Below, in pieces: positions 1 to 64,000 of a stretch of 64,000 nt of DNA (position 1 is the stretch's first letter; the number at the start of each line of letters is the position of its first letter). A model generated the notes under the pieces. The model made no database searches and was not told where the DNA came from. It saw only the letters and a program-made list of their open reading frames with translations. The translations under genes were made by a program, and so were the position numbers. The stretch covers positions 1 to 64,000 of the forward strand of contig NZ_ML660061.1 of the NCBI RefSeq assembly GCF_007004665.1. Direction: 5' to 3'. The stretch comes from Denitrobaculum tricleocarpae. Lineage in GTDB: Bacteria; Pseudomonadota; Alphaproteobacteria; Kiloniellales; Kiloniellaceae.

Positions 1-190
1 CGGTCGCGCGGGTATAGCCGTCGCAGATCATGCCCGCGTTGGTCTCATGCGCGCAGTCCCAGAAAGTCACGCCCGCGCGCGGAAACAAATCCGATACCGG
101 CATCATCGCTGACCCGATAATCCCAAACGCATGCTCAATGCCATGCATCTGCAAAACCTTCACAAAGGCTTCTTCCGTCGTCATCTTCAT
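1..190 (-). CDS. xsc: Sulfoacetaldehyde acetyltransferase, N-terminal fragment (cut by window edge)
   Basis: The reverse strand reads MKMTTEEAFVKVLQMHGIEH and stays open for 63 residues to the window edge, so only the N-terminus is present. The order of residues (an HAFGIIGSAMMP stretch, then FWDCAHETNAGM, then DGYTRAT) matches the start of Xsc, the thiamine-diphosphate enzyme that splits sulfoacetaldehyde with phosphate into acetyl phosphate and sulfite. The Glu of AHE is at the position expected for the cofactor-activating glutamate of this family. A GGAAGG Shine-Dalgarno lies about eight bases before the ATG. It lies downstream of the GMC dehydrogenase on the same strand, so the two are probably co-transcribed. 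I recognise it from the N-terminus alone, so a related TPP enzyme is not fully excluded. Confidence 0.85.
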   Translation of the reverse strand, partial: MKMTTEEAFVKVLQMHGIEHAFGIIGSAMMPVSDLFPRAGVTFWDCAHETNAGMICDGYTRAT

Positions 191-295
191 TTCAACGCTT
201 CCTTCCAGTCGTCCAAATTTAAGTGTTTCTGTGCGGTTTTATCTGCGCGCAATTCATTCACGGGCCCGGATGTCTGGCCGGGCACACAGGCTTCT

Positions 296-1906
296 CTATG
301 CAGGGACGCGCGCGTCTTCCAAAATCATCTTCGAGGCCTTTTCCCCGATCATGATGGCCGGTGCATTGGTGTTGCCCGACACGATCTCCGGCATGATCGA
401 GCAGTCGGCGATCCGCAGGCCCTCGATGCCGTGGACCCGCAGACGCGCGTCGACCACGGCCTGGGTGTCCTGTCCCATTTTGCAGGTGCCGGTCGGGTGG
501 TAGATCGTGGTCGCGTTGTTCCTCGCCCATTCGAGCAGTTGTTCGTCGCTGGTCTCCTCGGGGCCGGGCCGGAACTGCTCCGCGATCTTGCCGGCCAGCG
601 GCTGCTGCCTGGAGATGTCGAGCGCGATCTTGATCCCGTCGACAATCGTCCTGCGGTCCGTCTCGGTCGCGAGATAATTGGGATGGATGGTCGGATAGGT
701 CTTGGGATCCGGCCCTTTCAGTCTGATTTCACCCCGGCTTTCCGGACGCAGCTGGCAGACCGATGCGGTGAAGGCCGAGAAGGGATGCACGCCTTCGCCC
801 GGGCTGTCCGCCGACCAGGGCTGAATGTGAAACTGGATGTCCGGCGTCGCCACCTCTTCGCGGGTCTTCAAAAAGCCCGTCGCCAGGCTGGCGGCCATGG
901 TCATGGGGCCCGCCCTGAAGAGAATGTACTTCAGGCCGATCCGCATCTGATTGACGTAGCTGCGGACCTCGTCGTTGAGGGTCGGTTCGTTGCATTTGTA
1001 CACCAGCCGCGCCTGCAGGTGGTCCTGCAGGTTCTTGCCGACGCCGGGCAGGTCCTTCACGACCTCGATGCCGTTGGCTTTCAGCTGTTCCGCTTCACCC
1101 AGCCCCGAGAGCATCATGATCTGCGGCGATCCGATGGCGCCGGAGCAGAGCACCACCTCGCGCCTGGCGCGGACGATATGCTCCTTGCCGTCGGGACCGA
1201 GATAAGCGACGCCCGCGGCGCGTTTGTTTTCGATCACGACGCGCGTGGTCATGGCCTTGGTGATGATCTGAAGATTGGGGCGCTTCTTGACCGGGTTCAG
1301 GTAGCCCACGGCGGTGCTGCAGCGGCGGCCCTTGCGCGCGGTCAGCTGAAAGTAGCCGACCCCTTCCTGCGTCGCGCCGTTGTAATCGTTGTTGAAGGGG
1401 TAGCCCGCGTTCTGCGCCGCCGCGACCCAGGAATCGCAGATCGGCCGGCTCAGGCGCATGTTGGAGACCGAGAGCGGGCCGCCGGTGCCGTGGAATTCGT
1501 CTTCGCCGCGCTCCTGGTCTTCGGCTTTCTTGAAGAGCGGCAGGATCTCGTCCCAGCCCCAGCCTTCGTTGCCCATCTGCCGCCAGCGGTCATAGTCCTC
1601 GGGCTGGCCGCGGACGTAAAGCAGACCGTTCAGCGAGCTGGAACCGCCCAGAACCTTGCCGCGCGGCCAATCGAGCTGGCGTCCGTTCAGGCCGGGATCC
1701 GGCTCGGTCCGGTAGCACCAGTCGACGCTCGGGTTGTGCATGGTCTTGAAGTAGCCGACCGGAACATGAATCCAGGGATTCCAGTCCTTTCCACCCGCTT
1801 CCAGCAGGATGACGCGATGATTCGGATCGGCGCTCAGCCGGTTTGCCAGGACGCAGCCGGCCGATCCAGCGCCAACGACTACAAAGTCAGCTTCATTTTC
1901 TTGCAT
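296..1906 (-). CDS. GMC-family FAD-dependent alcohol dehydrogenase, probable isethionate dehydrogenase (IseJ-like)
   Basis: This is a 536-residue glucose-methanol-choline oxidoreductase. The FAD-binding VVVGAGSAG motif is at residues 8-16, a GGSSSLNG signature follows, and the C-terminus carries HPTGTCKMG and SGNTNAPA with the His and Asn of the active site. The start is set at the ATG at 1906, because GGAGGA lies just upstream and the FAD motif follows at once; an upstream in-frame start at 2011 would add 35 residues of unlikely sequence. Choline dehydrogenases have this architecture, but the neighbours are xsc and a TRAP transporter with an IclR regulator. That set resembles published isethionate clusters in which a choline-dehydrogenase-like enzyme (IseJ) oxidises isethionate to sulfoacetaldehyde. 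Family assignment is firm; the substrate is inference from context. Confidence 0.85.
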   Translation of the reverse strand: MQENEADFVVVGAGSAGCVLANRLSADPNHRVILLEAGGKDWNPWIHVPVGYFKTMHNPSVDWCYRTEPDPGLNGRQLDWPRGKVLGGSSSLNGLLYVRGQPEDYDRWRQMGNEGWGWDEILPLFKKAEDQERGEDEFHGTGGPLSVSNMRLSRPICDSWVAAAQNAGYPFNNDYNGATQEGVGYFQLTARKGRRCSTAVGYLNPVKKRPNLQIITKAMTTRVVIENKRAAGVAYLGPDGKEHIVRARREVVLCSGAIGSPQIMMLSGLGEAEQLKANGIEVVKDLPGVGKNLQDHLQARLVYKCNEPTLNDEVRSYVNQMRIGLKYILFRAGPMTMAASLATGFLKTREEVATPDIQFHIQPWSADSPGEGVHPFSAFTASVCQLRPESRGEIRLKGPDPKTYPTIHPNYLATETDRRTIVDGIKIALDISRQQPLAGKIAEQFRPGPEETSDEQLLEWARNNATTIYHPTGTCKMGQDTQAVVDARLRVHGIEGLRIADCSIMPEIVSGNTNAPAIMIGEKASKMILEDARVPA

Positions 1907-2022
1907 TGCCGCTGTCCTCCCGATCAAATTGCCATAATGATTGGCTTGCGTTTTTTTGTAATACGTGTAATTTTTGAGACCATAAGTCTCATAAAGCGCA
2001 GATAAATGCAAGGGAGGATAAC
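1907..2022. promoter_or_regulatory. Divergent promoter region with a dyad at 1975-1991 (candidate operator)
   Basis: These 116 bases separate the divergent dehydrogenase and TRAP genes and must hold both promoters. An AT-rich T-run at 1951-1957 is followed by an inverted repeat TGAGAC-CATAA-GTCTCA (1975-1991) with perfect six-base arms. It lies 32 bases before the GTG of the TRAP binding protein. It is a candidate site for the IclR protein encoded downstream, but no published consensus was matched. Confidence 0.45.
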
Positions 2023-3255
2023 GTGACTGTTTCGGATAAGCTCAGTAGAATATCGCGTCGCGACCTGTTCAGGCTCGCGAGCCAATACGGAATGTCTTCG
2101 ACTCTGATGGCCGCGGCCAGCTTCGGTGGCGCCATGTCACTGGCGAGCCTCGCCAAGGCGGCGGAGTCGACTTACGAGCGCCGTTTTTCAAAGCCGGCAA
2201 AACATAACCTTAAGTTCGGAGCGTCCGGTTTCAACGCCCGGAACCTTTTGATCGAACGTGCGGGTGCGCTGGAATTTGCCCGTGATCTCGAATCCCGGAC
2301 CGACGGCGAAATCCGGATCGAATTCATCGGCGACAACCAGATCTGCGGTCAGCTTTCCTGTGTGAAGAAAACCCAGCAGGGCATCGTCGACATCTATGCG
2401 GCCTCCACGCAGAACTCTGCCGGCGGCGCGCCTTACCTCAACGTCCTGGACTATGCTTTCATGTTCCCGGGCCGGGCATCGCAGTATTACTTCCTCTATC
2501 ACCCCGACAGCATGAAGATCCTGCGTGATCCTCTGGAGAAGCGCCACGGCCTGAAGTTCCTCTTCAGCCACTGCGAATTGCGCGGCATTCAGCTGGGTCT
2601 GAAGTGGGAAGATCAGCCGACGGTCACCAAGCTGGAGACCCTCTTCGGCACCAAGAACCGCGTCACGGGCACGCAGCTCGGCCGGATCGCCATGCAGCTT
2701 CTGAACCTGAACCCGGTTCCGGTTGCCTGGGAAGAAACCCTCGACGGCCTCAAACAGGGCCTGATCGACGGTGCCGAGACCTGGGCCTCGGCCGTGGCCT
2801 ACGCCAACATGTCGCCGGTGGTGTCCCAGTGCGTCGATCTGAAGTTCTTCTGCGGCACCGAGCACACCTCCATGTCCTCCAAGGTCTTCGACGCTCTGGA
2901 ACCTCATCTGCAGGATGCCGTGATGGAATCCTCTTATCTGGCACAGGTCCATGTCCAGGCCGCCAACGAAGCGGCCCTGGTCAAGACCGTCGGCTTCTCC
3001 GATCCGCAGATGCCCAACACGCTCTTTGCGGAAAACAACGTTCGCGTTGCCTTCCTGCCGGACGACCAGGTCAAGATGGCCGAAGAAATGTGTTCGCCCG
3101 AGTTCCAGCCCGGACCTTGGGAGCAGTGGCGCGAGCGGCTCAACGGCTGGGCCGGCGGCATCGACACCTATCAGGAAATTCACAAGATCGCGCGTGAAGT
3201 TCCTGCGGACATGCTGCCGGAGAACGTCGAGCCACGGCGTTGGTGGAAGTCCTGA
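2023..3255 (+). CDS. TRAP transporter substrate-binding protein, DctP family, with twin-arginine signal
   Basis: This 410-residue protein is the periplasmic solute receptor of a TRAP transporter. Its N-terminus reads RISRRDLFRLAS followed by a hydrophobic Ala/Ser/Gly stretch and AKAAES, which fits a twin-arginine export signal with cleavage near residues 45-47. The DctP fold is seen in the GALEFARDLESRTDGEIRIE segment and in the central LETLFGTKNRVTGTQLGR and ETWASAVAY stretches. Translation starts at GTG 2023, just after AGGGAGG. It heads the operon with the small and large membrane subunits. The likely ligand is a small organosulfonate such as isethionate, inferred only from xsc and the dehydrogenase across the promoter. 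Export in folded form through Tat is less usual for DctP proteins. Confidence 0.9.
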   Translation: MTVSDKLSRISRRDLFRLASQYGMSSTLMAAASFGGAMSLASLAKAAESTYERRFSKPAKHNLKFGASGFNARNLLIERAGALEFARDLESRTDGEIRIEFIGDNQICGQLSCVKKTQQGIVDIYAASTQNSAGGAPYLNVLDYAFMFPGRASQYYFLYHPDSMKILRDPLEKRHGLKFLFSHCELRGIQLGLKWEDQPTVTKLETLFGTKNRVTGTQLGRIAMQLLNLNPVPVAWEETLDGLKQGLIDGAETWASAVAYANMSPVVSQCVDLKFFCGTEHTSMSSKVFDALEPHLQDAVMESSYLAQVHVQAANEAALVKTVGFSDPQMPNTLFAENNVRVAFLPDDQVKMAEEMCSPEFQPGPWEQWRERLNGWAGGIDTYQEIHKIAREVPADMLPENVEPRRWWKS

Positions 3256-3266
3256 TCTAAAGTTGT

Positions 3267-3308
3267 CACCGCGTCCCGGGGGTCTTTTTCGGGGCGCGGT
3301 GTTCTTTT
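3267..3308 (+). terminator. Intercistronic hairpin with T-run between dctP and dctQ (partial terminator)
   Basis: CACCGCG (3267-3273) pairs with CGCGGTG (3295-3301). The stem is extended by CCC against GGG, and TTCTTTT follows. It has the form of a Rho-independent terminator placed inside the operon, which would lower expression of the membrane subunits relative to the abundant binding protein. A stabilising 3' hairpin is the other reading. Confidence 0.65.
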
Positions 3309-3362
3309 AGGTTCTATAAAAGAGCAGACACAAAAAAAGTCTGACGGTGGGAGGAACCGAGC

Positions 3363-4031
3363 ATGTCATCATTTTCCGAGGGCGCCGGTGCGATATTCGA
3401 CGCCATCCTTGCGGGCGATTCATGGATGTTCGCAGAATCGCTCAATCACTCTGCGGCATACATTCTGGGGGCAATCGTCGTTCTGGTCGGCGGATATATC
3501 GTTTTGAAAATTCTTCAGGCGGTTCCTCTTCTGGATAATCATCTGGAGCGGACCGTTCTGATTACCAGCTATCTGGTCATCGCCATGGTGATCTTCGTCG
3601 AGGTCATCCGGCGCTTCGTGTTCCAGTCGCAGGTGCCCTGGTCGACAACGCTTCCTCCTTTCCTGTTCCTGATTATGACCTGGGTCGGCTGCGCCTATAA
3701 CACGCGCCTCCGCTCGCATCTTTCCTTCTCGGAATTCCGGGCCAGCATGCCGCCGGCCGGGCAGCTCTTCTGTGTTTGCCTGGATGCGGTTCTCTGGCTG
3801 ACCTTCGCCCTGATCGTGATCGTCACCACCACGAAGCAAACCGCCAACTCGGCGGCGAACTTCCAGATTCTGCTGGGCACGGACAATATTCTGCAGTGGT
3901 GGTTCTATGCCTGCGTTCCGGCCAGCTGGCTGATCCTGAGTGCGCGCGTCATCGAAAATCTGATCGAAGACATCGCGCGCTTCCGCGCCGGCCAACCGGT
4001 CGTGCAGCAATCCGCAATGATCAGCGATTAG
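3363..4031 (+). CDS. TRAP transporter small permease subunit, DctQ family
   Basis: This 222-residue inner-membrane protein shows four clear hydrophobic segments: around residues 34-52 (AYILGAIVVLVGGYIVLKIL), 60-82, 95-112 and 135-160. That is the pattern of DctQ small subunits. A good ribosome site, GGGAGGAACC, precedes the ATG. It lies 107 bases after the binding protein, with a terminator-like hairpin between them, and 11 bases before the large permease. It is slightly longer than a typical DctQ. It should act with the DctM subunit in sodium-driven uptake; the substrate is inferred from context. Confidence 0.87.
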   Translation: MSSFSEGAGAIFDAILAGDSWMFAESLNHSAAYILGAIVVLVGGYIVLKILQAVPLLDNHLERTVLITSYLVIAMVIFVEVIRRFVFQSQVPWSTTLPPFLFLIMTWVGCAYNTRLRSHLSFSEFRASMPPAGQLFCVCLDAVLWLTFALIVIVTTTKQTANSAANFQILLGTDNILQWWFYACVPASWLILSARVIENLIEDIARFRAGQPVVQQSAMISD

Positions 4032-4042
4032 GGGGAACGGAC

Positions 4043-5404
4043 ATGACTGACGGTAACTGGATACTCCTGATCTCGATCGGCGTGACGGTCTTTTTCATGC
4101 TGGGTGTGCCGATCTTTCTTGTGATCGGCTTCTGGGTCGTCGGGGCCAGCTTCGTGCTCGGCCTGACCCTCGATAACATCGGCGTCGCGCTGTCGGACGT
4201 TTTCACTGACGGTTTCGCGCTCCTGGCCATGCCGCTTTTCATCCTGACCGGTGACTTGATCAACAAGTCAGGTATCGCCCGAAGGCTTTCCGACTTCGCC
4301 TATGCCTGTCTGGGCTGGCTGCGCGGCGGCCTCGCCATGGCCAGTCTGGGCGCCTGCGGCCTCTTTGCCGCAATTTCGGGTTCGAACTCGGCCACCACGG
4401 CCACCATCGGTGCCATGATGCATCCCGAGATGGTCAAGGGCGGCTACGACGAGCGCTTCGCCGCGGCAACCGCCGCCGCCGGCGGCACGGTCGGTATCAT
4501 CATTCCGCCTTCGATCATCTTCATCGTCTACGGCTTCCTGATGAACCTGCCGATCTCCGATCTCTTCGTCGGCGGGATCATTCCCGGCCTGATGATGGTG
4601 ATCGGCATGCAGCTGGCCTGCTGGATCATCTGCAAGATGAACGGCTGGGGGCACCTGATACAGCTCAAGCTGAACCGCGTGCTCAAGACGGCTTTCGGTG
4701 CCTGGCTCGGCTTCTTCGCCATCGGCCTCGTGCTCTGGGGCATCTACACCGGCAAGTTCTCGCCGACCGAGGCCGCGGGCGTGACCGTCGGCTTCTGTAT
4801 CATCGTGGGCCTGATCTCCCTGCCGCTCTACCGCCTGATGGGCTCCCTGGATCCGGACCGCTCGCCGGACGAAAAAAGCTACAGCGAGATGGCGCTGGTC
4901 GAGGGTTTCAAGTTTACCGAGATCCCGGGCATCGTGATCCGCTCGGCCCAGATCACCGGCATCCTGGCCCCCTTGATCGCCGTCTCGGTCGTCATGCAGC
5001 AGATCCTCTCGCTGCTGGGTGCACGGGACACGATTCAGGAGTTCGTGACCGGAATGGGCGGCTATTACGCCGTGCTCTTTACGGCGATGATCATCGTCTT
5101 CGTCGCGGGCATGGTGCTCGAAAGCCTGCCCAATACCATCATCCTGGCTCCGATCCTGGCTCCGATCGCGCACTCCATCGGCGTGGATCCGGTCCACTTC
5201 GCGGTGCTGTTCCTGGTTGGCGGTTCGATCGGCTTTATCACACCGCCTTACGGCTTGAACCTCTATGTGGCCAGCGGGGTGACCGGTGTCCCTTACTTCA
5301 AGCTCTTACGCTACACCGTTCCGTACCTGGTGGCCCTGCTGGCTGTCTGGATTGTCGTGGCCCTCGTGCCGGATCTCTCGACAGTTCTGCTGCCCAACAG
5401 ATAA
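4043..5404 (+). CDS. TRAP transporter large permease subunit, DctM family
   Basis: This is a 453-residue polytopic membrane protein with the DctM hallmarks: an AMPLFILTGDLI stretch near residue 60, GLFAAISGSNSATTATIG near residue 110, GGTVGIIIPPSIIFIVYG near residue 150, and a C-terminal GGSIGFITPPYGLNLYVASG. The start at ATG 4043 follows GGGGGAACGG and gives the normal DctM length; the frame is open further upstream over dctQ, but that stretch is not coding. It is the ion-coupled transport channel of the system. The iclR gene follows after 42 bases on the same strand, so the regulator is probably part of the same transcript. Confidence 0.92.
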   Translation: MTDGNWILLISIGVTVFFMLGVPIFLVIGFWVVGASFVLGLTLDNIGVALSDVFTDGFALLAMPLFILTGDLINKSGIARRLSDFAYACLGWLRGGLAMASLGACGLFAAISGSNSATTATIGAMMHPEMVKGGYDERFAAATAAAGGTVGIIIPPSIIFIVYGFLMNLPISDLFVGGIIPGLMMVIGMQLACWIICKMNGWGHLIQLKLNRVLKTAFGAWLGFFAIGLVLWGIYTGKFSPTEAAGVTVGFCIIVGLISLPLYRLMGSLDPDRSPDEKSYSEMALVEGFKFTEIPGIVIRSAQITGILAPLIAVSVVMQQILSLLGARDTIQEFVTGMGGYYAVLFTAMIIVFVAGMVLESLPNTIILAPILAPIAHSIGVDPVHFAVLFLVGGSIGFITPPYGLNLYVASGVTGVPYFKLLRYTVPYLVALLAVWIVVALVPDLSTVLLPNR

Positions 5405-5446
5405 CAGCCAACGGGACAAGAAACAGAGGACCCTGGAGTCAGTGCT

Positions 5447-6232
5447 GTGACAACGGCCGTACAGAAAGAGAAGCCGGACAGCATTCCGACAGTTTTGCGC
5501 CTCCTCCTGGTCGTGGAGGAGGTGGCAAAACAGGGCGTTCCCGTCACGCCATCCGAGATCAACCAGCATCTCGGCCTGCCGAAACCCACCATCCACCGGC
5601 TCTTCGCCACGCTCGAGGCGGAGGGCTTCCTGCAACGCAATCTAGATGGCAAGAGCTACGCCCCGGGGGCGCGGCTTCAGTCCCTCGCGGTCGATGTGCT
5701 CTCGTCGCGCAGGTTCCGGGCCGCGCGTCTGGGAGTCATGCGGGCGCTTGCGGACGATATCGGCGAGACCTGTAATCTGGCGGTTCCGGACCGTGACGAG
5801 ATGCTCTATCTCGAGCGGGTGGAAACCAAATGGCCCCTGCGAATCCGTCTCCCGGTCAGCAGCCGCGTCCCGCTCTACTGTACCGCCAGCGGAAAGCTCT
5901 ACCTGAGCAGCCTGACCTGCACGCAGTTGGATGGCTACCTGCATCACGTAAAGCTTGAACGGCACACGGCGCATACGCTCACGGACCGTGACCGCCTCTG
6001 TCAGGAACTCAAAAGCGTGCGCCGCAATGGCTATGCGAAGGATAACGAAGAGTTCATGGAGGGGATGGTGGCGCTCGCGGTGCCGATCAACGATCAACGG
6101 GGCCGGCTGCTGTCCACAATCGCCTTTCATGCCCCGGTGCAGCGCATGACCATCGAGATGGCGCAGCAACACCTTGCTAGGCTGCGTCAGGCAGCGGACG
6201 AGCTTTCCCAACTCGTTGCCGAAGGCGCTTAA
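5447..6232 (+). CDS. IclR-family transcriptional regulator of the sulfonate/TRAP cluster
   Basis: This 261-residue protein has an N-terminal winged helix-turn-helix (residues about 12-70, with TPSEINQHLGLPKPTIHRLFATLEAEG split across it) and a C-terminal IclR effector domain. The ligand domain shows RVETKWPLRIRLPVSSRVPL, YCTASGKLYLS and the late AVPINDQRGRLLSTIAFHAP stretch. Translation starts at GTG 5447, with GGAG nine bases upstream. The gene trails the TRAP operon and probably controls both the operon and the divergent dehydrogenase-xsc pair. Its effector should be a cluster substrate or intermediate, but nothing in the sequence names it. Confidence 0.9.
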   Translation: MTTAVQKEKPDSIPTVLRLLLVVEEVAKQGVPVTPSEINQHLGLPKPTIHRLFATLEAEGFLQRNLDGKSYAPGARLQSLAVDVLSSRRFRAARLGVMRALADDIGETCNLAVPDRDEMLYLERVETKWPLRIRLPVSSRVPLYCTASGKLYLSSLTCTQLDGYLHHVKLERHTAHTLTDRDRLCQELKSVRRNGYAKDNEEFMEGMVALAVPINDQRGRLLSTIAFHAPVQRMTIEMAQQHLARLRQAADELSQLVAEGA

Positions 6233-6278
6233 CCTGACCTATAGCGAATTGCGTTTTTCATGAATCACAACACTTCAA

Positions 6279-6348
6279 AATTTGCGTTCAAGATCAGCAA
6301 TTTGCTGATCGAGAGGCAGCGAATTTTGTGTCTGTTTAAACGCAAATT
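6279..6348. repeat. Nested inverted repeats between convergent genes
   Basis: The gap between iclR and the convergent MBL gene holds a perfect dyad GATCAGCAA-T-TTGCTGATC (6292-6310). It is flanked by a wider inverted pair, AATTTGCGTT (6279-6288) and AACGCAAATT (6339-6348). The AATTGCGTTT at 6247-6256 is a related third copy. The inner dyad can form a stable hairpin on either strand but has no T-run. A bidirectional transcription end is the simplest reading. Confidence 0.5.
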
Positions 6349-6370
6349 GCTTTAATTCCAGTCCGGTCTT

Positions 6371-7972
6371 TCACCCATTTTCTTTTTCCAGTGACTTTAC
6401 CACTTCAGAAAGTATGGCCTCGCGGGTTTTGTCGTCCGGGGCAGCCTCGAGTTTCCGGCGCAGATCCAGCGAGAAGGCCGCGAGCCGGTTGTGCCAGTCC
6501 AGATTGCCGACCGCTTCAGGGGCAATGCGCCGCGGTGTCCTGGTCTTGATGGGCTTGAGATCCCCGGCGGTCAGATCGAAGCTGTCGTCGAGTTCCGGAA
6601 TCACGACACGGTTCGGCGTCAGGCCGCTTTCGATGACGCCGTCTCTCAAGGCCTGCAGCCCGGTCCGTTCGCCGTGAACCAGAAACAGTCCGCGCTTGAT
6701 GGGAAAGCGGGTCTTGATCCATTCCAGCAGGCCGTCGCCGTCGGCATGTCCGGAATAGACGTCGAGCGAGCGTATCCTTGCCCGCACCATGATATCGCTA
6801 CCCTGAATCCGCACCGCCGATGCGCCCTCGAGCAACAGACGGCCCAGGGTCCCCGGCGCTTGGTAGCCGACGATCAGGACCGTGGTCTTCTTGTTGCTCA
6901 GAAAGTGTTTGAGGTGGTGGCGGATGCGCCCGGCATCGCACATGCCGCTGGCCGCGATGACGATAATGCCGCCGCTGTAACGGCCGATGGCCTTGCTCTG
7001 ATCGACGCTTTCCGTGAAGTGGAAGGAGGGGTGGTTGAAGACCGAGCCGTGGTCTTCGATGTCTTCCAGGCTTTCCGCATGCTTGGCGAAGACCTCGGTT
7101 GCCCGGATCGCCAGCGGCGAGTCCAGAAAGACCGGGACCCGGGGCAGGGCGCCCTGATTGATCAATATGGCCAGATCGGCGAGCAGTTCCTGGGTCCGCT
7201 CCACGGCGAAGGAGGGGATCAGGAGCACGCCCTCCTGTTCCAGGGCGTCCCGGACTTCCCTGAACAGGGCGTCCCGGCGGTCCTGGGGGGAGATGTCGGT
7301 CCGGCTGCGTCCGCCGTAGGTCGATTCACAGATCACATAGTCGAGCCCGGCCGGCCCGTCGGGGTCCGGGTGGAAGAGTTTGTGATCGGGGCCGATGTCG
7401 CCGGAAAACAGCAGGCGCTGCCGCTCCGCGTTCACGCCGTCACTGTTCAGTTCCAGCTCAATCGACGCGGCCCCCAGAATATGACCGGCATTCCAGAAGC
7501 GCACGCGGGCCTTCGGGCCGACGTTATGCCACTGTTCATAGGAAACCGCGCGGAAGCAATCCAGCGCCTTCTCGCCGTCGCGATGGGTGTAGATCGGCGT
7601 CAGGGGGCCGTGAGCGCGCTGGCGGCGGCGGCGGTTGAGCTGCTTGACCTCCATCTCCTGAATGTGGCCGCTGTCGGGCAGCATGTAGGTCAGGAGGTCC
7701 CGGGTGCCCTCGGTCGCATAGACCGGACCGGAAAAGCCCCGGCGGATCAGGCGTGGGATCAGGCCGCTGTGATCGATGTGCGCGTGGGTCAGAAGAACGT
7801 AGTCAATCTCCTTCGGGTCAAAGGGAAAGTCTTCGTAGTTCAGAGCCTTCAGGGTTTTGGACCCCTGGAACATGCCGCAGTCGACCAGAAACTGACTGTT
7901 GCCGTGGCGGATCCAGAAACAGGATCCGGTCACCGTGCCGGCTGCGCCGCAAAACTTGATCTTCAACGTCAT
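6371..7972 (-). CDS. Metallo-beta-lactamase/beta-CASP exonuclease-like protein (CPSF/Ysh1 type)
   Basis: This 533-residue protein begins with the MBL fold: the metal motif THAHIDHSG is at residues 62-70, an AGHILGAAS His motif lies near residue 165, and SGDIGPD follows. The second half has the beta-CASP pattern: PSFAVERTQELL, then LDSPLAIRATEVF, IIVIASGMCDAGRI, and VHGE late in the chain. Such proteins are usually RNA-processing hydrolases related to CPSF73 and RNase J. Its ATG overlaps the TGA of the upstream MBL gene by four bases, so the two are translationally coupled. An exact FNR-type box lies upstream of the pair. The RNA substrate is unknown. Confidence 0.88.
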   Translation of the reverse strand: MTLKIKFCGAAGTVTGSCFWIRHGNSQFLVDCGMFQGSKTLKALNYEDFPFDPKEIDYVLLTHAHIDHSGLIPRLIRRGFSGPVYATEGTRDLLTYMLPDSGHIQEMEVKQLNRRRRQRAHGPLTPIYTHRDGEKALDCFRAVSYEQWHNVGPKARVRFWNAGHILGAASIELELNSDGVNAERQRLLFSGDIGPDHKLFHPDPDGPAGLDYVICESTYGGRSRTDISPQDRRDALFREVRDALEQEGVLLIPSFAVERTQELLADLAILINQGALPRVPVFLDSPLAIRATEVFAKHAESLEDIEDHGSVFNHPSFHFTESVDQSKAIGRYSGGIIVIAASGMCDAGRIRHHLKHFLSNKKTTVLIVGYQAPGTLGRLLLEGASAVRIQGSDIMVRARIRSLDVYSGHADGDGLLEWIKTRFPIKRGLFLVHGERTGLQALRDGVIESGLTPNRVVIPELDDSFDLTAGDLKPIKTRTPRRIAPEAVGNLDWHNRLAAFSLDLRRKLEAAPDDKTREAILSEVVKSLEKENG

Positions 7973-8964
7973 GGCGTTTCCCGAAAAGCGGATTGAACCT
8001 CGGCCAGCATGCGGGCTTCTTCACCCTCGTAACGTTCCGAGAAATGGAAGACCTCGACCCGGCTGACCCCGGCACGGGCGGCCAACTGACCGGCCTGCGC
8101 GGTGGTCAGGTGATAGCGTTCCCGGGCGAGCGCGCTGTCGGCCCGCGCAAACTTGGCTTCTATGAAGAGGATATCCGCGCCCTTGGCCAGCTCAACGATC
8201 CGCGCTGCGTTCTTGGGATTGAACTGGCAGTCGGTGACGTAACAGATCTTTCGCGCAACGCTCTCCTCGGTGAGCGCCTGCTTCAGAACGCCGAGCGCGA
8301 CTTCACCATGCTCTTCGTCGATTGCGATCATGCTGTCGCCCGGCAACTTCTGTCGCAGCGCCTGCTTAAAGCTGTGGAGCCAGGGGCCGGCCGGCAGCCT
8401 CTCCGCCGCCAGTTTCGCCTCCAGAATATGCGGCACCGCCTGTTCGCGGATGGCGAAAGCCAGACAGGGAAGCCTGTGATCGAGAAGGGTGCAGTCGACG
8501 GTCACGTCGTGATCCTCCAGAAGACGGCCTTTTTTTAGCGGCACTCGCTCGATATTGTCCTGCCGGAATTGGTCGCGGAGCGCGAAGGACGCACGCTGCG
8601 CCGTCTCGGCAGAGCCGATTTCCGTGACCGTGATGCGCAAGCTGGCGGGCGCTGGGGGCTCCAGGTTCCAACTGTAGGCGGCCAGCTTGTGTTTCGTCTT
8701 TTCGATGATGCCCAGCGGACCATAGACGCGAAGTTGCTGCCCCTGCGCCAAGAGGTGCCGCAACAGCCGGTCGAAGTCGGCGAAGTGATCCAGATGGGCA
8801 TGCGAGACGAAGAGGTCGCTCACCTGCCGGAGCTTGGCCGGGTCCAGCGAACTGACATCGCCGACATCAAGCAGAAGGCCGCGCTTCTCGAATTCAAACC
8901 CGACATAGAGGACCGGATCGCCAAAGCGCCCATTCACCAAAGCCGGTTCGAGCCGATATCCCAT
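7969..8964 (-). CDS. MBL-fold hydrolase of the RNase Z-like group
   Basis: This 331-residue metallo-beta-lactamase-fold protein carries SHAHLDHFADF at residues 54-64, the zinc-binding motif, with a LLLDVGD strand before it. Later segments include an LDHRLPCLAFAIRE stretch that resembles RNase Z proteins, and a late CYVTDCQFNPKNAARI plus FIEAKFARAD. It is related to tRNase Z and similar hydrolases but is not an obvious canonical tRNase Z, so the substrate is unknown. It is the first gene of a two-gene operon with the beta-CASP protein, and lies divergently from ftsH across a 315-base region with an FNR box. A low-oxygen role is an inference from that box. Confidence 0.8.
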   Translation of the reverse strand: MGYRLEPALVNGRFGDPVLYVGFEFEKRGLLLDVGDVSSLDPAKLRQVSDLFVSHAHLDHFADFDRLLRHLLAQGQQLRVYGPLGIIEKTKHKLAAYSWNLEPPAPASLRITVTEIGSAETAQRASFALRDQFRQDNIERVPLKKGRLLEDHDVTVDCTLLDHRLPCLAFAIREQAVPHILEAKLAAERLPAGPWLHSFKQALRQKLPGDSMIAIDEEHGEVALGVLKQALTEESVARKICYVTDCQFNPKNAARIVELAKGADILFIEAKFARADSALARERYHLTTAQAGQLAARAGVSRVEVFHFSERYEGEEARMLAEVQSAFRETP

Positions 8965-9112
8965 GCTTCACTGCGTCCATTCGAGCGGGTAAATACTTGC
9001 CGGCGCATTGGCATCGGTATCCGGATTCTGCGCCGCCTGTTCGGACTTCAAAGGGTCACACCTCCACTGTTCCGCGATATCTTGATTCAGCCGGAAAGCG
9101 CGGTTCCGGGCA

Positions 9113-9126
9113 TTGATACGCATCAA
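9113..9126. promoter_or_regulatory. Exact FNR/Anr/FixK-type box in the MBL-ftsH divergent promoter
   Basis: TTGAT-ACGC-ATCAA matches the FNR-family consensus TTGAT-N4-ATCAA in all ten fixed positions. It is the main recognisable element in the 315-base region 8965-9279. Its centre is 160 bases before the ftsH ATG and 155 bases before the MBL start, so either direction or both may be controlled. I saw no convincing -10 element at the ideal spacing on either side. Confidence 0.75.
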
Positions 9127-9279
9127 TCATTCAACCTGGAGGAGTTGATGCAGGTCATAGCCGCCTTTATCGCCGAAGACATAGACTCTACCATAGTGAA
9201 GCTTACCCGGCAGGGCCGTCGCGTTTGAGGAAGGCGCGCGTCTCGCGGCTGACCAACCCGACTCAGAGGTGACGCCAGC

Positions 9280-11256
9280 ATGGATAAGAAGCATAGATTC
9301 AATTTTGCGTACGCCCTGCTCGCCGTCTGGGCGATTCTTTTGTTCCAGAACTGGTGGATCAGTTCGCGCGAGATACAGCAGATTCCCTACAGCGAGTTCG
9401 AGCAGCTGCTGGAGGAGGGCCGGGTTGCTGAGGTCGCGATTTCACAGAATACGATTCAGGGCACGCTGCGCGGCAGTGCGGGCGAAAAAGCCGGGCTCTT
9501 CAGAACGACCCGGGTCGAGCCGGGGCTGACCGAACAACTGCGCAAGTATGACGTCACCTACAGCGGAGTCATCGAAAGCACCTTTCTGCGGGACGTACTC
9601 TCGTGGATCCTCCCGGTTGTTTTTTTCGTTGCGATCTGGTTGTTCGTGATTCGCCGCTTTGCCGAGAAACAGGGGTTCGGCGGCATGATGTCGGTCGGAA
9701 AGAGCAAGGCGAAGGTCTACGTCGAAACAGATATCAAGGTCACCTTCAGCGATGTTGCCGGTGTCGACGAGGCCCTTGGCGAGCTCAAGGAAATTGTCGA
9801 TTTCCTGAAACATCCGGACCAGTACGGCCGCCTGGGGGCCCGGATTCCCAAGGGAATTCTGCTGGTCGGACCGCCGGGCACCGGTAAAACCCTGCTTGCG
9901 CGCGCCGTGGCGGGCGAGGCCGGCGTGCCTTTCTTCTCGATCAGCGGTTCCGAGTTTGTCGAGATGTTTGTCGGGGTCGGGGCGGCGAGGGTGCGCGACC
10001 TGTTCGAGCAGGCGCAAAAGGCGGCGCCCTGCATCATTTTCATCGACGAACTGGATGCCTTGGGCCGGGCGCGAGGGGTCGGCGGTTTCGGCGGGGGGCA
10101 CGACGAGAAGGAACAGACGCTCAACCAGCTGCTGTCCGAGCTCGATGGCTTCGACACGCGCCAAGGCATCGTTCTTCTGGCGGCGACCAACCGGCCTGAG
10201 ATTCTGGATCCGGCCCTGCTGCGCGCCGGACGTTTCGACCGTCAGGTTCTGGTCGACCGGCCCGACAAGCCGGGACGTGTTGCTATCCTCGATGTGCATG
10301 TGAAGGGAATTGAATTGGCCGGCGATGTCGATCCGGAAAAGATCGCCGGATTGACGCCGGGGTTCTCGGGCGCGGATCTTGCCAATCTCGTGAACGAGGC
10401 GGCAATCATGGCAACCCGGCGCGGCGCCCAATCCGTCGCCATGGAAGACTTTACGGCGGCGATCGAACGGATTGTCGGTGGTCTCGAAAAGAAAAGCCGT
10501 TTGCTCAATCCGCATGAACGCAAGGTCGTGGCCTATCACGAAATGGGGCATGCGCTGGTGGCGATGGCCCTGCCGGGAATGGATCCGGTGCACAAGATCT
10601 CGATTATCCCCCGCGGTGTCGGCGCACTCGGCTATACCATGCAGCGTCCTACGGAAGATCGCTTCCTGGTTACCAAGGCTGAGCTTGAGAACAAGATGGC
10701 GGTGTTGCTGGGAGGACGCGCGGCCGAGCAAATTATCTTCGAAGAGATCTCCACCGGCGCGGCCGACGATCTGGAAAAGGCGACGGAGATCGCGCGCCAT
10801 ATGGTTACCCGCTTCGGTATGTCCGAGAAGCTTGGCCAGGTGACCTATGACACGCGGCAGCAGGCTTTTCTTGGCGATGGAGGTGTTGTTGGGCCGGGCG
10901 CGCGCGAATACAGCGAGGAAACCGCTGCGGAGATTGACCGTTCTGTCCGGGATCTCACCGATCGGGCGCTCAAAAGGGCGAAGGAGGTCCTGAGCCGCTA
11001 CGCCGCGCAACTCGAGGATGGCGCGGAACGCCTCTTGGAGAAGGAGACACTCTCGAGCCGGGATCTGCCCGCCTTGCCAGATTCACCAGACCGGCCAGAT
11101 TCGCCAGACCGGCCAGATTCGCCAGACCGGCCAAACCCCGCAGACCGGCCAAACCCCGCAGACCGGCCAAACCCGACAGACCAGCCAGACCCGACAGACC
11201 TCTCAGCCGGGGAGGGCGATGCCGATGGGCGGCATGACGATGTCTCCGCAGCCTGA
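9280..11256 (+). CDS. ftsH: ATP-dependent zinc metalloprotease FtsH with a repeat-rich C-terminal tail
   Basis: This is a 658-residue membrane AAA+ protease. A transmembrane helix near residues 8-24 and another near residues 107-126 flank the periplasmic loop. The Walker A motif GPPGTGKT is at residues 197-204, Walker B FIDELD at 254-259, an arginine-finger region ([12 protein letters not shown]) follows, and the zinc motif HEMGH is at 420-424 with [10 protein letters not shown] supplying the third ligand. After residue 599 the protein ends in seven hexapeptide repeats of the [12 protein letters not shown] kind. It is embedded in a stress-type block with an FNR box upstream rather than beside tilS, so it may be an accessory paralogue; this is inference. 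Confidence 0.93.
11077..11202 (+). repeat. Seven in-frame 18-bp tandem repeats in the ftsH tail
   Basis: Seven consecutive 18-base units encode PDSPDR three times, PNPADR twice, PNPTDQ and PDPTDL. The units keep reading frame and are nearly identical at the DNA level within each subtype, which suggests recent expansion by slippage. The repeat lies just before the start of the next gene, whose ribosome site is inside the ftsH end. Confidence 0.9.
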
Positions 11257-12847
11257 TCGCGGGACAGCTGACAGCAGCGGGCGCGGCGTGAGCCGGTCTT
11301 CGAATCCGCATCAGATGGAAGACCAGTCCGAAGTCGAGGCCTTCCTGGCGTCGCCGGCGGCCCATGGTCTGTTGGAGGGTGACGTGGAGCGGATCGACAC
11401 CCACGCCGCTGTCGTTTTCCTGGCCGGCGACCGCGCCTACAAGATAAAGCGCGCCGTCAAATATCCCTACCTGGACTTTTCCACTCTGGCCAAGCGGCGC
11501 GATGCCTGCCTGCATGAGCTTGAGCTCAATCTCAGGACCGCGCCCGCGCTCTATCTCGGGCTTGCGGCGGTCCGGCGCACGGCGGCCGGAGAGCTGACCC
11601 TGGAACAGGAAGATGGGGGCGAGACAGCAGCTTTGACCCTCGAGTATGCTGTGGTGATGAAACGCTTCAACCGCGAGGATGAGTTTGACCGCATCGCCGA
11701 ACGCGGTGCTTTGGACGATCAGCTTCTTGCCGATCTGGCCTCCGTCATCGCGGCGTTTCACGAGACCGCGGTGCCTCATGTGACGGGCTTTGATCATGCC
11801 GCCGGCTTTACCGAAATCGTTACGGGCAATGATCTCGCATTCGAGGAATACCAGGGGATCTTTCCACGCGCTGAGTCGCGCGCACTTTCCGGGAAGGCCC
11901 TGGCCGCAATCGCCGCAAACGCAGCTCTTTTCGCGGCGCGTCAAAAGCGGGGGAAGGTCCGGCAGTGTCACGGTGATCTTCACCTGGCCAACATCGTTCT
12001 GATCGATGGGCAACCGGTTCTTTTCGACGCGATTGAGTTCGACGACCGGATCGCCATCATCGACGTGCTCTACGATCTGGCTTTTCTGCTGATGGATCTC
12101 TGGCAGGATGGGCGGAAACGCGAGGCCAATGCGGTTTTCAACCGTTACCTCTCGATCACCGACGACACCACGGCCTTGCCCTTACTGCCATTGTTTCTCT
12201 CGGTGCGGGCCGCAATCCGGGCCAAGGTTGCGGCGGCCTCGGGAAAGCCTGGCGAAGCCGGTGACTATTTCCGTCAGGCGGTGCGGTTTTTGGAGCCGGG
12301 CAAGCGCCGCTGCGTCGCCGTCGGCGGTCTGTCCGGCAGCGGCAAGACCTCTCTGGCCCGAGCGCTGGCGCCTGAGATCGGATCGGCGCCCGGCGCCGTG
12401 CATGTCCGCAGTGACGTCATCCGCAAAGAACTCTTCTGCATGCCGGAGACCGAACGGCTGCCCCAGTCCGCCTACAGCAGCGCGGTGACCGAACGGGTCT
12501 ATTCGATTATGCTGGAGCGGGCGCACAAGGTTTTGAGCAAGGGCCACAGCGTGATCGTCGACGCGGTTTTTTCAAAGCCGGCGGAGCGGGAGGCGTTTGA
12601 AACCATGGCCAAGGGGCGGTCGGTTGCGCCGCAGTGCTTCTGGCTGCGGGCGCCGGAGGAAACACTCAAAGCCCGCGTGGCCGCGCGCCATGGCGATGCA
12701 TCCGACGCGACCCCTGCGGTCGTCGACCAGCAGGCGGGCTACGACCTCGGCGCTTTGTCCTGGCGCCAGGTCGATAGCGGCGCCGGGCTCGAAACTGTTG
12801 CTCAGGAGGTTCAGGCCATGATCAACGGCGCTGACAGCGTGCAATGA
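11219..12847 (+). CDS. Bifunctional aminoglycoside-phosphotransferase-like / P-loop kinase fusion
   Basis: This protein has about 542 residues and two modules. Residues about 35-340 resemble the APH kinase fold: HGDLHLANI starts at residue 251, followed by DAIEFDDRIAIIDVLYDLAF, which supplies the catalytic Asp and metal residues. From residue 365 a P-loop kinase follows, with GLSGSGKT at 370-377, a DVIRKELF stretch and a late VDAVFSKPAER. The fusion corresponds to COG2187 plus COG0645. The ATG at 11219 was chosen because GGGGAGGG precedes it; ATGs at 11225, 11234 and 11240 are alternatives. It overlaps the ftsH end by 38 bases and overlaps the L,D-transpeptidase start. The substrate is unknown; antibiotic modification is not implied. 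Confidence 0.82.
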   Translation: MPMGGMTMSPQPDRGTADSSGRGVSRSSNPHQMEDQSEVEAFLASPAAHGLLEGDVERIDTHAAVVFLAGDRAYKIKRAVKYPYLDFSTLAKRRDACLHELELNLRTAPALYLGLAAVRRTAAGELTLEQEDGGETAALTLEYAVVMKRFNREDEFDRIAERGALDDQLLADLASVIAAFHETAVPHVTGFDHAAGFTEIVTGNDLAFEEYQGIFPRAESRALSGKALAAIAANAALFAARQKRGKVRQCHGDLHLANIVLIDGQPVLFDAIEFDDRIAIIDVLYDLAFLLMDLWQDGRKREANAVFNRYLSITDDTTALPLLPLFLSVRAAIRAKVAAASGKPGEAGDYFRQAVRFLEPGKRRCVAVGGLSGSGKTSLARALAPEIGSAPGAVHVRSDVIRKELFCMPETERLPQSAYSSAVTERVYSIMLERAHKVLSKGHSVIVDAVFSKPAEREAFETMAKGRSVAPQCFWLRAPEETLKARVAARHGDASDATPAVVDQQAGYDLGALSWRQVDSGAGLETVAQEVQAMINGADSVQ

Positions 12848-13758
12848 CCGGCAGCCGCACCGCCCGGCTGCGCCTCGGTTTCCTGTCCTTCCTGCTGATC
12901 CTGGCCGGATCACAGGTGACCGCCGAGGCGGCGATCGTCGGCGAGGAGGAAAGCATCATCCTTCGCGACGGCGACACGCTCCTGGATCTGGCGGTCGCGG
13001 AGAGTCTGGGCTACGTGGAACTGCTGCTGGCAAATCCGGGGGTCGATCCCTGGATTCCGGCGGCGGGCACAGAGCTGCTTTTGCCAAAGCGCCATCTTCT
13101 TCCGGAAGCACCGCCCTCCGGCATCGTGATCAATCTGCCGGAGTTCCGCCTCTACTACTTTGCGCCGGATGGCGAAGAGGTGCTCACCTTTCCGATCGGC
13201 ATCGGACGCACGGCGCACGAAACGCCGAGCGGTCAGACCAGGATCGTGAAAAAACGCGCCGACCCGACCTGGATTCCAACGGCCTCCGCCCGGCGCGACG
13301 ACCCTGATTTGCCCGAATTCGTTCCGCCGGGACCCGACAATCCGCTGGGCGCCCATGCCTTGAACCTGGGCTGGCCGCGCTACGTCATTCACGGCACCAA
13401 CCGGCCTTACGGCATCGGGCGGCGGGTGAGCCGCGGCTGTATCCGCCTCTACCCCGAAGACATCGCCGCCCTCTTCGCGGCGGTGGAGCCCGGCACCGAG
13501 GTCACGATCCTGAACCAGCAGGTGAAAACCGGCTGGGTCGGCGACGAACTCTATCTGGAGGTTCATCCTACCCCGCTTCAGGCCGATGCCCTGGCGGCCA
13601 CCGGGCGGCTGACGCCCTATGATCCACCTGAAACCACGGCGCTGGTGCTGGAGGCCGCGAAAGGGCAGGCGGCACGCCTGAACTGGTCTGTGATCCGGCG
13701 GGTCACACAGGAACGCCGCGGCATTCCTGTCCGAATCACGATGCCGGAGTTGAACTGA
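12844..13758 (+). CDS. L,D-transpeptidase (YkuD domain) with LysM-like N-terminus
   Basis: This 304-residue exported protein starts with a signal peptide (hydrophobic stretch to about residue 27, TAEA). A short LysM-like region follows (GDTLLDLAVAESLGY, then PAAGTELLLPKR), then the YkuD domain from residue 95. Catalytic residues are visible as HGTN with H183 and SRGCIR with C199. Family members of the ErfK/YbiS type join peptidoglycan 3-3 cross-links or attach lipoproteins to it. The ATG overlaps the stop of the kinase fusion by four bases. The small lipoprotein encoded convergently 27 bases away ends in lysine, the residue through which Braun-type lipoproteins are attached, so it may be this enzyme's partner. 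Confidence 0.9.
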   Translation: MTGSRTARLRLGFLSFLLILAGSQVTAEAAIVGEEESIILRDGDTLLDLAVAESLGYVELLLANPGVDPWIPAAGTELLLPKRHLLPEAPPSGIVINLPEFRLYYFAPDGEEVLTFPIGIGRTAHETPSGQTRIVKKRADPTWIPTASARRDDPDLPEFVPPGPDNPLGAHALNLGWPRYVIHGTNRPYGIGRRVSRGCIRLYPEDIAALFAAVEPGTEVTILNQQVKTGWVGDELYLEVHPTPLQADALAATGRLTPYDPPETTALVLEAAKGQAARLNWSVIRRVTQERRGIPVRITMPELN

Positions 13759-13785
13759 CGTCAGGCGTGCCTGAAGCGGCTGCCC

Positions 13786-14073
13786 TTACTTCGTCAGCGA
13801 CTGCTGGAAGCTCCGGTCGGCCTTTGCATTTGCGGCACGGGCCTGTTCTTCGGCCAAAGCGGCGCGCTGTTCCGCCGCCGCCGCGCGCTGCGCGGCCTCT
13901 GCTGCAGACTTCTCTGCCTCCATGGCGCGCTGTTCCGCCATGCGGGCGGTTTCCGTTGCGGCAGTGACTTCACTGCGCAAGGTCGTCATTTCCGCATCGT
14001 TTGCGCAGGCACCGAGCAGAAACAGTGATGCAAGCGTGATCGCGAGGACGGACGAACGGCCTGTTTTGGTCAT
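13786..14073 (-). CDS. Alanine-zipper (Lpp/OprI-like) lipoprotein with C-terminal lysine
   Basis: This 95-residue protein has a lipoprotein signal with LGAC at residues 20-23 (Cys23 lipidated) and a mature part of 73 residues. Almost all of the mature part is an Ala-rich heptad coiled coil, and the last residue is Lys95. That layout is the one of Braun lipoprotein and Pseudomonas OprI, which are fixed to peptidoglycan through the terminal lysine. The start at 14073 follows AAGGAGAG and immediately precedes the signal; the frame is open further upstream but that part is unlikely. An exact FNR-type box is centred 86 bases before the start, a good distance for an activated promoter. Attachment to peptidoglycan is inference. 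Confidence 0.8.
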   Translation of the reverse strand: MTKTGRSSVLAITLASLFLLGACANDAEMTTLRSEVTAATETARMAEQRAMEAEKSAAEAAQRAAAAEQRAALAEEQARAANAKADRSFQQSLTK

Positions 14074-14152
14074 CGGACTCTCCTTTGATCGTGAACATCC
14101 AAAGCGGGGGGATCCGCTCTTTTCATTCAGACCTTTTTGCTGCAACGCCGCG

Positions 14153-14166
14153 TTGATTAAGATCAA
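14153..14166. promoter_or_regulatory. Exact FNR/Anr/FixK-type box in the lipoprotein-adh divergent promoter
   Basis: TTGAT-TAAG-ATCAA matches the FNR-family consensus exactly. The region 14074-14378 separates the lipoprotein gene (minus) and the alcohol dehydrogenase (plus). Placing the box at -41.5 would start the lipoprotein transcript near 14118, giving a leader of about 45 bases. For the dehydrogenase the leader would be about 180 bases. Nothing else in the region was recognised. Confidence 0.78.
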
Positions 14167-14378
14167 GGGCAGGGAACAAATCTGGTGCGGAAGGCTGTGA
14201 CATTTGTATGGCTTTTCGAAGCGTTTTCAGGGGGTAACTCACTCCTTTCCGTTGTGCCGGTGCGCCGGGGTCCATTCGGGTCTGACGGGACGCATTTGCT
14301 TTGCTAAGCTCGAACCAGAGGCCTGAAGCGGAAGTGCAAGCGGTTAAGCTAAGGCCATAAGAAAACGGGGAGAATTCT

Positions 14379-15425
14379 ATGCGCGCTGCGCTCTTTCACG
14401 AGTTTATGGGGCCGATCGGGGTGGAAAACGCGCCCGATCCCACGCCACCCGGCGACGGCGTCGTGCTGCGCGTTATGGCCAACGGTGTCTGCCGGAGCGA
14501 CTGGCACGCCTGGATGGGGCACGATCCCGATATCAAATCCCTGCCGCACGTTCCTGGGCATGAATGTTCGGGCATTATCATGGACGTAGGCCCCGAGGTG
14601 CGTAACTGGCGACCCGGAATGCGGGCGATCGTGCCGGTGGTCTCCGGCTGCGGGAAGTGCGGCTACTGCCACAGCGGCCAGCATCAGGTCTGTCCCGATC
14701 AGTATCAGCCCGGCTTTACCGGTTGGGGCGCCTTTGCCGAATACGTCGCCGTGCCCTACGCCGACGCCAATCTGGTCGAGCTCCCGGAAAGCCTTTCGTT
14801 TGAGGTCGGCGGCAGTATCGGATGCCGCTTTACCACCGCCTTCCGTGTCGTGGTTCAGCAGGGAAAAATAGAGCCTGGTCAATGGGTTGCGATCCATGGC
14901 TGCGGCGGCGTCGGGCTCTCGGCGGTGATGATCGCGGCGGCCATGGGGGCGAATGTGGTGGCGGTCGATATCGACGACGACCAGCTCGCGCTTGCCCGTG
15001 CTGCCGGCGCGGTGCAAAGCATCAACGCGCGGCAGACCAACGAAGTCGCCGAAGCGGTCCGCGATCTGACCGCAGGTGGCGCGCATGTCTCCGTCGATGC
15101 GCTCGGCAATCCTGAAACCTGCAAGAACTCGATCCTCTCCCTGCGCCGTCAAGGGCGCCACGTCCAGGTCGGACTTCTGCTGGGCGGTGAGAACAACCCG
15201 CCGCTGCCCATGGACCGGGTGATTGCCCACGAGCTGGAGATCGTCGGCAGTCACGCCATGGCGGGCCACACCTTCGGCAATATGATGGCCATGGTGACCT
15301 CGGGGAAAGTGGATCCCTCCAAACTGATCACGCGGAGTGTCGATCTGGCAGAGGGTGCCAAGGTCCTGGAGCAGATGGGAAATTTCACCGAAACAGGTGT
15401 GACCATGATCACGAATTTCTCGTGA
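14379..15425 (+). CDS. Zinc-dependent alcohol dehydrogenase (MDR family)
   Basis: This is a 348-residue medium-chain dehydrogenase. Likely catalytic zinc ligands are Cys38 (NGVCRSDWH) and His61-Glu62 (PGHECSG). The four structural-zinc cysteines Cys91, Cys94, Cys97 and Cys105 are all present. The nucleotide-binding GCGGVGLS motif lies near residue 174 and an acidic VDIDDD follows the second strand, which favours NAD over NADP. A GGGGAGAATTCT ribosome site precedes the ATG. The gene is divergent from the lipoprotein with an exact FNR-type box between, so a fermentative or low-oxygen role is plausible. The alcohol or aldehyde substrate cannot be read from the sequence. Confidence 0.9.
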   Translation: MRAALFHEFMGPIGVENAPDPTPPGDGVVLRVMANGVCRSDWHAWMGHDPDIKSLPHVPGHECSGIIMDVGPEVRNWRPGMRAIVPVVSGCGKCGYCHSGQHQVCPDQYQPGFTGWGAFAEYVAVPYADANLVELPESLSFEVGGSIGCRFTTAFRVVVQQGKIEPGQWVAIHGCGGVGLSAVMIAAAMGANVVAVDIDDDQLALARAAGAVQSINARQTNEVAEAVRDLTAGGAHVSVDALGNPETCKNSILSLRRQGRHVQVGLLLGGENNPPLPMDRVIAHELEIVGSHAMAGHTFGNMMAMVTSGKVDPSKLITRSVDLAEGAKVLEQMGNFTETGVTMITNFS

Positions 15426-15440
15426 AGCCCTGAGGTTTCC

Positions 15441-16097
15441 TTAGACCTGTTCCGGCGGTGGGGCGGAGGATTTCAGGAAGGCTTCGACTTCATCGCCGGT
15501 CACTTCGGCCGGGAAATGGGCCTGGGTGTTGATCGCCCGTACCAACTGCTTCTGGTACTCGTCACGGGGGATCTCCTGCACACCGAAACGGCTCAGGTGC
15601 GGTGTGTTGAACTGGGTGTCGAGCAGTTTATAGCCGCCTTTGCGGAGGCGCAGCGCCAGGTGCATCAGGGCGACTTTGCTGGCGTCGGAAACCCGGCTGA
15701 ACATGGATTCTCCGAAGAAGACCGCGCCCAGCGAGACTCCATAGAGGCCGCCGACCAGTTTGCCGTCCTGCCAGCACTCGACCGAATGCGCAAAGCCGCG
15801 GGCAAAGACCTGATTGTAGAGGGTCTCGATGGTCGGATTGATCCAGGTATCCGGCCGGCCTTCGGTCGGGGCGGCGCAGAGCCGAATGACCTGGTCGAAA
15901 GCCGTGTCACAACGTACTTCGAAGTCGCCCTGACGGATTTTCCGGCGCAGTTTGCGCGGGATATGGACGGCATCAAGCGGAAGCACGCCGCGCAGATCCG
16001 GGTCGATCCAATGCAGAACCGGATCGTCCCGGCTTTCCGCCATGGGAAAAACCCCGACGGTATAGGCTTTAAGCAGAAGGTCCGGCGTGAGCTCCAT
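15441..16097 (-). CDS. aat: Leucyl/phenylalanyl-tRNA-protein transferase
   Basis: This 218-residue enzyme adds Leu or Phe to N-terminal Arg/Lys of proteins, marking them for ClpAP through ClpS. Family signatures are plain: LTPDLLLKAYTVGVFPMAES at the start, HWIDPDLRGVLPL, a central WQDGKLVGGLYGVSLG, then FGESMFSR and DASKVAL, and finally LDTQFNTPHL. The ATG at 16097 fits the usual N-terminus; a TTG four codons upstream is the alternative. It is the last gene of the aroQ-accB-accC-aat run common in alphaproteobacteria, though 174 bases separate it from accC. Confidence 0.95.
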   Translation of the reverse strand: MELTPDLLLKAYTVGVFPMAESRDDPVLHWIDPDLRGVLPLDAVHIPRKLRRKIRQGDFEVRCDTAFDQVIRLCAAPTEGRPDTWINPTIETLYNQVFARGFAHSVECWQDGKLVGGLYGVSLGAVFFGESMFSRVSDASKVALMHLALRLRKGGYKLLDTQFNTPHLSRFGVQEIPRDEYQKQLVRAINTQAHFPAEVTGDEVEAFLKSSAPPPEQV

Positions 16098-16271
16098 GTC
16101 CGTCCGCAATTATCTACAAAAACCCGGGTTCTGTACAACGATCGCCCGGTGAGCTGAAGGCCGCTCTCAATTAAAATTGGTCGGTGTGACCAGAGTGCAA
16201 GAGGGACCTTCACCTCAGACCGCCGGATCAGCTACGCTGCTTTCGGCCTATCTTTTTGAACCAAAAGGCTT

Positions 16272-17615
16272 TTAGGCCTGTTCCGCGACAAATTTCTCTA
16301 ACCAGTGGATATCATAGTCACCATTGATGAACTCGCTGTCGACGATCAGTTTCTGATGCAGCGGCACCGTGGTGTCGATTCCGTCGATGACAAACTCTTC
16401 CAGGGCACGGCGCAAGCGCATCAGACATTCGTTCCGGGTTTGACCATGAACCACGAGCTTTGCGATCAGGCTGTCATAGTGCGGCGGTACGCGGTATCCC
16501 GCGTAGATGCCTGAGTCGACCCTGACACCCAGGCCGCCGGGCGCATGATAATCGGTCAGTGTTCCCGGTGAAGGCATGAAGGTCTGCGGATTTTCCGCAT
16601 TGATCCTGCATTCGATGGCATGGCCGAAAAAGGTAACGTCCTCCTGGGTGAGGCTCATCGGCAGACCTGCCGCGATCCGGATCTGTTCGCGGACGATATC
16701 GACCCCGGTGATCGCCTCTGAAATGGGATGCTCGACCTGCAGACGGGTATTCATCTCGATGAAGTAGAATTCACCGTTCTCGTAGAGGAATTCGATGGTC
16801 CCCGCCGACTTGTAGCCGAGCTTCTTCATGGCGTCGGTCGAGCGCTTGCCGATCCAGGCACGGGCTTCTTCATTCAGGGCGGGGGAAGGTGCTTCTTCGA
16901 GCAGCTTCTGATGCCGGCGCTGCAGGGAGCAGTCCCGCTCGCCGAGGTGAATGACGTTGCCGTGGCCATCGGCCATGAGCTGGATTTCGATGTGCCGCGG
17001 CCGGCCAAGGTATTTTTCCATGTAGACCGCTTCGTTGCCGAACGCGGCCTTGGCCTCGGTCCTGGCCAGTTGAACCGCCTGGCGCAGTTCTTCATCGTTG
17101 TTGGCGACCTTCATGCCGCGGCCGCCACCGCCGGCCGCTGCCTTGATCAGGACCGGATAGCCGATCTTATTGGCGACGGGCAGAGCCTCTTCCGCGGTCA
17201 TGATCTCACCGTCGGAGCCCGGTACGACCGGGATCCCGAGGTTGTCGGCGGCCTGCTTGGCCGCGACTTTGTCGCCCATCAGGTTGATGTGTTCCGGCGT
17301 CGGGCCGATAAAGACGAAACCGTGTTCCTCGACCATCGCCGCGAAATCGGCGTTCTCGGAGAGGAAGCCGACGCCAGGGTGGATGGCATCCGCGCCCGTG
17401 ATGGTGGCTGCGGAGAGGATGGCCGCGACGTTCAGGTAGCTGTCCTTGCTGGCCGGCGGCCCGATACAGACGCTTTCGTCAGCCAGACGCACGTGCATGG
17501 CGTCGGAATCCGCGGTCGAGTGGACGGCGACGGTCTGAATGCCCATTTCACGGCAGGCACGATGGATGCGGAGCGCAATTTCACCGCGATTTGCGATAAG
17601 AACTTTCTCAAACAT
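16272..17615 (-). CDS. accC: Biotin carboxylase subunit of acetyl-CoA carboxylase
   Basis: This 447-residue ATP-grasp enzyme carboxylates the biotin on AccB, the first half-reaction of malonyl-CoA formation. It begins [20 protein letters not shown], contains the glycine-rich [15 protein letters not shown] loop near residue 165, [12 protein letters not shown], and the catalytic [14 protein letters not shown] stretch near residue 290. The length is standard for AccC. It lies 17 bases after accB in the same operon and should form the cytosolic complex with it; the carboxyltransferase subunits are not in this window. Confidence 0.97.
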
Positions 17616-17632
17616 GGGGCTTCCGCCCGTCT

Positions 17633-18079
17633 CTATTCGATAGTCAGCAGTGGCTCGCCGAATTCTACCGGCTGACCGTCGCTGACCATGATGTTTGTTA
17701 CCTTGCCGGAGCGAGGCGATTTGAGCTCGTTCATCACCTTCATAGCTTCGATGATCAGGAGAGTCTGACCTTCCGTGACCATGTCTCCGACCTTGATGAA
17801 GGCCGGTGCCGAGGGCTCGGGCGCCATGTATGCCGTGCCCACCATCGGTGAGTTGACGGCACCCGCCAGCGGCTGGTCAGCGGCAACAGCTGCGGGGGCA
17901 GACTCCGCTGCCGCAACCGCCGCCGGTGCAGGTGCGGCGACAACTGACTGTGCGACTGCGCCCTTGCTGACACGAAGGCGATGGCCCTGCGATTCGTATT
18001 CAATTTCGCTGAGGCCGGTTTCGTCGAGCAAACCCGCGAGAGAGCGGATTATTTCTTCATTGATTTCGAATTTCGACAT
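17633..18079 (-). CDS. accB: Biotin carboxyl carrier protein of acetyl-CoA carboxylase
   Basis: This 148-residue carrier protein has an N-terminal helical region, a flexible Ala/Pro-rich linker (residues about 45-75) and a C-terminal biotinyl domain with EAMKVMNEL, whose lysine takes the biotin. Its ATG shares one base with the stop of aroQ (TAATG), so translation is likely coupled. It is followed closely by accC. Confidence 0.96.
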
Positions 18080-18537
18080 TATGCTTCTTGCTGTTTGATA
18101 AGTTGCTGCGCCATCGCGTCCAGGGCCATCAGGTAACCCTGAGCGCCGAAGCCACAGATGACACCCAGAGCGACTTTTGAGACGTAAGAGAGGTTTCGAA
18201 ACGCCTCACGCTGATGAATGTTCGAAAGATGCACCTCGATGATCGGCAGATCGACGGCCTTGAGGGCATCCATGATCGCGATGGAAGTATGTGTGTAAGC
18301 CGCAGGATTAATGATCAGGCCGTTTTGGTCGTTGCGCGCTTCCTGAATCCAGTCGATCAGGCTGCTTTCACTGTTGGATTGACGGAAATCCGCCACAAGA
18401 CCTAATGCCGCCGCACGCTTCCGGCAACTTTCCTCGATATCGTTCAAGGTTGTGTGCCCGTATATCTGCGGTTCGCGGAGGCCCAACATATTCAGGTTGG
18501 GGCCATTGAGAATCAGGACTTTCGGCGCGCTGGCCAC
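18079..18537 (-). CDS. aroQ: 3-dehydroquinate dehydratase, type II
   Basis: This 152-residue enzyme dehydrates 3-dehydroquinate in the shikimate pathway. It begins [17 protein letters not shown], the active-site signature, with the catalytic Tyr in PQIYG. FRQSNSE and [12 protein letters not shown] follow, then [14 protein letters not shown] near residue 100. The length is standard for the type II class. It is the first gene of a tight operon with accB and accC, an arrangement seen in other alphaproteobacteria. A 225-base gap to the upstream dsbA-like gene holds an 8-bp hairpin, GGTCTCCC (18660-18667) with GGGAGACC (18686-18693), of unknown use. Confidence 0.96.
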
Positions 18538-18762
18538 TTATGACTCCTGGAAGACTTGGATTTCCAAGCGTTAGCACAGGGCGCCGTGAGCGCGCAATGC
18601 GGGGTTCACCTTAAACTGCGCTTTTGCGGCAATTTCTGAGTTCGGCCCTATGATGCGGTGGTCTCCCAGAGTTCTTTTGCTCCCCGGGAGACCCGATCAA
18701 GCGCCTTGGAGTCAAGGACCGAAACCGGTGTTGTTTTCCCAACCCCTCGCGGCGAGCCGGCT

Positions 18763-19557
18763 TCAGCTGGCGTTGGCTCGGGCTTCGGCAATCAGGCGCT
18801 CCATCTCCTCGAGATTGACCGCGCCCGGCACAAGTGTTCCGCCAATTACGAAGGCCGGCGTGCCGCGGATCGAGAGCTCTTCGGCAAGCGCGTAATTGTT
18901 CCGCAACGCAGCATTGATCTCTTCAGATTTCATGTCGCGTTCCATCAGGTCGGCATCAACACCGACCTCTTCCGCAATTCTGCGAAGATGAGCCGCACTC
19001 ATATCGCCCGGTTCGCGCATCAGCGCGAAGTGGAAGGCTTCATACTTTCCCTGCTTTTCAGCCGCGAGGGCGGCTTTCGCGCCTTCAACCGATTCCGGGC
19101 CCAGAATTGGAAACTCCTTGAAGACGACGCGGACGTTGCCGTCCGCTTTCATGGCTGTCTCCAGGGTATCGGCGGATCGGCGGCAATAGGGGCAGCGGTA
19201 ATCGAAGAATTCGACCACCACGACATCGCCATCCGGATTTCCGGCGACCGGTGACGCGGGATCGTTTTCCAGCCTCTCCTTGTTGTCTGAAACGGCTGAG
19301 AGGCGGCGCTGCTCTTCGGCTTCGGTTCGGCGCTGTTCGTAGAGCGTCAAAGCCTCGACCAGCACTTCCGGATTGCGCAACAGATAGTCGCGGACGATCT
19401 TTTCGATGTTTTCGACCTCGGCACTTGGTGCCGCAGCGGTCGATTGATCCTGCGCCTTTACCGGAAATGCGTAAAGCATTATCCCGATCATGAGCAGCGA
19501 CAGATGGAGGCCGATTGCCGATGGTCGGCGGACGGCCCGTGTGGATTCTAAAAACAC
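18763..19557 (-). CDS. DsbA-like periplasmic thiol:disulfide oxidoreductase (ScsC/Com1-like)
   Basis: This 264-residue exported protein has a signal peptide (hydrophobic residues 18-33, VKAQ), then a charged helical region at residues 45-100 with YLLRNPEVLVEAL. The DsbA-like thioredoxin fold follows, with CPYC at 122-125 and the cis-Pro loop RGTPAFVIGG. The N-terminal helical extension before the thioredoxin fold is a feature of ScsC/Com1-type proteins that oligomerise and can act as isomerases; that role is inference. It lies 89 bases after the M48 protease gene on the same strand, which suggests an envelope quality-control pair. Confidence 0.88.
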   Translation of the reverse strand: MFLESTRAVRRPSAIGLHLSLLMIGIMLYAFPVKAQDQSTAAAPSAEVENIEKIVRDYLLRNPEVLVEALTLYEQRRTEAEEQRRLSAVSDNKERLENDPASPVAGNPDGDVVVVEFFDYRCPYCRRSADTLETAMKADGNVRVVFKEFPILGPESVEGAKAALAAEKQGKYEAFHFALMREPGDMSAAHLRRIAEEVGVDADLMERDMKSEEINAALRNNYALAEELSIRGTPAFVIGGTLVPGAVNLEEMERLIAEARANAS

Positions 19558-19646
19558 GTCAGGAACTCTCCCGGTTTATCTCAGTGTCGCACTCGTATTC
19601 TCAGTCGCTGTGGTGCATGGCTGGCACTGCTGTGTCGCCCAGACCA

Positions 19647-21005
19647 TCAACGGTCTTGCTTTTCAACCAGTCTCTCAGCCAAGCCTTCAATGTCCTGGGC
19701 CCGGAGGGAGCTGGGCGTATCTTTGGGCAGAATTTTCACCGCGCGGCGGGCATGCTGCAGGGACTCGCGTGCCCGACCGCGTGCCAGTGCGGCTTCGGAT
19801 AGCGCCAGGGCCGTCATTCCCGTGTCACCGCTGCGGCCATAAGCAATGGCCGATAGGCGCCAGGCCGAGGAATTGTTCGGTTCGCTGCGCAAGGTGAAGG
19901 TCAGGTTTTCGAGCGCCCTCTGATCCAGTTCCGGTGTGTTCGCTTCGATCTGAGCCTGGGCCAGTGCGAAACGAAGTTGCGGCGAGTCAGGCAACAGATC
20001 CGCGGCCATTTGAAAGGCCGGTATGGCTTCGGCACCGCGGGCATTCTCGTAGAGCATCTGCCCTTTGAGTTCATGAAAATAGGGATCGTCAGGGTTTTCG
20101 TCGATCAAGCCGTTGATCAGGGGCAGCGCGATGTCCAGTTCCGCCTCGCGGTAATGGGCAATGGAGCGCGCGTAGCGGCTTTCGAGTGAATTGTCGTCTT
20201 CCGGGTATGACTGAAAGACCCGTGAAATCGGCCAGAGGAAGCCGATCAGCTTGGCCCTTACGCGTTCATGAAGCCGCACGAGTTCTTCCGGCGGCGGGCT
20301 ATCCTTGTAGGGTGATGCGGCGACGGCGTTTTCCAGGAAACTGATCCGTTCCTGGGTCAAGGGGTGCGTGCGCAGGTAGGGATCCTGGCTGGTCGCCAAC
20401 AGGACTTCCTGACCGCGCAGGACGCCCATGAAGTCGAGCAGGCCCTGTGGAGAGAGCTTTGTCGCTTCGAGCAGGCGGATGCCGGCCTGGTCCGCCGCTG
20501 ATTCCTGGCTGCGGCTGTACCCCAGAAAGCCCTTGAGTGCGACGTCCTGTCCGCCGCTGATGATGGCCGAGGCCGCCTCTCCACGACCGGTGGCCAACGC
20601 CGCGCCGATACCCAGAAGGTAACTGGCGATGATCGTGGATTGCGCGTTCTCGATGCTTTGGCCGCGGATTGCAACATGCCCGCCCGCCATATGGCCGGTT
20701 TCATGGGCGATCACGCCGATTGCCGCCAGCGGGCTCTCGGCCTTGATCAGGAGGCCGGTGTTTATGAACATCCTGTTGCCGGTGGTGACAAAGGCATTGA
20801 GCGAGTCGTCGTTGACCAGGAAGATCCGAACCGACTGGGGGCTAAGGCCCGCCGCTTGGAATAGTGGCGTCGCGTAGATTCGAATGGTAGTTTCGATTTC
20901 CGCGTCGCGCACCAGTCTCAAGCCCTGGGCGGACAGCGGCGCCGGCGCCAGAAAGGCGAGGACAACCGCGAGAGCCGCGAAGGTGGAGAAGATACGTTTG
21001 ATCAC
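19647..21005 (-). CDS. Periplasmic M48-family metalloprotease with TPR domain (BepA-like)
   Basis: This 452-residue protein starts with a signal peptide (residues 1-26, ending LSAQG). The M48 catalytic motif HETGH is at residues 101-105, with a downstream ESAADQAG glutamate as the likely third zinc ligand. The second half is helical, with TPR-like repeats (ELKGQMLYENARGAEAIPAF, then QLRFALAQAQIEANTPEL). The layout equals BepA/YfgC, an outer-membrane assembly protease and chaperone. It sits upstream of a DsbA-like gene, and BepA works on disulfide-containing outer-membrane proteins in E. coli, so a functional link is plausible. Confidence 0.9.
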   Translation of the reverse strand: MIKRIFSTFAALAVVLAFLAPAPLSAQGLRLVRDAEIETTIRIYATPLFQAAGLSPQSVRIFLVNDDSLNAFVTTGNRMFINTGLLIKAESPLAAIGVIAHETGHMAGGHVAIRGQSIENAQSTIIASYLLGIGAALATGRGEAASAIISGGQDVALKGFLGYSRSQESAADQAGIRLLEATKLSPQGLLDFMGVLRGQEVLLATSQDPYLRTHPLTQERISFLENAVAASPYKDSPPPEELVRLHERVRAKLIGFLWPISRVFQSYPEDDNSLESRYARSIAHYREAELDIALPLINGLIDENPDDPYFHELKGQMLYENARGAEAIPAFQMAADLLPDSPQLRFALAQAQIEANTPELDQRALENLTFTLRSEPNNSSAWRLSAIAYGRSGDTGMTALALSEAALARGRARESLQHARRAVKILPKDTPSSLRAQDIEGLAERLVEKQDR

Positions 21006-21186
21006 AAGTCAAGTCTCGACATCAAAAGATAAACCTAAGGTCGGTATTCGTGCGATTCAACGAGGCGCTCCACAAGATCCCAACTTAGACCCACAGATTA
21101 ATCAGGTTACCGTGAATATAGTTTCAGCAAACGCCACCATCGGCAAGGCGCAAGGACTCTTCTCAAGCGTACGCACCTCCCTGAAC

Positions 21187-22791
21187 ATGGTTAAATCCCT
21201 GCGTTTTAGTGCGGGAAGACGCATTTTATTGGCTGGCAGCGCCATGTTGTTGGTCGCCGCTTGCGAGAGTAACCCGGAACCCGGGGGTGTGTTTGCCCCC
21301 GTCGATGGTTTTGCGGGTCTGATTGCGGGCGATGAACCGCGTGCCGTGGTCGTCGGGCGCGATGTGCTTGGCAATGGCGGCACCGTCGCCGATGCCGCCG
21401 TCGCAATGTATTTCACGATGGCCGTCACTATGCCCTCGCGCGCCGGGATCGGCGGTGGCGGTGTTTGTGTCTATTTCGATGCCCCCAACCTCTCCAGTGA
21501 AGTCTTCGAATTCCTGCCCCGGCAGAGTGCCTCGGGAGGCATGGTTCCGGGAAATGTGCGGGGGATGGCTGCCTTGCACGCGCGGTACGGGACTTTGCGC
21601 TGGGCTCAGATGCTGTCTCCCGCCGAGGGATATGCGCGCTTCGGCCATGCGGTGAGCCGCGCCTTTGCCCGGGACCTGGCTGTCGCAGGACAGGCTCTGC
21701 AGCAAGTTCCCGACCTCAGACGCCGCTTCGAAATGCCAGATGGAGCTTTGGCCCGTGAGGGAAACACCATTGCACAGACTGAACTTTCGGCGGTTCTTGC
21801 CGGGGTGCGGCAACGCGGCGCTGCTTATTTTTACGGCGGCGACTTCGCCAACCGGCTCGCAGAGGCATCCACCCGTGCAGGGCTTCCGCTGACGGTCGAA
21901 GATATCAGAAGCAGTCTGCCGAGCATCCGTCCGGCTGCGAGCTTTCCGGTGAATTCCGATGTCGCCTACTTTTCGACGCCGCCAGCCGCGGGCGGCATTG
22001 TAGCCGCCCAGATCTGGCAGATGCTAACGGCCGCCGAGGACTACGAGGATGCGAGCGAAGAACAGCGTTCGCACCTTTTCGCCGAAGCCTCGATGCGGGC
22101 TTTTTCGCAGCGCACCGGCTGGATAATGCCCGATGGCCGTTCCAAAGAGGATCTGGAAACGCTGTTGAGCGAGGCGCGGGCAGAGACGGTCATGGCAAAT
22201 TTCAATTCCGGCCGCCACACTCCGGCAGATCAGCTTTCTCCAGTGCCGGGAACAGCGCCCGGTGACCCGGGCGCGGCGGGGTTTGTGATCGGTGATGCCT
22301 ACGGCAATGGTGTTTCCTGCAGCTTCACCATGAACGGGCTCTTCGGGTCCGGCAGGGTCGCACCGGGCACGGGCGTGCTGCTTCCGGCGCCGCGGCGCGC
22401 GCTCTCCGATGGAGGCGACACTTTGAGTGCCGTGATTGTCGCCAACACCAATACGGGTGTGCTGCGCTTCCTGGGCTCTTCAAGCGGCGGCGCGGCGGCT
22501 TCGACCTCTCTGGTGCGGCTGATGCTGGATAGTTTGGCTACGGACAAGGGGTTGTCCGCCTCCATGGCGGAGCCCCGTGTGCATCACGGCGGTGCGCCTG
22601 ACATCACCTTCTATGAAGAAGGAAGCGGTGCCGTCGCAGACCTCGAGGCTAAAGGTCATGTGACACAGATCGTGCCGCAGATCGGTCAGGCAAACGCCAT
22701 TTACTGTCCCAGGGGGATCGTGCAATCGCCTGCCGCATGCGAGGTCCAGGCCGATCCCCGCGGGCACGGTTTGTCCAGCCTTGTGCAATAA
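21187..22791 (+). CDS. Gamma-glutamyltransferase-like lipoprotein, apparent pseudoenzyme
   Basis: This 534-residue protein begins with a lipoprotein signal whose Cys26 is preceded by LLVAA. The GGT fold follows: GNGGTVADAAVAMYFTMAV, a glycine-rich GIGGGGVC, LPRQSASGGMVPGNVRGM and SPAEGYARFG in the large-subunit part. The second half has GNGVSCSFTMNGLFGSGRVAPGTG. In true GGT the small subunit starts with the nucleophilic threonine of a TTH motif about ten residues before that; here the place reads GAAGF, with no threonine, so self-cleavage is not expected. The start at 21187 is chosen because the signal follows directly; its ribosome site is weak. A binding or structural role is possible. Confidence 0.8.
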   Translation: MVKSLRFSAGRRILLAGSAMLLVAACESNPEPGGVFAPVDGFAGLIAGDEPRAVVVGRDVLGNGGTVADAAVAMYFTMAVTMPSRAGIGGGGVCVYFDAPNLSSEVFEFLPRQSASGGMVPGNVRGMAALHARYGTLRWAQMLSPAEGYARFGHAVSRAFARDLAVAGQALQQVPDLRRRFEMPDGALAREGNTIAQTELSAVLAGVRQRGAAYFYGGDFANRLAEASTRAGLPLTVEDIRSSLPSIRPAASFPVNSDVAYFSTPPAAGGIVAAQIWQMLTAAEDYEDASEEQRSHLFAEASMRAFSQRTGWIMPDGRSKEDLETLLSEARAETVMANFNSGRHTPADQLSPVPGTAPGDPGAAGFVIGDAYGNGVSCSFTMNGLFGSGRVAPGTGVLLPAPRRALSDGGDTLSAVIVANTNTGVLRFLGSSSGGAAASTSLVRLMLDSLATDKGLSASMAEPRVHHGGAPDITFYEEGSGAVADLEAKGHVTQIVPQIGQANAIYCPRGIVQSPAACEVQADPRGHGLSSLVQ

Positions 22792-22852
22792 ACAAGCCCG
22801 ACCTCCAATTGGGTAGGGAATCGAGCTTCAGAGCGAAGGGTGTGAGGGAAAG

Positions 22853-23998
22853 ATGGTGTTGAAGGTGGCCTCCCGCGGGCGTGCGGTCTCGCCCTTCATC
22901 GTGATGGACGTCATGCGGGCTGCGGCCCAGCGCGAAGCGGAAGGGGCGGAGGTTCTGCACCTGGAGGTCGGGCAGCCCGGGACACCGGCACCGGAAAAGG
23001 TGATCGATGCGGCTAAAAACGCCCTGGACAGAGACCTGATCGGCTACACCGATGCCAGGGGCACCGCGAGCCTGCGGGCGCGCATCGCCCGCCACTACCA
23101 GGATCAATATGGCCTTCCGGTCGATCCGGAGCGGGTCATGGTGACCACGGGTTCCTCGGGCGGGTTTCTTCTGAGTTTTCTCTCCGCGTTCGACCCGGGC
23201 GACCGCGTGGCTCTCGCGGCCCCTGGATATCCCGCCTACCGCAACATTCTCCAAGCCCTCGGCGTGGAGCCGGTGCTTCTGACCAGCACTTTGGAACACC
23301 GCTTTCAGCCGACAGTCGGTCTGCTCGAACGCGCCGGGCAATTGGACGGTTTGATTGTAGCCAGCCCTTCAAATCCTGCGGGTACCATGCTGGATGACGG
23401 GGAACTGGCTGCCCTCGCGGGCTATTGCACGGCAAATGATATCCGATTGATCTCGGATGAGATCTATCACGGCATCAGCTACGGCCATCGGGCGGTTTCC
23501 GCGCTCGCGCACAGCCCCGATGCCATCATCATCAACAGTTTCTCGAAGTATTTCTCCATGACCGGCTGGCGGCTGGGCTGGATGGTGGTGCCTGAAGATC
23601 TGCTTCGGCCTGCGGAGTGTCTGGCGCAGAACCTCTTCATCTCGGCTCCGGCCTTGTCTCAAACCGCGGGCGAAGCGGCCTTTGATTGCGGCGATGTTCT
23701 CGACGGTTATGTGGCAACCTACGCGCGGAACCGTCGGCTTCTACTTGAGGAACTGCCCAAAGCCGGTTTCTCAACCATGGCCCCTGCCGACGGTGCTTTT
23801 TACATCTACGCGGATATCTCGGATTTGACCGATGATAGTGAAGCCTATTGCCGCCGTATGCTGGCCGAGACCGGGATTGCGGCGACGCCCGGCGTCGACT
23901 TCGACCCGGCACGGGGACATCACTTCCTCCGGTTTTCTTTTGCCGGGCCGGAAGCCGACATTGCCGAAGCAGCCAAGCGGCTGCAGGCCTGGGTTTAA
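22853..23998 (+). CDS. Class I/II pyridoxal-phosphate aminotransferase
   Basis: This 381-residue fold-type I aminotransferase has the family landmarks: LHLEVGQPGTPAP near residue 35, YTDARGTASLRARIA, TTGSSGGFLLSFLSAF, ASPSNPAGTML, ISDEIYHGISYG and the Schiff-base lysine Lys232 in SFSKYFSMTGWRLGW. Members act on aromatic, aspartate or other amino acids and the exact substrate cannot be chosen. It lies 61 bases after the GGT-like gene on the same strand and may share its transcript. It ends before a bidirectional terminator that also serves rne. Confidence 0.9.
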   Translation: MVLKVASRGRAVSPFIVMDVMRAAAQREAEGAEVLHLEVGQPGTPAPEKVIDAAKNALDRDLIGYTDARGTASLRARIARHYQDQYGLPVDPERVMVTTGSSGGFLLSFLSAFDPGDRVALAAPGYPAYRNILQALGVEPVLLTSTLEHRFQPTVGLLERAGQLDGLIVASPSNPAGTMLDDGELAALAGYCTANDIRLISDEIYHGISYGHRAVSALAHSPDAIIINSFSKYFSMTGWRLGWMVVPEDLLRPAECLAQNLFISAPALSQTAGEAAFDCGDVLDGYVATYARNRRLLLEELPKAGFSTMAPADGAFYIYADISDLTDDSEAYCRRMLAETGIAATPGVDFDPARGHHFLRFSFAGPEADIAEAAKRLQAWV

Positions 23999-24040
23999 CG
24001 GCTGCCCGCCGCCCAGCGACGGGTCGCTATCCATAAAAAG

Positions 24041-24078
24041 AAGCTCCGCTTCGGGTTTCTCGACCCAAAGCGGAGCTT
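24041..24078. terminator. Bidirectional Rho-independent terminator between aminotransferase and rne
   Basis: AAGCTCCGCTT (24041-24051) pairs with AAGCGGAGCTT (24068-24078). The stem is extended by GGGT against ACCC around a short loop. On the minus strand CTTTTT follows the stem, as expected for the end of rne. On the plus strand the tail is weaker (CATTCTCTTC). Confidence 0.85.
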
Positions 24079-24167
24079 CATTCTCTTCACCCGCAGATCT
24101 TGAAGAGGTAATCGCGGGTCACTTGTGCGTCAAACTACCAAGCAGCATTCAGGTCCGGACTGCGTCG

Positions 24168-27134
24168 TTAGACCCAACGCGACCACCACCCGCGGCGTTT
24201 TTCACCTTCTTCACCGGCCTGGCCGTCTTCGCCGCCTTGGGCACCAGAGGTTTCTTGCACGGGTTCGGAAATCGCCGCGGTTACGGGCTCCGGCGACGCA
24301 GGTTCCCGCACGGCAGTGTCCTGAGCGACCAGCTCAGCGGGCTCAGCCGGCCGCGGCTCAGCAGCCATAGTCTCTTCCGATACTGCATCTTCGGTCGCTT
24401 TCGCGGCCGCCGGCTTTCGAGTCCGGCTACGCGGTGTTTTGGCCGTTGCCGAACGGCTTCGGGTTGCCCGCTTCTTCGGCGCTTCTTCGGTTTTGGGTTC
24501 TTCTGCTTTTGGTTCTTCTGGGGCCACCTCATCTGCAGATGCCGACGGGTCCGCCGGCTTCGCCTCGGCAGGTTTTTCCGGTGCCGCTTTATCGCTGTCG
24601 CTGCTTTTCTTGGCGCGGCTGCGGCGGCGTTTAGGTTTCGGGGTTTCCTCGGCCGGGGCTTCCTCGGAGGCATCAGCGGCTGCTGCATCTGAACCCGCGC
24701 TTTCAGATGACACCACGGCTTCAGGTGACACCACGGCTTCAGGTGACGCGGCCGTTTCTACGGGGGCGCCGGCCGCTTCGTCTTCAGAGCTTCCGGAGGC
24801 AGCAATCGCGCCGTCCTGCCCGGTTTCTTCTTCTGACGAGGCATCGCCCTCAAGCGTCTCGCCGTCTTCGTTTTCCTTGCGGCGGGAGCGTCTGCGGCCA
24901 CCCCGCTTTCCGCGACGGCGGCGTTTGCGTGCCTTGGTTTCCTCGTCGTCGCCTTCGCCGTTTTCGTCCCGCGCGGCATCTTCGGCAGAGACCGCATCGT
25001 TCTCCTCGCCTTCAACGACGGAGGTTTCCTCCGCAGGTGAAGCCACGGTCTCGTCATCGCGTTTCCGGCGGCGGCGGCGGCGTGAGCGTTTTCGCTCGCT
25101 TCCGGCCTCTTCAGAGCTTTCGACGCTTTCGTCTTGCAGGTCTTCGTCATCGCGTGATCTTGAAGCCTGACGGTCTCTGTTGCGATCACGCGAGCGTTCG
25201 GATGAACGTTCCGCAGGCCGTTCGGCCCGATGATCGCTGGTACGCTCGCCCGCTTCGCCAACCCGCTCAAGACTGTAGTCGGGCGCAGTCAGGCTATTGT
25301 CAGCGGCAATCTCGATCGAGAAACCGTAGCGTTCTTCGATGTTGAACAGGAGCGCGCGCTTCTGATTGAGCATGTAGAGCGCGACAGCGGTCGGAACCTT
25401 GATCAGGAGGCTTCCGCCCGCACGGCGTATGCCTTCCTCTTCAACCGCACGCAAAACATGCAGGGCGGTCGATTCGGTGGTCCGGACCGTGCCCACTCCC
25501 TGGCAGGTTGGACAGATCAGGGTCGAATTCTCGACCAGGCTTGGACGCAGGCGCTGACGCGACATCTCCAGCAGGCCAAAGGGGCTGATCCGGCCAAGCT
25601 GGATTCTGGCCCGGTCGTTCTTCATGGCTTCTTTCAGCCTGCGCTCGACCTCGCGGTTATGGCGCGACTCTTCCATGTCGATAAAGTCGATCACGACCAG
25701 ACCGGCGAGATCGCGCAGACGGACCTGCCGAGCGACTTCGTCTGCCGCTTCGAGGTTGGTCTTGAGTGCGGTTTCCTCGATGTGTCGCTCACGCGTCGCT
25801 TTGCCCGAGTTAACATCGACCGCAACCAGCGCTTCCGTTGGGTTGATGACGATGTAACCGCCTGATTTCAGCTGAACCGTGGGATTGTGGATGGCGTCAA
25901 GCTGGCCCTCGACTTTGTAGCGATGGAACAGCGGAATCGCGGGATCCTTGTAAAGCTGAACCTTCTTGGCGTGGCTCGGCATCAGGGTCCGCATGAAGCT
26001 TTTCGCGGCCTTGTAGCTGTTTTCGCCTTCGACCAGAACGTCTTCCATATCGCGGGAATAGAGATCCCGGATCGCCCGTTTGATCAGGTTCGCTTCTTCA
26101 TGGATCAGGGCGGGCGCGCTGGACCGCAGCGTGAGCTCCCGGATTTCATTCCAAAGCCGCATCAGATATTCGTAGTCGCGGCGAATCTCGGTTTTGTTGC
26201 GCTGGCTTCCCGCTGTACGCACGATCACCGCGATGCCCTCAGGGATCTTGAGTTCGCCCAGGATCTCCTTCAAGCGGCGGCGGTCACCGGCATTGCTGAT
26301 CTTGCGGCTGATCCCGCCGCCCTTGTTGGTGTTGGGCATCAGAACGCAATAGCGCCCGGCCAGGGATAGGTAGGTCGTTAGCGCCGCACCCTTGTTGCCG
26401 CGTTCTTCCTTGGAAACCTGCACCAGAATGACCTGGCGGCGTTTGATGACTTCCTGGATTTTGTATTTGCGGAGCAGTTTTGCCCGGCTGCGCTGCACGA
26501 TCTCGTCGTCGTCATCTTCGCTCAGGGTATCGACGCTGGATTCGCCTTCGATCTCCTCGACGGTGTCATCCTGCTCGACCTCCGCAGCGTCGTTCTCGCC
26601 ACTGTCAGCTTCGGTGGCTTCGTCAGCGGAGCCGTCTGAAGCTTCCTGATCAGCGGTCTCGGACTCTGCTACCGTTTCGGGCTGGGTGTCGTCGGAACCG
26701 GCAGTTTCCTGATCTGTTGGCTCAAGCCCGGGGCCGTCCCCGTCGGAAGCCCCTGCGTCACCGGCCTGATCTTCGCCTGCCGGGCTTTCGTCATCGGGGT
26801 CATCCGAACCATCAACCTGCTCATCGCCCGTGCGAACGGAGGATTTGAGGGCTTTCTCCTCAGCCAGCAAAGCCTCGCGGTCGGCGATGGGGATCCGATA
26901 GTAGTCGGGATGGATTTCACTGAACGGCAGGAAACCGTGGCGATTGCCGCCATATTCTACGAAAGCCGCCTGAAGCGAAGGTTCTACCCGCGTGATCTTT
27001 GCGAGGTAGATATTTCCTTTGAGCTGCTTTTTAGAGACTGTTTCGTAATCGAACTCTTCGAGACGAGAACCATTGTGAACCACCACCCGCGTCTCTTCCG
27101 GGTGGGTGGCATCGATTAACATACGCTTTGCCAT
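24168..27134 (-). CDS. rne: Ribonuclease E
   Basis: This is a 988-residue endoribonuclease and degradosome scaffold. The N-terminus (MAKRMLIDATHPEETRV) leads into an S1 domain that is split by an acidic insertion of about 110 residues (roughly 98-208), a layout found in alphaproteobacterial RNase E. The DNase-like site follows, with VAVDVNSGKAT and VVIDFIDMEE supplying the metal-binding aspartates, and the zinc-link CPTCQGVG. From about residue 640 the chain is disordered and alternates Arg-rich blocks (RSRRRRRRKR, ARKRRRRGKRGGRRRSRRK) with Glu/Ala-rich stretches. It ends GWWSRWV, as many alphaproteobacterial homologues do. Confidence 0.96.
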   Translation of the reverse strand: MAKRMLIDATHPEETRVVVHNGSRLEEFDYETVSKKQLKGNIYLAKITRVEPSLQAAFVEYGGNRHGFLPFSEIHPDYYRIPIADREALLAEEKALKSSVRTGDEQVDGSDDPDDESPAGEDQAGDAGASDGDGPGLEPTDQETAGSDDTQPETVAESETADQEASDGSADEATEADSGENDAAEVEQDDTVEEIEGESSVDTLSEDDDDEIVQRSRAKLLRKYKIQEVIKRRQVILVQVSKEERGNKGAALTTYLSLAGRYCVLMPNTNKGGGISRKISNAGDRRRLKEILGELKIPEGIAVIVRTAGSQRNKTEIRRDYEYLMRLWNEIRELTLRSSAPALIHEEANLIKRAIRDLYSRDMEDVLVEGENSYKAAKSFMRTLMPSHAKKVQLYKDPAIPLFHRYKVEGQLDAIHNPTVQLKSGGYIVINPTEALVAVDVNSGKATRERHIEETALKTNLEAADEVARQVRLRDLAGLVVIDFIDMEESRHNREVERRLKEAMKNDRARIQLGRISPFGLLEMSRQRLRPSLVENSTLICPTCQGVGTVRTTESTALHVLRAVEEEGIRRAGGSLLIKVPTAVALYMLNQKRALLFNIEERYGFSIEIAADNSLTAPDYSLERVGEAGERTSDHRAERPAERSSERSRDRNRDRQASRSRDDEDLQDESVESSEEAGSERKRSRRRRRRKRDDETVASPAEETSVVEGEENDAVSAEDAARDENGEGDDEETKARKRRRRGKRGGRRRSRRKENEDGETLEGDASSEEETGQDGAIAASGSSEDEAAGAPVETAASPEAVVSPEAVVSSESAGSDAAAADASEEAPAEETPKPKRRRSRAKKSSDSDKAAPEKPAEAKPADPSASADEVAPEEPKAEEPKTEEAPKKRATRSRSATAKTPRSRTRKPAAAKATEDAVSEETMAAEPRPAEPAELVAQDTAVREPASPEPVTAAISEPVQETSGAQGGEDGQAGEEGEKRRGWWSRWV

Positions 27135-27825
27135 TAATTGGAAACTCCAACGCGCATCCTACGCCGGCCGCAGCTATGGCGGGGCGGGGCGCGTAAATCT
27201 GTAGTGGTTGGTTACAAACCATCCAAGGGTCTCACGATATTGCGTTCAAACGCGGCCGTCGGCGGCGGAGAACGCTTGCCTTTGTCTGCGCGCAAGGCGC
27301 GCAAACACTGAATTTTGTGCGAAGCGGGCCGATTCTGCTTAAGCTTCGCTGGTCGTTGTCGCTGTTCTTTACTCTCGGCACTTCCGCGTCCGGTGATGAC
27401 GGCCATTCCTTCCCGCTGTTGGGACCCGTCTTGGGTGTTAAGGTGCCGTGCCGTCAGTCCGTCGAGGATAACCGTTCCGACGCCGATCCCATAGGAGCGC
27501 GGCATCTTTTGTGGTTAAGAACGTTCCGTGTGCAGAGTAACAGTACTGCCCTGTATGTGTCACACCCTAATTTTTCGTTATTTTTTCGGCGGATACCTGG
27601 CGTGTCTTGACCAGAGTCGCGACAGTCTCCGGACCTCGGTTCTCAGTTGGGGCAGACCCGTCCGTCGTTGAGAGCGATCTCGGCGCAAGGCCGGGAGCTG
27701 CTTCTGCGAAGCCGCGATTCCTGACGTTTTTTCTGGTTGCAATCCCGTGAATCGGATACATCTCGTGAGAATGCTGCCGCTTGAACCAGCCTTTGCTACC
27801 CGATTCGGACCATGAGATTCGGCCC
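27135..27825. promoter_or_regulatory. Long divergent leader region of rne and amiC
   Basis: These 691 bases lie between the divergent rne and amiC genes and hold no convincing gene. A 97-codon reading frame on the minus strand (27212-27505) has no family resemblance. RNase E genes often have long 5' untranslated leaders that the enzyme itself cleaves to autoregulate, so much of this may be rne leader RNA. I found no tRNA, riboswitch or strong promoter that I could name. Confidence 0.4.
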
Positions 27826-29028
27826 ATGAAACGTCTAGTCCTGATTTTGGCGGTCATGCTGCTTGGAGCCCATGAGGCGGCGGCCAAGCCTGCCGTTTTG
27901 GATATTCGTGTCGGCCAGCACCCGGATAAGACGCGACTCGTTCTCGAATTGTCCGAAGCCCCGAACTACCGCGTGTTCCTGCTGCCGAACCCCTTTCGGG
28001 TGGTCATCGACCTGCCCGAACTCGATTGGTCGGTGCCCGAGAGCAAAATTCCGGAGGGCGCCGGCGCCATCAACGCCTTGCGGTTCGGGCTTTTTGCGCC
28101 GGGGACCAGCCGCGTGGTCCTGGACCTTAAGCAACCGGTCCTGGTCAAAAGCGCCTTTGTTCTGCCCCCCAAGGACGGACGTCCGCACCGATTTGTGGTC
28201 GACATCGAACCCGTCACCCTCGCGGCTTTCAATGCGGCCCCTGCGGAGCGTCTTGGCGCCTCTTCGGAAAAACCTCTCCGGACCACACAAACGGCAGCCG
28301 CGGCTACGGTGCAACCCAAGCCGGCGGGCGACCGGCGGCCGACCATCGTAATTGACGCCGGCCATGGCGGCGTAGACCCTGGTGCTACGGGTGTCAGTGG
28401 GCTGCTGGAGAAAGACCTGGCTCTGGAGTATGCCAAGGAATTGAAGAGTCAATTGGAGGCAACCGGACGGTTTCGCGTGGTTTTGACCCGGGACCGGGAT
28501 GTATTTCTGGCGTTGCGCGATCGGATCAAGATCGCGCACCAGGCAAACGGCGATCTCTTCGTGTCGCTGCATGCGAACAACCATAAATCCAGAAAGATCA
28601 AAGGTTTTTCGGTTTATACACTGTCTGAGAAATCGTCCGATGCCGAGGCCAGGAGTCTCGCGGCCAAAGAGAACAAGGCGGATATCATCGCCGGTTTCGA
28701 TCTTTCCGAGCAAACCGAAGTGGTGCGCGATATCCTGATCGATCTGGCGCAGCGCGAGTCGAAAAACCAGGGGAATCAGTTTGCCGCGGATGTGGTTGAT
28801 GAGGTGGGCCAGGTCGCGAACCTGCTCGGAAACCCGCACCGCTACGCCGGATTCGCGGTTTTGAAGTCGCCCACAATTCCTTCGGTGCTGATTGAAATCG
28901 GCTATCTTTCGAACCGGGCAGAGGAGAAACGGTTGCGCGATAAGGGCTACCGCAAGAAGCTGATGTCCGCACTATCGCGATCGATCGGTAACTATTTTCA
29001 GCAAAATCAGACTTTTAATCGTTACTGA
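27826..29028 (+). CDS. amiC: N-acetylmuramoyl-L-alanine amidase (AmiC type)
   Basis: This 400-residue periplasmic enzyme removes stem peptides from peptidoglycan at division. It has a signal peptide (MKRLVLILAVMLLGAHEAAA), an AMIN domain (about residues 22-130, LDIRVGQHPDKTRLVLEL) for septal targeting, and the zinc-dependent Amidase_3 domain from about residue 170. There IDAGHGGVDPGA, the VSLHANNHK histidine and the late SVLIEIGYLSNR glutamate are in place. The start at ATG 27826 fits the signal peptide; a TTG 15 codons upstream is possible. It precedes a class A PBP and prfB, an order common in alphaproteobacteria. Confidence 0.94.
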   Translation: MKRLVLILAVMLLGAHEAAAKPAVLDIRVGQHPDKTRLVLELSEAPNYRVFLLPNPFRVVIDLPELDWSVPESKIPEGAGAINALRFGLFAPGTSRVVLDLKQPVLVKSAFVLPPKDGRPHRFVVDIEPVTLAAFNAAPAERLGASSEKPLRTTQTAAAATVQPKPAGDRRPTIVIDAGHGGVDPGATGVSGLLEKDLALEYAKELKSQLEATGRFRVVLTRDRDVFLALRDRIKIAHQANGDLFVSLHANNHKSRKIKGFSVYTLSEKSSDAEARSLAAKENKADIIAGFDLSEQTEVVRDILIDLAQRESKNQGNQFAADVVDEVGQVANLLGNPHRYAGFAVLKSPTIPSVLIEIGYLSNRAEEKRLRDKGYRKKLMSALSRSIGNYFQQNQTFNRY

Positions 29029-29090
29029 ACGACCCAATATCCAGGGTGTGAGGAAAAGTTCAGGAACCCTCTCGCGCATTGATTTGTTAG

Positions 29091-29168
29091 TCTGTTAACA
29101 GATCGGGGTGGGAAGCGTGGCACTGATCATTTGTTAGGTATTATTGCGTATGTTTTGAAAGCATACGC
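29091..29168. repeat. Palindrome and hairpin between amiC and the PBP gene
   Basis: In the 261-base gap TCTGTTAACAGA (29091-29102) is a perfect palindrome. GCGTATG (29146-29152) pairs with CATACGC (29162-29168) around a nine-base loop. Neither is followed by a T-run. They may be a regulator site and an RNA hairpin before the PBP gene; no function was recognised. Confidence 0.45.
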
Positions 29169-29289
29169 CAGCTTATGATAATGACAGGATGTTGCGCGGT
29201 CTTTCGGCGTTTATTTAACGGAACGGGCATCGCTCGCCGGTAAACGACAGCCTGCTTTACCAAACCCGGCTGCAGAGCGAACGGAGAAT

Positions 29290-31740
29290 ATGCTTAGGTT
29301 TTTTGTCTTCAGTCTGGGCTTCCTGGTTTTTGTGGGCCTGGCGGCTGTGGTCGGCGGATTTTACGCGCTGCACCACTACGGCCGCGGCTTGCCGGATTAC
29401 AAACAGCTTGCGGACTATGAACCGCCGATGGTGACCCGCATTCACGCGGGCGATGGACGTCTGATGAGCGAATACGCCATCGAGAGGCGTGTCTACGTTC
29501 CCATTCAGGCGATTCCAAAGCGTGTCGTGAATAGTTTTCTCTCGGCGGAAGACAAGAATTTCTACGAGCATCCCGGGGTCGACTTCGTCTCACTGCTTCG
29601 CGCGGTCGTGACGAACGTCGCGAATATCGGCCAGGGACGGCGTCTGGTTGGTGCTTCGACCATCACGCAGCAGGTGGCGAAGAATTTCCTCCTGACCAAC
29701 GAGGTTTCCTACGAGCGCAAGATCAAGGAGGCGTTGCTTGCCTTCCGGATCGAGCGCACCTTTTCCAAAGACCGTATCCTCGATCTCTATCTCAACGAGA
29801 TTTATCTGGGGGGCGGCTCGTACGGTGTTGCAGCAGCGGCCCTGAACTACTTCAACAAGCCGCTCGATCAGTTGACGATTGCCGAGGCGGCTTATCTGGC
29901 TGCCTTGCCCAAGGCGCCGAACAACTATCACCCTGTCCGTAAACATGCAGCCGCAGTCGCCCGGCGGAACTGGGTGCTCCGGCGGCTGCTTGAAGACGGC
30001 AAGATCACACCTGAAGAGGCCGAAACCGCGCGGAACTCTCCACTTGAGGTCCGGCGGCGGGATGTTACCGAGGTCGTCGATGCCGACTTCTTCAGCGAGG
30101 AAGTCCGGCGTGAACTGGTTGAGCTCTACGGCAATGACAAGCTCTATGAAGGCGGCCTGTCGGTTCGCACCACCCTGGATCCACGGCTCCAGCGGATTGC
30201 CGATCTGACCCTCCGCAACGGGCTGCTGGCCTACGACCGGCGACATGGCTGGCGCGGTCCGGTGGCACAGCTGGACATGGAAAGCGGCGACTGGCAAGAG
30301 AAGCTGGCGGAGATCAGACTGCCCGCCGGCGCGAAGCCCTGGCGTCTCGCCGCCGTGCTCGAGGTCGGTGCTCAGTCGGCCGCTGTGCAACTGGCGGACG
30401 GCACAGAGGGCACACTGCCGATGAGTGAGCTCGTTTGGGCTCGTAAATGGCTTAAAAATCAGAGGTTTGGCGAGAAACCAAGCAAGCCTTCCGATGTTGT
30501 TGCTGTCGGGGACGTGGTTCTGGTTGAGCCGGTTGAGGCGAATGAAGAGGGTGAGGCCTACGAAGCCGGGACCTTCGCCCTGCGTCAATTGCCCCAGATC
30601 GACGGCGCGCTGGTGGCGCTGGATCCCCACACGGGCCGGGTGTTGGCGATGTCGGGCGGTTTCTCCTTCGAGCAGAGCCAATTCAATCGCGCCACACAAG
30701 CAAAGCGCCAGCCGGGCTCGTCCTTTAAGCCTTTCGTTTATCTGGCCGGACTGGACAGTGGCTACACGCCCGCAACCATCATTCTCGATGCGCCTTTTGT
30801 GATCGACCAGGGGCCGGGCCTCGGAAAATGGAAACCCGGTAACTACACCAAGAAATTCTACGGACCGACCCGCATGCGCGTTGGAATCGAGAAGTCACGA
30901 AATCTGATGACCGTTCGTCTGGCCCAGACCATCGGCATGGAGAGGGTGGCTGACTATTCGCAGCGCTTTGGGATCGATAAGAACCTGCAGCAGGTTCTTT
31001 CCATGTCGTTGGGGGCGGGCGAGACCACGCTGATGCAGATGACAACGGCTTACGCGATGCTGGTCAACGGGGGTAAGCGCATTACGCCCAGCCTGATCGA
31101 TAGGATTCAAGACCGCAACGGGGCGACGATCTACCGTCACGACTTGCGCCTTTGCGAGGACTGCATGACCGACTATCAGTCCGGTGGCGTGATTCCTGAA
31201 CTGGAAGATGAGCGCGAACAGATTGCCGATCCGCGCAGCGCCTATCAGGTCGTTTCCATGCTGCAGGGTGTGGTCGAACGCGGGACCGGTCGCAAGATCA
31301 AAGCGGTGGGCAAGCCGCTTGCCGGTAAGACCGGTACGACCAACGATTATATGGATGCCTGGTTCGTCGGCTTCTCGCCTGATCTGGCTGTCGGAATCTT
31401 TACGGGCTTCGATAATCCCAGGACTCTGGGCCGGAGTGAAGGAGGGTCTGCGGTCGCCGCCCCGATTTTCCGGGATTTCATGGCCGAAGCCCTGAAGGAT
31501 CAGCCTGCGATCCCCTTCCGTATTCCGCCCGGTATACGGATCGTACGCTTGAACGCGGAGACGGGGCAGCTTGCGCGTCCCGGCGACCGGAACGTGATGC
31601 TGGAGGCCTTCAAGCCTGATAACGTGCCCAGCGGACAGCAGGTGCTGATCGACGGCGGTTCGCCTGCTACGGGCGAGACCGGCGGCGGAGCGCTCCCGGT
31701 TCAGCCACGAAATGAAGGCCTTTCGGGCGGACTCTACTGA
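29290..31740 (+). CDS. mrcA: Class A penicillin-binding protein 1A
   Basis: This is an 816-residue bifunctional peptidoglycan synthase anchored by an N-terminal helix (residues 4-28). The glycosyltransferase domain shows SAEDKNFYEHPGVD near residue 80, RRLVGASTITQQVAKN and AFRIERTFSKDRILDLYLNEIYLG. An OB-like insert follows at about 330-430. The transpeptidase domain has the catalytic Ser477 in PGSSFKPF, the SRN triad motif near residue 537, and KTGTT from Lys680. It lies between amiC and prfB, the usual alphaproteobacterial place for PBP1A. A GGAG ribosome site precedes the ATG. Confidence 0.95.
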   Translation: MLRFFVFSLGFLVFVGLAAVVGGFYALHHYGRGLPDYKQLADYEPPMVTRIHAGDGRLMSEYAIERRVYVPIQAIPKRVVNSFLSAEDKNFYEHPGVDFVSLLRAVVTNVANIGQGRRLVGASTITQQVAKNFLLTNEVSYERKIKEALLAFRIERTFSKDRILDLYLNEIYLGGGSYGVAAAALNYFNKPLDQLTIAEAAYLAALPKAPNNYHPVRKHAAAVARRNWVLRRLLEDGKITPEEAETARNSPLEVRRRDVTEVVDADFFSEEVRRELVELYGNDKLYEGGLSVRTTLDPRLQRIADLTLRNGLLAYDRRHGWRGPVAQLDMESGDWQEKLAEIRLPAGAKPWRLAAVLEVGAQSAAVQLADGTEGTLPMSELVWARKWLKNQRFGEKPSKPSDVVAVGDVVLVEPVEANEEGEAYEAGTFALRQLPQIDGALVALDPHTGRVLAMSGGFSFEQSQFNRATQAKRQPGSSFKPFVYLAGLDSGYTPATIILDAPFVIDQGPGLGKWKPGNYTKKFYGPTRMRVGIEKSRNLMTVRLAQTIGMERVADYSQRFGIDKNLQQVLSMSLGAGETTLMQMTTAYAMLVNGGKRITPSLIDRIQDRNGATIYRHDLRLCEDCMTDYQSGGVIPELEDEREQIADPRSAYQVVSMLQGVVERGTGRKIKAVGKPLAGKTGTTNDYMDAWFVGFSPDLAVGIFTGFDNPRTLGRSEGGSAVAAPIFRDFMAEALKDQPAIPFRIPPGIRIVRLNAETGQLARPGDRNVMLEAFKPDNVPSGQQVLIDGGSPATGETGGGALPVQPRNEGLSGGLY

Positions 31741-31931
31741 CGCGTTCGACGTTGGGTTTTAACGCCCCGGCCGAGCCTGGCCCCGGCTGATCCCGGCCCT
31801 GGCTGATCCTAAATGTCGGTCTGTACAGAAGCCTTTGAATTCCGTAAAAGAACAGCAGTAAATCCGGAGTGAGGCCCTTTCTGACGGATGCCGTCGCAAA
31901 GGATCGAACCAATACCCGCACAGGAGGCCGC

Positions 31932-33057
31932 ATGCGCGCCGAAATCCAGGCGGTGGTTGACGACATTACGCAGTCGTTGACCCTGCTGAGGAGGCATCTT
32001 TGACTTGGATGCCGCAACACGACGACTAGACGAACTGAACTCCCTGGCCGAGGATCCCTCGCTTTGGGACGATCCCGACGCCGCGCAGAAAATCATGCGC
32101 GAGCGCACGCAGCTTGAGCAGTCCATCGCCAACTACAAGGAATTCGAACAGGGTGTCGAAGACGGCGTCATGCTGATCGAAATGGGCGAGGCTGAAGAGG
32201 ATGCCGATACGGTCGCGGAGGCAGAATCTTCTCTGATCGCTTTGCGGGACCGGGCGGCCAAGGAACAGCTCGCCTCTTTGCTGTCCGGCGAAGCGGATGC
32301 GAACGACTGCTACCTGCAGGTCAATGCCGGTGCAGGCGGCACCGAAGCCCAGGATTGGGCGGAAATGCTGCTGCGCATGTATGTCCGCTGGGCGGAAGCG
32401 CATGGCTGCAAGGTGGAATGGCTGGACGAGAGCGCCGGCGAAGAAGCCGGGATCAAGTCCGCGACGCTTCAGATCAAAGGCCATAATGCCTATGGCTGGC
32501 TGAAAACCGAATCCGGTGTGCACCGCCTGGTGCGCATCTCGCCGTACGACTCTCAGGCCCGGCGTCACACGTCTTTCTCCAGCGTTTGGGTTTATCCGGT
32601 TGTCGACGATACGATCGAGGTCGAGGTTCTGGATAAGGACCTGCGGGTCGACACCTTCAGGGCATCCGGCGCGGGTGGGCAGCACGTCAACAAGACCGAC
32701 AGTGCCATCCGGATCGTGCACGAACCGACCGGCATCGTCGTGCAGTGTCAGAACGACCGGTCACAGCACAAGAACCGGGCCCAGGCCATGGCGATGCTGA
32801 AGGCCCGGCTCTACGAGCATGAGCTTCAAAAGCGCGAAGAGGCTGCCCAGGCGGAAGCCGACGGCAAAACCGACATCGGTTGGGGGCACCAGATCCGCTC
32901 TTACGTCCTGCAGCCCTATCAGATGGTCAAGGATCTGCGCACCGGCCATGAGACCACCAACTCCGGCGCGGTTCTGGATGGCGATATCGACGGCTTCCTC
33001 GAGGCGTCTCTGGCCAGCAGAATTTCGGGGAGCAACAGCGAGGCGGAAGCCTCGTAA
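31932..33057 (+). CDS. prfB: Peptide chain release factor 2, with programmed +1 frameshift
   Basis: RF2 releases peptides at UGA and UAA stops. The gene starts at ATG 31932 (AGGAGG upstream) and reads 23 codons to an in-frame TGA at 32001. Continuing after a +1 shift gives the rest of the protein, so the full product has about 374 residues. The catalytic GGQ loop is seen in [14 protein letters not shown]. The stop-recognition tripeptide region reads [17 protein letters not shown] where E. coli has SPF. It follows the PBP1A gene after 191 bases of GC-rich sequence with no recognised feature. Confidence 0.95.
31989..32004 (+). promoter_or_regulatory. prfB autoregulatory frameshift site
   Basis: AGGAGG (31989-31994), a three-base spacer, then CTT-TGA-C reproduces the known RF2 frameshift signal: an internal Shine-Dalgarno three bases before a slippery CTT and a TGA stop. 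Low RF2 favours slippage into the +1 frame, high RF2 favours termination, so the protein limits its own synthesis. Confidence 0.95.
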
Positions 33058-33181
33058 GTTGCCGTTGTCCGGCGCCTGAAGCCTCAAGACCATCGCCCGC
33101 TGGTCCAAGATGGCTATGTTCGATAGAATGCGTCCAGGCTGTGGGCGTGAGACCTGCAGTTGCCTAGAGATGGGAGTGGCG

Positions 33182-33784
33182 ATGCGCGAAATCCTCGAGG
33201 GTATTCATTGCTGGTCGCGTTTGTCGCAACCCCATGGCTACGACTTCAACGGCTACTTCCTGACTCTGCCGTCAGGTAACCTCGTCATTGATCCGGTCGA
33301 GCCTGAAGATGGGGATCTCAAGCGCCTGGTCTCTGAGGGCGTTTCAGAGATCCTGCTGACCAACCGCAATCATAGCCGCGCCGCGAACCGTATTCGTGAG
33401 GCGACGAAGGCGAAAACCCTGATCCACGCCGAGGATGCCCGGCATGCCCGTAGCCAAGGCTGCGAGATCGATGGCGAACTGACACCGGGCAGCCGGGTCG
33501 GTCCGCTTCATGTCTTGCCGGCTCCCGGCAAGTCGCCGGGTGAGGTGGTGCTTTACTGGCGCGAGCGGCGGCTGGCCTTTATCGGCGATCTGGTGATCGG
33601 CAATCCTCCAGGGCGTTGTTCGCTTCTGCCGGACGAGAAGATGGACGATCCGGCGCGCTTACGTGCCAGTGTCAAGACCCTGCTGGAGCTCGAGCTCGAT
33701 TGTCTGATCATGGGCGACGGCGTGTCGATCACACAGAATGCCAAACCGGTCCTGCAGGATCTTGTCTCCGGGTTTACCGCCTAG
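33182..33784 (+). CDS. MBL-fold-like protein with degenerate metal motif
   Basis: This protein of about 200 residues has the metallo-beta-lactamase strand pattern (YFLTLPSGNLVIDPVEP, then ILLTNRNHSRAANRI, VYW/RRLAFIGDLVIG, LIMGDG). At the place of the usual THxHxDH the sequence is TNRNHSR, so most first-site metal ligands are missing; LIMGDG stands where a late His motif is usual. The start at ATG 33182 follows GGGAG; starts 12 or 72 bases upstream are possible. It stands alone, 124 bases after prfB. It may be a divergent hydrolase or a non-catalytic relative. Confidence 0.65.
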   Translation: MREILEGIHCWSRLSQPHGYDFNGYFLTLPSGNLVIDPVEPEDGDLKRLVSEGVSEILLTNRNHSRAANRIREATKAKTLIHAEDARHARSQGCEIDGELTPGSRVGPLHVLPAPGKSPGEVVLYWRERRLAFIGDLVIGNPPGRCSLLPDEKMDDPARLRASVKTLLELELDCLIMGDGVSITQNAKPVLQDLVSGFTA

Positions 33785-33928
33785 CTGATTGCGTGACGGG
33801 TCGCTTGCGGCCAGTGCCGTTCTTCGACGTGTGAAACTCACAGATTAAAGGTTTGTGTTTAAAACACTGAATATGGAATTCGAAATTTGGAATCCGTAAT
33901 TTCTGGGACACGATCTTTAGGCTAGTCA

Positions 33929-34010
33929 TGGTGCCCGGTTCATGATGTCGCGGTTCACGATGCCCCAGGTTCAGGATGCCCAGGTTCAGGATGCCCAGGT
34001 TCACGATGCC
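33929..34010. repeat. 15-bp tandem repeat between the MBL-like and HD genes
   Basis: About five units of a 15-base motif (core GATGCCCAGGTTCAG) run head to tail. The conserved GGTTCA recurs at 33937, 33952, 33968, 33983 and 33998, so one step is 16 bases. The two central units are identical and outer ones diverge. It lies in the 281-base gap 33785-34065, which also has a GTGTTT-A-AAACAC palindrome at 33855-33867. On the minus strand it reads as five-residue repeats in an open frame, but without other signs of coding. Confidence 0.8.
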
Positions 34011-34065
34011 TGGTGATGTTTTGATGAAGGGCGCGTATTGAAGAGAGAACACCATGGAGGAAGGT

Positions 34066-34701
34066 ATGTCTGAAGTTGGTTCCGCCACCCAAACAGGGTC
34101 TGAACAGCGGGTGGTCTCTTTCACGCAGATGAAAGAGGGCACCAGGGAAGACTATCTCTATCTGCGCGGGCTGGAGGAAGCACACAATCGGGGAACGGCC
34201 GAGCGCCTGTTGCGCGCGTTGCGTCTGCAGGCGGAAGAAACGATCCCGGGCTACCGCATCACCCGTCTTGAGCACGCTTTGCAGTCGGCGACGCGGGCTT
34301 ATCGCGATGCCGCCGGCCTCGATTGGGTGGTGGCGGCTTTGCTGCATGATATCGGCGACGGCCTGGCCCCACAGAATCATGACCGCTTCGCTGCGGAGAT
34401 TTTACGCCCCTTTGTGCGCGACGAAGTTACCTGGGTGGTTGAACACCACGGCGCCTTTCAGATGGTCTACTACGCCCATCACTACGGCTGGGATCAGTAC
34501 GAACGCGAAAAGTACCGCGCCCATCCTTATTACCAGACCTGCGTGGATTTTTGCGAGCGCTGGGATCAGGCTTCCTTTGACCCGGATTATCCGAGCGAGC
34601 CGCTGGAGTTCTTTGAGCCCATGCTGGGCGAGGTCTTTCAGCGTAAAGCCTACGAGGAATCGAACCTGCGGACCGGCCTTGCGAAGGGTTTGATGTCCTG
34701 A
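34066..34701 (+). CDS. HD-domain protein, possibly of the diiron oxygenase-like group
   Basis: This protein of about 211 residues has HD-superfamily metal motifs: RLEHALQSAT with His70, ALLHDIGD with His94-Asp95, and VEHHGAFQ with His127-His128. The LEHALQSA...LLHDIGD spacing resembles the PhnZ/inositol-oxygenase-like HD proteins as well as ordinary phosphohydrolases, so either chemistry is possible. The C-terminal half is rich in aromatic residues (VYYAHHYGWDQYEREKYRAHPYY). The ATG at 34066 has GGAGGAAGG directly before it; an ATG 12 bases upstream is the alternative. No neighbour gives a clear substrate. Confidence 0.75.
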   Translation: MSEVGSATQTGSEQRVVSFTQMKEGTREDYLYLRGLEEAHNRGTAERLLRALRLQAEETIPGYRITRLEHALQSATRAYRDAAGLDWVVAALLHDIGDGLAPQNHDRFAAEILRPFVRDEVTWVVEHHGAFQMVYYAHHYGWDQYEREKYRAHPYYQTCVDFCERWDQASFDPDYPSEPLEFFEPMLGEVFQRKAYEESNLRTGLAKGLMS

Positions 34702-34728
34702 TTCCTCCGGTTTCAAATGACGGACGCC

Positions 34729-35265
34729 TTAGCTGTTAGCGGCCAAAGCGCCCTCATGCGCCAACAGCCAGGCTTTGCGTTTCAGCCCGCCGGCGTAACC
34801 CGTGAGCTTACCCGTGCTGCCGATGAGGCGGTGACAGGGTACGACAATCGACAAGGGGTTGCGCCCGTTGGCGGCACCTACAGCGCGCGGCGCATCGGGG
34901 CGTCCCAGCTTTTTTGCCATCTCGCCGTATTGCCAGGTCTGCCCGGCGGGGATGTGCCGCAACGCGTTCCAGACCTGCTGCTGAAACTCCGTGCCGCCAC
35001 TGTCGACGGGAAGCGCGTCGATCGCTGTCACGTCACCTTCCAGATAGGCCATCATCTTATCTGAGTGTCCGCCGGAGTTTTTGACCTTCAATAGTTCGTA
35101 GCGCCCAAAGCGTGCCGTCAGGTTTCGCTGCAGGCGGTCAAGGCAGTCGTCGAATTCGACGGCGCAGAGCGGGGGTGCCGCGTCTGCTTCACTGCCTTCG
35201 CTTAAGGTGACCAGGATAATGCCGCCGATGGGCGAGGGAATTTCATCGGTGAGAAGAGTGACCAC
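34729..35265 (-). CDS. ogt: Methylated-DNA-[protein]-cysteine S-methyltransferase
   Basis: This 178-residue suicide repair enzyme moves alkyl groups from O6-alkylguanine to its own cysteine. The active site reads [12 protein letters not shown], with the arginine-finger helix [21 protein letters not shown] and [10 protein letters not shown] before it. The N-terminal half is a short variable domain. It lies convergent to the HD gene with a 27-base gap. Nothing links it functionally to its neighbours. Confidence 0.93.
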
Positions 35266-35519
35266 GGCGGCTCCGGCTTTGTGCTTCCAATACGATGCTC
35301 AGAATTGCCGAGATTCAGCACCTCCGCAAACGCGATCGAGCTTATCGAAAGGGCACACTACCCGCTGGCTGGAAGCGGCGGTGATGATTTGTGGCGGTTT
35401 ACGCTTTTCTTGATCCACGGAGCTTCAAAACCGCGTTCCATATCAACAGTGTGCGGATTGGGAGACAGTGAATTTCGAGTCGGCCGGACCGTAGACTGAC
35501 GGAACGCAACGGCAAATAG

Positions 35520-35532
35520 TTGACAATGTTAA
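35520..35532. promoter_or_regulatory. Candidate MarR operator / -35 element before marR-rdhA
   Basis: TTGAC-AAT-GTTAA is a near palindrome (four of five arm positions match) and contains a consensus -35 hexamer TTGACA. It lies 23 bases before the chosen MarR start. It could be the autoregulatory operator. No -10 element at good spacing was found, so this is tentative. The rest of the region 35266-35555 shows nothing I recognise. Confidence 0.35.
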
Positions 35533-35555
35533 TTACTTTGCCGAAACTTGAGCGC

Positions 35556-36014
35556 ATGAAGCAAACGATCGCGCCACACCGGCTTCGGGACGGCCTGGGC
35601 TACCGGGTGTCGCGCCTGGCCCGGGTGATGGAACGGGATTTCGAACGCCGGCTTTCGGGACTCGGGATCACGCGCCTGATGTGGTGTGTGCTGCCGACAG
35701 TGGGCCTGGAAGGGATCGTGCGGCCATCCGAGATTGCCGGTCATATCGGCGTCGATCGCACGGCTTTATCGCGGGTGCTCCGTGAACTGGAGGCCAAAGG
35801 TCTGGTTCGACGCGATAAAGATGGGCGCGATGGACGTTCGACCCATGTGACCCTGACCGAAGAGGGTACGCGTTGCCTGGACGCGGCGCTGCCGCAATCC
35901 ATGGGCACGACCAATCACTTCAGCAGCAAACTGAGTGGCGAGGAGGTCGACATCTTCCGGCACTTGATCGACAAACTGCTCGCGGAGGAAGAGGGCGCCT
36001 TGCCGGGCATCTGA
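35556..36014 (+). CDS. MarR-family regulator next to the reductive dehalogenase
   Basis: This protein of about 152 residues has a MarR winged helix: LPTVGLEGIVRPSEIAGHIG, then DRTALSRVLRELEAKGLVRR as the recognition helix and DKDGRDGRSTHVTLTEEG as the wing. Dimerisation helices lie at both ends. The ATG at 35556 gives a typical MarR start (MKQTIAPHRLRDGLGY); an ATG at 35526 would add ten residues, and neither has a good ribosome site. It precedes the dehalogenase by 65 bases on the same strand. MarR proteins often sense phenolic compounds, which fits a regulator of halophenol reduction, but this is inference. Confidence 0.85.
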   Translation: MKQTIAPHRLRDGLGYRVSRLARVMERDFERRLSGLGITRLMWCVLPTVGLEGIVRPSEIAGHIGVDRTALSRVLRELEAKGLVRRDKDGRDGRSTHVTLTEEGTRCLDAALPQSMGTTNHFSSKLSGEEVDIFRHLIDKLLAEEEGALPGI

Positions 36015-36079
36015 GGCTGGGCTCTCTGCAGGTGTGCAGGGCTGCTGTCACGGCAGGCGGATCAAAAGGGACGAGATCT

Positions 36080-39000
36080 ATGCGGTTGTTTTCCTATAAA
36101 AACAGGCCGGTCCACCTGGGGCCGTATCCGCTCGAGCGTTTGAAACGGCAAGAGGCGCAGCCGGATCTCTTCGACGTCCCTGTCATGCAGCCTCTCGCGT
36201 TTCTCGACGATGAAAGTCCGGAGAGCCTCGCCAATCCCATGGCGCTCTTTATCGGAATGCTGGACGCGATCAGGGACGGCCTGATCGCAGAGAAACGCTC
36301 GGAAATTCCATCCAGTCTCGAGGAGCGCAGCGATCATCTTAAAGCCGCGGGCTACTACTTCGATGCGACGCAGGCCGGTATCTGCGCCTTGCCGAAGGCG
36401 GCATTTCTCGAGCAGTCGTTCCGCAACCCAGTGCTGGATCAACTGCTCGCACAACTGGAGGGCAGCCAGCCCAAGACGCTGGCATCCGGCATCGATGTGG
36501 TGATGGCGGACGTGAAAGAGTCCGCGAAAGCGAAGCCTGCGCCGATGGACCATCACGGCTATGCCGTGGTCTATCTGGTCGAACATCCGCGTGATCCGGA
36601 CCCGGAGGAGCCCGGATCGGACTGGATCACCGGGACCCTGGAGCAGCGCTCCGCGGTCAGAGCGGCGGAAACCGCCGTTGTGCTGGCGAACTACCTTCGG
36701 ATTCTGGGCTTTGAAGCGCGCGCCCATACGGCCAGTTCTTCGGATGTGGATCTGGGGAAGCTGGCGCTGGCGGCTGGGCTGGTCGAAAAAAAGAAACGCG
36801 CCGACGGGTCCATTGGACTGAGCAATCCCTATGTCGGCGAACGCTACAGTCTCGCGGCCATCACCACGACGCTCGAGCTGGCACCCGATCTGCCGCTCGC
36901 GCCGCGTGGTTTGGGCGATCGCTGGCGTTCGCACGGTCCGGCCTGGTGGCTCGGCAAAGGCAGCTTCAAAAGCCTGTTTAACCGAACCCCTTACCGCAAG
37001 CGGCCCTTCGCAAAGGGCGCTCTGCCTTTTGAGAAGATCAGGCAGCAGGAAGAACCCACCACCTTCATCGACTCTGCCCGTGTGCCCCGTGTGCCCAAGC
37101 GCACGGATATGTTTGCCCGTGCGCTCTTCGGTGACATGGGCAAGGTGGTGCAGGAGGGCTCGAAAAACGGTTGTTACGTTCTGAAAAACCCGATGGGTTA
37201 TTGCTCCCGGCGGGCCTTGGGCGCGCTGATTCTGTTACAGGACGGGCAGCCGGCGGCGGAAATCGCGAAGTCTGCGCAAGATTCCCAGTGCAACGCCGAC
37301 AACGTGAAAGCTTCCCTTTACTACCTCGGGGCCGATGCCGTCGGACTCTCTCCCGCGCCCGACTGGACCTACTACTCCCACGACGCCGCCGGGAACGAAA
37401 TCGAGCCCTATCATAAGAACGCGATTTCGATCCTGATCGACCAGGGCCACGAGACCATGGACGCGACCAGCGGGGACGACTGGATTTCCGCCGCGCAGTC
37501 CATGCGCGCCTATCTGCGCTCTTCCCTGATCGGGGGCATTGTGGCCGAGCAGATCCGCCGCCTGGGTTACGGTGCGCGGGTGCATTCCGTTCTGGACGGT
37601 GAGGTCCTCCAGCCACCTTTGCTGCTGCTGTCCGGCCTGGGCGAGGTCAGCCGGATCGGTGAGGTGATCCTGAACCCCTACCTGGGACCGAGACTCAAAT
37701 CGGGCGTCGTGACCACTGACATGCCCTTTGTCTATGACAAGCCGATCAATTTCGGTATGCAGACCTTCTGCGAGAACTGCAACAAATGTGCGCGCGAGTG
37801 CCCGGCCGGGGCGATCACCGCCGGTCCCAAGGTCATGTTCAACGGCTACGAAATCTGGAAGTCGGATTCGGAACGCTGCGCGCGTTATCGGATCACCAAC
37901 CTGCTGGGCAGCATGTGCGGCCGTTGCATGAAGACCTGTCCCTGGAACCTCGAGGGGCTGTTCAAAGAGGCGCCCTTCCGCTGGCTGGCGATGCATTATC
38001 CCAAGGCGGCCAAATGGCTGGCCAGGCTCGACGACAGGGTCGGCAACGGCCAGATCAATAAAGTGAAAAAGTGGTGGTGGGACCTGGAACTGCAGCCGGA
38101 CGGCCGTTACATCCCGGCCAAGGAAACCAACGCCCGGGCCTTGAGCCTCGATCTGGATTTGAAACCCGAAGACCAAACCCTCGCGGTTTACCCCGCGCAC
38201 CTGGCGCCACCGCCCTATCCCGTGCCTTTCCCGATGGACCGGGAAGCCGGTCTGGAGGCTTTTCAGGCTCTTCTCAGTCCGGAGGAGCATAAGGCGCGCC
38301 TGGCAAAGGGAGAGACCGAGGACTTGGTGCCGCAATTCCGGATGCCGGAGGGACCCCCGCCGGTGATGCCGGTGACGCTGTCGAAGAAGCGCGTGATGGC
38401 GAAGGACATTGCCTGCTACGAATTTGTCGCGCCCGATGGTGCTGACCTGCCGTCGTTCGATGCAGGCGCGCACATCGATGTGGTGGTGGCTCCTGAATAC
38501 TTCCGGCAATACAGCCTCGCCGGCGATCCGGCAGACCGGTCCAAATACGTGATTGGTGTCCTGGAGGAAAAAGAAGGCAAGGGGGGATCGAAACTGATGC
38601 ACCGGATCTTTGAGGAGGGCCGAAAGGTTTTCATCTCACCGCCGCGCAATCATTTTCCCTTGGCCGATAGCGCGGGCAAAACCCTGTTGATCGGCGGCGG
38701 TATCGGCGTGACGCCCCTGATCGCCATGGCGCACCAACTGCATGCCAAGGGCGCCGACTTTTCTCTCTTTTACTGCGCGCGCCAGCGTGAGAGGGCAGGA
38801 TTTGTCGAAGATCTGGAGCAGGCGCCATGGAGGGACCGCGTCCGCTTTTTCTTTTCCGCCGAGGGCAAACGCGCAGATCTTGACGACCTGCTCGCGGGTT
38901 ACGGCAGCGGTGATCAGCTCTATACCTGTGGTTCGTCAAACTTCATGGACGCGGTCTTCGCAGCGGCAGAAAAGAATATCTGGCCCGAGGATGCGCTGCA

Positions 39001-39310
39001 CCGGGAGTACTTTTCCGTGCCGGATGACGCCGAATATGAAAACCACGAATTTACAGTGCGTCTTGCGAATGACGGCCGCAGTTTTGACGTTCCGGCCGAG
39101 AAGTCCATTGTCGACGTGCTGGGTGCGGCGGGTATTCATATCGATGTGAAGTGTTCCGAGGGCATCTGCGGCGTTTGTGTGGCCCGCTACACGGAAGGCG
39201 ATGTCGAGCACCGGGATTTTGTGCTGGGCAAAAAAGAACGTGTCGAAAAGATGATGACCTGTTGTTCGCGCGCCCGCGAAGAGGGCGGTGAGGTTGTTTT
39301 AGATCTCTGA
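36080..39310 (+). CDS. Self-sufficient reductive dehalogenase: RdhA-type cobalamin domain fused to FMN/NAD/2Fe-2S reductase
   Basis: This 1076-residue fusion has two parts. Residues 1 to about 640 are a cobalamin-dependent reductive dehalogenase, with an N-terminal half that resembles the central half (both have a GLGE/LGF-type VVLANYLRILGFEAR or VAEQIRRLGYGARVHS helix-strand), then LLSGLGEVSRIGEVILNPYLGP, and two 4Fe-4S motifs: C564-N-C567-C570-C574-P and C613-C616-C620-P. From about residue 762 a phthalate-dioxygenase-reductase-like module follows: RQYSLAGDP (FMN), LLIGGGIGVTPL (NAD) and a 2Fe-2S domain with C1025, C1030, C1033 and a late MTCC. The layout matches the aerobic, catabolic NpRdhA/BhbA group that dehalogenates halophenols with NADPH. 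No signal peptide is present, so it is cytoplasmic. The ATG at 36080 follows AAGGGACGAG. Confidence 0.9.
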   Translation: MRLFSYKNRPVHLGPYPLERLKRQEAQPDLFDVPVMQPLAFLDDESPESLANPMALFIGMLDAIRDGLIAEKRSEIPSSLEERSDHLKAAGYYFDATQAGICALPKAAFLEQSFRNPVLDQLLAQLEGSQPKTLASGIDVVMADVKESAKAKPAPMDHHGYAVVYLVEHPRDPDPEEPGSDWITGTLEQRSAVRAAETAVVLANYLRILGFEARAHTASSSDVDLGKLALAAGLVEKKKRADGSIGLSNPYVGERYSLAAITTTLELAPDLPLAPRGLGDRWRSHGPAWWLGKGSFKSLFNRTPYRKRPFAKGALPFEKIRQQEEPTTFIDSARVPRVPKRTDMFARALFGDMGKVVQEGSKNGCYVLKNPMGYCSRRALGALILLQDGQPAAEIAKSAQDSQCNADNVKASLYYLGADAVGLSPAPDWTYYSHDAAGNEIEPYHKNAISILIDQGHETMDATSGDDWISAAQSMRAYLRSSLIGGIVAEQIRRLGYGARVHSVLDGEVLQPPLLLLSGLGEVSRIGEVILNPYLGPRLKSGVVTTDMPFVYDKPINFGMQTFCENCNKCARECPAGAITAGPKVMFNGYEIWKSDSERCARYRITNLLGSMCGRCMKTCPWNLEGLFKEAPFRWLAMHYPKAAKWLARLDDRVGNGQINKVKKWWWDLELQPDGRYIPAKETNARALSLDLDLKPEDQTLAVYPAHLAPPPYPVPFPMDREAGLEAFQALLSPEEHKARLAKGETEDLVPQFRMPEGPPPVMPVTLSKKRVMAKDIACYEFVAPDGADLPSFDAGAHIDVVVAPEYFRQYSLAGDPADRSKYVIGVLEEKEGKGGSKLMHRIFEEGRKVFISPPRNHFPLADSAGKTLLIGGGIGVTPLIAMAHQLHAKGADFSLFYCARQRERAGFVEDLEQAPWRDRVRFFFSAEGKRADLDDLLAGYGSGDQLYTCGSSNFMDAVFAAAEKNIWPEDALHREYFSVPDDAEYENHEFTVRLANDGRSFDVPAEKSIVDVLGAAGIHIDVKCSEGICGVCVARYTEGDVEHRDFVLGKKERVEKMMTCCSRAREEGGEVVLDL

Positions 39311-39318
39311 TTTTCAGG

Positions 39319-39347
39319 CTTCGGATCCTGCAACCGGAGACTTTTTT
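39319..39347 (+). terminator. Probable Rho-independent terminator after the dehalogenase
   Basis: CTTCGG (39319-39324) pairs with CCGGAG (39334-39339) with one G-T pair, and TTTTTT follows at 39342-39347. The stem is short, so strength is uncertain. Confidence 0.5.
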
Positions 39348-39369
39348 GAAAGTTCACACTTCTCGCAGG

Positions 39370-39393
39370 TTTTTGGCTGAATTCAACCAAAAA
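39370..39393. repeat. 24-bp near-perfect dyad in the AT-rich spacer before the PEP-CTERM gene
   Basis: TTTTTGGCTGAA and TTCAACCAAAAA are inverted copies with one mismatch and no loop, centred on GAATTC. It lies in the 384-base spacer 39311-39694, which is much richer in A and T than the genes around it and contains no gene that I could support. The dyad could be a regulator site or part of a transcription end. Confidence 0.55.
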
Positions 39394-39694
39394 GATACAC
39401 TTTTTCGAACTGTAAAACTCCTCTGCTTCTTCTGAACCTCACAGCCTAAACAGGTGTTTCTATGAACCGAATTTTTAAGGGTTTCCGATTGCAGGTGCGC
39501 CAAAATACTGAAAATGCATGATTATTTGTAAGAAGGCGGATTTTTCGACGAATTTTAAATTAATTTTACGCCTCGTTAATCTTTTCCTTGATAGAACAAA
39601 GATAAGGACAAAAACAACTTTGGAGGTTTTTCGCGCCGAAGCTTGATTCGACGCGCTTTGACCTAAATAAAACCATAGATAAGGAGCGACAGGC

Positions 39695-40333
39695 GTGAAG
39701 AAAATTTACGCATTTGCGATTTCGACGTTCGTCGGCGTTGCTGCGACATTCGGATTTACCTCCAACGCTCATGCCACAGTCATTCTCGATATTGTTGATG
39801 GACAACTGGTCGGTGCTCAGAATGTCAATGTTAGTGGGACGCTATACGATGTTTCGTTCACCGACGGCACTTGCATCGGTCTTTTCTCCGGTTGCGACAA
39901 CGCAGCGTCGGATTTCACCTTTACATCTTTCCAAACTGCGTTTGAGGCGGCGACCGCGCTGCTTGAGCAGGTATTTCAGGATACAGCCGAGGGCCTGTTC
40001 AGTTCTGATCCAGAGCTGACACGAGGGTGCGAAGGCCTTGCTGTTTGCTGGTCCTCGATTCCTTATCAAGTCACCAGCGCAAACAGGTTCGAAGCAATGA
40101 TCGCGCGAAACTTTGCCGACAATGCTGTTGATTTTGCGTCAGGATCCTTCACGCAACCATCTCTGGATTACTTTACGTTTACCAGCGACACCTTTGCGGT
40201 CTTCTCTCTGGCTTCTGGCGGCCCGATCCAAGTTGACGAGCCCGGAACCCTGTTGCTCTTCGGTGTTGCGCTGCTCGGTCTGGGAGTTGCCAGCCGCCGA
40301 GGTCGGCGTCACGAGGAAACTTCATCCACATAA
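39695..40333 (+). CDS. Secreted protein with PEP-CTERM-like sorting tail
   Basis: This 212-residue protein starts at GTG 39695, with AAGGAG upstream. A signal peptide (residues 1-28, ending SNAHA) is followed by a Thr/Phe-rich, cysteine-containing domain without known motifs, then the C-terminal tail VDEPGTLLLFGVALLGLGVA followed by SRRGRRH. This is the PEP-CTERM layout (PEP motif, hydrophobic span, basic end), with DEP where PEP is usual. Such tails are recognised by an exosortase for surface display, often linked with exopolysaccharide. No exosortase gene lies in the window. The gene and its upstream spacer are more AT-rich than the neighbours, which hints at transfer. Confidence 0.8.
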   Translation: MKKIYAFAISTFVGVAATFGFTSNAHATVILDIVDGQLVGAQNVNVSGTLYDVSFTDGTCIGLFSGCDNAASDFTFTSFQTAFEAATALLEQVFQDTAEGLFSSDPELTRGCEGLAVCWSSIPYQVTSANRFEAMIARNFADNAVDFASGSFTQPSLDYFTFTSDTFAVFSLASGGPIQVDEPGTLLLFGVALLGLGVASRRGRRHEETSST

Positions 40334-40346
40334 CATAAGCCAACGC

Positions 40347-40393
40347 AGCAGGCCCCGAGCAGCATTCCGTAGGGCTGCCGCTCAGGGCCTGCT
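40347..40393. terminator. Long stem-loop between convergent genes (bidirectional terminator)
   Basis: AGCAGGCCC (40347-40355) pairs perfectly with GGGCCTGCT (40385-40393). After one mismatch GAGC pairs with GCTC, giving a stem of about 13 bp. It sits between the convergent PEP-CTERM and EamA genes. No T-run follows on either strand, so it may be a less efficient terminator or 3' protecting hairpin. Confidence 0.65.
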
Positions 40394-40415
40394 CGGTCGA
40401 TGGAGAAGAGAGAGG

Positions 40416-41366
40416 CTACGCTTTTCGCGTCGCGAGATAAATGCCGGGTAAGACCATGGCTGCGCCGACCAGGTGATAAATCTCGAGGGTTTCGCCGAGC
40501 AGCAGAAAGGCAAGCACGCCGTTGTAAAGCGGAACGAGGTACATCAGCAGTGAGGTCGGACCTGCGCCGAGCGTGCGTTGGATCTTGGCGTAGGAGAGGT
40601 AGGCGCCGCAGGACGGCACCAGCGCCAGAAACAGGATCGTGACGATGGTTGTACCGTTCCAGGTGACGAGGTCGCCCGCTGCCATCTCGCCGATGTAAAA
40701 GGGCAGCAGGATGATGAGGCCACCGGCCGTGATTGCGGCGAAGCGGGCAATCATCGGCAATTCGCTGTTGCGGTGCCGCAACAGGAGCGAATAGACGGCC
40801 CAGGCGATCGCAGCTGCTGTGATCCAGAGATCTCCCACCACAAACAGGAGTTCGAGCAGGATGCGCGGGTCACCCTTGCAGATGATCGCGAGCACACCCA
40901 GCAGACAGATGGCAACGCCCAGACCCTGACGCATGGAGAGCGACTCGCCGTAAAAGAGGCGTGCAAAGACCACGATCAGGATCGGGGAGGCCGCATAGAT
41001 CAGACCAATATTGGTCGCCGTTGTGCTGTCGGCGCCGATGTAAACAAAAGCCCCGCAAACCCCCATGCCAAGGGCGCCAAGGACCAGAAGGTCCAGCCAG
41101 TCACGCCGCAGCGCATCGCGATGGCGCCATAGGACTGCGAGTGTAATGGGTGACAAGAGAAGGAAAGTCACCGCCCATCGCCAGAAGGCCAGGGCCACGG
41201 GCGGGATCAGATCGTGCGTCGCGCGGGCGACGAGCATGTTGCTGCAAAAAAAGGCCGGCGCCAGGGCCAGCAGAAGGAAAGCGAGTTGCCGCTCGGTCAG
41301 CCCAAAGAAATGCTTTTCCGGCTCAGTTGGAGCTTCAGGGGGCTTAAGGCGCAGGCTGTCGGACAT
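40416..41366 (-). CDS. EamA/DMT-family membrane transporter
   Basis: This 316-residue inner-membrane protein has about ten hydrophobic helices arranged as two EamA repeats (residues about 30-160 and 175-310). The first contains PAFFCSNMLVARA and FWRWAVTFLLL, the second AIAWAVYSLLLRH and the late LVPLYNGVLAFLLLGE signature. Members of the drug/metabolite transporter superfamily export amino acids or metabolites; the substrate is unknown. The start at ATG 41366 is favoured because the longer frame overlaps the next gene upstream. It is the last gene of the minus-strand run from glnE. Confidence 0.88.
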   Translation of the reverse strand: MSDSLRLKPPEAPTEPEKHFFGLTERQLAFLLLALAPAFFCSNMLVARATHDLIPPVALAFWRWAVTFLLLSPITLAVLWRHRDALRRDWLDLLVLGALGMGVCGAFVYIGADSTTATNIGLIYAASPILIVVFARLFYGESLSMRQGLGVAICLLGVLAIICKGDPRILLELLFVVGDLWITAAAIAWAVYSLLLRHRNSELPMIARFAAITAGGLIILLPFYIGEMAAGDLVTWNGTTIVTILFLALVPSCGAYLSYAKIQRTLGAGPTSLLMYLVPLYNGVLAFLLLGETLEIYHLVGAAMVLPGIYLATRKA

Positions 41367-41436
41367 GGATTTGATATATCGGAAGGACTTGCGAGCGGCA
41401 AATCCTACCCCCGATGCCAAAACCGCATAGCTGACA

Positions 41437-42231
41437 TCAGAGTGCGCTGTAAAAATCCGCCGGAAGCCCTGCCGCACTGCGGGCAGGTTCGTTAAAGGGC
41501 GGCTTCAGGGCACCGTGGAAATGACGTCTGACCAGATCCCGCCAGGTTTCCTGGGGCGAACGTTCTTGCCGCGCGCAAAGGAAGTCGAACCACTGCTTGC
41601 CGCAGGCGACATGGCCGACTTCCTCATCGAAGATAATCTGCAGGATCGCCGCGCTGTCGCGGTCGCCGACCGCGTCCAGCTTCGCGATCATCGCCGGTGT
41701 CACGTCCAGGCCGCGGGCTTCCAGAACCATCGGCACAATGGCAAGGCGGGCCAAAAGGTCGTGTGCGGTTTCTTCGGCAGCCCGCCAGAGCCCGTCATGG
41801 GCGGGCAGGTCGCCATAGCTTGCGCCCAGCTCAGACAAACGCCCGGCCAGGAGATCGAAGTGCTTGGCTTCTTCGTCGCCGACCTGAACCCAGCCGTCAT
41901 AGAAGGCCTTGGGAAGATCGTCGCCGGTAAAGCGCGCGATGATATCCCAGGCCAGATCAATTGCATTGAGTTCGATATGCGCCAGGGCATGCAGGAGCGC
42001 GATCCGCCCCTTGCTGCCCTGATTGATCTTCCGCTTTGGCACATCGCGGGGCGCCATCAGCAGCGGATGGTCTGGCCGTTGGGGCCGCGTGGGAGGAACC
42101 GTGTTTCCGATCGCGCGAAGTTCCCCCGACCGCCAGCGGGCCGCGATGGTTCGGGACAGCCTGACTTTTTCAGCCGGATCTGCGGTCGTGAGGATAACAA
42201 CCGCGGCCGCGCTCAGGCTGTCCTGTTCCAT
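41437..42231 (-). CDS. Ferritin-like DUF455 family protein
   Basis: This 264-residue protein belongs to the DUF455 ferritin-like group, whose four-helix bundle carries diiron-type ligands. The visible pattern is LHALAHIELNAIDLAWD near residue 80, WVQVGDEEAKHFDLL near residue 112, and IIFDEEVGHVACGKQWF near residue 205, which provide Glu and ExxH ligands. The function of this family is not established; relation to the tRNA hydroxylase MiaE has been noted for the fold. It lies 17 bases after bcp on the same strand. Confidence 0.85.
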   Translation of the reverse strand: MEQDSLSAAAVVILTTADPAEKVRLSRTIAARWRSGELRAIGNTVPPTRPQRPDHPLLMAPRDVPKRKINQGSKGRIALLHALAHIELNAIDLAWDIIARFTGDDLPKAFYDGWVQVGDEEAKHFDLLAGRLSELGASYGDLPAHDGLWRAAEETAHDLLARLAIVPMVLEARGLDVTPAMIAKLDAVGDRDSAAILQIIFDEEVGHVACGKQWFDFLCARQERSPQETWRDLVRRHFHGALKPPFNEPARSAAGLPADFYSAL

Positions 42232-42248
42232 TGTAATCTGCTGCTGAA

Positions 42249-42710
42249 CTAAAGGGCCTGGGCTGCGGCGAGAACCTCGTCCACGTGCCCCTTGACCTTC
42301 ACCTTGCGCCAGACATTCTGCACCAAGCCCTTTTCATCAATCAGGAAGGTGGCGCGTTCGATCCCCATATACTTTTTGCCGTACATGGATTTCTCGACCC
42401 ATGTGCCATAGGCCTCGCAAACGCTGCCGTCTTCATCGGATCCCAGGATGAAGTTGAGTTCGTGCTTGGCTTTGAATTTGTCGTGCTTGGCGACCGTGTC
42501 CTTCGAAACGCCGACGATCTCGGCATCGACCTTGGAGAAGTCCGGCAGGGAATCGCGAAATCCGCAGGCTTCCTTGGTGCAGCCCGGTGTATCGTCCTTC
42601 GGGTAAAAGTAAAGAACAACTTTCTTGCCCTTGAGGGCTTTAAGGCTGACGTCACCCGCGCCATCCGTAGCCATTTTAAAGTCTGGTGCCTTTTGCCCGA
42701 CTTCGACCAT
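42249..42710 (-). CDS. bcp: Thioredoxin-dependent thiol peroxidase (bacterioferritin comigratory protein)
   Basis: This 153-residue atypical peroxiredoxin reduces hydroperoxides using thioredoxin. The active site reads YPKDDTPGCTKEACGFRD, with the peroxidatic cysteine and the second cysteine five residues later, as in E. coli Bcp. VGVSKDTVAKHDKF and RATFLIDEKG follow in the family order. It lies between glnE and the DUF455 gene on the same strand; the 152-base gap to glnE has a GGTTG-TTCG-CAACC hairpin at 42756-42769 and a CCTGAC-TG-GTCAGG dyad at 42834-42847. Confidence 0.95.
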   Translation of the reverse strand: MVEVGQKAPDFKMATDGAGDVSLKALKGKKVVLYFYPKDDTPGCTKEACGFRDSLPDFSKVDAEIVGVSKDTVAKHDKFKAKHELNFILGSDEDGSVCEAYGTWVEKSMYGKKYMGIERATFLIDEKGLVQNVWRKVKVKGHVDEVLAAAQAL

Positions 42711-42847
42711 TTAATCGTTCTCCCGTATTTTTCTGGTTGTATGACAGGTTACAAAGGTTGTTCGCAACCCTGATCCGGTCAATAGGCCGGATCGTTAAAA
42801 CATGCCTGTTTGTTACCGGCAGGATCGAATGTGCCTGACTGGTCAGG

Positions 42848-42877
42848 CTATTCTGGCGCTAACTATTCTGGCGCTAA
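42848..42877. repeat. Exact 15-bp tandem duplication across the glnE stop codon
   Basis: CTATTCTGGCGCTAA occurs twice without a gap, at 42848-42862 and 42863-42877. Read on the minus strand the unit is TTA GCG CCA GAA TAG, so the last four codons and the stop of glnE are followed by a second in-frame copy of themselves. It is a recent slippage duplication with no coding effect unless the first stop is read through. Confidence 0.9.
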
Positions 42878-45826
42878 AGACGCATGGGGCCGCTCGATGT
42901 ATTCCTGATAGATCTCGTAGCACGCATCGGTCTGTGTGATCAGGGCGTCTTTGACTTGAGCAAAGCTCTCAAGGCCCGTCGCCCGGCACAGTGCGATCTT
43001 GAGGTCGTCGGACGCCGTCGAATCGTCGAAGGCTTCGCCGGTCGTGAGACGCAGCAGGCCCTGAATTTCACGCAACAATTTGTGCGTCGCGATCAAGCGA
43101 CCGGCCTCCTTCTCTCCGATAATTCCGGCTTTTTGGCATTCCGCAAAGCTCTCGCAGCTCGAAGGTGAGAGGATGTCGGGGGATTCAGCGGCGTGTTTGA
43201 GTTGGAGATATTGGGCCAAAAACTCCACGTCGACCAGGCCGCCCCGGCGATGTTTTGTGTCCCAGAGGGTTTTGGCGGGCCGCTCGCGGTCGATGCGTGC
43301 GCGCATCTCGGCGACGTCCCGCAGGAGTTTTTCCGGATCGCGCCGTTGGCAGAGAATCAGTCGCTTTGCGGTCTCAAATCTCGCGCCAAGGTCCGGATCG
43401 CCCGCAATGACCCGAGCACGGGTGAGGGCCATCTGCTCCCAGGTCCAGGCACTGCTTTCCTGATACTTCACGAAGCCGGCCAGAGTGGTTGCAACAGGAC
43501 CGGCGGTGCCCGAGGGCCTGAGACGCATGTCTACCTCGTATAGCCGTCCCTCGCCGGTCGGGGCGGTCAGGGCATTGATCAAACGCTGGGTAAAACGTAC
43601 GTGGTAAACGCCTGGGTCCAGAGGTCGGTCACCATCTGAGTCCTTGCCATCGGGCGGCGGGTCGTAAAGGCATAAAAGGTCCAGATCGGAAGAGACGGTC
43701 ATTTCGCGGGCGCCCAGGCGGCCCATGGCAATCACCACCATGTCGGGACCGTTCAACCTGCCATGGCGTAGCGAAAACTCCTCCAATACCCGCGGGTAAA
43801 GCCTGCGCAGGACGGCGTCGGCGACATTGCTCAAAGACTCGCCGGTCTCCTGCGCATCCCCCGTGTGGCGCAGGATATGTACACCGATCTGAAAGCGCTG
43901 ATCGTTAGCCCATCGCCGTGAGAAGTCGAGAACGTCCTGAAAGTCACGGGCCTGGTTCAAGACAGACGTGAGATCTGCCTCGAGCTCCTCCCGACCAAGG
44001 ACGGGATCAAAGAAGCCGGGTGTCAGAACGCAGTCGAGCAGGCCGCTGTTCCGGCTGAGCTGATCTGCCAGAACCGGAGCCCCGCCCATGATTTCGGCAA
44101 TCAGATCCAGAAGTGTCGGATTGGCATGCAGCATCGAAAAGAGCTGGACGCCGGCGGGCAGGCCCGCGAGAAAACTGTCGAATTTGGCCAGCGCGAAATC
44201 TGGCTGCGCCGTCTCGCCCAGGGCCTTGAGCAGCGACGGTAAAATTTCACCGAGGATCCGCTGTGCCCGTGTCGAACGTGTCGCCCGGTAGCGCCCGCTC
44301 TGCCATGAGTGAATGAGGTGCACGACTTTCGTGCCATCGCTAAAACCGTAGCCTTCCAGGATCTTGAGGTCTTGCTCACTGGGATCACTGTCGGTCGCGA
44401 TAAAACTGATGTCCGACTCCGGCGCAGTGTCGTCTTCGAACAGCTCCGCATAGCGGTTCTCGACACATCGGAGTTTTTCCAGAAGCGCCTCTCCAAAGGC
44501 TTTACTGTCATCGTAGCCCATGAAAGCGCCGATTTCGGCCAAGCCCTCATCACTATCCGGCAGGCTTTGGGTCTGCTGGTCGTCGACCATTTGCAGCCGG
44601 TGCTCGACCCGCCGCAAAAACCAATAGGCGTTCGTCAATTGATCGGCGGCGGCTTGCTCCAGATGACCGGTTTCGACGAGATCCCGGAGTGTCTTGACGG
44701 TTTTCGCATTCCGGAGACGGATATCGCGGCCGCCCCAGATCATCTGCTGGGTCTGGGCAAAGAACTCGATTTCCCGGATACCGCCGCGGCCGAGTTTGAC
44801 ATTGTGGCCGAGCACAGCAATGGCGTCGCTGCCTTTGTGGGCGTTGATCTGCCGTTTAATGGAGTGGATTTCCTGGATTGCTGCGAAATCCAGATGTTTG
44901 CGCCAGATGAAGGGGTGCAGTTCGCGCAGGAAGGACTCCCCCAGCGCCAGATCACCGGCACAGGGCCGCGCCTTGATCATGGCCGCGCGCTCCCAGTTTT
45001 TCCCCAGGCTTTCGTAATAAACCATTGCAGCCTGGGTTGAGATGGCGAGGGGCGTGGCGCTGGGGTCGGGCCGCAAGCGCAGGTCGGTGCGGAAGACGTA
45101 GCCATCTTTCGTCCGGTCCTGGAGAAGCCGGACCAGATCCCGGGTCAGGCGGACATAGCCTTCCTGCGGGCCCCGATGGTGGTGGTAGTCAACCTTCTCA
45201 CGGTCGAACAGTACTATCAGGTCGATATCCGATGAATAATTGAGCTCGCCCGCGCCAAGTTTTCCCATGGCCAGGATCACGTAGCCACAGTCTTTCTCGG
45301 GGGCGTCAGGGTGCGGCAGTACGAGCTCACCACGATCATGAGCCGCGTGCAGCAGGTACCGGACCGCGGCGGAGAGTGCCGCGTCGGCGAAGTCTGATAA
45401 GGCTTCAACGACCTCGGTATCGCTCCAGAGTTCTGCAAGGTCCGCGATGGCGGTCAAGATTGCAATGCGCCGTTTGGCGAGCCTCAGGGTCTCTGAAACG
45501 TTCGTGATCGGCCCTGACACGGGAAGATCCTGCTTGAGGCCTTCCAGAAGCTCGCCTAGAACCTTTGTGGGGCCAAACTTTAAAACGGAATAGAGTGTTC
45601 CAATATCTGAGGTCAGGGCGTGCGTCAGGAAGGGGCTGTTCGAGAACACCGCGTCCAGGAGAGCTTGTCCGGACTCCGAGGATGGAAGCGTTTCTGCGAA
45701 GTGCTTGAGATCCGGATCTTCCAAGCAGCCGATTTCTTCGGCCCAGAGTTTTTGACCCAGCGCCACCCGCTCGGCGTTACGCACTTTAGGCAGTTTGTTT
45801 TTTGATATTTGATCCAGGTACAGCAT
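42863..45826 (-). CDS. glnE: Bifunctional glutamine synthetase adenylyltransferase/adenylyl-removing enzyme
   Basis: This 987-residue enzyme adds AMP to glutamine synthetase or removes it in response to PII proteins. It has two nucleotidyltransferase domains, each with its metal-binding Asp pair: NYSSDIDLIVLFD near residue 195 (deadenylylation half) and TVSSDLDLLCLYD near residue 715 (adenylylation half). KLGRGGIREIEFFAQ and HRRGGLVDVEFLAQYL mark the two following helical domains. The length is standard for GlnE. It is divergent from the AsmA-like gene and leads the run glnE-bcp-DUF455-EamA on the minus strand. Confidence 0.96.
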   Translation of the reverse strand: MLYLDQISKNKLPKVRNAERVALGQKLWAEEIGCLEDPDLKHFAETLPSSESGQALLDAVFSNSPFLTHALTSDIGTLYSVLKFGPTKVLGELLEGLKQDLPVSGPITNVSETLRLAKRRIAILTAIADLAELWSDTEVVEALSDFADAALSAAVRYLLHAAHDRGELVLPHPDAPEKDCGYVILAMGKLGAGELNYSSDIDLIVLFDREKVDYHHHRGPQEGYVRLTRDLVRLLQDRTKDGYVFRTDLRLRPDPSATPLAISTQAAMVYYESLGKNWERAAMIKARPCAGDLALGESFLRELHPFIWRKHLDFAAIQEIHSIKRQINAHKGSDAIAVLGHNVKLGRGGIREIEFFAQTQQMIWGGRDIRLRNAKTVKTLRDLVETGHLEQAAADQLTNAYWFLRRVEHRLQMVDDQQTQSLPDSDEGLAEIGAFMGYDDSKAFGEALLEKLRCVENRYAELFEDDTAPESDISFIATDSDPSEQDLKILEGYGFSDGTKVVHLIHSWQSGRYRATRSTRAQRILGEILPSLLKALGETAQPDFALAKFDSFLAGLPAGVQLFSMLHANPTLLDLIAEIMGGAPVLADQLSRNSGLLDCVLTPGFFDPVLGREELEADLTSVLNQARDFQDVLDFSRRWANDQRFQIGVHILRHTGDAQETGESLSNVADAVLRRLYPRVLEEFSLRHGRLNGPDMVVIAMGRLGAREMTVSSDLDLLCLYDPPPDGKDSDGDRPLDPGVYHVRFTQRLINALTAPTGEGRLYEVDMRLRPSGTAGPVATTLAGFVKYQESSAWTWEQMALTRARVIAGDPDLGARFETAKRLILCQRRDPEKLLRDVAEMRARIDRERPAKTLWDTKHRRGGLVDVEFLAQYLQLKHAAESPDILSPSSCESFAECQKAGIIGEKEAGRLIATHKLLREIQGLLRLTTGEAFDDSTASDDLKIALCRATGLESFAQVKDALITQTDACYEIYQEYIERPHASLAPE

Positions 45827-45917
45827 CGTCTCTCAATTCCGGCTTTCCGGAAGACTGCGAGACCCTGCGCGGCGGGTCAAGCTTGCGACAGGGGTCATAA
45901 GGGAAGTTTCCGGAGAA

Positions 45918-48900
45918 ATGCGCAGATTTTGGATCTATGCCGCTGAATGCTGTATCGGTTTGATCGCCGGTATTGCCTTGCTTGCCGGCATCGTCTTCTG
46001 GCGGCTGACCGATGGACCGGTTGCGATCAATTTCCTGGTGCCCTACGCCGAAGAGGCGCTTAGCGAGGTTGTTGAGGATACCACCGTCGAGGTCGCCGAA
46101 ACCTATGTCGCTTGGAATGCCGACCAGCGCGCTGTCGAAGTCCGGGTTCTGAACGCGGTTGCCAGGGGCGCTGACGGCGAGGTCATTGCCAGTTTTCCAA
46201 GCGTCGGCGTGGAGCTCAGTCTGCGCGCCCTGGTGCAGGGGACCTTCGCCCCGACCGTTATCGAGATCAAAGGCGCCGCGATCAACCTGGTACGCGATGC
46301 CGATGGCGGGTTTCTGCTGGGTGGCGAAGTCATTGCCCAGCAGACCGAGGGCCCTGTTACGGTTGCACCTCCAAAGGGGCGTGATGAAGTCGCAGGAAGT
46401 TCGGCGGCGCTGAAAAGCGTGCTGGATGAGCTTTTGTCTCAACCTGATCCAAGCCTTCCTCTCGCTTTCCTGCGTGAAGTGCGGATCGTTGGCGGGACTA
46501 TTCTCCTCGACGACCGGCGTGCGGATGTTCTCTGGTACGCGCCGGACGCCAGCGTTTCCTTGCGGCGCGACGCGGCGGGTCTCGCGGGCGAGGTTGATTT
46601 GGCGCTCGACGTCGGGGGGGAACGCGCCACTTTGGATGGCGCCTTTCTATACGACCGCTCGACCGAAATACTGGATCTGGCGGCGACCCTGGAGAATCTG
46701 CCGCCGGCCTCCCTCGTGCCTGCAGCCTCGGAACTCAAGCCGCTCAGCGGTTTCTCTGCGTCCCTTGGCGGCAATGTTTCAGCGTCGATGAGCCTCGGCG
46801 GCCGGGTCGATTTTCTGCGGTTTACGCTCACTCTGGGCGCCGGTGATCTGGCGGTAGCAGGTATTTTGCCCGAAGTCCTCCCCGTGCGGGGAATGGAGGT
46901 CAAAGGCCGGTTCGACGGCCCGACGCAGGAACTCTTCGTAGACGGTGGCAGTCTGCGCCTCGGCTCGGAGGAAGAAGCCGGACCCGAGATCAAGTTCGAG
47001 GGAAAGCTTCAGGTCCGTGACCGGATCTTTCATGCTTCAGGCAGTGTTGAGACAGCAAACGTAAAAGCCGACGAGCTGGGCAGATATTGGCCGCCAATTG
47101 CCAGTCCCAACGGGCGCGAATGGGTGTTGGAGAACGTGCACCGAGGTGTCGCGGAGTCCGCGCGGGTTGAGGTGTCTGCATCGGTGCCCGAAGACGACCT
47201 TGAGGCTGTGGAAATCCACGATGTGAAAGGCACGCTGAAGTACAGCGGGCTGGATATTCACTTTCTGCGGCCCATGCCGCCGATCACAGGGGTTTATGGC
47301 ACGGCGACATTCGACGCTGCCGGAATGCACTTCCAGCCTGCCGGCGGACGGCTTGGCGATCTGATCGTTCAGCCTTCGGATATCAGGATTGGCGGTTTTG
47401 ATCGCGACGGTCCGGAGTCCATGTCGATCCGCAGCCGCGTCGAAGGCCCGGTTCGCGATGCTCTTCTCCTGCTGAATCACGAGCGCCTCAAGCTGATTGA
47501 CGGTCTTGGGATCCGGCCCGAGGATACTGGCGGCACCGCCAATACAGACTTGAGTTTCGATTTTCCGCTGATCGCAGCTCTCAGCTTTGACGATGTCGAT
47601 CTCTCGGCGAATGCGGCGGTGCAGGATGCGTCGGTCAAGCAGGTGCTGTTCGGTCAGGACGCGACAAAGGGCCAGCTCGAAGTTGCGGTCACCAATACGC
47701 AGATGAACCTGAAAGGACCGGTCGAACTTGGGGGCGTTCCAGGCACGGTGGACTGGTTTGAGCCTTTTGACTCCAGCCTGCCGACCGGCAGCGTGATTAG
47801 GGCCTTGGTGCCTTCGATCGACAATGCCGGCCGCGAGCGCATGGGTTTCGACTTCCTGCCCTATCTGGACGGCCCTGTCTCTGCTTCCATTGTCTACACC
47901 GCACGCCGGGAGCTGCCTGATGAAGTTCAACTGATCGCTAACCTGGCGACCGCGAAGCTCGAAGCCGCCCCCCTGTTGTGGACAAAGGATCCAGGGGTTG
48001 CGGGCGAAATTCGGGCGGTGATCGAGTTGGTCGACGACCGGGCCACGCGGATCAAGGATATAGAGCTGACGGCGGGCGATCTGACGGCATCCGGCCATAT
48101 CACCATGGATGAGGCCGGGCGGGACATCTCCGAGATTTTTGCCGACAGTTTGCGTTTTGGACGCACGGCTGTGTCAGCGGTGCACATGCGGCGCTTACCC
48201 GAAGAAGTCGCGGTCTCAATCGGGGGCGGGACGGTTGATGCACAACCCTATCTGGCGCGTGATCCCTCGTCTCCCGATCAGGCCGAGCCAGCCAATGCAT
48301 CTGCGGATGTATCTGCGCCCAAACCCGAGGAGCCGCGAGATGCCTTCTCGATTACGACCGCACGCACGCTGGATGCGTTACTGTTCGGGGAGGAGCAGTA
48401 TCTGGAGTCCGTTACTTTTTCGCTTCAGCAATTGACGACGGGTTGGGATCGAATCGCGCTGGATGGCGAGATACCGGAGCAATTCTGGACCCCACCGGTC
48501 CTCGGCACAGCGGAAGATGACGCAGAGACCGAGGAACCTGCCGTTCCCGCGCTGCCTGAGAAGAAACTGGTCAGTGTCGACTTTCGCCCTTTGATCGGCA
48601 CGAAACACAGCCTGCGCGCCAGGACAAACGACCTGGGCGCTGCGCTTCGGGTCCTGAATGTTCTCGACACAGTCGAAGGCGGCGTGTTGGAGGTTCGCGG
48701 CGAGAGTGATGGCCCCTCACCGGCCTTTCCGATCAGGGCCAGCTTGCAGGCCCGTGACTACCGATTGGTGAACGCATCGATTTTGGCACGGATACTGACC
48801 TTCGGATCCCTGACGGGCGCACTGGACACGCTCTCGGGTGAGGGGATCGAATTCCAGCGTCTGATCGGTGATTTTGTGCTCAATAACGGCATTGCCAGCT

Positions 48901-49229
48901 CCGAGTCGATGCGCGCTTATGGTCCTGCAATCGGGCTTACAGCCAAGGGGGCACTCAACTTCGACAGTCAGAATATGGACGTGGAGGGAGCGGTCATTCC
49001 TGCATACACCGTCAATCGGGTGCTTGGTCAGATACCGGTGCTCGGAACAATCCTGACCGGTGGTGACGGCGGCGGCGTGCTGGGAGTCAACTACAGTATC
49101 GGCGGGACTTTCGAAGAGCCCGATATTTCGGTCAATCCCTTATCTGCTCTGGCTCCCGGTTTTCTCCGCCGCCTCTTCAGCGGCGGCGGAGAGCCCGTGG
49201 ACCTGCCTGACGAGCGCGAACAGCCGTAA
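45918..49229 (+). CDS. AsmA-like / DUF3971 (YhdP-family) envelope protein
   Basis: This is a 1103-residue protein with one N-terminal membrane helix (residues 6-29) and a very long beta-rich periplasmic part. DUF3971-type sequence is seen in FRLTDGPVAINFLVPYAEEAL and in the central repeats. The C-terminal AsmA_2-type region has IPVLGTILTGGDGGGVLGVNYSIGG split over it, then EEPDISVNPLSALAPGFLRRLF. Related AsmA/YhdP/TamB proteins form bridges for phospholipid transfer to the outer membrane, which is the likely role. It ends four bases before the convergent tyrS stop, where TAAGCGCTTA (49227-49236) is a palindrome holding both stops. Confidence 0.87.
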   Translation: MRRFWIYAAECCIGLIAGIALLAGIVFWRLTDGPVAINFLVPYAEEALSEVVEDTTVEVAETYVAWNADQRAVEVRVLNAVARGADGEVIASFPSVGVELSLRALVQGTFAPTVIEIKGAAINLVRDADGGFLLGGEVIAQQTEGPVTVAPPKGRDEVAGSSAALKSVLDELLSQPDPSLPLAFLREVRIVGGTILLDDRRADVLWYAPDASVSLRRDAAGLAGEVDLALDVGGERATLDGAFLYDRSTEILDLAATLENLPPASLVPAASELKPLSGFSASLGGNVSASMSLGGRVDFLRFTLTLGAGDLAVAGILPEVLPVRGMEVKGRFDGPTQELFVDGGSLRLGSEEEAGPEIKFEGKLQVRDRIFHASGSVETANVKADELGRYWPPIASPNGREWVLENVHRGVAESARVEVSASVPEDDLEAVEIHDVKGTLKYSGLDIHFLRPMPPITGVYGTATFDAAGMHFQPAGGRLGDLIVQPSDIRIGGFDRDGPESMSIRSRVEGPVRDALLLLNHERLKLIDGLGIRPEDTGGTANTDLSFDFPLIAALSFDDVDLSANAAVQDASVKQVLFGQDATKGQLEVAVTNTQMNLKGPVELGGVPGTVDWFEPFDSSLPTGSVIRALVPSIDNAGRERMGFDFLPYLDGPVSASIVYTARRELPDEVQLIANLATAKLEAAPLLWTKDPGVAGEIRAVIELVDDRATRIKDIELTAGDLTASGHITMDEAGRDISEIFADSLRFGRTAVSAVHMRRLPEEVAVSIGGGTVDAQPYLARDPSSPDQAEPANASADVSAPKPEEPRDAFSITTARTLDALLFGEEQYLESVTFSLQQLTTGWDRIALDGEIPEQFWTPPVLGTAEDDAETEEPAVPALPEKKLVSVDFRPLIGTKHSLRARTNDLGAALRVLNVLDTVEGGVLEVRGESDGPSPAFPIRASLQARDYRLVNASILARILTFGSLTGALDTLSGEGIEFQRLIGDFVLNNGIASSESMRAYGPAIGLTAKGALNFDSQNMDVEGAVIPAYTVNRVLGQIPVLGTILTGGDGGGVLGVNYSIGGTFEEPDISVNPLSALAPGFLRRLFSGGGEPVDLPDEREQP

Positions 49230-49233
49230 GCGC

Positions 49234-50499
49234 TTAAACAGCCTTAACCAGCACGTGGCGTTTCTTGCCTGCGGACAGCTTGACGACGCCGTCGCTGTTC
49301 AGGTCGTCAAGGCCGACGGCGCATTGGTCGTTCGGAATGGCGACATCGTTGATCCGGCCGCCTCCACCCTTTATCAGCCGGCGCGCCTCGCCGTTGCTGC
49401 CGGCCAGCCCGGCCTGGCGCAAGAGTTCGTAGGCGAGGATACCGCTCTCGAGGCTGCCGCGCGCAACTTCGATGGTCGGCAGATCCTGAGCGAGGGCGCC
49501 TTCCTCAAAGGTCTTGCGGGCGGTCTCCATGGCTTTTTCGGCCTGCTCGCGTCCACGGCAAAGCGCTGTTGCCTCCGCCGCGAGCACTTTCTTGGCCTCG
49601 TTGATCTCCGAACCGTCCAGCCTTTCCAATTTGAGGATCTCGTCTTCGGGCAGTTCGGTGAAGAGCCGCAGGAAGCGGCCAACGTCCGCATCTTCGGTAT
49701 TGCGCCAGAACTGCCAGTAGTCGTAGGCCGATAAACGTTCTTCGTTAAGCCAAATCGCGCCATCGGCCGTCTTGCCCATCTTGGCACCGGATGACGTGGT
49801 CAGCAGGGGTGTGGTCAAGCCGAAGACCGTGGTCTGATTGATCCGGCGCGTGAGATCGACGCCATTCACGATGTTGCCCCATTGATCCGAGCCGCCCATT
49901 TGCAGCATGCATTTGTGGCGCTTGTTCAGCTCGAGAAAATCATAGGCCTGCAGGACCATGTAGTTGAATTCCAGAAAGGAAAGCGGTTGCTCGCGGTCCA
50001 GCCGCAGTTTGACGGAATCGAAACCGAGCATGCGGTTGACCGAGAAGTGTCGGCCAAAATCGCGCAGGAAGTCGATGTAGTTCAGTTCCTCGAGCCAATC
50101 GGCGTTGTTCACCATCATCGCGTCGCTGGGTCCCTCGCCGAAAGTCAGGAACTGCGAGAAAATCTGCTGGATCCCCGCGACGTTCTTGGCGATGTCTTCA
50201 CTGGTCAGCAAGCGCCGGGCATCATCTTTGCCGGAGGGGTCGCCGACCTTTGACGTCCCGCCGCCCATGAGGACGATCGGCTTATGCCCGGCTTTTTGGA
50301 GCGCGCGCAGCATCATGATCTGAACCAGACTTCCGACATGCAAAGAGTCCGCCGTCAGGTCGAAACCGATATAGGCAGCAATCGGGCCTTGCGCGGTCAG
50401 GGCGTCAAGTTCCGCCATATCCGTGCACTGATGAATGAAGCCGCGACGGCTCATTTCACGCAAAAAGTCCGATTTCAGGTTCGCATTCGAGGAAGTCAT
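49234..50499 (-). CDS. tyrS: Tyrosyl-tRNA synthetase
   Basis: This 421-residue class I synthetase has the HIGH-like motif LHVGS near residue 53 in [19 protein letters not shown], the tyrosine-binding [26 protein letters not shown] region, the KMSKS equivalent KMGKT in [12 protein letters not shown], and a C-terminal S4 RNA-binding domain ([19 protein letters not shown] split across it). Its leader on the minus strand holds a stem-loop TCAGGTT (50518-50524) / AACCTGA (50552-50558). It is divergent from anmK. Confidence 0.96.
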
Positions 50500-50711
50500 G
50501 GTTCGCTACACTAAATTTCAGGTTCACGGGCGCAGGCAGTAAGGCTTCTGAAACCTGACTGGGTCATAACTGACTGATCACGTCTCTCTAAGTTACGTCT
50601 CATTGGGTCACGTCCAGCCGCTTCGCACCTGAAGCCTCGCCTTGCCCTGGGCGGGCCGATTTAACACAATCGCGGCAAGACCTCAATCGGACCTGTTGCG
50701 CAAGGGGATTT

Positions 50712-51812
50712 ATGCAAGACTTCGCCAAGTTCTGGACCATCGGTTTAATGAGCGGCACCTCGCTCGACGGTATCGACGCCGCGCTGCTGAAAAGCGATGG
50801 GCAGAGGATTCTGGCATTCGGGCCCCGGCTGACACTGGCCTACGATGATGACTTTCGCGAGGACTTGCGGGCGGCTCTTGGGGGCAAAGGACCCATAGAA
50901 ACTGTGGAGCGGTCGCTGACCCTGCGCCATGCCGAGGCGGTGACGCAGCTTGTCGCGCAGGCCGGTATCCCGCGCAGCGAGATCGTTCTTGTGGGTTTTC
51001 ACGGCCATACCATCTTTCATGCGCCGGACCAGGGGCGGACCTGGCAGATCGGTGATGCCGCTCTTTTGGCGCGGGAGACCGGGTTTGATGTGGTGGCTGA
51101 CTTCCGCAGCCGAGATGTCTCGCTGGGCGGACAAGGTGCCCCTTTCGCGCCGCTGTTTCACGCGGCGCTGGCCCGCGATCTGGAGAAACCCCTGGCCGTG
51201 CTCAATATCGGCGGTGTTGCCAACGTGACCTGGATCCCCGGATCAAGCGAGACCTCCAACCCGTCAGAAGATCATTTGTTGGCCTGCGATACGGGCCCTG
51301 GAAATGCCCTGCTTAACGACTGGGTCGAGCGCCATACGGGACGCGCGATGGACGAAGGTGGCGTGCTCGCAGAGGCGGGCGAGGTCGATGCGGGGGTCTT
51401 GAAGGTGATGCTCGAGCACGATTACTTCGGTCAGGCATTGCCCAAGTCTTTGGACCGGGATGATTTCGATCCGGCTCCGGTGGCCGGCTTGTCCTTGGAG
51501 GATGGGGCTGCCACTCTGACGGCCTTTACCGCAGCAGCTGTCGCCCGTGTCGTCCCTCAGCTTCCCGAGGCCCCCGGGCGCTGGCTTGTGACCGGTGGCG
51601 GGCGCCACAATCCTACTTTGATGGCAATGCTCGCGAAGGAGCTGGCCGTACCGGTAGAGCCGGTCGAAGCCGTCGGCTGGGACGGCGATGCGCTCGAAGC
51701 GCAGGCTTTCGCTTACCTGGCCGTGCGCTCGCGTCTCGGGCTGCCGCTCTCGCTCCCGGGTACAACCGGCGTCACGCAGGCGACAACAGGTGGCGTTTTC
51801 ACGCCGGCCTGA
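50712..51812 (+). CDS. anmK: Anhydro-N-acetylmuramic acid kinase
   Basis: This 366-residue enzyme phosphorylates and opens 1,6-anhydro-MurNAc during cell-wall recycling. It starts with TIGLMSGTSLDGIDAALL, the family signature, and continues with VGFHGHTIFHAPDQGRTWQIGD, DFRSRDVSLGGQGAPFAPLFH, NIGGVANVTWIPG and a late VTGGGRHNPTLM. An AAGGGG ribosome site precedes the ATG. Its placement opposite tyrS is common in proteobacteria. The 212-base spacer to tyrS shows only short repeats. Confidence 0.95.
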   Translation: MQDFAKFWTIGLMSGTSLDGIDAALLKSDGQRILAFGPRLTLAYDDDFREDLRAALGGKGPIETVERSLTLRHAEAVTQLVAQAGIPRSEIVLVGFHGHTIFHAPDQGRTWQIGDAALLARETGFDVVADFRSRDVSLGGQGAPFAPLFHAALARDLEKPLAVLNIGGVANVTWIPGSSETSNPSEDHLLACDTGPGNALLNDWVERHTGRAMDEGGVLAEAGEVDAGVLKVMLEHDYFGQALPKSLDRDDFDPAPVAGLSLEDGAATLTAFTAAAVARVVPQLPEAPGRWLVTGGGRHNPTLMAMLAKELAVPVEPVEAVGWDGDALEAQAFAYLAVRSRLGLPLSLPGTTGVTQATTGGVFTPA

Positions 51813-51845
51813 CCGACCCGCGCCCCGAGCAGACAACCAGAGATG

Positions 51846-52511
51846 TCAGGGGGCGACTGCCGCCTGATCCCCGCTCTTCAATGCCTTGTTGAGATAGTCG
51901 TCGAGATGACCGTTCAACTCGTCCATCTGCTCGCCGAAGAAGTGACCGGCTCCGGCCAGAACGCGGTAATCAATCTCGATACCCCGCTGGCTGGAGAGCT
52001 TGTCAACCAGCTTCGCGACTGAGGGCTCGGGAACGATTTCGTCCTGGTCGCCCTGCAGAATCAGGCCTGACGAGGGGCAGGGAGCCAGGAAAGTGAAGTC
52101 GTGCATGTTTGCCGGCGGTGCAACGGAGATGAAGCCATTGATCTCCGGCCGGCGCATCAAAAGCTGCATGCCGATCCAGGCACCGAAGGAAAATCCGGCA
52201 ATCCAGCAGGCCGAGGCATTTTCATTGACCGACTGCAGCCAGTCCAGTGAGGAAGCAGCGTCGGAGAGCTCCCCTTCGCCGCGATCAAAGACACCCTGAG
52301 AACGGCCTACCCCGCGAAAGTTGAAGCGGAGAACCGAGAAACCCTGCCGCACAAAGGCATGATACAGGGTGTAAACCACCTTGTTGTTCATGGTGCCGCC
52401 ATGTTGCGGGTGTGGTTGCAGCATAAGGGCAATCGGGGCATTCGGGGACTTATTGTGGTGATAGCGTCCCTCTAGTCGGCCTTCCGGGCCGTTTATGATC
52501 ACGTCTGGCAT
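51846..52511 (-). CDS. Alpha/beta-hydrolase (COG2945 type)
   Basis: This 221-residue hydrolase has the strand-nucleophile-helix GFSFGAWIG near residue 110, a LRFNFRGVGRSQG stretch near residue 60 that is typical of the group, ILQGDQDEIVP with the acidic residue near residue 155, and AGAGHFF with the catalytic His. The MLQPHPQHGGTMNNKVV stretch is characteristic of COG2945. Substrate and role are unknown; similar genes often lie near cysE/iscR clusters in alphaproteobacteria. It is divergent from cysE across the IscR-type promoter region. Confidence 0.85.
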   Translation of the reverse strand: MPDVIINGPEGRLEGRYHHNKSPNAPIALMLQPHPQHGGTMNNKVVYTLYHAFVRQGFSVLRFNFRGVGRSQGVFDRGEGELSDAASSLDWLQSVNENASACWIAGFSFGAWIGMQLLMRRPEINGFISVAPPANMHDFTFLAPCPSSGLILQGDQDEIVPEPSVAKLVDKLSSQRGIEIDYRVLAGAGHFFGEQMDELNGHLDDYLNKALKSGDQAAVAP

Positions 52512-52617
52512 CTAGCCAATCTTCCTCATCATAATCTCTTTTACACCTGGGCTGCGCGGGTATAACCCAGCAGCGAGCTGGGTCAAGGTTTCATCTGTCC
52601 AGGAAGCGAAATGCGAT

Positions 52618-52650
52618 ATACTTGACCCCTGTAGTCAGGTTTACTATATC
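52618..52650 (+). promoter_or_regulatory. Sigma-70-type promoter overlapped by an IscR-type (type 1) box
   Basis: A -35 element TTGACC (52622-52627), a 17-base spacer and a -10 element TATATC (52645-52650) form a near-consensus promoter. The -35 sits in a dyad ACTTGAC-CCCTGTA-GTCAGGT with an ATA before it (52618 on), which matches the E. coli type 1 IscR site at its fixed GAC and AGTC positions and most flanking ones. The transcript would start near 52657 and give cysE a 92-base leader. Autorepression by the IscR in this operon is the natural reading. Confidence 0.75.
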
Positions 52651-52748
52651 GCCAGAACAAGTCCTTATGCTGTCCGCTGACAGACAAACGGCTGGTTCGC
52701 GCCAATTGCCTGGAAACAAGCGTGTATCATAGCACGAGGGATAGAGCC

Positions 52749-53483
52749 ATGTTCAAGAGTGTAAGGCGTGAGATAGACTCCGCGATGGCTCGCGATCCGG
52801 CCGCGCGTTCCTGGCTGGAAGTGGTGCTTTGCTATCCCGGTTTCCAAGCCGTTCTTGTCTACCGGCTGTCCAACGCGCTCTGGCGGCGGCGCTTGTACCT
52901 TCTGGGCCGTGTTGTCTCGCATCTCGGCCGCTTTTTGACAGGGATCGAAATACATCCCGGTGCGCGGATCGGTCGGTGCCTCTTCATCGACCATGGCATG
53001 GGGGTCGTGATTGGGGAGACCAGCGAGATCGGCGACGATGTGACGCTTTATCACGGTGTAACCTTGGGCGGCGTCGCCCCAAGTGTCGATAGCGACAGTC
53101 AGCGGGGCGCCAAGCGGCACCCGACCCTGGAGTCTGGTGTTATCGTCGGTTCGGGAGCGCAGATTCTTGGTCCTGTGACGATTGGGAGAGCCGCAAAGGT
53201 GGGCGCGAATGCGGTCGTGACCCGCGATGTCGCTGCCCGTGCGACGGTCGTTGGCATCCCTGCGCGTGCGCTTCAGGCAACGCCGGATCGTCGCGGTGAG
53301 GAGGACGAGGCGTGCTTTGCCGCCTACGGCACGCCGCTGGGTGAAATCGGCGACCCTGTCGCCAAGACGCTTGAGGGCCTTGTGAAAGAGATCGAGATGC
53401 TGCGCGCCCAGCTCAAGGCGCTGGAAGAGAAACAAGACGAGAAAACGCCGCGGGTTGAACATCGAAAAAGGGGCGCGCTGTGA
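52749..53483 (+). CDS. cysE: Serine O-acetyltransferase
   Basis: This 244-residue enzyme makes O-acetylserine, the precursor of cysteine. An N-terminal helical domain ([20 protein letters not shown]) is followed by left-handed beta-helix hexapeptides: [40 protein letters not shown] and [21 protein letters not shown] charged tail follows. ATG 52749 was chosen over an upstream GTG at 52722. It heads the operon with iscR, which overlaps its stop by four bases (GTGA), tying cysteine supply to Fe-S control. Confidence 0.94.
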
Positions 53484-54052
53484 AGTTGAACACCAAAGGA
53501 CGCTACGCCGTGATGGCGATGGTTGATCTTGCGGCGAACTGCGATGAGGCGGTCGATGACAAGGAGGGAAGGCAGGCCCCCAGGCGCCGCGCCGTTCCTC
53601 TCGCCGAAATCGCGGAGCGGCAGGAAATCTCACTGTCTTACCTCGAGCAGCTGTTCGCTAAGCTGCGGCGCGGTGCGCTGGTGCAGTCGGTGCGCGGCCC
53701 GGGTGGCGGTTATCTGCTCGCCCGTAACGCATCGGATACGCGGATTTCCGACATTATTCTGGCGGTCGACGAGCCAATTCGTGCCACGCGCTGCATGCCC
53801 GGGCAACCGGTCGGATGCCGTGGCAACAGCAGCCGGTGCATGACGCACGACCTCTGGGAAGAACTGGGTAATCAGATCTATCTCTATCTGAATTCGGTCA
53901 GCCTCGCAGATGTCGTGGAGCGACGGGTGCTGGGGAGCAGCGGTCTCTTTGCAGACGCCTGCTTTGGCACCGCCGGGAGTGGCGGAATCCCAGCGTCGGC
54001 TTGCCAGCCCTCCGATTTGGATGAGAATGACCCGGCCCATGCCGCAGAGTGA
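53480..54052 (+). CDS. iscR: Rrf2-family Fe-S regulator IscR
   Basis: This 190-residue protein begins [20 protein letters not shown], the Rrf2/IscR signature, with the winged helix and [31 protein letters not shown] split over residues 50-80. The 2Fe-2S ligands are Cys105, Cys113 and Cys120, with His123 in CMTH. The spacing is slightly wider than in E. coli IscR (7 and 6 residues against 5 and 5). An inserted, basic stretch at residues 24-38 and a long C-terminal tail are extra. It starts at GTG 53480 overlapping cysE. It should sense Fe-S supply and repress its own promoter. Confidence 0.92.
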
Positions 54053-54102
54053 TCCGATCCGGCTTGAGGTCATGCCAAAACAGGGTCTGAGCGAAGAGTA
54101 AG

Positions 54103-55254
54103 ATGCAGAAGCACTATATGGACTTCAACGCGACGGCTCCGATCCGCCCCGAGGTGGTGGAGGCTTTCGTGCGCGCGTCACAGACCGTTGGAAACCCTTC
54201 TTCAGTGCATGGATTCGGGCGTGGTGCGCGGCGGCTTGTGGAAGAAGCGCGGCGATCCGTTGCCGCGCTGACCGGAGGGCGGAGCCAGGACGTGATCTTT
54301 ACCTCCGGCGGTACGGAGGCCAATAATCTGGCCCTCAAGGGCAGCGGCAGGCCGCATGTTCTCGTGAGCGCTGGTGAGCATGATTCGGTGCTGCAGGCAG
54401 AACCCGCCGCCCAGACCATTCCCTTGAATCCCGATGGTACCCTGGACATGGCGCAATTCGAGTGCCTTCTCTCAAGCTTGCCGGAGACAGCGGCGAATTC
54501 GATCCTTGTCTCAGTCATGCTGGCGAACAACGAAACCGGCGTCATACAAAACATCCCGGAAATCGCGGCGACCGCCCGGCGGTACGGGGCTTTGGTCCAC
54601 TGCGATGCGGTGCAGGCTGCGGGGAAAATTCCCTTGGACATTGCGATGCTTGGCGTTGATATGCTGAGTCTCTCCGCCCATAAGATCGGTGGCCCGCAGG
54701 GCATCGGCGCTCTGGTTCTGACCCCTGGGCTGGAGTTAAAACCGTTGTTGCTGGGTGGCGGGCAGGAACGGCGCAGGCGAGCAGGAACCGAGAATGTCGC
54801 CGGCTGCGCCGGTTTTGGCGTCGCGGCGGATTTTGCGGTAAGCCACTTGACGGACACCCAAAGACTGGCTGACTGGCGGGATGAGATCGAGATACGCCTC
54901 ACCTCGCTCTCACGGGAGAGCAAAGTCTTTGGCAGTGCAGCGCAGCGGCTACCGAACACCAGCTGTATTTCGATGCCTGGCGTTCCCGCGGAAACCCAGC
55001 TTATGGCGCTGGATCTGGCGGGCGTTGCGGTCAGTTCCGGATCGGCTTGCTCATCCGGTAAAGTCCAGCCGTCCCACGTGCTCCGGGCGATGGGAGCGAG
55101 CGACGCGGAGGCGGCAAGCGCGCTGCGCATCAGTCTGGGCTGGTCGAGCACACTCGGGGACGTCGAGGCTTTTGTTGATGCCTGGTCGGCGTTGTATCGC
55201 CGTCAGGAGGGTCGCGAGGCATCCTTGGACCTTGCCACGGGCTCGATTGCGTAG
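54103..55254 (+). CDS. Cysteine desulfurase, first of two (NifS/IscS type)
   Basis: This 383-residue PLP enzyme takes sulfur from cysteine. It begins YMDFNATAPIRPEVVEAF, has the cofactor lysine in LSLSAHKIGGPQG near residue 195, and the catalytic Cys in SSGSACSSGKVQPSHVLRAMG, so it belongs to group I. It differs clearly from the second copy that follows after nine bases; the two are not a recent duplication. It is 50 bases after iscR. Having two adjacent desulfurases without a scaffold gene between them is noteworthy. Confidence 0.92.
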   Translation: MQKHYMDFNATAPIRPEVVEAFVRASQTVGNPSSVHGFGRGARRLVEEARRSVAALTGGRSQDVIFTSGGTEANNLALKGSGRPHVLVSAGEHDSVLQAEPAAQTIPLNPDGTLDMAQFECLLSSLPETAANSILVSVMLANNETGVIQNIPEIAATARRYGALVHCDAVQAAGKIPLDIAMLGVDMLSLSAHKIGGPQGIGALVLTPGLELKPLLLGGGQERRRRAGTENVAGCAGFGVAADFAVSHLTDTQRLADWRDEIEIRLTSLSRESKVFGSAAQRLPNTSCISMPGVPAETQLMALDLAGVAVSSGSACSSGKVQPSHVLRAMGASDAEAASALRISLGWSSTLGDVEAFVDAWSALYRRQEGREASLDLATGSIA

Positions 55255-55263
55255 GGAATGGCT

Positions 55264-56517
55264 ATGTCTCAAGACGCTGATACGGATAGCGAAATGGAAA
55301 CACGGGAACGCGTGGAACCGATGATTGAGGGATCCTTGGATTTAGCCGAAAAGAACCGGGTGCCGGTGTCGATTTATCTCGACAATCAGGCCACCACCCC
55401 GACGGACCCCCGGGTGACCGAGGCGATGCTACCCTATTTTACCGAGAAGTTCGGTAACCCACATTCTGCGGACCACGCTTACGGCTGGGATGCTGAAGAC
55501 GCCGTAGAGCGAGCCCGGGCACAGGTCGCCGAACTGATCGGAGCCGAGCCGCGTGAGATCATCTTCACGTCGGGTGCTACGGAGTCAAACAATCTTGCGA
55601 TCAAGGGCGCTGCGCGCTTTCACAAGGACCGGAAACCTCATGTCGTCACCTGTGTCACCGAGCACAAGTGTGTTCTGGAAAGTGTGCGCAGGCTGGAGCG
55701 AGAGGGCCATCGGGTCACCTTCGTGCCGGTGCTGGCGGATGGACTGATCGACTTGGCTGCGTTGGCGGACGCTGTTGATGAGGAGACCTCCGTGGTCTCC
55801 GTGATGGCGGCAAACAACGAGATCGGGGTTTTACAGCCCATCGATGAGATTGCAGCGATTTGCCATGAAAAAGGGGCCTACTTCCACTGCGATGCCGCTC
55901 AGGCGGTGGGTAAGATCCCTCTGAGTGTCCGCGAGACGCAGATCGATCTGCTGTCGATCTCGGCCCACAAGGTCTACGGCCCAATGGGTATTGGCGCTCT
56001 TTTTGTCCGCCGCCGTCCGCGCGTGCGCCTGGAGGCTGAAATCGACGGTGGTGGTCAGGAGCGCGGCTTGCGGTCCGGAACGCTTCCGACGCCCTTGTGT
56101 GTGGGTTTCGGTGAGGCGGCCCGTATCGCGCATGCTGAGATGGAAGAAGAAAGGGCGCGCGTCGAGGTCTTGACCGAGCGGTTGCACAGCAGTCTGCTGG
56201 CGTCGATACCCGGCATTCACCTGAATGGCCATCCGGGGCAGCGTCTGTCCGGCAATCTCAATCTTTCATTTGAGGGCGTGGACGCTGCAACTCTGCTGCG
56301 GGCGGTTCCGGAGCTCTGCCTTTCGACCGGATCGGCCTGTACTTCTGCATCGGTGGAACCCTCCTACGTTCTTCAGGCGCTTGGATTGGACGCGGACCTC
56401 GCCCGCGGAAGCCTGCGTGTGGGCGTTGGTCGCTTCAATACGGAGGTCGAGATCGATCAGGCCGTTATTCTTCTGGCCAAGGCGGTTTCGCGGATCAGGG
56501 AAGAGAAACAAGGTTAA
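55264..56517 (+). CDS. iscS: Cysteine desulfurase, second of two (IscS type)
   Basis: This protein of 417 residues (419 if the ATG at 55258 is used) is a group I desulfurase. An N-terminal extension of about 34 residues precedes SIYLDNQATTPTDPRVTEAM. The cofactor lysine is in LSISAHKVYGPMGIGALF, and the catalytic Cys is in STGSACTSASVEPSYVLQALG, the IscS form. Start 55264 has GGGA at good distance. It lies between the first desulfurase and the ferredoxin. No iscU, iscA, hscA, hscB or sufBCD gene is in the window, so the sulfur acceptor must be encoded elsewhere. Confidence 0.93.
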   Translation: MSQDADTDSEMETRERVEPMIEGSLDLAEKNRVPVSIYLDNQATTPTDPRVTEAMLPYFTEKFGNPHSADHAYGWDAEDAVERARAQVAELIGAEPREIIFTSGATESNNLAIKGAARFHKDRKPHVVTCVTEHKCVLESVRRLEREGHRVTFVPVLADGLIDLAALADAVDEETSVVSVMAANNEIGVLQPIDEIAAICHEKGAYFHCDAAQAVGKIPLSVRETQIDLLSISAHKVYGPMGIGALFVRRRPRVRLEAEIDGGGQERGLRSGTLPTPLCVGFGEAARIAHAEMEEERARVEVLTERLHSSLLASIPGIHLNGHPGQRLSGNLNLSFEGVDAATLLRAVPELCLSTGSACTSASVEPSYVLQALGLDADLARGSLRVGVGRFNTEVEIDQAVILLAKAVSRIREEKQG

Positions 56518-56626
56518 TTTGTTGTTTTTTGTTGTCGAGATGCGAGTGCGCTCGTATTTCCTGCAAATACGCTTCAATCAGCATCCGGTATTTACGCCGG
56601 AAGATACGAGACAGGAGTTTGGCTAA

Positions 56627-56959
56627 ATGCCGAAGATGGTGTTCATCGAGAGAGACGGTAACCACAAAGAAGTGGACGCGCCGCTCGGACTCTCGGTGTT
56701 GGAAATCGCACAGCGCAACAATGTCGATATCGAAGGCGCGTGTGAAGGTTCGTTGGCATGTGCAACCTGCCACGTCGTGATCGATCCCGATTGGTATGAC
56801 AAACTCAACGAAGCCAGCGAAGACGAAGAAGATATGCTGGATCTGGCGTTCGGCCTGACCCGAACCTCCCGCCTGGGCTGTCAGCTCATTATCACCGAGG
56901 CTCTGGACGGTCTGACAGTGACACTGCCGGGCGCTTCGCCCAGCATGTTGCTCGATTGA
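56627..56959 (+). CDS. fdx: Adrenodoxin-type 2Fe-2S ferredoxin of the Isc group
   Basis: This 110-residue ferredoxin has Cys39, Cys45 and Cys48 in [15 protein letters not shown] and Cys85 in SRLGCQL, the adrenodoxin spacing. An acidic [13 protein letters not shown] helix lies between. It supplies electrons to Fe-S assembly. It lies 109 bases after iscS, and the tenA-like gene starts within a few bases of its stop. Confidence 0.94.
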
Positions 56960-56967
56960 TCCCCTCC

Positions 56968-57681
56968 ATGTCGGACATGACTCCACCCTGGGAACAGGGC
57001 GTTTTCGCCGCACTGAAAGCTGAGAATCTCGCCGACTGGAGGGCTTACACCGATCATGCCTTTGTGCGCGGCCTGGGGGATGGAACACTGCCGGAGGCCT
57101 GTTTCCGCCACTATCTCGTTCAGGATTATCTCTTTCTCATTCACTTCAGCCGAGCCTACGCGCTTGCGGTCTACAAGAGTGACAGTCTGGAAGACATGCG
57201 TCAGGCGGCCGCGACCATGGATGCGCTCTTGAACGAGGAGATGCAGCTGCATCTGCGCTATTGTGTCCAGTGGGGTCTGACCGAAGCCGAGATGGCGCAA
57301 ACCGAAGAGGCTTCGGGGAACCTGGCCTATACACGTTTTGTGCTCGATGCCGGGCTTTCAGGCGATCTGCTCGACCTCCTGACCGCCTTGGCGCCCTGTG
57401 TGGCGGGCTATGGCGAAATCGGACTGAGGCTGGCCTCGCAGGGCGGCGCAGACATTGCAGGCAACCCCTACCGGGACTGGATTGAAACCTATGCCGGCGA
57501 CGGATATCAGTCGGTCGTGACGGCAGCGCTTGCGCAACTGGATAGAGTTGCCTCGGCCCGAATCGGTGGCGATATCTGTCGGTCCGGGCGTTGGAAATCC
57601 CTGAGCAAAACCTTCGGTGCGGCAACCCGGCTGGAGGTCGGCTTTTGGGATATGGGCCTGTCACCCAATCACGCAGGCTGA
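56968..57681 (+). CDS. TenA-family protein (thiaminase II / aminopyrimidine aminohydrolase-like)
   Basis: This protein of about 237 residues has the TenA helical fold: LPEACFRHYLVQDYLFLIHFSRAYALAVYKS split over residues 40-70, then LLNEEMQLH, YTRFVLDAG and the active-site stretch LAPCVAGYGEIGLRLA, where Cys and the YGE glutamate are in the positions usual for the Cys-containing class. The late NPYRDWIETYAGD is also typical. Such enzymes salvage the pyrimidine half of thiamine. ATG 56968 was chosen; a TTG at 56956 overlapping the fdx stop is possible. It ends the cysE-iscR operon. Confidence 0.85.
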   Translation: MSDMTPPWEQGVFAALKAENLADWRAYTDHAFVRGLGDGTLPEACFRHYLVQDYLFLIHFSRAYALAVYKSDSLEDMRQAAATMDALLNEEMQLHLRYCVQWGLTEAEMAQTEEASGNLAYTRFVLDAGLSGDLLDLLTALAPCVAGYGEIGLRLASQGGADIAGNPYRDWIETYAGDGYQSVVTAALAQLDRVASARIGGDICRSGRWKSLSKTFGAATRLEVGFWDMGLSPNHAG

Positions 57682-57737
57682 GTGAAGCGGCTGGCCCGCA
57701 TAGCATCCCAAAAACAGCGACTATGTGCGGTAAGATC

Positions 57738-57751
57738 TTGAGATAGATCAA
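57738..57751 (+). promoter_or_regulatory. FNR-like box (one mismatch) upstream of the DUF6455 gene
   Basis: TTGAG-ATAG-ATCAA differs from the FNR consensus at one position. Its centre lies 110 bases before the DUF6455 ATG. With the usual -41.5 placement the transcript would start near 57786. No clear -10 was seen. Confidence 0.5.
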
Positions 57752-57853
57752 TGCATGATGAGACCCGTGGCCGCAGTCTTTCCAGCTGTTGGCGGGGAGT
57801 CTGGTCGTTTCGCATCATCAGTCGCTTTGCCGCGAGGCGAGAGGAAGTGTGTT

Positions 57854-58108
57854 ATGGGTTGGTTCAACAAACTGACGGAACGCGTCGATCTCATGGGCGA
57901 GATGTTCGCTCAAACCGATGCCCTGCGAAATTTTGACAGCTTTGGCCCGACCATGGAGGGGCAGCTCAGGAACGCGATGTATGCCTGTGCCGGATGCCAG
58001 GATACAGAAAAGTGCAAGGAATGGTTGGCCGAGGGCCGGCGTCACGCGCATCCGCCGCGCTTTTGCCCCAACGCCGGGCGCATTAGGGAATTCCGAAGCC
58101 TATCCTGA
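57854..58108 (+). CDS. DUF6455 family small cysteine-containing protein
   Basis: This 84-residue soluble protein begins MGWFNKLTERVDLMGEMF and contains a central ACAGCQDTEKCKEWL stretch and a late PPRFCPNAGRI. The four cysteines and the order of blocks match DUF6455, a family without known function. GAGGAAG lies seven bases before the ATG; a longer open frame upstream is unlikely to be coding. An FNR-like box lies upstream, and the spaced cysteines could bind metal. It stands alone between tenA and the histidine kinase. Confidence 0.78.
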   Translation: MGWFNKLTERVDLMGEMFAQTDALRNFDSFGPTMEGQLRNAMYACAGCQDTEKCKEWLAEGRRHAHPPRFCPNAGRIREFRSLS

Positions 58109-58270
58109 CGGCTGTTCCGCCGACGCGCGCTTGAAGCGCAGAGCCGAGTGGGGCGGAAACGCTGAGAGCGATGCATCGTTCCGGTGGGTCCATTCTCAAT
58201 CTTAGAGTTAGCTCAGGTTCACAATCACGAGTGATCGCCCTCGGCGATTCCATCTAAATGTGAATCCGCT

Positions 58271-60508
58271 CTAGTGAATCAGGCGCTTTTGCTCACCCTC
58301 ATCCTGCGGCACGGCTTGAGATGCGTGAACGCGATGCTGCGGGAAAACCAGTTCGACGGCCGTGCCTTCGCCCGGGACACTGTGCAGGCGCAGTTCGCCA
58401 CCGTGACGCTCAATCAGGGATTTGGTTAAGGGTAAACCAAGGCCGGTTCCCGGTGGAACCTGTTCCAGCCCGTTCTTTACCTGCCCGAATGGTTCCATCA
58501 CCGTCTTCACATCGTTGGGGGCGATGCCCACCCCGGTGTCGGCGACGGCCAGTCTCAGATCACCGTTGCTCTCGAGTCTGGCGCTGATCTTGATATGCCC
58601 CTGCGCCGGGGTAAACTTGATGGCATTGGACACCAGATTGAGAAGCATCTGCTTGAGTGCGCGGCGGTCTGCATCGAGGTGCGGGAAGTCCGCAGGTACG
58701 GCATTGAGCAGTTGCAGGCGTCCGGTGGTGAGTTTGGGTTCCATCAGCTTGTGGACTTCGTCGACGAAGTCGCTGATGTCGATCTCCTCGATATCCAGCT
58801 CGAATTTGCCGGCCTCGACTTTGGAGAGATCCAGCAGGTCGTTGATCAGGCTCAGCAGGTGCTCGGCACTGTCATGGATATTCTCTGAATACTCTTTGTA
58901 AGTCGGGGTGAGTTTTCCGAAAATCTCGAGTTGCATTGCCTCGGAGAAGCCCAGAATGGCATTCATCGGTGTCCGTAGCTCGTGGCTCATATTGGCGAGA
59001 AATTCGCTCTTTGCCCGGTTGGCGTTTTCGGCCTCTTCCTTCGCTTCCAGAAGCGCCTGTTCAACCTTTTTCGTTTCTCCGATATCGACGATGACCCCGT
59101 CCCAGACGATATCGCCGTTGTCGCGTTTTCGCGGGATGCCGAAGGAGCGCGCCCACCGGGCCTTGCCGGATTGTCCGATGATTCTGAATTCATGCGCGTG
59201 CGGGTCAAGGTTGCTTGCGGATTCATCAATGGCCCAAATCAGGGAAGAGATATCCTGAGGGTGCACGACCTGGGTCAGATCCCCGATCACCGGACGATGC
59301 CCTTCGAGCGCCAGTCCGAATTCATTTCGGGCACCCGCGCGCAGGAACGGATAGCTGATGGTTCCATCCGCACTCTTGACCCGGCGGTAGAGTAGACCCG
59401 GGATGTTCGCCGCAATACTGCCCAGGCGCTCCATGCTCTCCTGACGCGTTCGTTCCGCCAGCGCCTCATGGTCATCCTGGATTTCCTGCGCCATGGCATT
59501 GAAGCCCCGCGCTAGGGTTTTGAACTCAATCGGCGCAAGCGCCGAGAGTCCCGGGACACGCCGGTCGCGATTCCCGGCTGCAAAGTCCTGAGCCGCCTCG
59601 ACCACAGCTTCGACCGGATGAGTCAGCATGCCCGAGAGTGTCCAGCCCAGGATGGCCGCTGCGGCGAGCCCGACCGCGACAATCGCCAAGACCGCGTTCT
59701 GAATCCTGTCGGACTGGCCTGTCAGTTCACTGATCGGCTGGGGGACCATGATGCCCCAACCAACGTTCTCTGCGACGGAAAAACCGGAAATCATCTCTGC
59801 ATTCAGAGCCGGCGATACAAATCGCGTGATTCCGGTCTCGCCATTCATCATGCGTTTAACCGGCTCCAGCGCCGAGAGGTCACGCATCTCCCGCTGCCAG
59901 TTCTCCATCGGATGAGCGATGACCCGCCCCTGGGCATCGACAATCGCTGCATGGCCCTGTTCGCCAAAGGCAATCGATTTCTGTACCTTCACGATATAGT
60001 CGGTGGCGAGTTCGCCTATAGCCAGGCTCTGGTTCGGGAGCGGTTTTAACAGATAAATTGTCGGTTCACCGGCTTCGTTCGGCAAGACGCCACTGAAGCG
60101 AAGGTTTGAGTTGGCTACTTCGCTGCGTGTCTTTTCGATCAGTTGTTTCAGACTTCCCGAAATCTCATTGTGCGAAAGGATCTGATCGTAGGTGATTTGA
60201 TGCCGGTCGGAGACAATATAGAAGGATCTGAACTCCAGACTCTTGGCAAAGGTCTCAAGAGCGGCTGAACTCCGCCCGCCTTCCGCGGACTCGATGAAAT
60301 AGTCGAACGCCGCTTCCACGTCGAAAAGATAATGCTCAAGGCTCGAGGTGATGTTCTGTGCCAGAAGCAGGTGCTTTTCGGTGGCAGATTGAATTTCATT
60401 GGGGAGTGCGTTCTTCTCAACCCAGGACCCGAGCAACAGCACCGGAACCGTCGCCACAAGTGTGAATGCGAAGGCCAGAAGATATCTTAGTCTAAGCGTG
60501 CCCCACAT
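58271..60508 (-). CDS. Membrane sensor histidine kinase (Cache-HAMP-PAS-HisKA-HATPase)
   Basis: This kinase of about 745 residues has a first membrane helix (residues 5-26), a periplasmic Cache-like sensor with [19 protein letters not shown], a second helix near residues 265-290, a HAMP region, and a PAS domain near residues 375-490. The HisKA domain contains [19 protein letters not shown] with the phosphorylated His, and the HATPase_c domain has N ([12 protein letters not shown]), G1 ([10 protein letters not shown]) and G2 (GTGLGLPL) boxes. No receiver domain or response regulator is adjacent. ATG 60508 starts directly at the first helix; a TTG 22 codons upstream is an alternative. The signal is unknown. 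Confidence 0.9.
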
Positions 60509-60749
60509 TGCGCGACCAATAACGAAAAAAAGTTTATCGCGGGCATAAAAGAACTGTGCCCTGAAAAAGAACAAACTCAGTTTTCCGTATATGGCATTGT
60601 ATGGGAAGCAAAATCTGGCGACGGTGCAGCTGAATTCCAGAAATCGGATTGTAAAATGCGTGTGTACAACCGGATTTCAGGTCGCACTGCATGATTTTTG
60701 CTGGACCAAGTATGAATTACTTAGCACCGCCGCAGATTGAGCAAGAAGT

Positions 60750-61211
60750 TTACTTTGTCGCGATGTCGGTGAAGTTGTTTAGCGCCCCCGAGATTTTCTC
60801 GAGAACCTTGGTTTTTTCGCTCAGGCCATGCCGCGTACTCAGATAGGCCGGGTCGTTGTAAACCAGAAGCACCTTGCCATCCGAGTCTTCATAGGCCAAC
60901 GCCTTGAGCGGAAGGTCGATTCCCGCCGTCTGGTTGGTCTGCATGAGTGGTGTGCCAAGTTTCGGGTTGCCGAAGATCAGAAGTTCGGTCGGACGCAGAT
61001 CCAGATCCACTTTCGCGGCCCCGGCTGTATGGTCGACACGGGCAAAGATTGTGATGCCCTTCGATTTGAGCGTCTCTTCGAGCAGGCTGATCGTTTCGCT
61101 CACAGAACGGGTGCTCTCCTTGACGACCAGTCCGTTTTCGGCGGCGGCTGAGAGCGGAGCAGAGGTGATAAGCCCAAGCGAAAAGGCTATCGTGAGAAAA
61201 AGCCGGTGCAT
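60750..61211 (-). CDS. Exported DUF302 protein
   Basis: This 153-residue protein has a signal peptide (residues 1-23, ending LSAAAE) and a single DUF302 domain: SVSETISLLEETLKSKGITIFARVDHTAGA across residues 34-65, then RPTELLIFGNPKLGTPLMQ and LPLKALAYEDSDGKVLLVYN. These blocks define the family, whose function is not settled. AGGA precedes the ATG. It lies 241 bases upstream of the histidine kinase on the same strand and might be its neighbour only by chance. Confidence 0.87.
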   Translation of the reverse strand: MHRLFLTIAFSLGLITSAPLSAAAENGLVVKESTRSVSETISLLEETLKSKGITIFARVDHTAGAAKVDLDLRPTELLIFGNPKLGTPLMQTNQTAGIDLPLKALAYEDSDGKVLLVYNDPAYLSTRHGLSEKTKVLEKISGALNNFTDIATK

Positions 61212-61356
61212 TTTTATGTATCCTGTAATCTAACAATAACTGCGGTGATCATAGCTATAGGTTCGACCATCAGCGGTGACATGTTTGTGAAGCGCCAACG
61301 AATTGGGCTTTGCAGGGGCATTGAGGTTCGGACTTGGTCAGTTTAGGATATTGTTT

Positions 61357-62796
61357 GTGAACGTTCCAGTTTCTCTTGCGGGTACAGAATCTGCCCGTCT
61401 TCCCGAGCCTTTGAGAATCAGAGCCTTTGATGGCCTGCAGGGCAAACTCTTACTGCGTCCCTGGTACGACTGGTGCGGGGTTCGCGCTATCGTAAACTGG
61501 TATTTCCCGCTTTCGCGCGCCTGGGCGGCAGCCCTGGAGGCAGATGGCGATCTCCAGAGTTTTAATGATCAACTTGGCACCGGTTTTCAGGACTCGGGCC
61601 GGATACGCTCGGCACTGGCACGCACGGCGCAGGCGGACAAGACCTATCACGAGCGTCAAACACTCTGGGAAGAGCGGTTTTTTAGCGAGGCTGCCGTCGC
61701 CGAGGGTGAGTTGGTCAGGCTTGAAATAGAGCGGCAGTCAGCGTCAAAACACCGGATGATGCGCCGGAAGGAATTTCTGCCCTGGCGCCGGAAATTTCCA
61801 AAGCTGCACTGGGCAGTGCCTCTGAAAGACGATGTAGAGCAGCATCATGGCGAGCGGCTGGCCCATCCGGCTTCGGCTTTCGAAGTGCCCGCGTTCCCCG
61901 GGTTCGAAGTGTCCAAGGGTCTGAGCGGCGCCTGGGATGCGATGTCACCCTACCGCCAATACTGGCTTCGCTTTCCCTCACTGGCGTCGGGGGAAGAGAG
62001 CGCTGTCATGGCGAGCCCGGGCGAGAAAGGCAAAGCCTGGGCCAAGGTCTATGAGCCTGAGCAGGGTGGCGAGGGCGCACCCTGTCTGATTTTTCTCCAC
62101 GGAATCGGCATGGAGACGGACTTGTGGGGTGAACTTGCCGACCCGGTCAATGCGCTGACCAGGCAAGGATTTCGTGTCATTCGTCCTGAAGCACCCTGGC
62201 ATGCGCATCGCCGGCTGCGCGGACGCTTTGGCGGTGAACCGGCGATCGCGCAGGGGCCTCTTGGTTTCATCGAACTCTTTCATGCCTGGGTCACGGAAGT
62301 TGCGCAGTTGATCGAATGGGCGCGCAACAACGGCTCCAGTCAGGTCGCGGTCGGCGGCTTGAGCCTGGGAGCTTTGACGGCTCAACTTGTCGCGACTCAA
62401 GCGCGCAACTGGCGCCCTGAGCAACGTCCAGATCATCTGCTTCTGATTACAACCAGTGAAGATCTGCTGGATATTGCACTGCACGGCAGCATGGCAAGCC
62501 TCTTGGAGATGCCGAAACACTTCGCCGCCGCGGGGTGGGCTGAGGCCGACCTCGCCCGCTGGACGCCTTTATTGGAGCCACACGGTGATCCCGTCATGGA
62601 GGCTGCGCGCATCGTCGTTCTGCTCGGGCGGGCGGATGATCTAACGCCGGTCAGGGGCGGCGAGAGCCTCCTGCGGCGTTGGAAAGTCCCGGAAAACAAT
62701 ATCTTCAGGCCAAACCAGGGGCATTTCTCGGCTTCTCTCGGGCTCTATCGTGATAATGCGGTTTTGCAGCGGGTTGTGGCCAATATGACAGGCTGA
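61357..62796 (+). CDS. Large alpha/beta-hydrolase-fold protein of unknown function
   Basis: This protein of about 479 residues has an N-terminal region of some 250 residues without known motifs, rich in Trp, Arg and aromatic residues (LLRPWYDWCGVRAIVNWYFPLSRAW split over residues 32-58). An alpha/beta-hydrolase core follows: CLIFLHGIGME as the oxyanion strand, GGLSLGALTAQ as the nucleophile elbow, VLLGRADDLTP with the acid, and NQGHFSASLG with the catalytic His. GTG 61357 has AGGA at good distance; TTG 61303 is the alternative. It lies just before mnmA. Substrate unknown. Confidence 0.75.
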   Translation: MNVPVSLAGTESARLPEPLRIRAFDGLQGKLLLRPWYDWCGVRAIVNWYFPLSRAWAAALEADGDLQSFNDQLGTGFQDSGRIRSALARTAQADKTYHERQTLWEERFFSEAAVAEGELVRLEIERQSASKHRMMRRKEFLPWRRKFPKLHWAVPLKDDVEQHHGERLAHPASAFEVPAFPGFEVSKGLSGAWDAMSPYRQYWLRFPSLASGEESAVMASPGEKGKAWAKVYEPEQGGEGAPCLIFLHGIGMETDLWGELADPVNALTRQGFRVIRPEAPWHAHRRLRGRFGGEPAIAQGPLGFIELFHAWVTEVAQLIEWARNNGSSQVAVGGLSLGALTAQLVATQARNWRPEQRPDHLLLITTSEDLLDIALHGSMASLLEMPKHFAAAGWAEADLARWTPLLEPHGDPVMEAARIVVLLGRADDLTPVRGGESLLRRWKVPENNIFRPNQGHFSASLGLYRDNAVLQRVVANMTG

Positions 62797-62844
62797 AAGC
62801 CTCGAGCCCTGATCTCCTGTGTGATTTTTGAATGGGCTATGCCC

Positions 62845-62872
62845 TTGCTTGTTGGACGCTTTCTCCTATATT
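62845..62872 (+). promoter_or_regulatory. Promoter of mnmA, placed for a leaderless or near-leaderless transcript
   Basis: TTGCTT (62845-62850), a 16-base spacer and TATATT (62867-62872) form a fair sigma-70-type promoter. Transcription would start around 62879-62880, which is the A of the mnmA ATG. No Shine-Dalgarno lies between. Confidence 0.5.
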
Positions 62873-62879
62873 CGCGCCT

Positions 62880-64000
62880 ATGAACTCACTCGGTTTCGAT
62901 AAAGCGCCCGCGGATACCCGCGTGGTGGTCGCCATGTCAGGCGGCGTGGACAGCTCGGTTACAGCCGGTTTGCTGCACGCCGAAGGCTATGACGTGGTTG
63001 GTGTCACTCTTCAGCTTTACGACCACGGCGCCGCCATCGAACGCAAAGGCGCCTGCTGCGCGGGGCAGGATATCTACGATGCACGCAGGGTCGCGGAACG
63101 CCTTGATTTTCCGCACTATGTGCTGGACTACGAGTCCAAGTTCCGTCAGAGCGTGATGGACGACTTCGCCGACAGCTATCTGCGCGGCGACACACCGATC
63201 CCCTGCGTTCGCTGTAATCAGACCGTCAAGTTCCGGGATCTGCTGACCACTGCCCGTGATCTCGGGGCGGAAGCCCTGGCAACCGGGCACTACGTCCAGA
63301 GAGTCATGGGCGCTCATGGTGCGGAACTGCACCGGGCGGTCGATCCGAGCCGTGACCAGAGTTACTTCCTCTTTGCGACCACGGACGAACAGCTTGATTT
63401 TCTGCGCTTTCCGCTTGGCGGTATGCCGAAAACCGAGACCCGTGTTCTGGCCGAGAGGATGGGGCTGGAAGTCGCAGACAAGCCCGACAGTCAGGATATC
63501 TGCTTCGTGCCGAACGGTTCCTACGCCAGCGTGGTCGAAAAGCTGCGGCCCGGCGCCATTGAACCCGGCGAGATCGTGCACGTGGACGGGCGTGTGCTGG
63601 GCCGACACGAGGGCATCATCAAGTACACCATCGGACAACGCCGCGGCATCGGAATCGGCGGCACGGCGGAGCCTCTGTTTGTTGTGCGTCTGGAGCCCGA
63701 GGCGCACCGGGTCGTGGTCGGCCCAAAGGAGGCGCTCGCCCGAGACGTCGTGCGGATCGGCCAGGTAAATTGGCTGGGCGACCAGCCTCTGACGGCCGAG
63801 GGGATCGAGGTTCAGGTTAAGCTGCGGTCCGTTTCCGAGGCCGCGCCTGCACGCATTCAGCGCGCGGCCGACGGTGGCGCAGAGGTGCTTCTCCTTGAAC
63901 CTCAGTTTGGGATCTCGCCTGGACAGGCGGCTGTTTTCTACGACGGCCCGCGCGTTCTCGGTGGCGGCTGGATCGCCGAAACAGGCCTTAAACTCGCCGC
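62880..64000 (+). CDS. mnmA: tRNA-specific 2-thiouridylase MnmA (3' end beyond window)
   Basis: This gene stays open for 373 codons to the window edge. The product puts sulfur on U34 of tRNAs for Glu, Gln and Lys. The PP-loop is [13 protein letters not shown] near residue 20. The nucleophilic cysteine is in [12 protein letters not shown] and the partner cysteine in [12 protein letters not shown], with TGHYVQ and [14 protein letters not shown] in order. The last part reads into the C-terminal beta-barrel ([13 protein letters not shown]), so only a short end is missing. It needs sulfur from a cysteine desulfurase such as IscS, encoded nearby. Confidence 0.96.

Follow-up and report, generated by a model that had tools for sequence, protein, structure and literature searches.

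A MarR-paired, predicted self-sufficient reductive dehalogenase retained in a genus of the Kiloniellaceae

Results

In the stretch of DNA analysed here (64,000 nucleotides, hereafter the window), the adjacent genes marR and rdhA probably form a two-gene, self-regulated unit. This unit would supply an inducible opening reaction in which ortho-halophenols, bromo-hydroxybenzoates for example, lose their halogen and feed an unlinked 4-hydroxybenzoate catabolism. Judged from its sequence, the enzyme belongs to an already known kind, the self-sufficient catabolic RdhA typified by BhbA and JtRdhA; the MarR switch, its predicted DNA target and the retention of the pair in the genus are new details.

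Table 1. Features of the marR-rdhA region (window positions)
Feature	Position	Strand	Basis
Predicted MarR operator, 19-bp imperfect palindrome TAGTTGACAATGTTAATTA	35517..35535	.	Matrix and exact-pattern search
marR, MarR-family regulator, 152 aa	35556..36014	+	PF01047, E 3e-10; alternative in-frame starts 35520, 35526, 35538 possible
rdhA, self-sufficient catabolic reductive dehalogenase, 1076 aa	36080..39310	+	ORF (ATG 36080, stop at 39310) with profile and sequence matches
Probable vestigial N-terminal copy of RdhA cobalamin-binding core	36317..36895	+	Second, weak TIGR02486 match, 39.4 bits
Catalytic cobalamin/4Fe-4S core, approximate borders	36980..38305	+	NpRdhA alignment, residue map, conservation in 29/29 rows
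Y478	37511-37513	+	NpRdhA Tyr426 equivalent
K540	37697-37699	+	NpRdhA Lys488 equivalent
Eight 4Fe-4S cysteines, 564/567/570/574 and 600/613/616/620	between 37769 and 37939	+	Residue map
R604	37889-37891	+	NpRdhA Arg552 equivalent
Phthalate-dioxygenase-reductase-type domain (flavin, NAD(P)H, plant-type 2Fe-2S)	38375..39307	+	2pia and Fer2 matches, cysteines

Domain architecture and active site of RdhA

The rdhA gene is a single intact open frame, and its product scored 193.8 bits (E 6.2e-57) against the reductive dehalogenase model TIGR02486, above the membership cut-off of 160.35 bits. With phmmer, residues 158-742 plus 1-104 matched NpRdhA (4ras, E 1.3e-158) and residues 766-1076 matched phthalate dioxygenase reductase (2pia, E 5.2e-59); this C-terminal domain also matched Fer2 (PF00111, E 4.3e-11) and carries the plant-type 2Fe-2S cysteines C1025, C1030, C1033 and C1061. 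A probable vestigial N-terminal duplicate, the catalytic core and the reductase are all found in one chain, which aligns end to end with BhbA, and core duplication of such kind has been reported for catabolic RdhAs (PMC10463259). No twin-arginine motif was found in the RdhA sequence, and because the highest Kyte-Doolittle average over 19-residue stretches was only 1.46, there is no apparent signal or membrane segment. No rdhB-like gene follows rdhA: among ORFs of at least 40 aa, the + strand at 39310-39695 holds just one of 42 aa, at 39518. A respiratory reductive dehalogenase was set aside, since the protein lacks a twin-arginine motif and a hydrophobic segment and no rdhB-sized ORF lies directly downstream. 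By these features RdhA is a Tat-less, soluble cytoplasmic reductive dehalogenase whose chain continues into a phthalate-dioxygenase-type reductase, in agreement with the initial annotation, which had read a self-sufficient cytoplasmic enzyme in one frame with no rdhB anchor and no Tat signal.

The two 4Fe-4S motifs and the core motif of that annotation were likewise recovered, as eight cysteines kept in 29/29 aligned rows and as LLSGLGEVSRIG within the RdhA frame. The alignment and tree comprised 22 of 24 loci (L023 and L025 left out), five of six plasmid loci (L036, split in two, was omitted), the window and L031; a caveat for the tree is that long branches meet at BhbA. The catalytic Tyr, Lys and Arg of NpRdhA were located by alignment, and Y478, K540, R604, S474 and M475 were constant across all 29 rows, BhbA among them. 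An order-level match in genome G016 was not accepted as a relative of the same build, only residues 144-761 (45%) having matched; the nearest relatives of RdhA are RdhA-reductase fusions. Among four orthologues, pN/pS of rdhA was 0.080-0.122 in 6/6 pairs, and the marR-rdhA pair is under purifying selection.

Might the protein be a class III cobalamin enzyme that does not dehalogenate, resembling epoxyqueuosine reductase or catalysing another reduction? RdhA does match the QueG model TIGR00276 weakly, at 22.2 bits against a cut-off of 200, but the genome encodes a separate QueG that scores 457.8 bits on the same model, and on these two scores a QueG identity was ruled out. Since TIGR02486 is matched above its cut-off, the similarity to BhbA runs end to end and every NpRdhA catalytic residue is present, we regard any reading of this sort as extremely improbable.

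Structure models contributed little beyond a fold label. AlphaFold gave a mean pLDDT of 66.5 and pTM of 0.56 for full-length RdhA (19 alignment rows; residues 559-631 below 50) and a mean pLDDT of 50.5 for the core alone (21 alignment rows), and in both models pLDDT was below 50 across the Fe-S region and much of the cobalamin-binding region, too low for judging a cobalamin pocket. With the full-length model Foldseek ranked NpRdhA first (E 2.5e-44), but at an rmsd of 12-13. Base-off cobalamin binding in the core is therefore proposed from homology.

Around the active site, the pocket departs from that of NpRdhA at several positions (F290 to M, K307 to S, F310 to Y, P311 to V and N452 to V), so the substrate of RdhA may differ from that of NpRdhA. 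Position 471 is an alanine, as at A419 of NpRdhA, and most fused relatives lack this alanine. The same chemistry might then act on brominated tyrosine-derived or hydroxyphenylacetate-type compounds, or on iodinated phenols, in place of hydroxybenzoates. JtRdhA is reported to be equally fast on 3-bromo-4-hydroxyphenylacetate and dibromohydroxybenzoate and to accept iodophenols (PMC10463259), and NpRdhA K307, which forms a salt bridge with the benzoate in one bound pose, aligns with S361 here. We take this alternative seriously while leaning against it: the genome's pobA and pcaGH genes, together with relatives whose rdhA is linked to pobA or dioxygenase genes, point to hydroxybenzoates.

The MarR regulator and its predicted operator

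A MarR-family gene lies upstream of rdhA, as the initial annotation had noted. A search for syntenic pairs covered 24 relatives represented by genome contigs; in 12 of these, and in Aminobacter as well, a MarR gene lies immediately 5' of rdhA, and at 10 loci outside the genus the MarR protein directly upstream is 36-50% identical to the one here. The predicted palindromic operator sits at marR's own start, as for a MarR-family autoregulator of a linked gene. An operator matrix was built solely from marR-rdhA loci of other genera, nine in all, including L019 and L023 (a record assigned only to Alphaproteobacteria). It scored 30.2 bits at this site, the top site in the window, with a runner-up of 9.0 bits; in the background scan, which covered ten of the 17 loci without a co-directional MarR, the highest score was 17.7 bits. 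The exact pattern occurred once per genome in all four genomes of the genus (reversed-pattern control, 0). Among the 24 loci the palindrome was present in 12/12 with MarR and in 0/12 without, a count to be read with the pattern having been derived from the same loci and with the MarR-less L013 and L026 having fewer than 200 bases of upstream sequence. The pairing, together with a conserved and rare predicted operator, ties marR to rdhA.

Allowing one mismatch in the source genome yielded three additional sites, against one in the reversed control. For two of these the scores were 8.0 and 10.9 bits. The remaining site, C8:128325-128343, a palindrome, scored 18.1 bits, just over the best background, and is a candidate second MarR target; it shares bases with the end of a PTS enzyme I gene, and an ORF about 180 bases past it presumably encodes an adenosylhomocysteinase. 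A sigma-70 scan of 35200-39750 returned three sites against 1.4 expected, all on the - strand, with no + strand site at marR. The TTGACA within the palindrome is not credible as a -35 box, because the annotated marR start in Aminobacter lies one base beyond the palindrome.

Genomic setting and distribution

The Pfam-tested flanks of rdhA encode a metallo-beta-lactamase fold protein, an HD protein and an EamA transporter; from their translations, we take further genes of the window to be prfB, MGMT, a ferritin-like gene, bcp and glnE. The EamA transporter gene, downstream of rdhA, is part of the backbone, as a related genus without rdhA has it too. The marR-rdhA pair was found in 4/4 genomes of the genus (that of the window and three others), with the same genes next to rdhA in the three congeners. 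In the related genus it was absent from the corresponding slot in seven of eight genomes, the eighth being cut off at the slot. In the rdhA tree L019, a record named Nocardioides marinus, groups with Leisingera, and we accordingly did not count it as actinobacterial.

Tentatively, and with the odds in our view against so full a history, the pair may be a portable, minimal sense-and-dehalogenate unit with a dedicated, near-one-target regulator. It would have entered a variable chromosomal slot once in this Kiloniellaceae genus, without linked uptake or ring-cleavage genes, and have become a fixed core trait for life among naturally brominated aromatics; alanine 471 may alter halogen or substrate range.

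Catabolic outlet

The source genome holds two pobA genes over the model cut-off, one adjoining pcaG and pcaH and the other adjoining TRAP transporter genes, and the cobalamin genes cobN and bluB also scored over their cut-offs. For each of the TRAP binding proteins linked to rdhA in Aminobacter and in Salinarimonas, the best match in the source genome is the one beside pobA (13 hits at E <=1e-10), at 29-31% identity. In some relatives rdhA itself lies close to pobA, ring-cleavage or TRAP genes: near pobA and an extradiol dioxygenase gene in Nitratireductor OM-1, near ligA and an extradiol dioxygenase gene in Comamonas 7D-2, and, in Pseudomaricurvus, near a class III extradiol dioxygenase gene and a pobA that scored 646 bits against a cut-off of 538.7. 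Because no catabolic gene was recognised beside rdhA in the genus, we infer the pobA route across contigs.

The initial annotation had offered stand-alone detoxification or salvage of marine halogenated aromatics. Under detoxification RdhA would only disarm toxic bromophenols from algae, sponges or sediment, and the products would exit the cell unused. MarR switches with few targets are common in detoxification units, and the exact-pattern search predicts few for this one; the uniform neighbours in the congeners and the want of a recognised catabolic gene beside rdhA in the window fit as well. The marine setting fits the relatives, one congener having come from a marine sponge (PMC9860996). 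Detoxification alone is nonetheless not established, and we think it rather unlikely: relatives' rdhA genes are linked to ring-cleavage or uptake genes, and salvage or catabolism is at least as good a fit, because the genome carries pobA twice and pcaGH.

The substrate could also be home-made, the bacterium halogenating its own aromatics and RdhA recycling or resetting them. The genome does encode a tryptophan-halogenase-family protein (C15:60121-61530; PF04820, 428.2 bits) whose nearest solved kin is tryptophan 5-halogenase (8fov, E 2.4e-100). However, its products would likely be halo-indoles, not ortho-halophenols, and its gene lies on another contig with no exact-pattern MarR site beside it, which makes this origin highly improbable.

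Discussion

The reading we prefer, a MarR-controlled first step into 4-hydroxybenzoate catabolism, suggests the following sequence of events. MarR would bind the palindrome at the marR start and would probably keep marR-rdhA repressed until it is itself bound by a hydroxy-aromatic acid, halogenated or plain. In RdhA, loaded with its cofactors, NAD(P)H would reduce the flavin of the C-terminal reductase, and electrons would pass from the reductase 2Fe-2S through the two 4Fe-4S clusters to base-off cobalamin. With the ortho-halogenated phenol held by K540, R604 and S474, the reduced cobalt would take the halogen and Y478, with K540, would donate a proton, giving the dehalogenated phenol and halide. 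RdhA thus most likely strips bromine (or iodine) from phenol-type compounds with the cell's NAD(P)H. The dehalogenated compound is most likely 4-hydroxybenzoate or something closely akin to it, and would be used by the pobA and pcaGH products encoded elsewhere in the genome.

Self-sufficient RdhAs hold promise as dehalogenases for aerobic remediation and are relevant to natural bromine cycling, but little was found in the literature on their induction. In Dehalococcoides, respiratory rdh genes are under MarR-type control. In the open papers searched we found none joining a self-sufficient reductive dehalogenase with the MarR family; a text search of the JtRdhA report gave no mention of MarR control (PMC10463259), and the MarR protein BhbR2 is described as controlling a 3-bromo-4-hydroxybenzoate hydroxylase operon, not an rdhA (PMC12016517). 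A defined predicted operator offers a direct handle on the natural inducer, and hence the natural substrate, in several bacterial families.

Comparison with known systems

JtRdhA of the marine Jhaorihella thermophila is described as likewise a self-sufficient RdhA-reductase fusion, NADPH-driven, with a duplicated core and no Tat signal; its activity was measured, debrominating and deiodinating ortho-halophenols with NADPH, in air too, whereas RdhA here is known from sequence and resembles it by description (PMC10463259). NpRdhA (Nitratireductor pacificus; 4ras, 6zxu) corresponds to the RdhA part with its catalytic residues, but the initial annotation erred in citing it as a protein of the same build, as it is reported to have no reductase domain and to need separate redox partners (PMC10463259). 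The Ros_A3X954 debrominase of the marine Roseobacter sp. MED193, compared by description, is also a Tat-less catabolic enzyme, converting 2,6-dibromophenol to 2-bromophenol; it is reported as highly oxygen sensitive, and because its activity was lost in oxygen, air tolerance is not to be assumed for RdhA here (PMC13101508). The closest aligned rows outside the genus are the RdhAs of an Aminobacter sp. SS-2016 plasmid and of Salinarimonas rosea (65.2% identity each). Aminobacter has marR-rdhA with the same operator, and both carry TRAP transporter genes beside rdhA or marR, unlike the window. BhbA of Comamonas sp. 7D-2 (plasmid pBHB, WP_015585978) shows the same domain order throughout, at 52.3% identity over 1068 aligned positions. 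Its gene has no MarR neighbour in the annotation, for which the plasmid gene table is not complete, and the operator matrix gave no MarR-like match. It lies on the plasmid next to genes for protocatechuate 4,5-dioxygenase and for a tripartite tricarboxylate binding protein, neighbours that rdhA here does not have. The catalytic residues and clusters of the two enzymes are the same, whereas pocket positions 344/366/471 read F/S/S in BhbA and M/Y/A in RdhA.

RdhA has the build of a self-sufficient reductive dehalogenase

The rdhA frame is intact on translation, and the whole protein scores 193.8 bits against TIGR02486 (cut-off 160.35). Its reductase domain carries the plant-type 2Fe-2S cysteines C1025, C1030, C1033 and C1061. 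In the alignment to NpRdhA, the Nitratireductor pacificus enzyme (4ras), Y478, K540 and R604 correspond to Tyr426, Lys488 and Arg552, and the residue map shows that Ser422, Met423 and Phe291 are also retained; the accessible part of PMC7565698 describes binding and proton-transfer roles for these NpRdhA residues. All 29 aligned rows, including the Comamonas fusion BhbA, keep Y478, K540, R604, S474, M475 and the eight 4Fe-4S cysteines. The initial annotation had described an RdhA frame with two 4Fe-4S motifs and a fused reductase, and the profile score, the eight cysteines and the 2pia match bear this out; the active-site Tyr, Lys and Arg to which it had looked are in place at the sequence level. 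It was also right that a Tat signal and an adjoining rdhB anchor are absent: a scan of the protein found neither a twin-arginine motif nor a hydrophobic segment, and an ORF scan found none of rdhB size directly downstream. Structure prediction yielded no usable core. By every sequence feature tested, the protein is a self-sufficient catabolic RdhA.

Features in the window and in related stretches (G000, the window's own genome, with contigs C1, C8 and C15; L-numbers, loci of relatives or stretches of G000; residues, window RdhA)
Feature	Location	Strand	Basis or content
Predicted operator	window 35517-35535		19-bp palindrome at marR start
marR	window 35556-36014	+	MarR-family regulator
rdhA	window 36080-39310	+	1076 residues encoded
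Degenerate RdhA-core copy	residues 1 to about 300		second, weak TIGR02486 match (39.4 bits); alignment to NpRdhA
Catalytic core	residues about 300-742		alignment to NpRdhA (E 1.3e-158 for the whole protein)
Phthalate-dioxygenase-reductase-type domain	residues 766-1076		E 5.2e-59 to 2pia
Secreted-looking protein	window 39695-40333	+	no Pfam match at 1e-4
Weaker palindrome copy, G000	C8:128325-128343 (L071: 1501-1519)		CCATTGACAGAGTCAATCA, 18.1 bits
Variant palindrome, Jannaschia sp. M317 plasmid	L035 7945-7963		TGATTACCGCTGGTAACTA, 13.4 bits
pobA row, G000	C1 336001-356000 (L052: 8084-16329)	-	mixed gene row
Tryptophan-halogenase-family protein, G000	C15 60121-61530 (L075: 1282-2949)	-	PF04820, 428.2 bits
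rdhA, record titled Nocardioides marinus DP1N28-1	L019 8001-11189		clusters with Leisingera in tree

Across all six pairs of the four genus orthologues, which are identical in length, pN/pS was 0.080-0.122 for rdhA and 0.16-0.24 for marR, ratios that are rough because synonymous sites are close to saturation in the wider pairs. Between the window and the congener locus L005, pN was lowest in the catalytic core (0.041, versus 0.099 for residues 1-300 and 0.119 for residues 746-1076). Because of the low ratios, the least change in the core and the identical lengths, rdhA reads as a working gene rather than a relic.

A MarR regulator with a predicted operator precedes rdhA

The two genes share a strand, with 65 bases from the marR stop to the start of rdhA. 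The syntenic MarR-rdhA pairs that the initial annotation had proposed to seek do exist: tblastn with the window MarR against contig-database loci placed MarR directly upstream of rdhA in 12 of 24 relatives, and among six annotated plasmid loci that of Aminobacter has a co-directional MarR gene. The Jannaschia gene runs opposite to rdhA, the Yoonia gene lies farther from it, and MarR is absent from the annotated rows of the remaining three.

The palindrome, with a consensus near TARTTGACA-N-TGTCAAYTA, is found where marR begins in the window, in Aminobacter and in all 12 MarR-bearing relatives, and in 0/12 relatives without MarR. It was first spotted by eye in these loci and then tested with a symmetrised matrix built from nine loci outside the genus only. 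In the 64-kb window the site ranked first (30.2 bits; runner-up 9.0); L004, L005, L006 (the congeners) and L033, all outside the matrix, gave 29.1-31.8 bits versus at most 10.4 elsewhere, and the best score among ten loci without a co-directional MarR was 17.7. An exact-pattern search returned one site per genome in G000 and the three congeners, and none with the reversed-pattern control; one mismatch added three sites in G000 versus one in the control. MarR likely has a single target in G000, and only likely because of the palindromic copy on C8, which has a PTS enzyme I gene on one side and an ORF reading like adenosylhomocysteinase on the other and is a possible second target or chance. The matrix found no second site in the marR-rdhA gap, which agrees with marR and rdhA being read on one transcript. 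The Jannaschia variant, between marR and rdhA genes of opposite orientation, is perhaps the same operator with an altered core.

Repression is the commoner mode in the MarR family. PDB relatives of the window MarR include, among the 60 matches listed, HosA (E 1.6e-10) and PcaV (E 9.5e-6), both sensors of hydroxybenzoate-type ligands. BhbR2, the MarR of the 3-bromo-4-hydroxybenzoate operon, activates and binds TTGATT-N5-AATCAA, according to the accessible part of PMC12016517.

The pair occupies a variable slot in a conserved backbone

Matches to RdhA at E 1e-100 occur in 5/61 genomes of the order: 4/4 in the genus, 0/19 in the rest of the family and 1/38 in the rest of the order, the last covering residues 144-761 only. 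The prfB-to-glnE surroundings are retained in L004 and L006; in L005 the retained part runs from the HD gene as far as glnE, and prfB has moved or lies beyond the stretch covered. In seven of eight genomes of a related genus (g5), prfB and the EamA transporter gene are separated by 1.2 to 4.5 kb, the stretch gives no match to marR or rdhA, and the ferritin-like gene, bcp and glnE then follow as in the window; in the eighth, the stretch stops short of prfB. Neither gene was found on the corresponding stretch of the genomes examined from two other genera, two of the nine of g4 and one of g2. Since the genus has the pair and relatives keep the backbone without it, marR-rdhA, judged by gene order, occupies a variable slot, and its simplest history is a single gain that predates the divergence of the sampled genus members.

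In the rdhA tree the genus forms a single clade (support 100/100), placed beside Aminobacter and Salinarimonas with poor support. Its relatives are scattered across alpha-, beta- and gammaproteobacteria, which would fit an older horizontal transfer. Contamination or mislabelling of the Nocardioides record, or else a very recent transfer, probably explains where its rdhA falls. The secreted-looking protein, whose tail we take to be a PEP-CTERM-like motif, adjoins rdhA in L005 too (54% identical), not in L004 or L006.

Halogenated hydroxybenzoates as probable substrates

Profile searches of G000 found cobN and bluB above cut-off, and the organism is therefore probably a cobalamin producer. They also found two pobA genes above cut-off, one adjoining TRAP transporter genes and the other pcaG and pcaH. 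The latter row, on C1, combines genes of aromatic catabolism with siderophore-type genes, which is unusual; its other members encode a siderophore-type lysine/ornithine N-monooxygenase, a DAO-type oxidase, a VanA-like Rieske oxygenase, a lipocalin-like protein and a class III aminotransferase.

The initial annotation had proposed stand-alone detoxification or salvage. Its observation that catabolic genes are not linked to rdhA holds throughout this genus, and pure detoxification would account for it. Against that reading stand the two pobA genes with pcaG/pcaH and the surroundings of rdhA in the relatives examined. Nitratireductor OM-1 and Pseudomaricurvus have pobA and genes for extradiol dioxygenases near rdhA, Comamonas has protocatechuate 4,5-dioxygenase there, and TRAP transporters accompany it in Aminobacter, Yoonia and Salinarimonas; no such gene was recognised beside rdhA in Emcibacter, Jannaschia and Ruegeria TM1040, among others. 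The Aminobacter and Salinarimonas TRAP binding proteins (52-55% identical to each other) each have 13 hits in G000, and the best in both cases is the protein encoded next to pobA, at only 29-31% identity. On these grounds, we judge it the likelier reading that halogenated hydroxybenzoates would be taken up and then used through an outlet unlinked to rdhA, with pure detoxification a less probable but serious alternative.

The C15 halogenase has tryptophan 5-halogenase as its nearest solved kin; since it shares a genome with rdhA, G000 may be able both to form carbon-halogen bonds and to cleave them.

Comparison with known systems

In the accessible part of PMC10463259, JtRdhA, the Jhaorihella thermophila fusion, is NADPH-driven, works in air as well, and takes bromine and iodine, but neither chlorine nor fluorine, off ortho-halogenated phenols among the compounds tested. 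BhbA debrominates 3,5-dibromo-4-hydroxybenzoate, as told in the accessible part of PMC13101508, where the Roseobacter debrominase Ros_A3X954 is oxygen sensitive, which counts against the reading preferred here.

We found no description of the conserved marR-operator-rdhA unit or of its fixation in the genus, most subscription papers lying outside the search; among openly searchable papers, reductive dehalogenase with Kiloniellaceae returned only a sediment-community paper, and with Pelagibius none. The RdhA of Salinarimonas rosea (L007), 65% identical to that of the window, already stands in a published tree (PMC10463259, accessible part). The enzyme class is ordinary; the regulatory detail is sound and useful.

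Relative to NpRdhA, the pocket is changed at 344, 361, 366, 367 and 504, which also counts against the preferred reading. K307, which in the accessible part of PMC7565698 lies at the cavity entrance and holds the benzoate group in one pose, is serine in the window RdhA. Position 471, equivalent to A419 of NpRdhA, which lines the second-halogen pocket, is alanine in 5/19 rows, those of the genus and of Salinarimonas; 11 rows have cysteine there, two valine and one serine.
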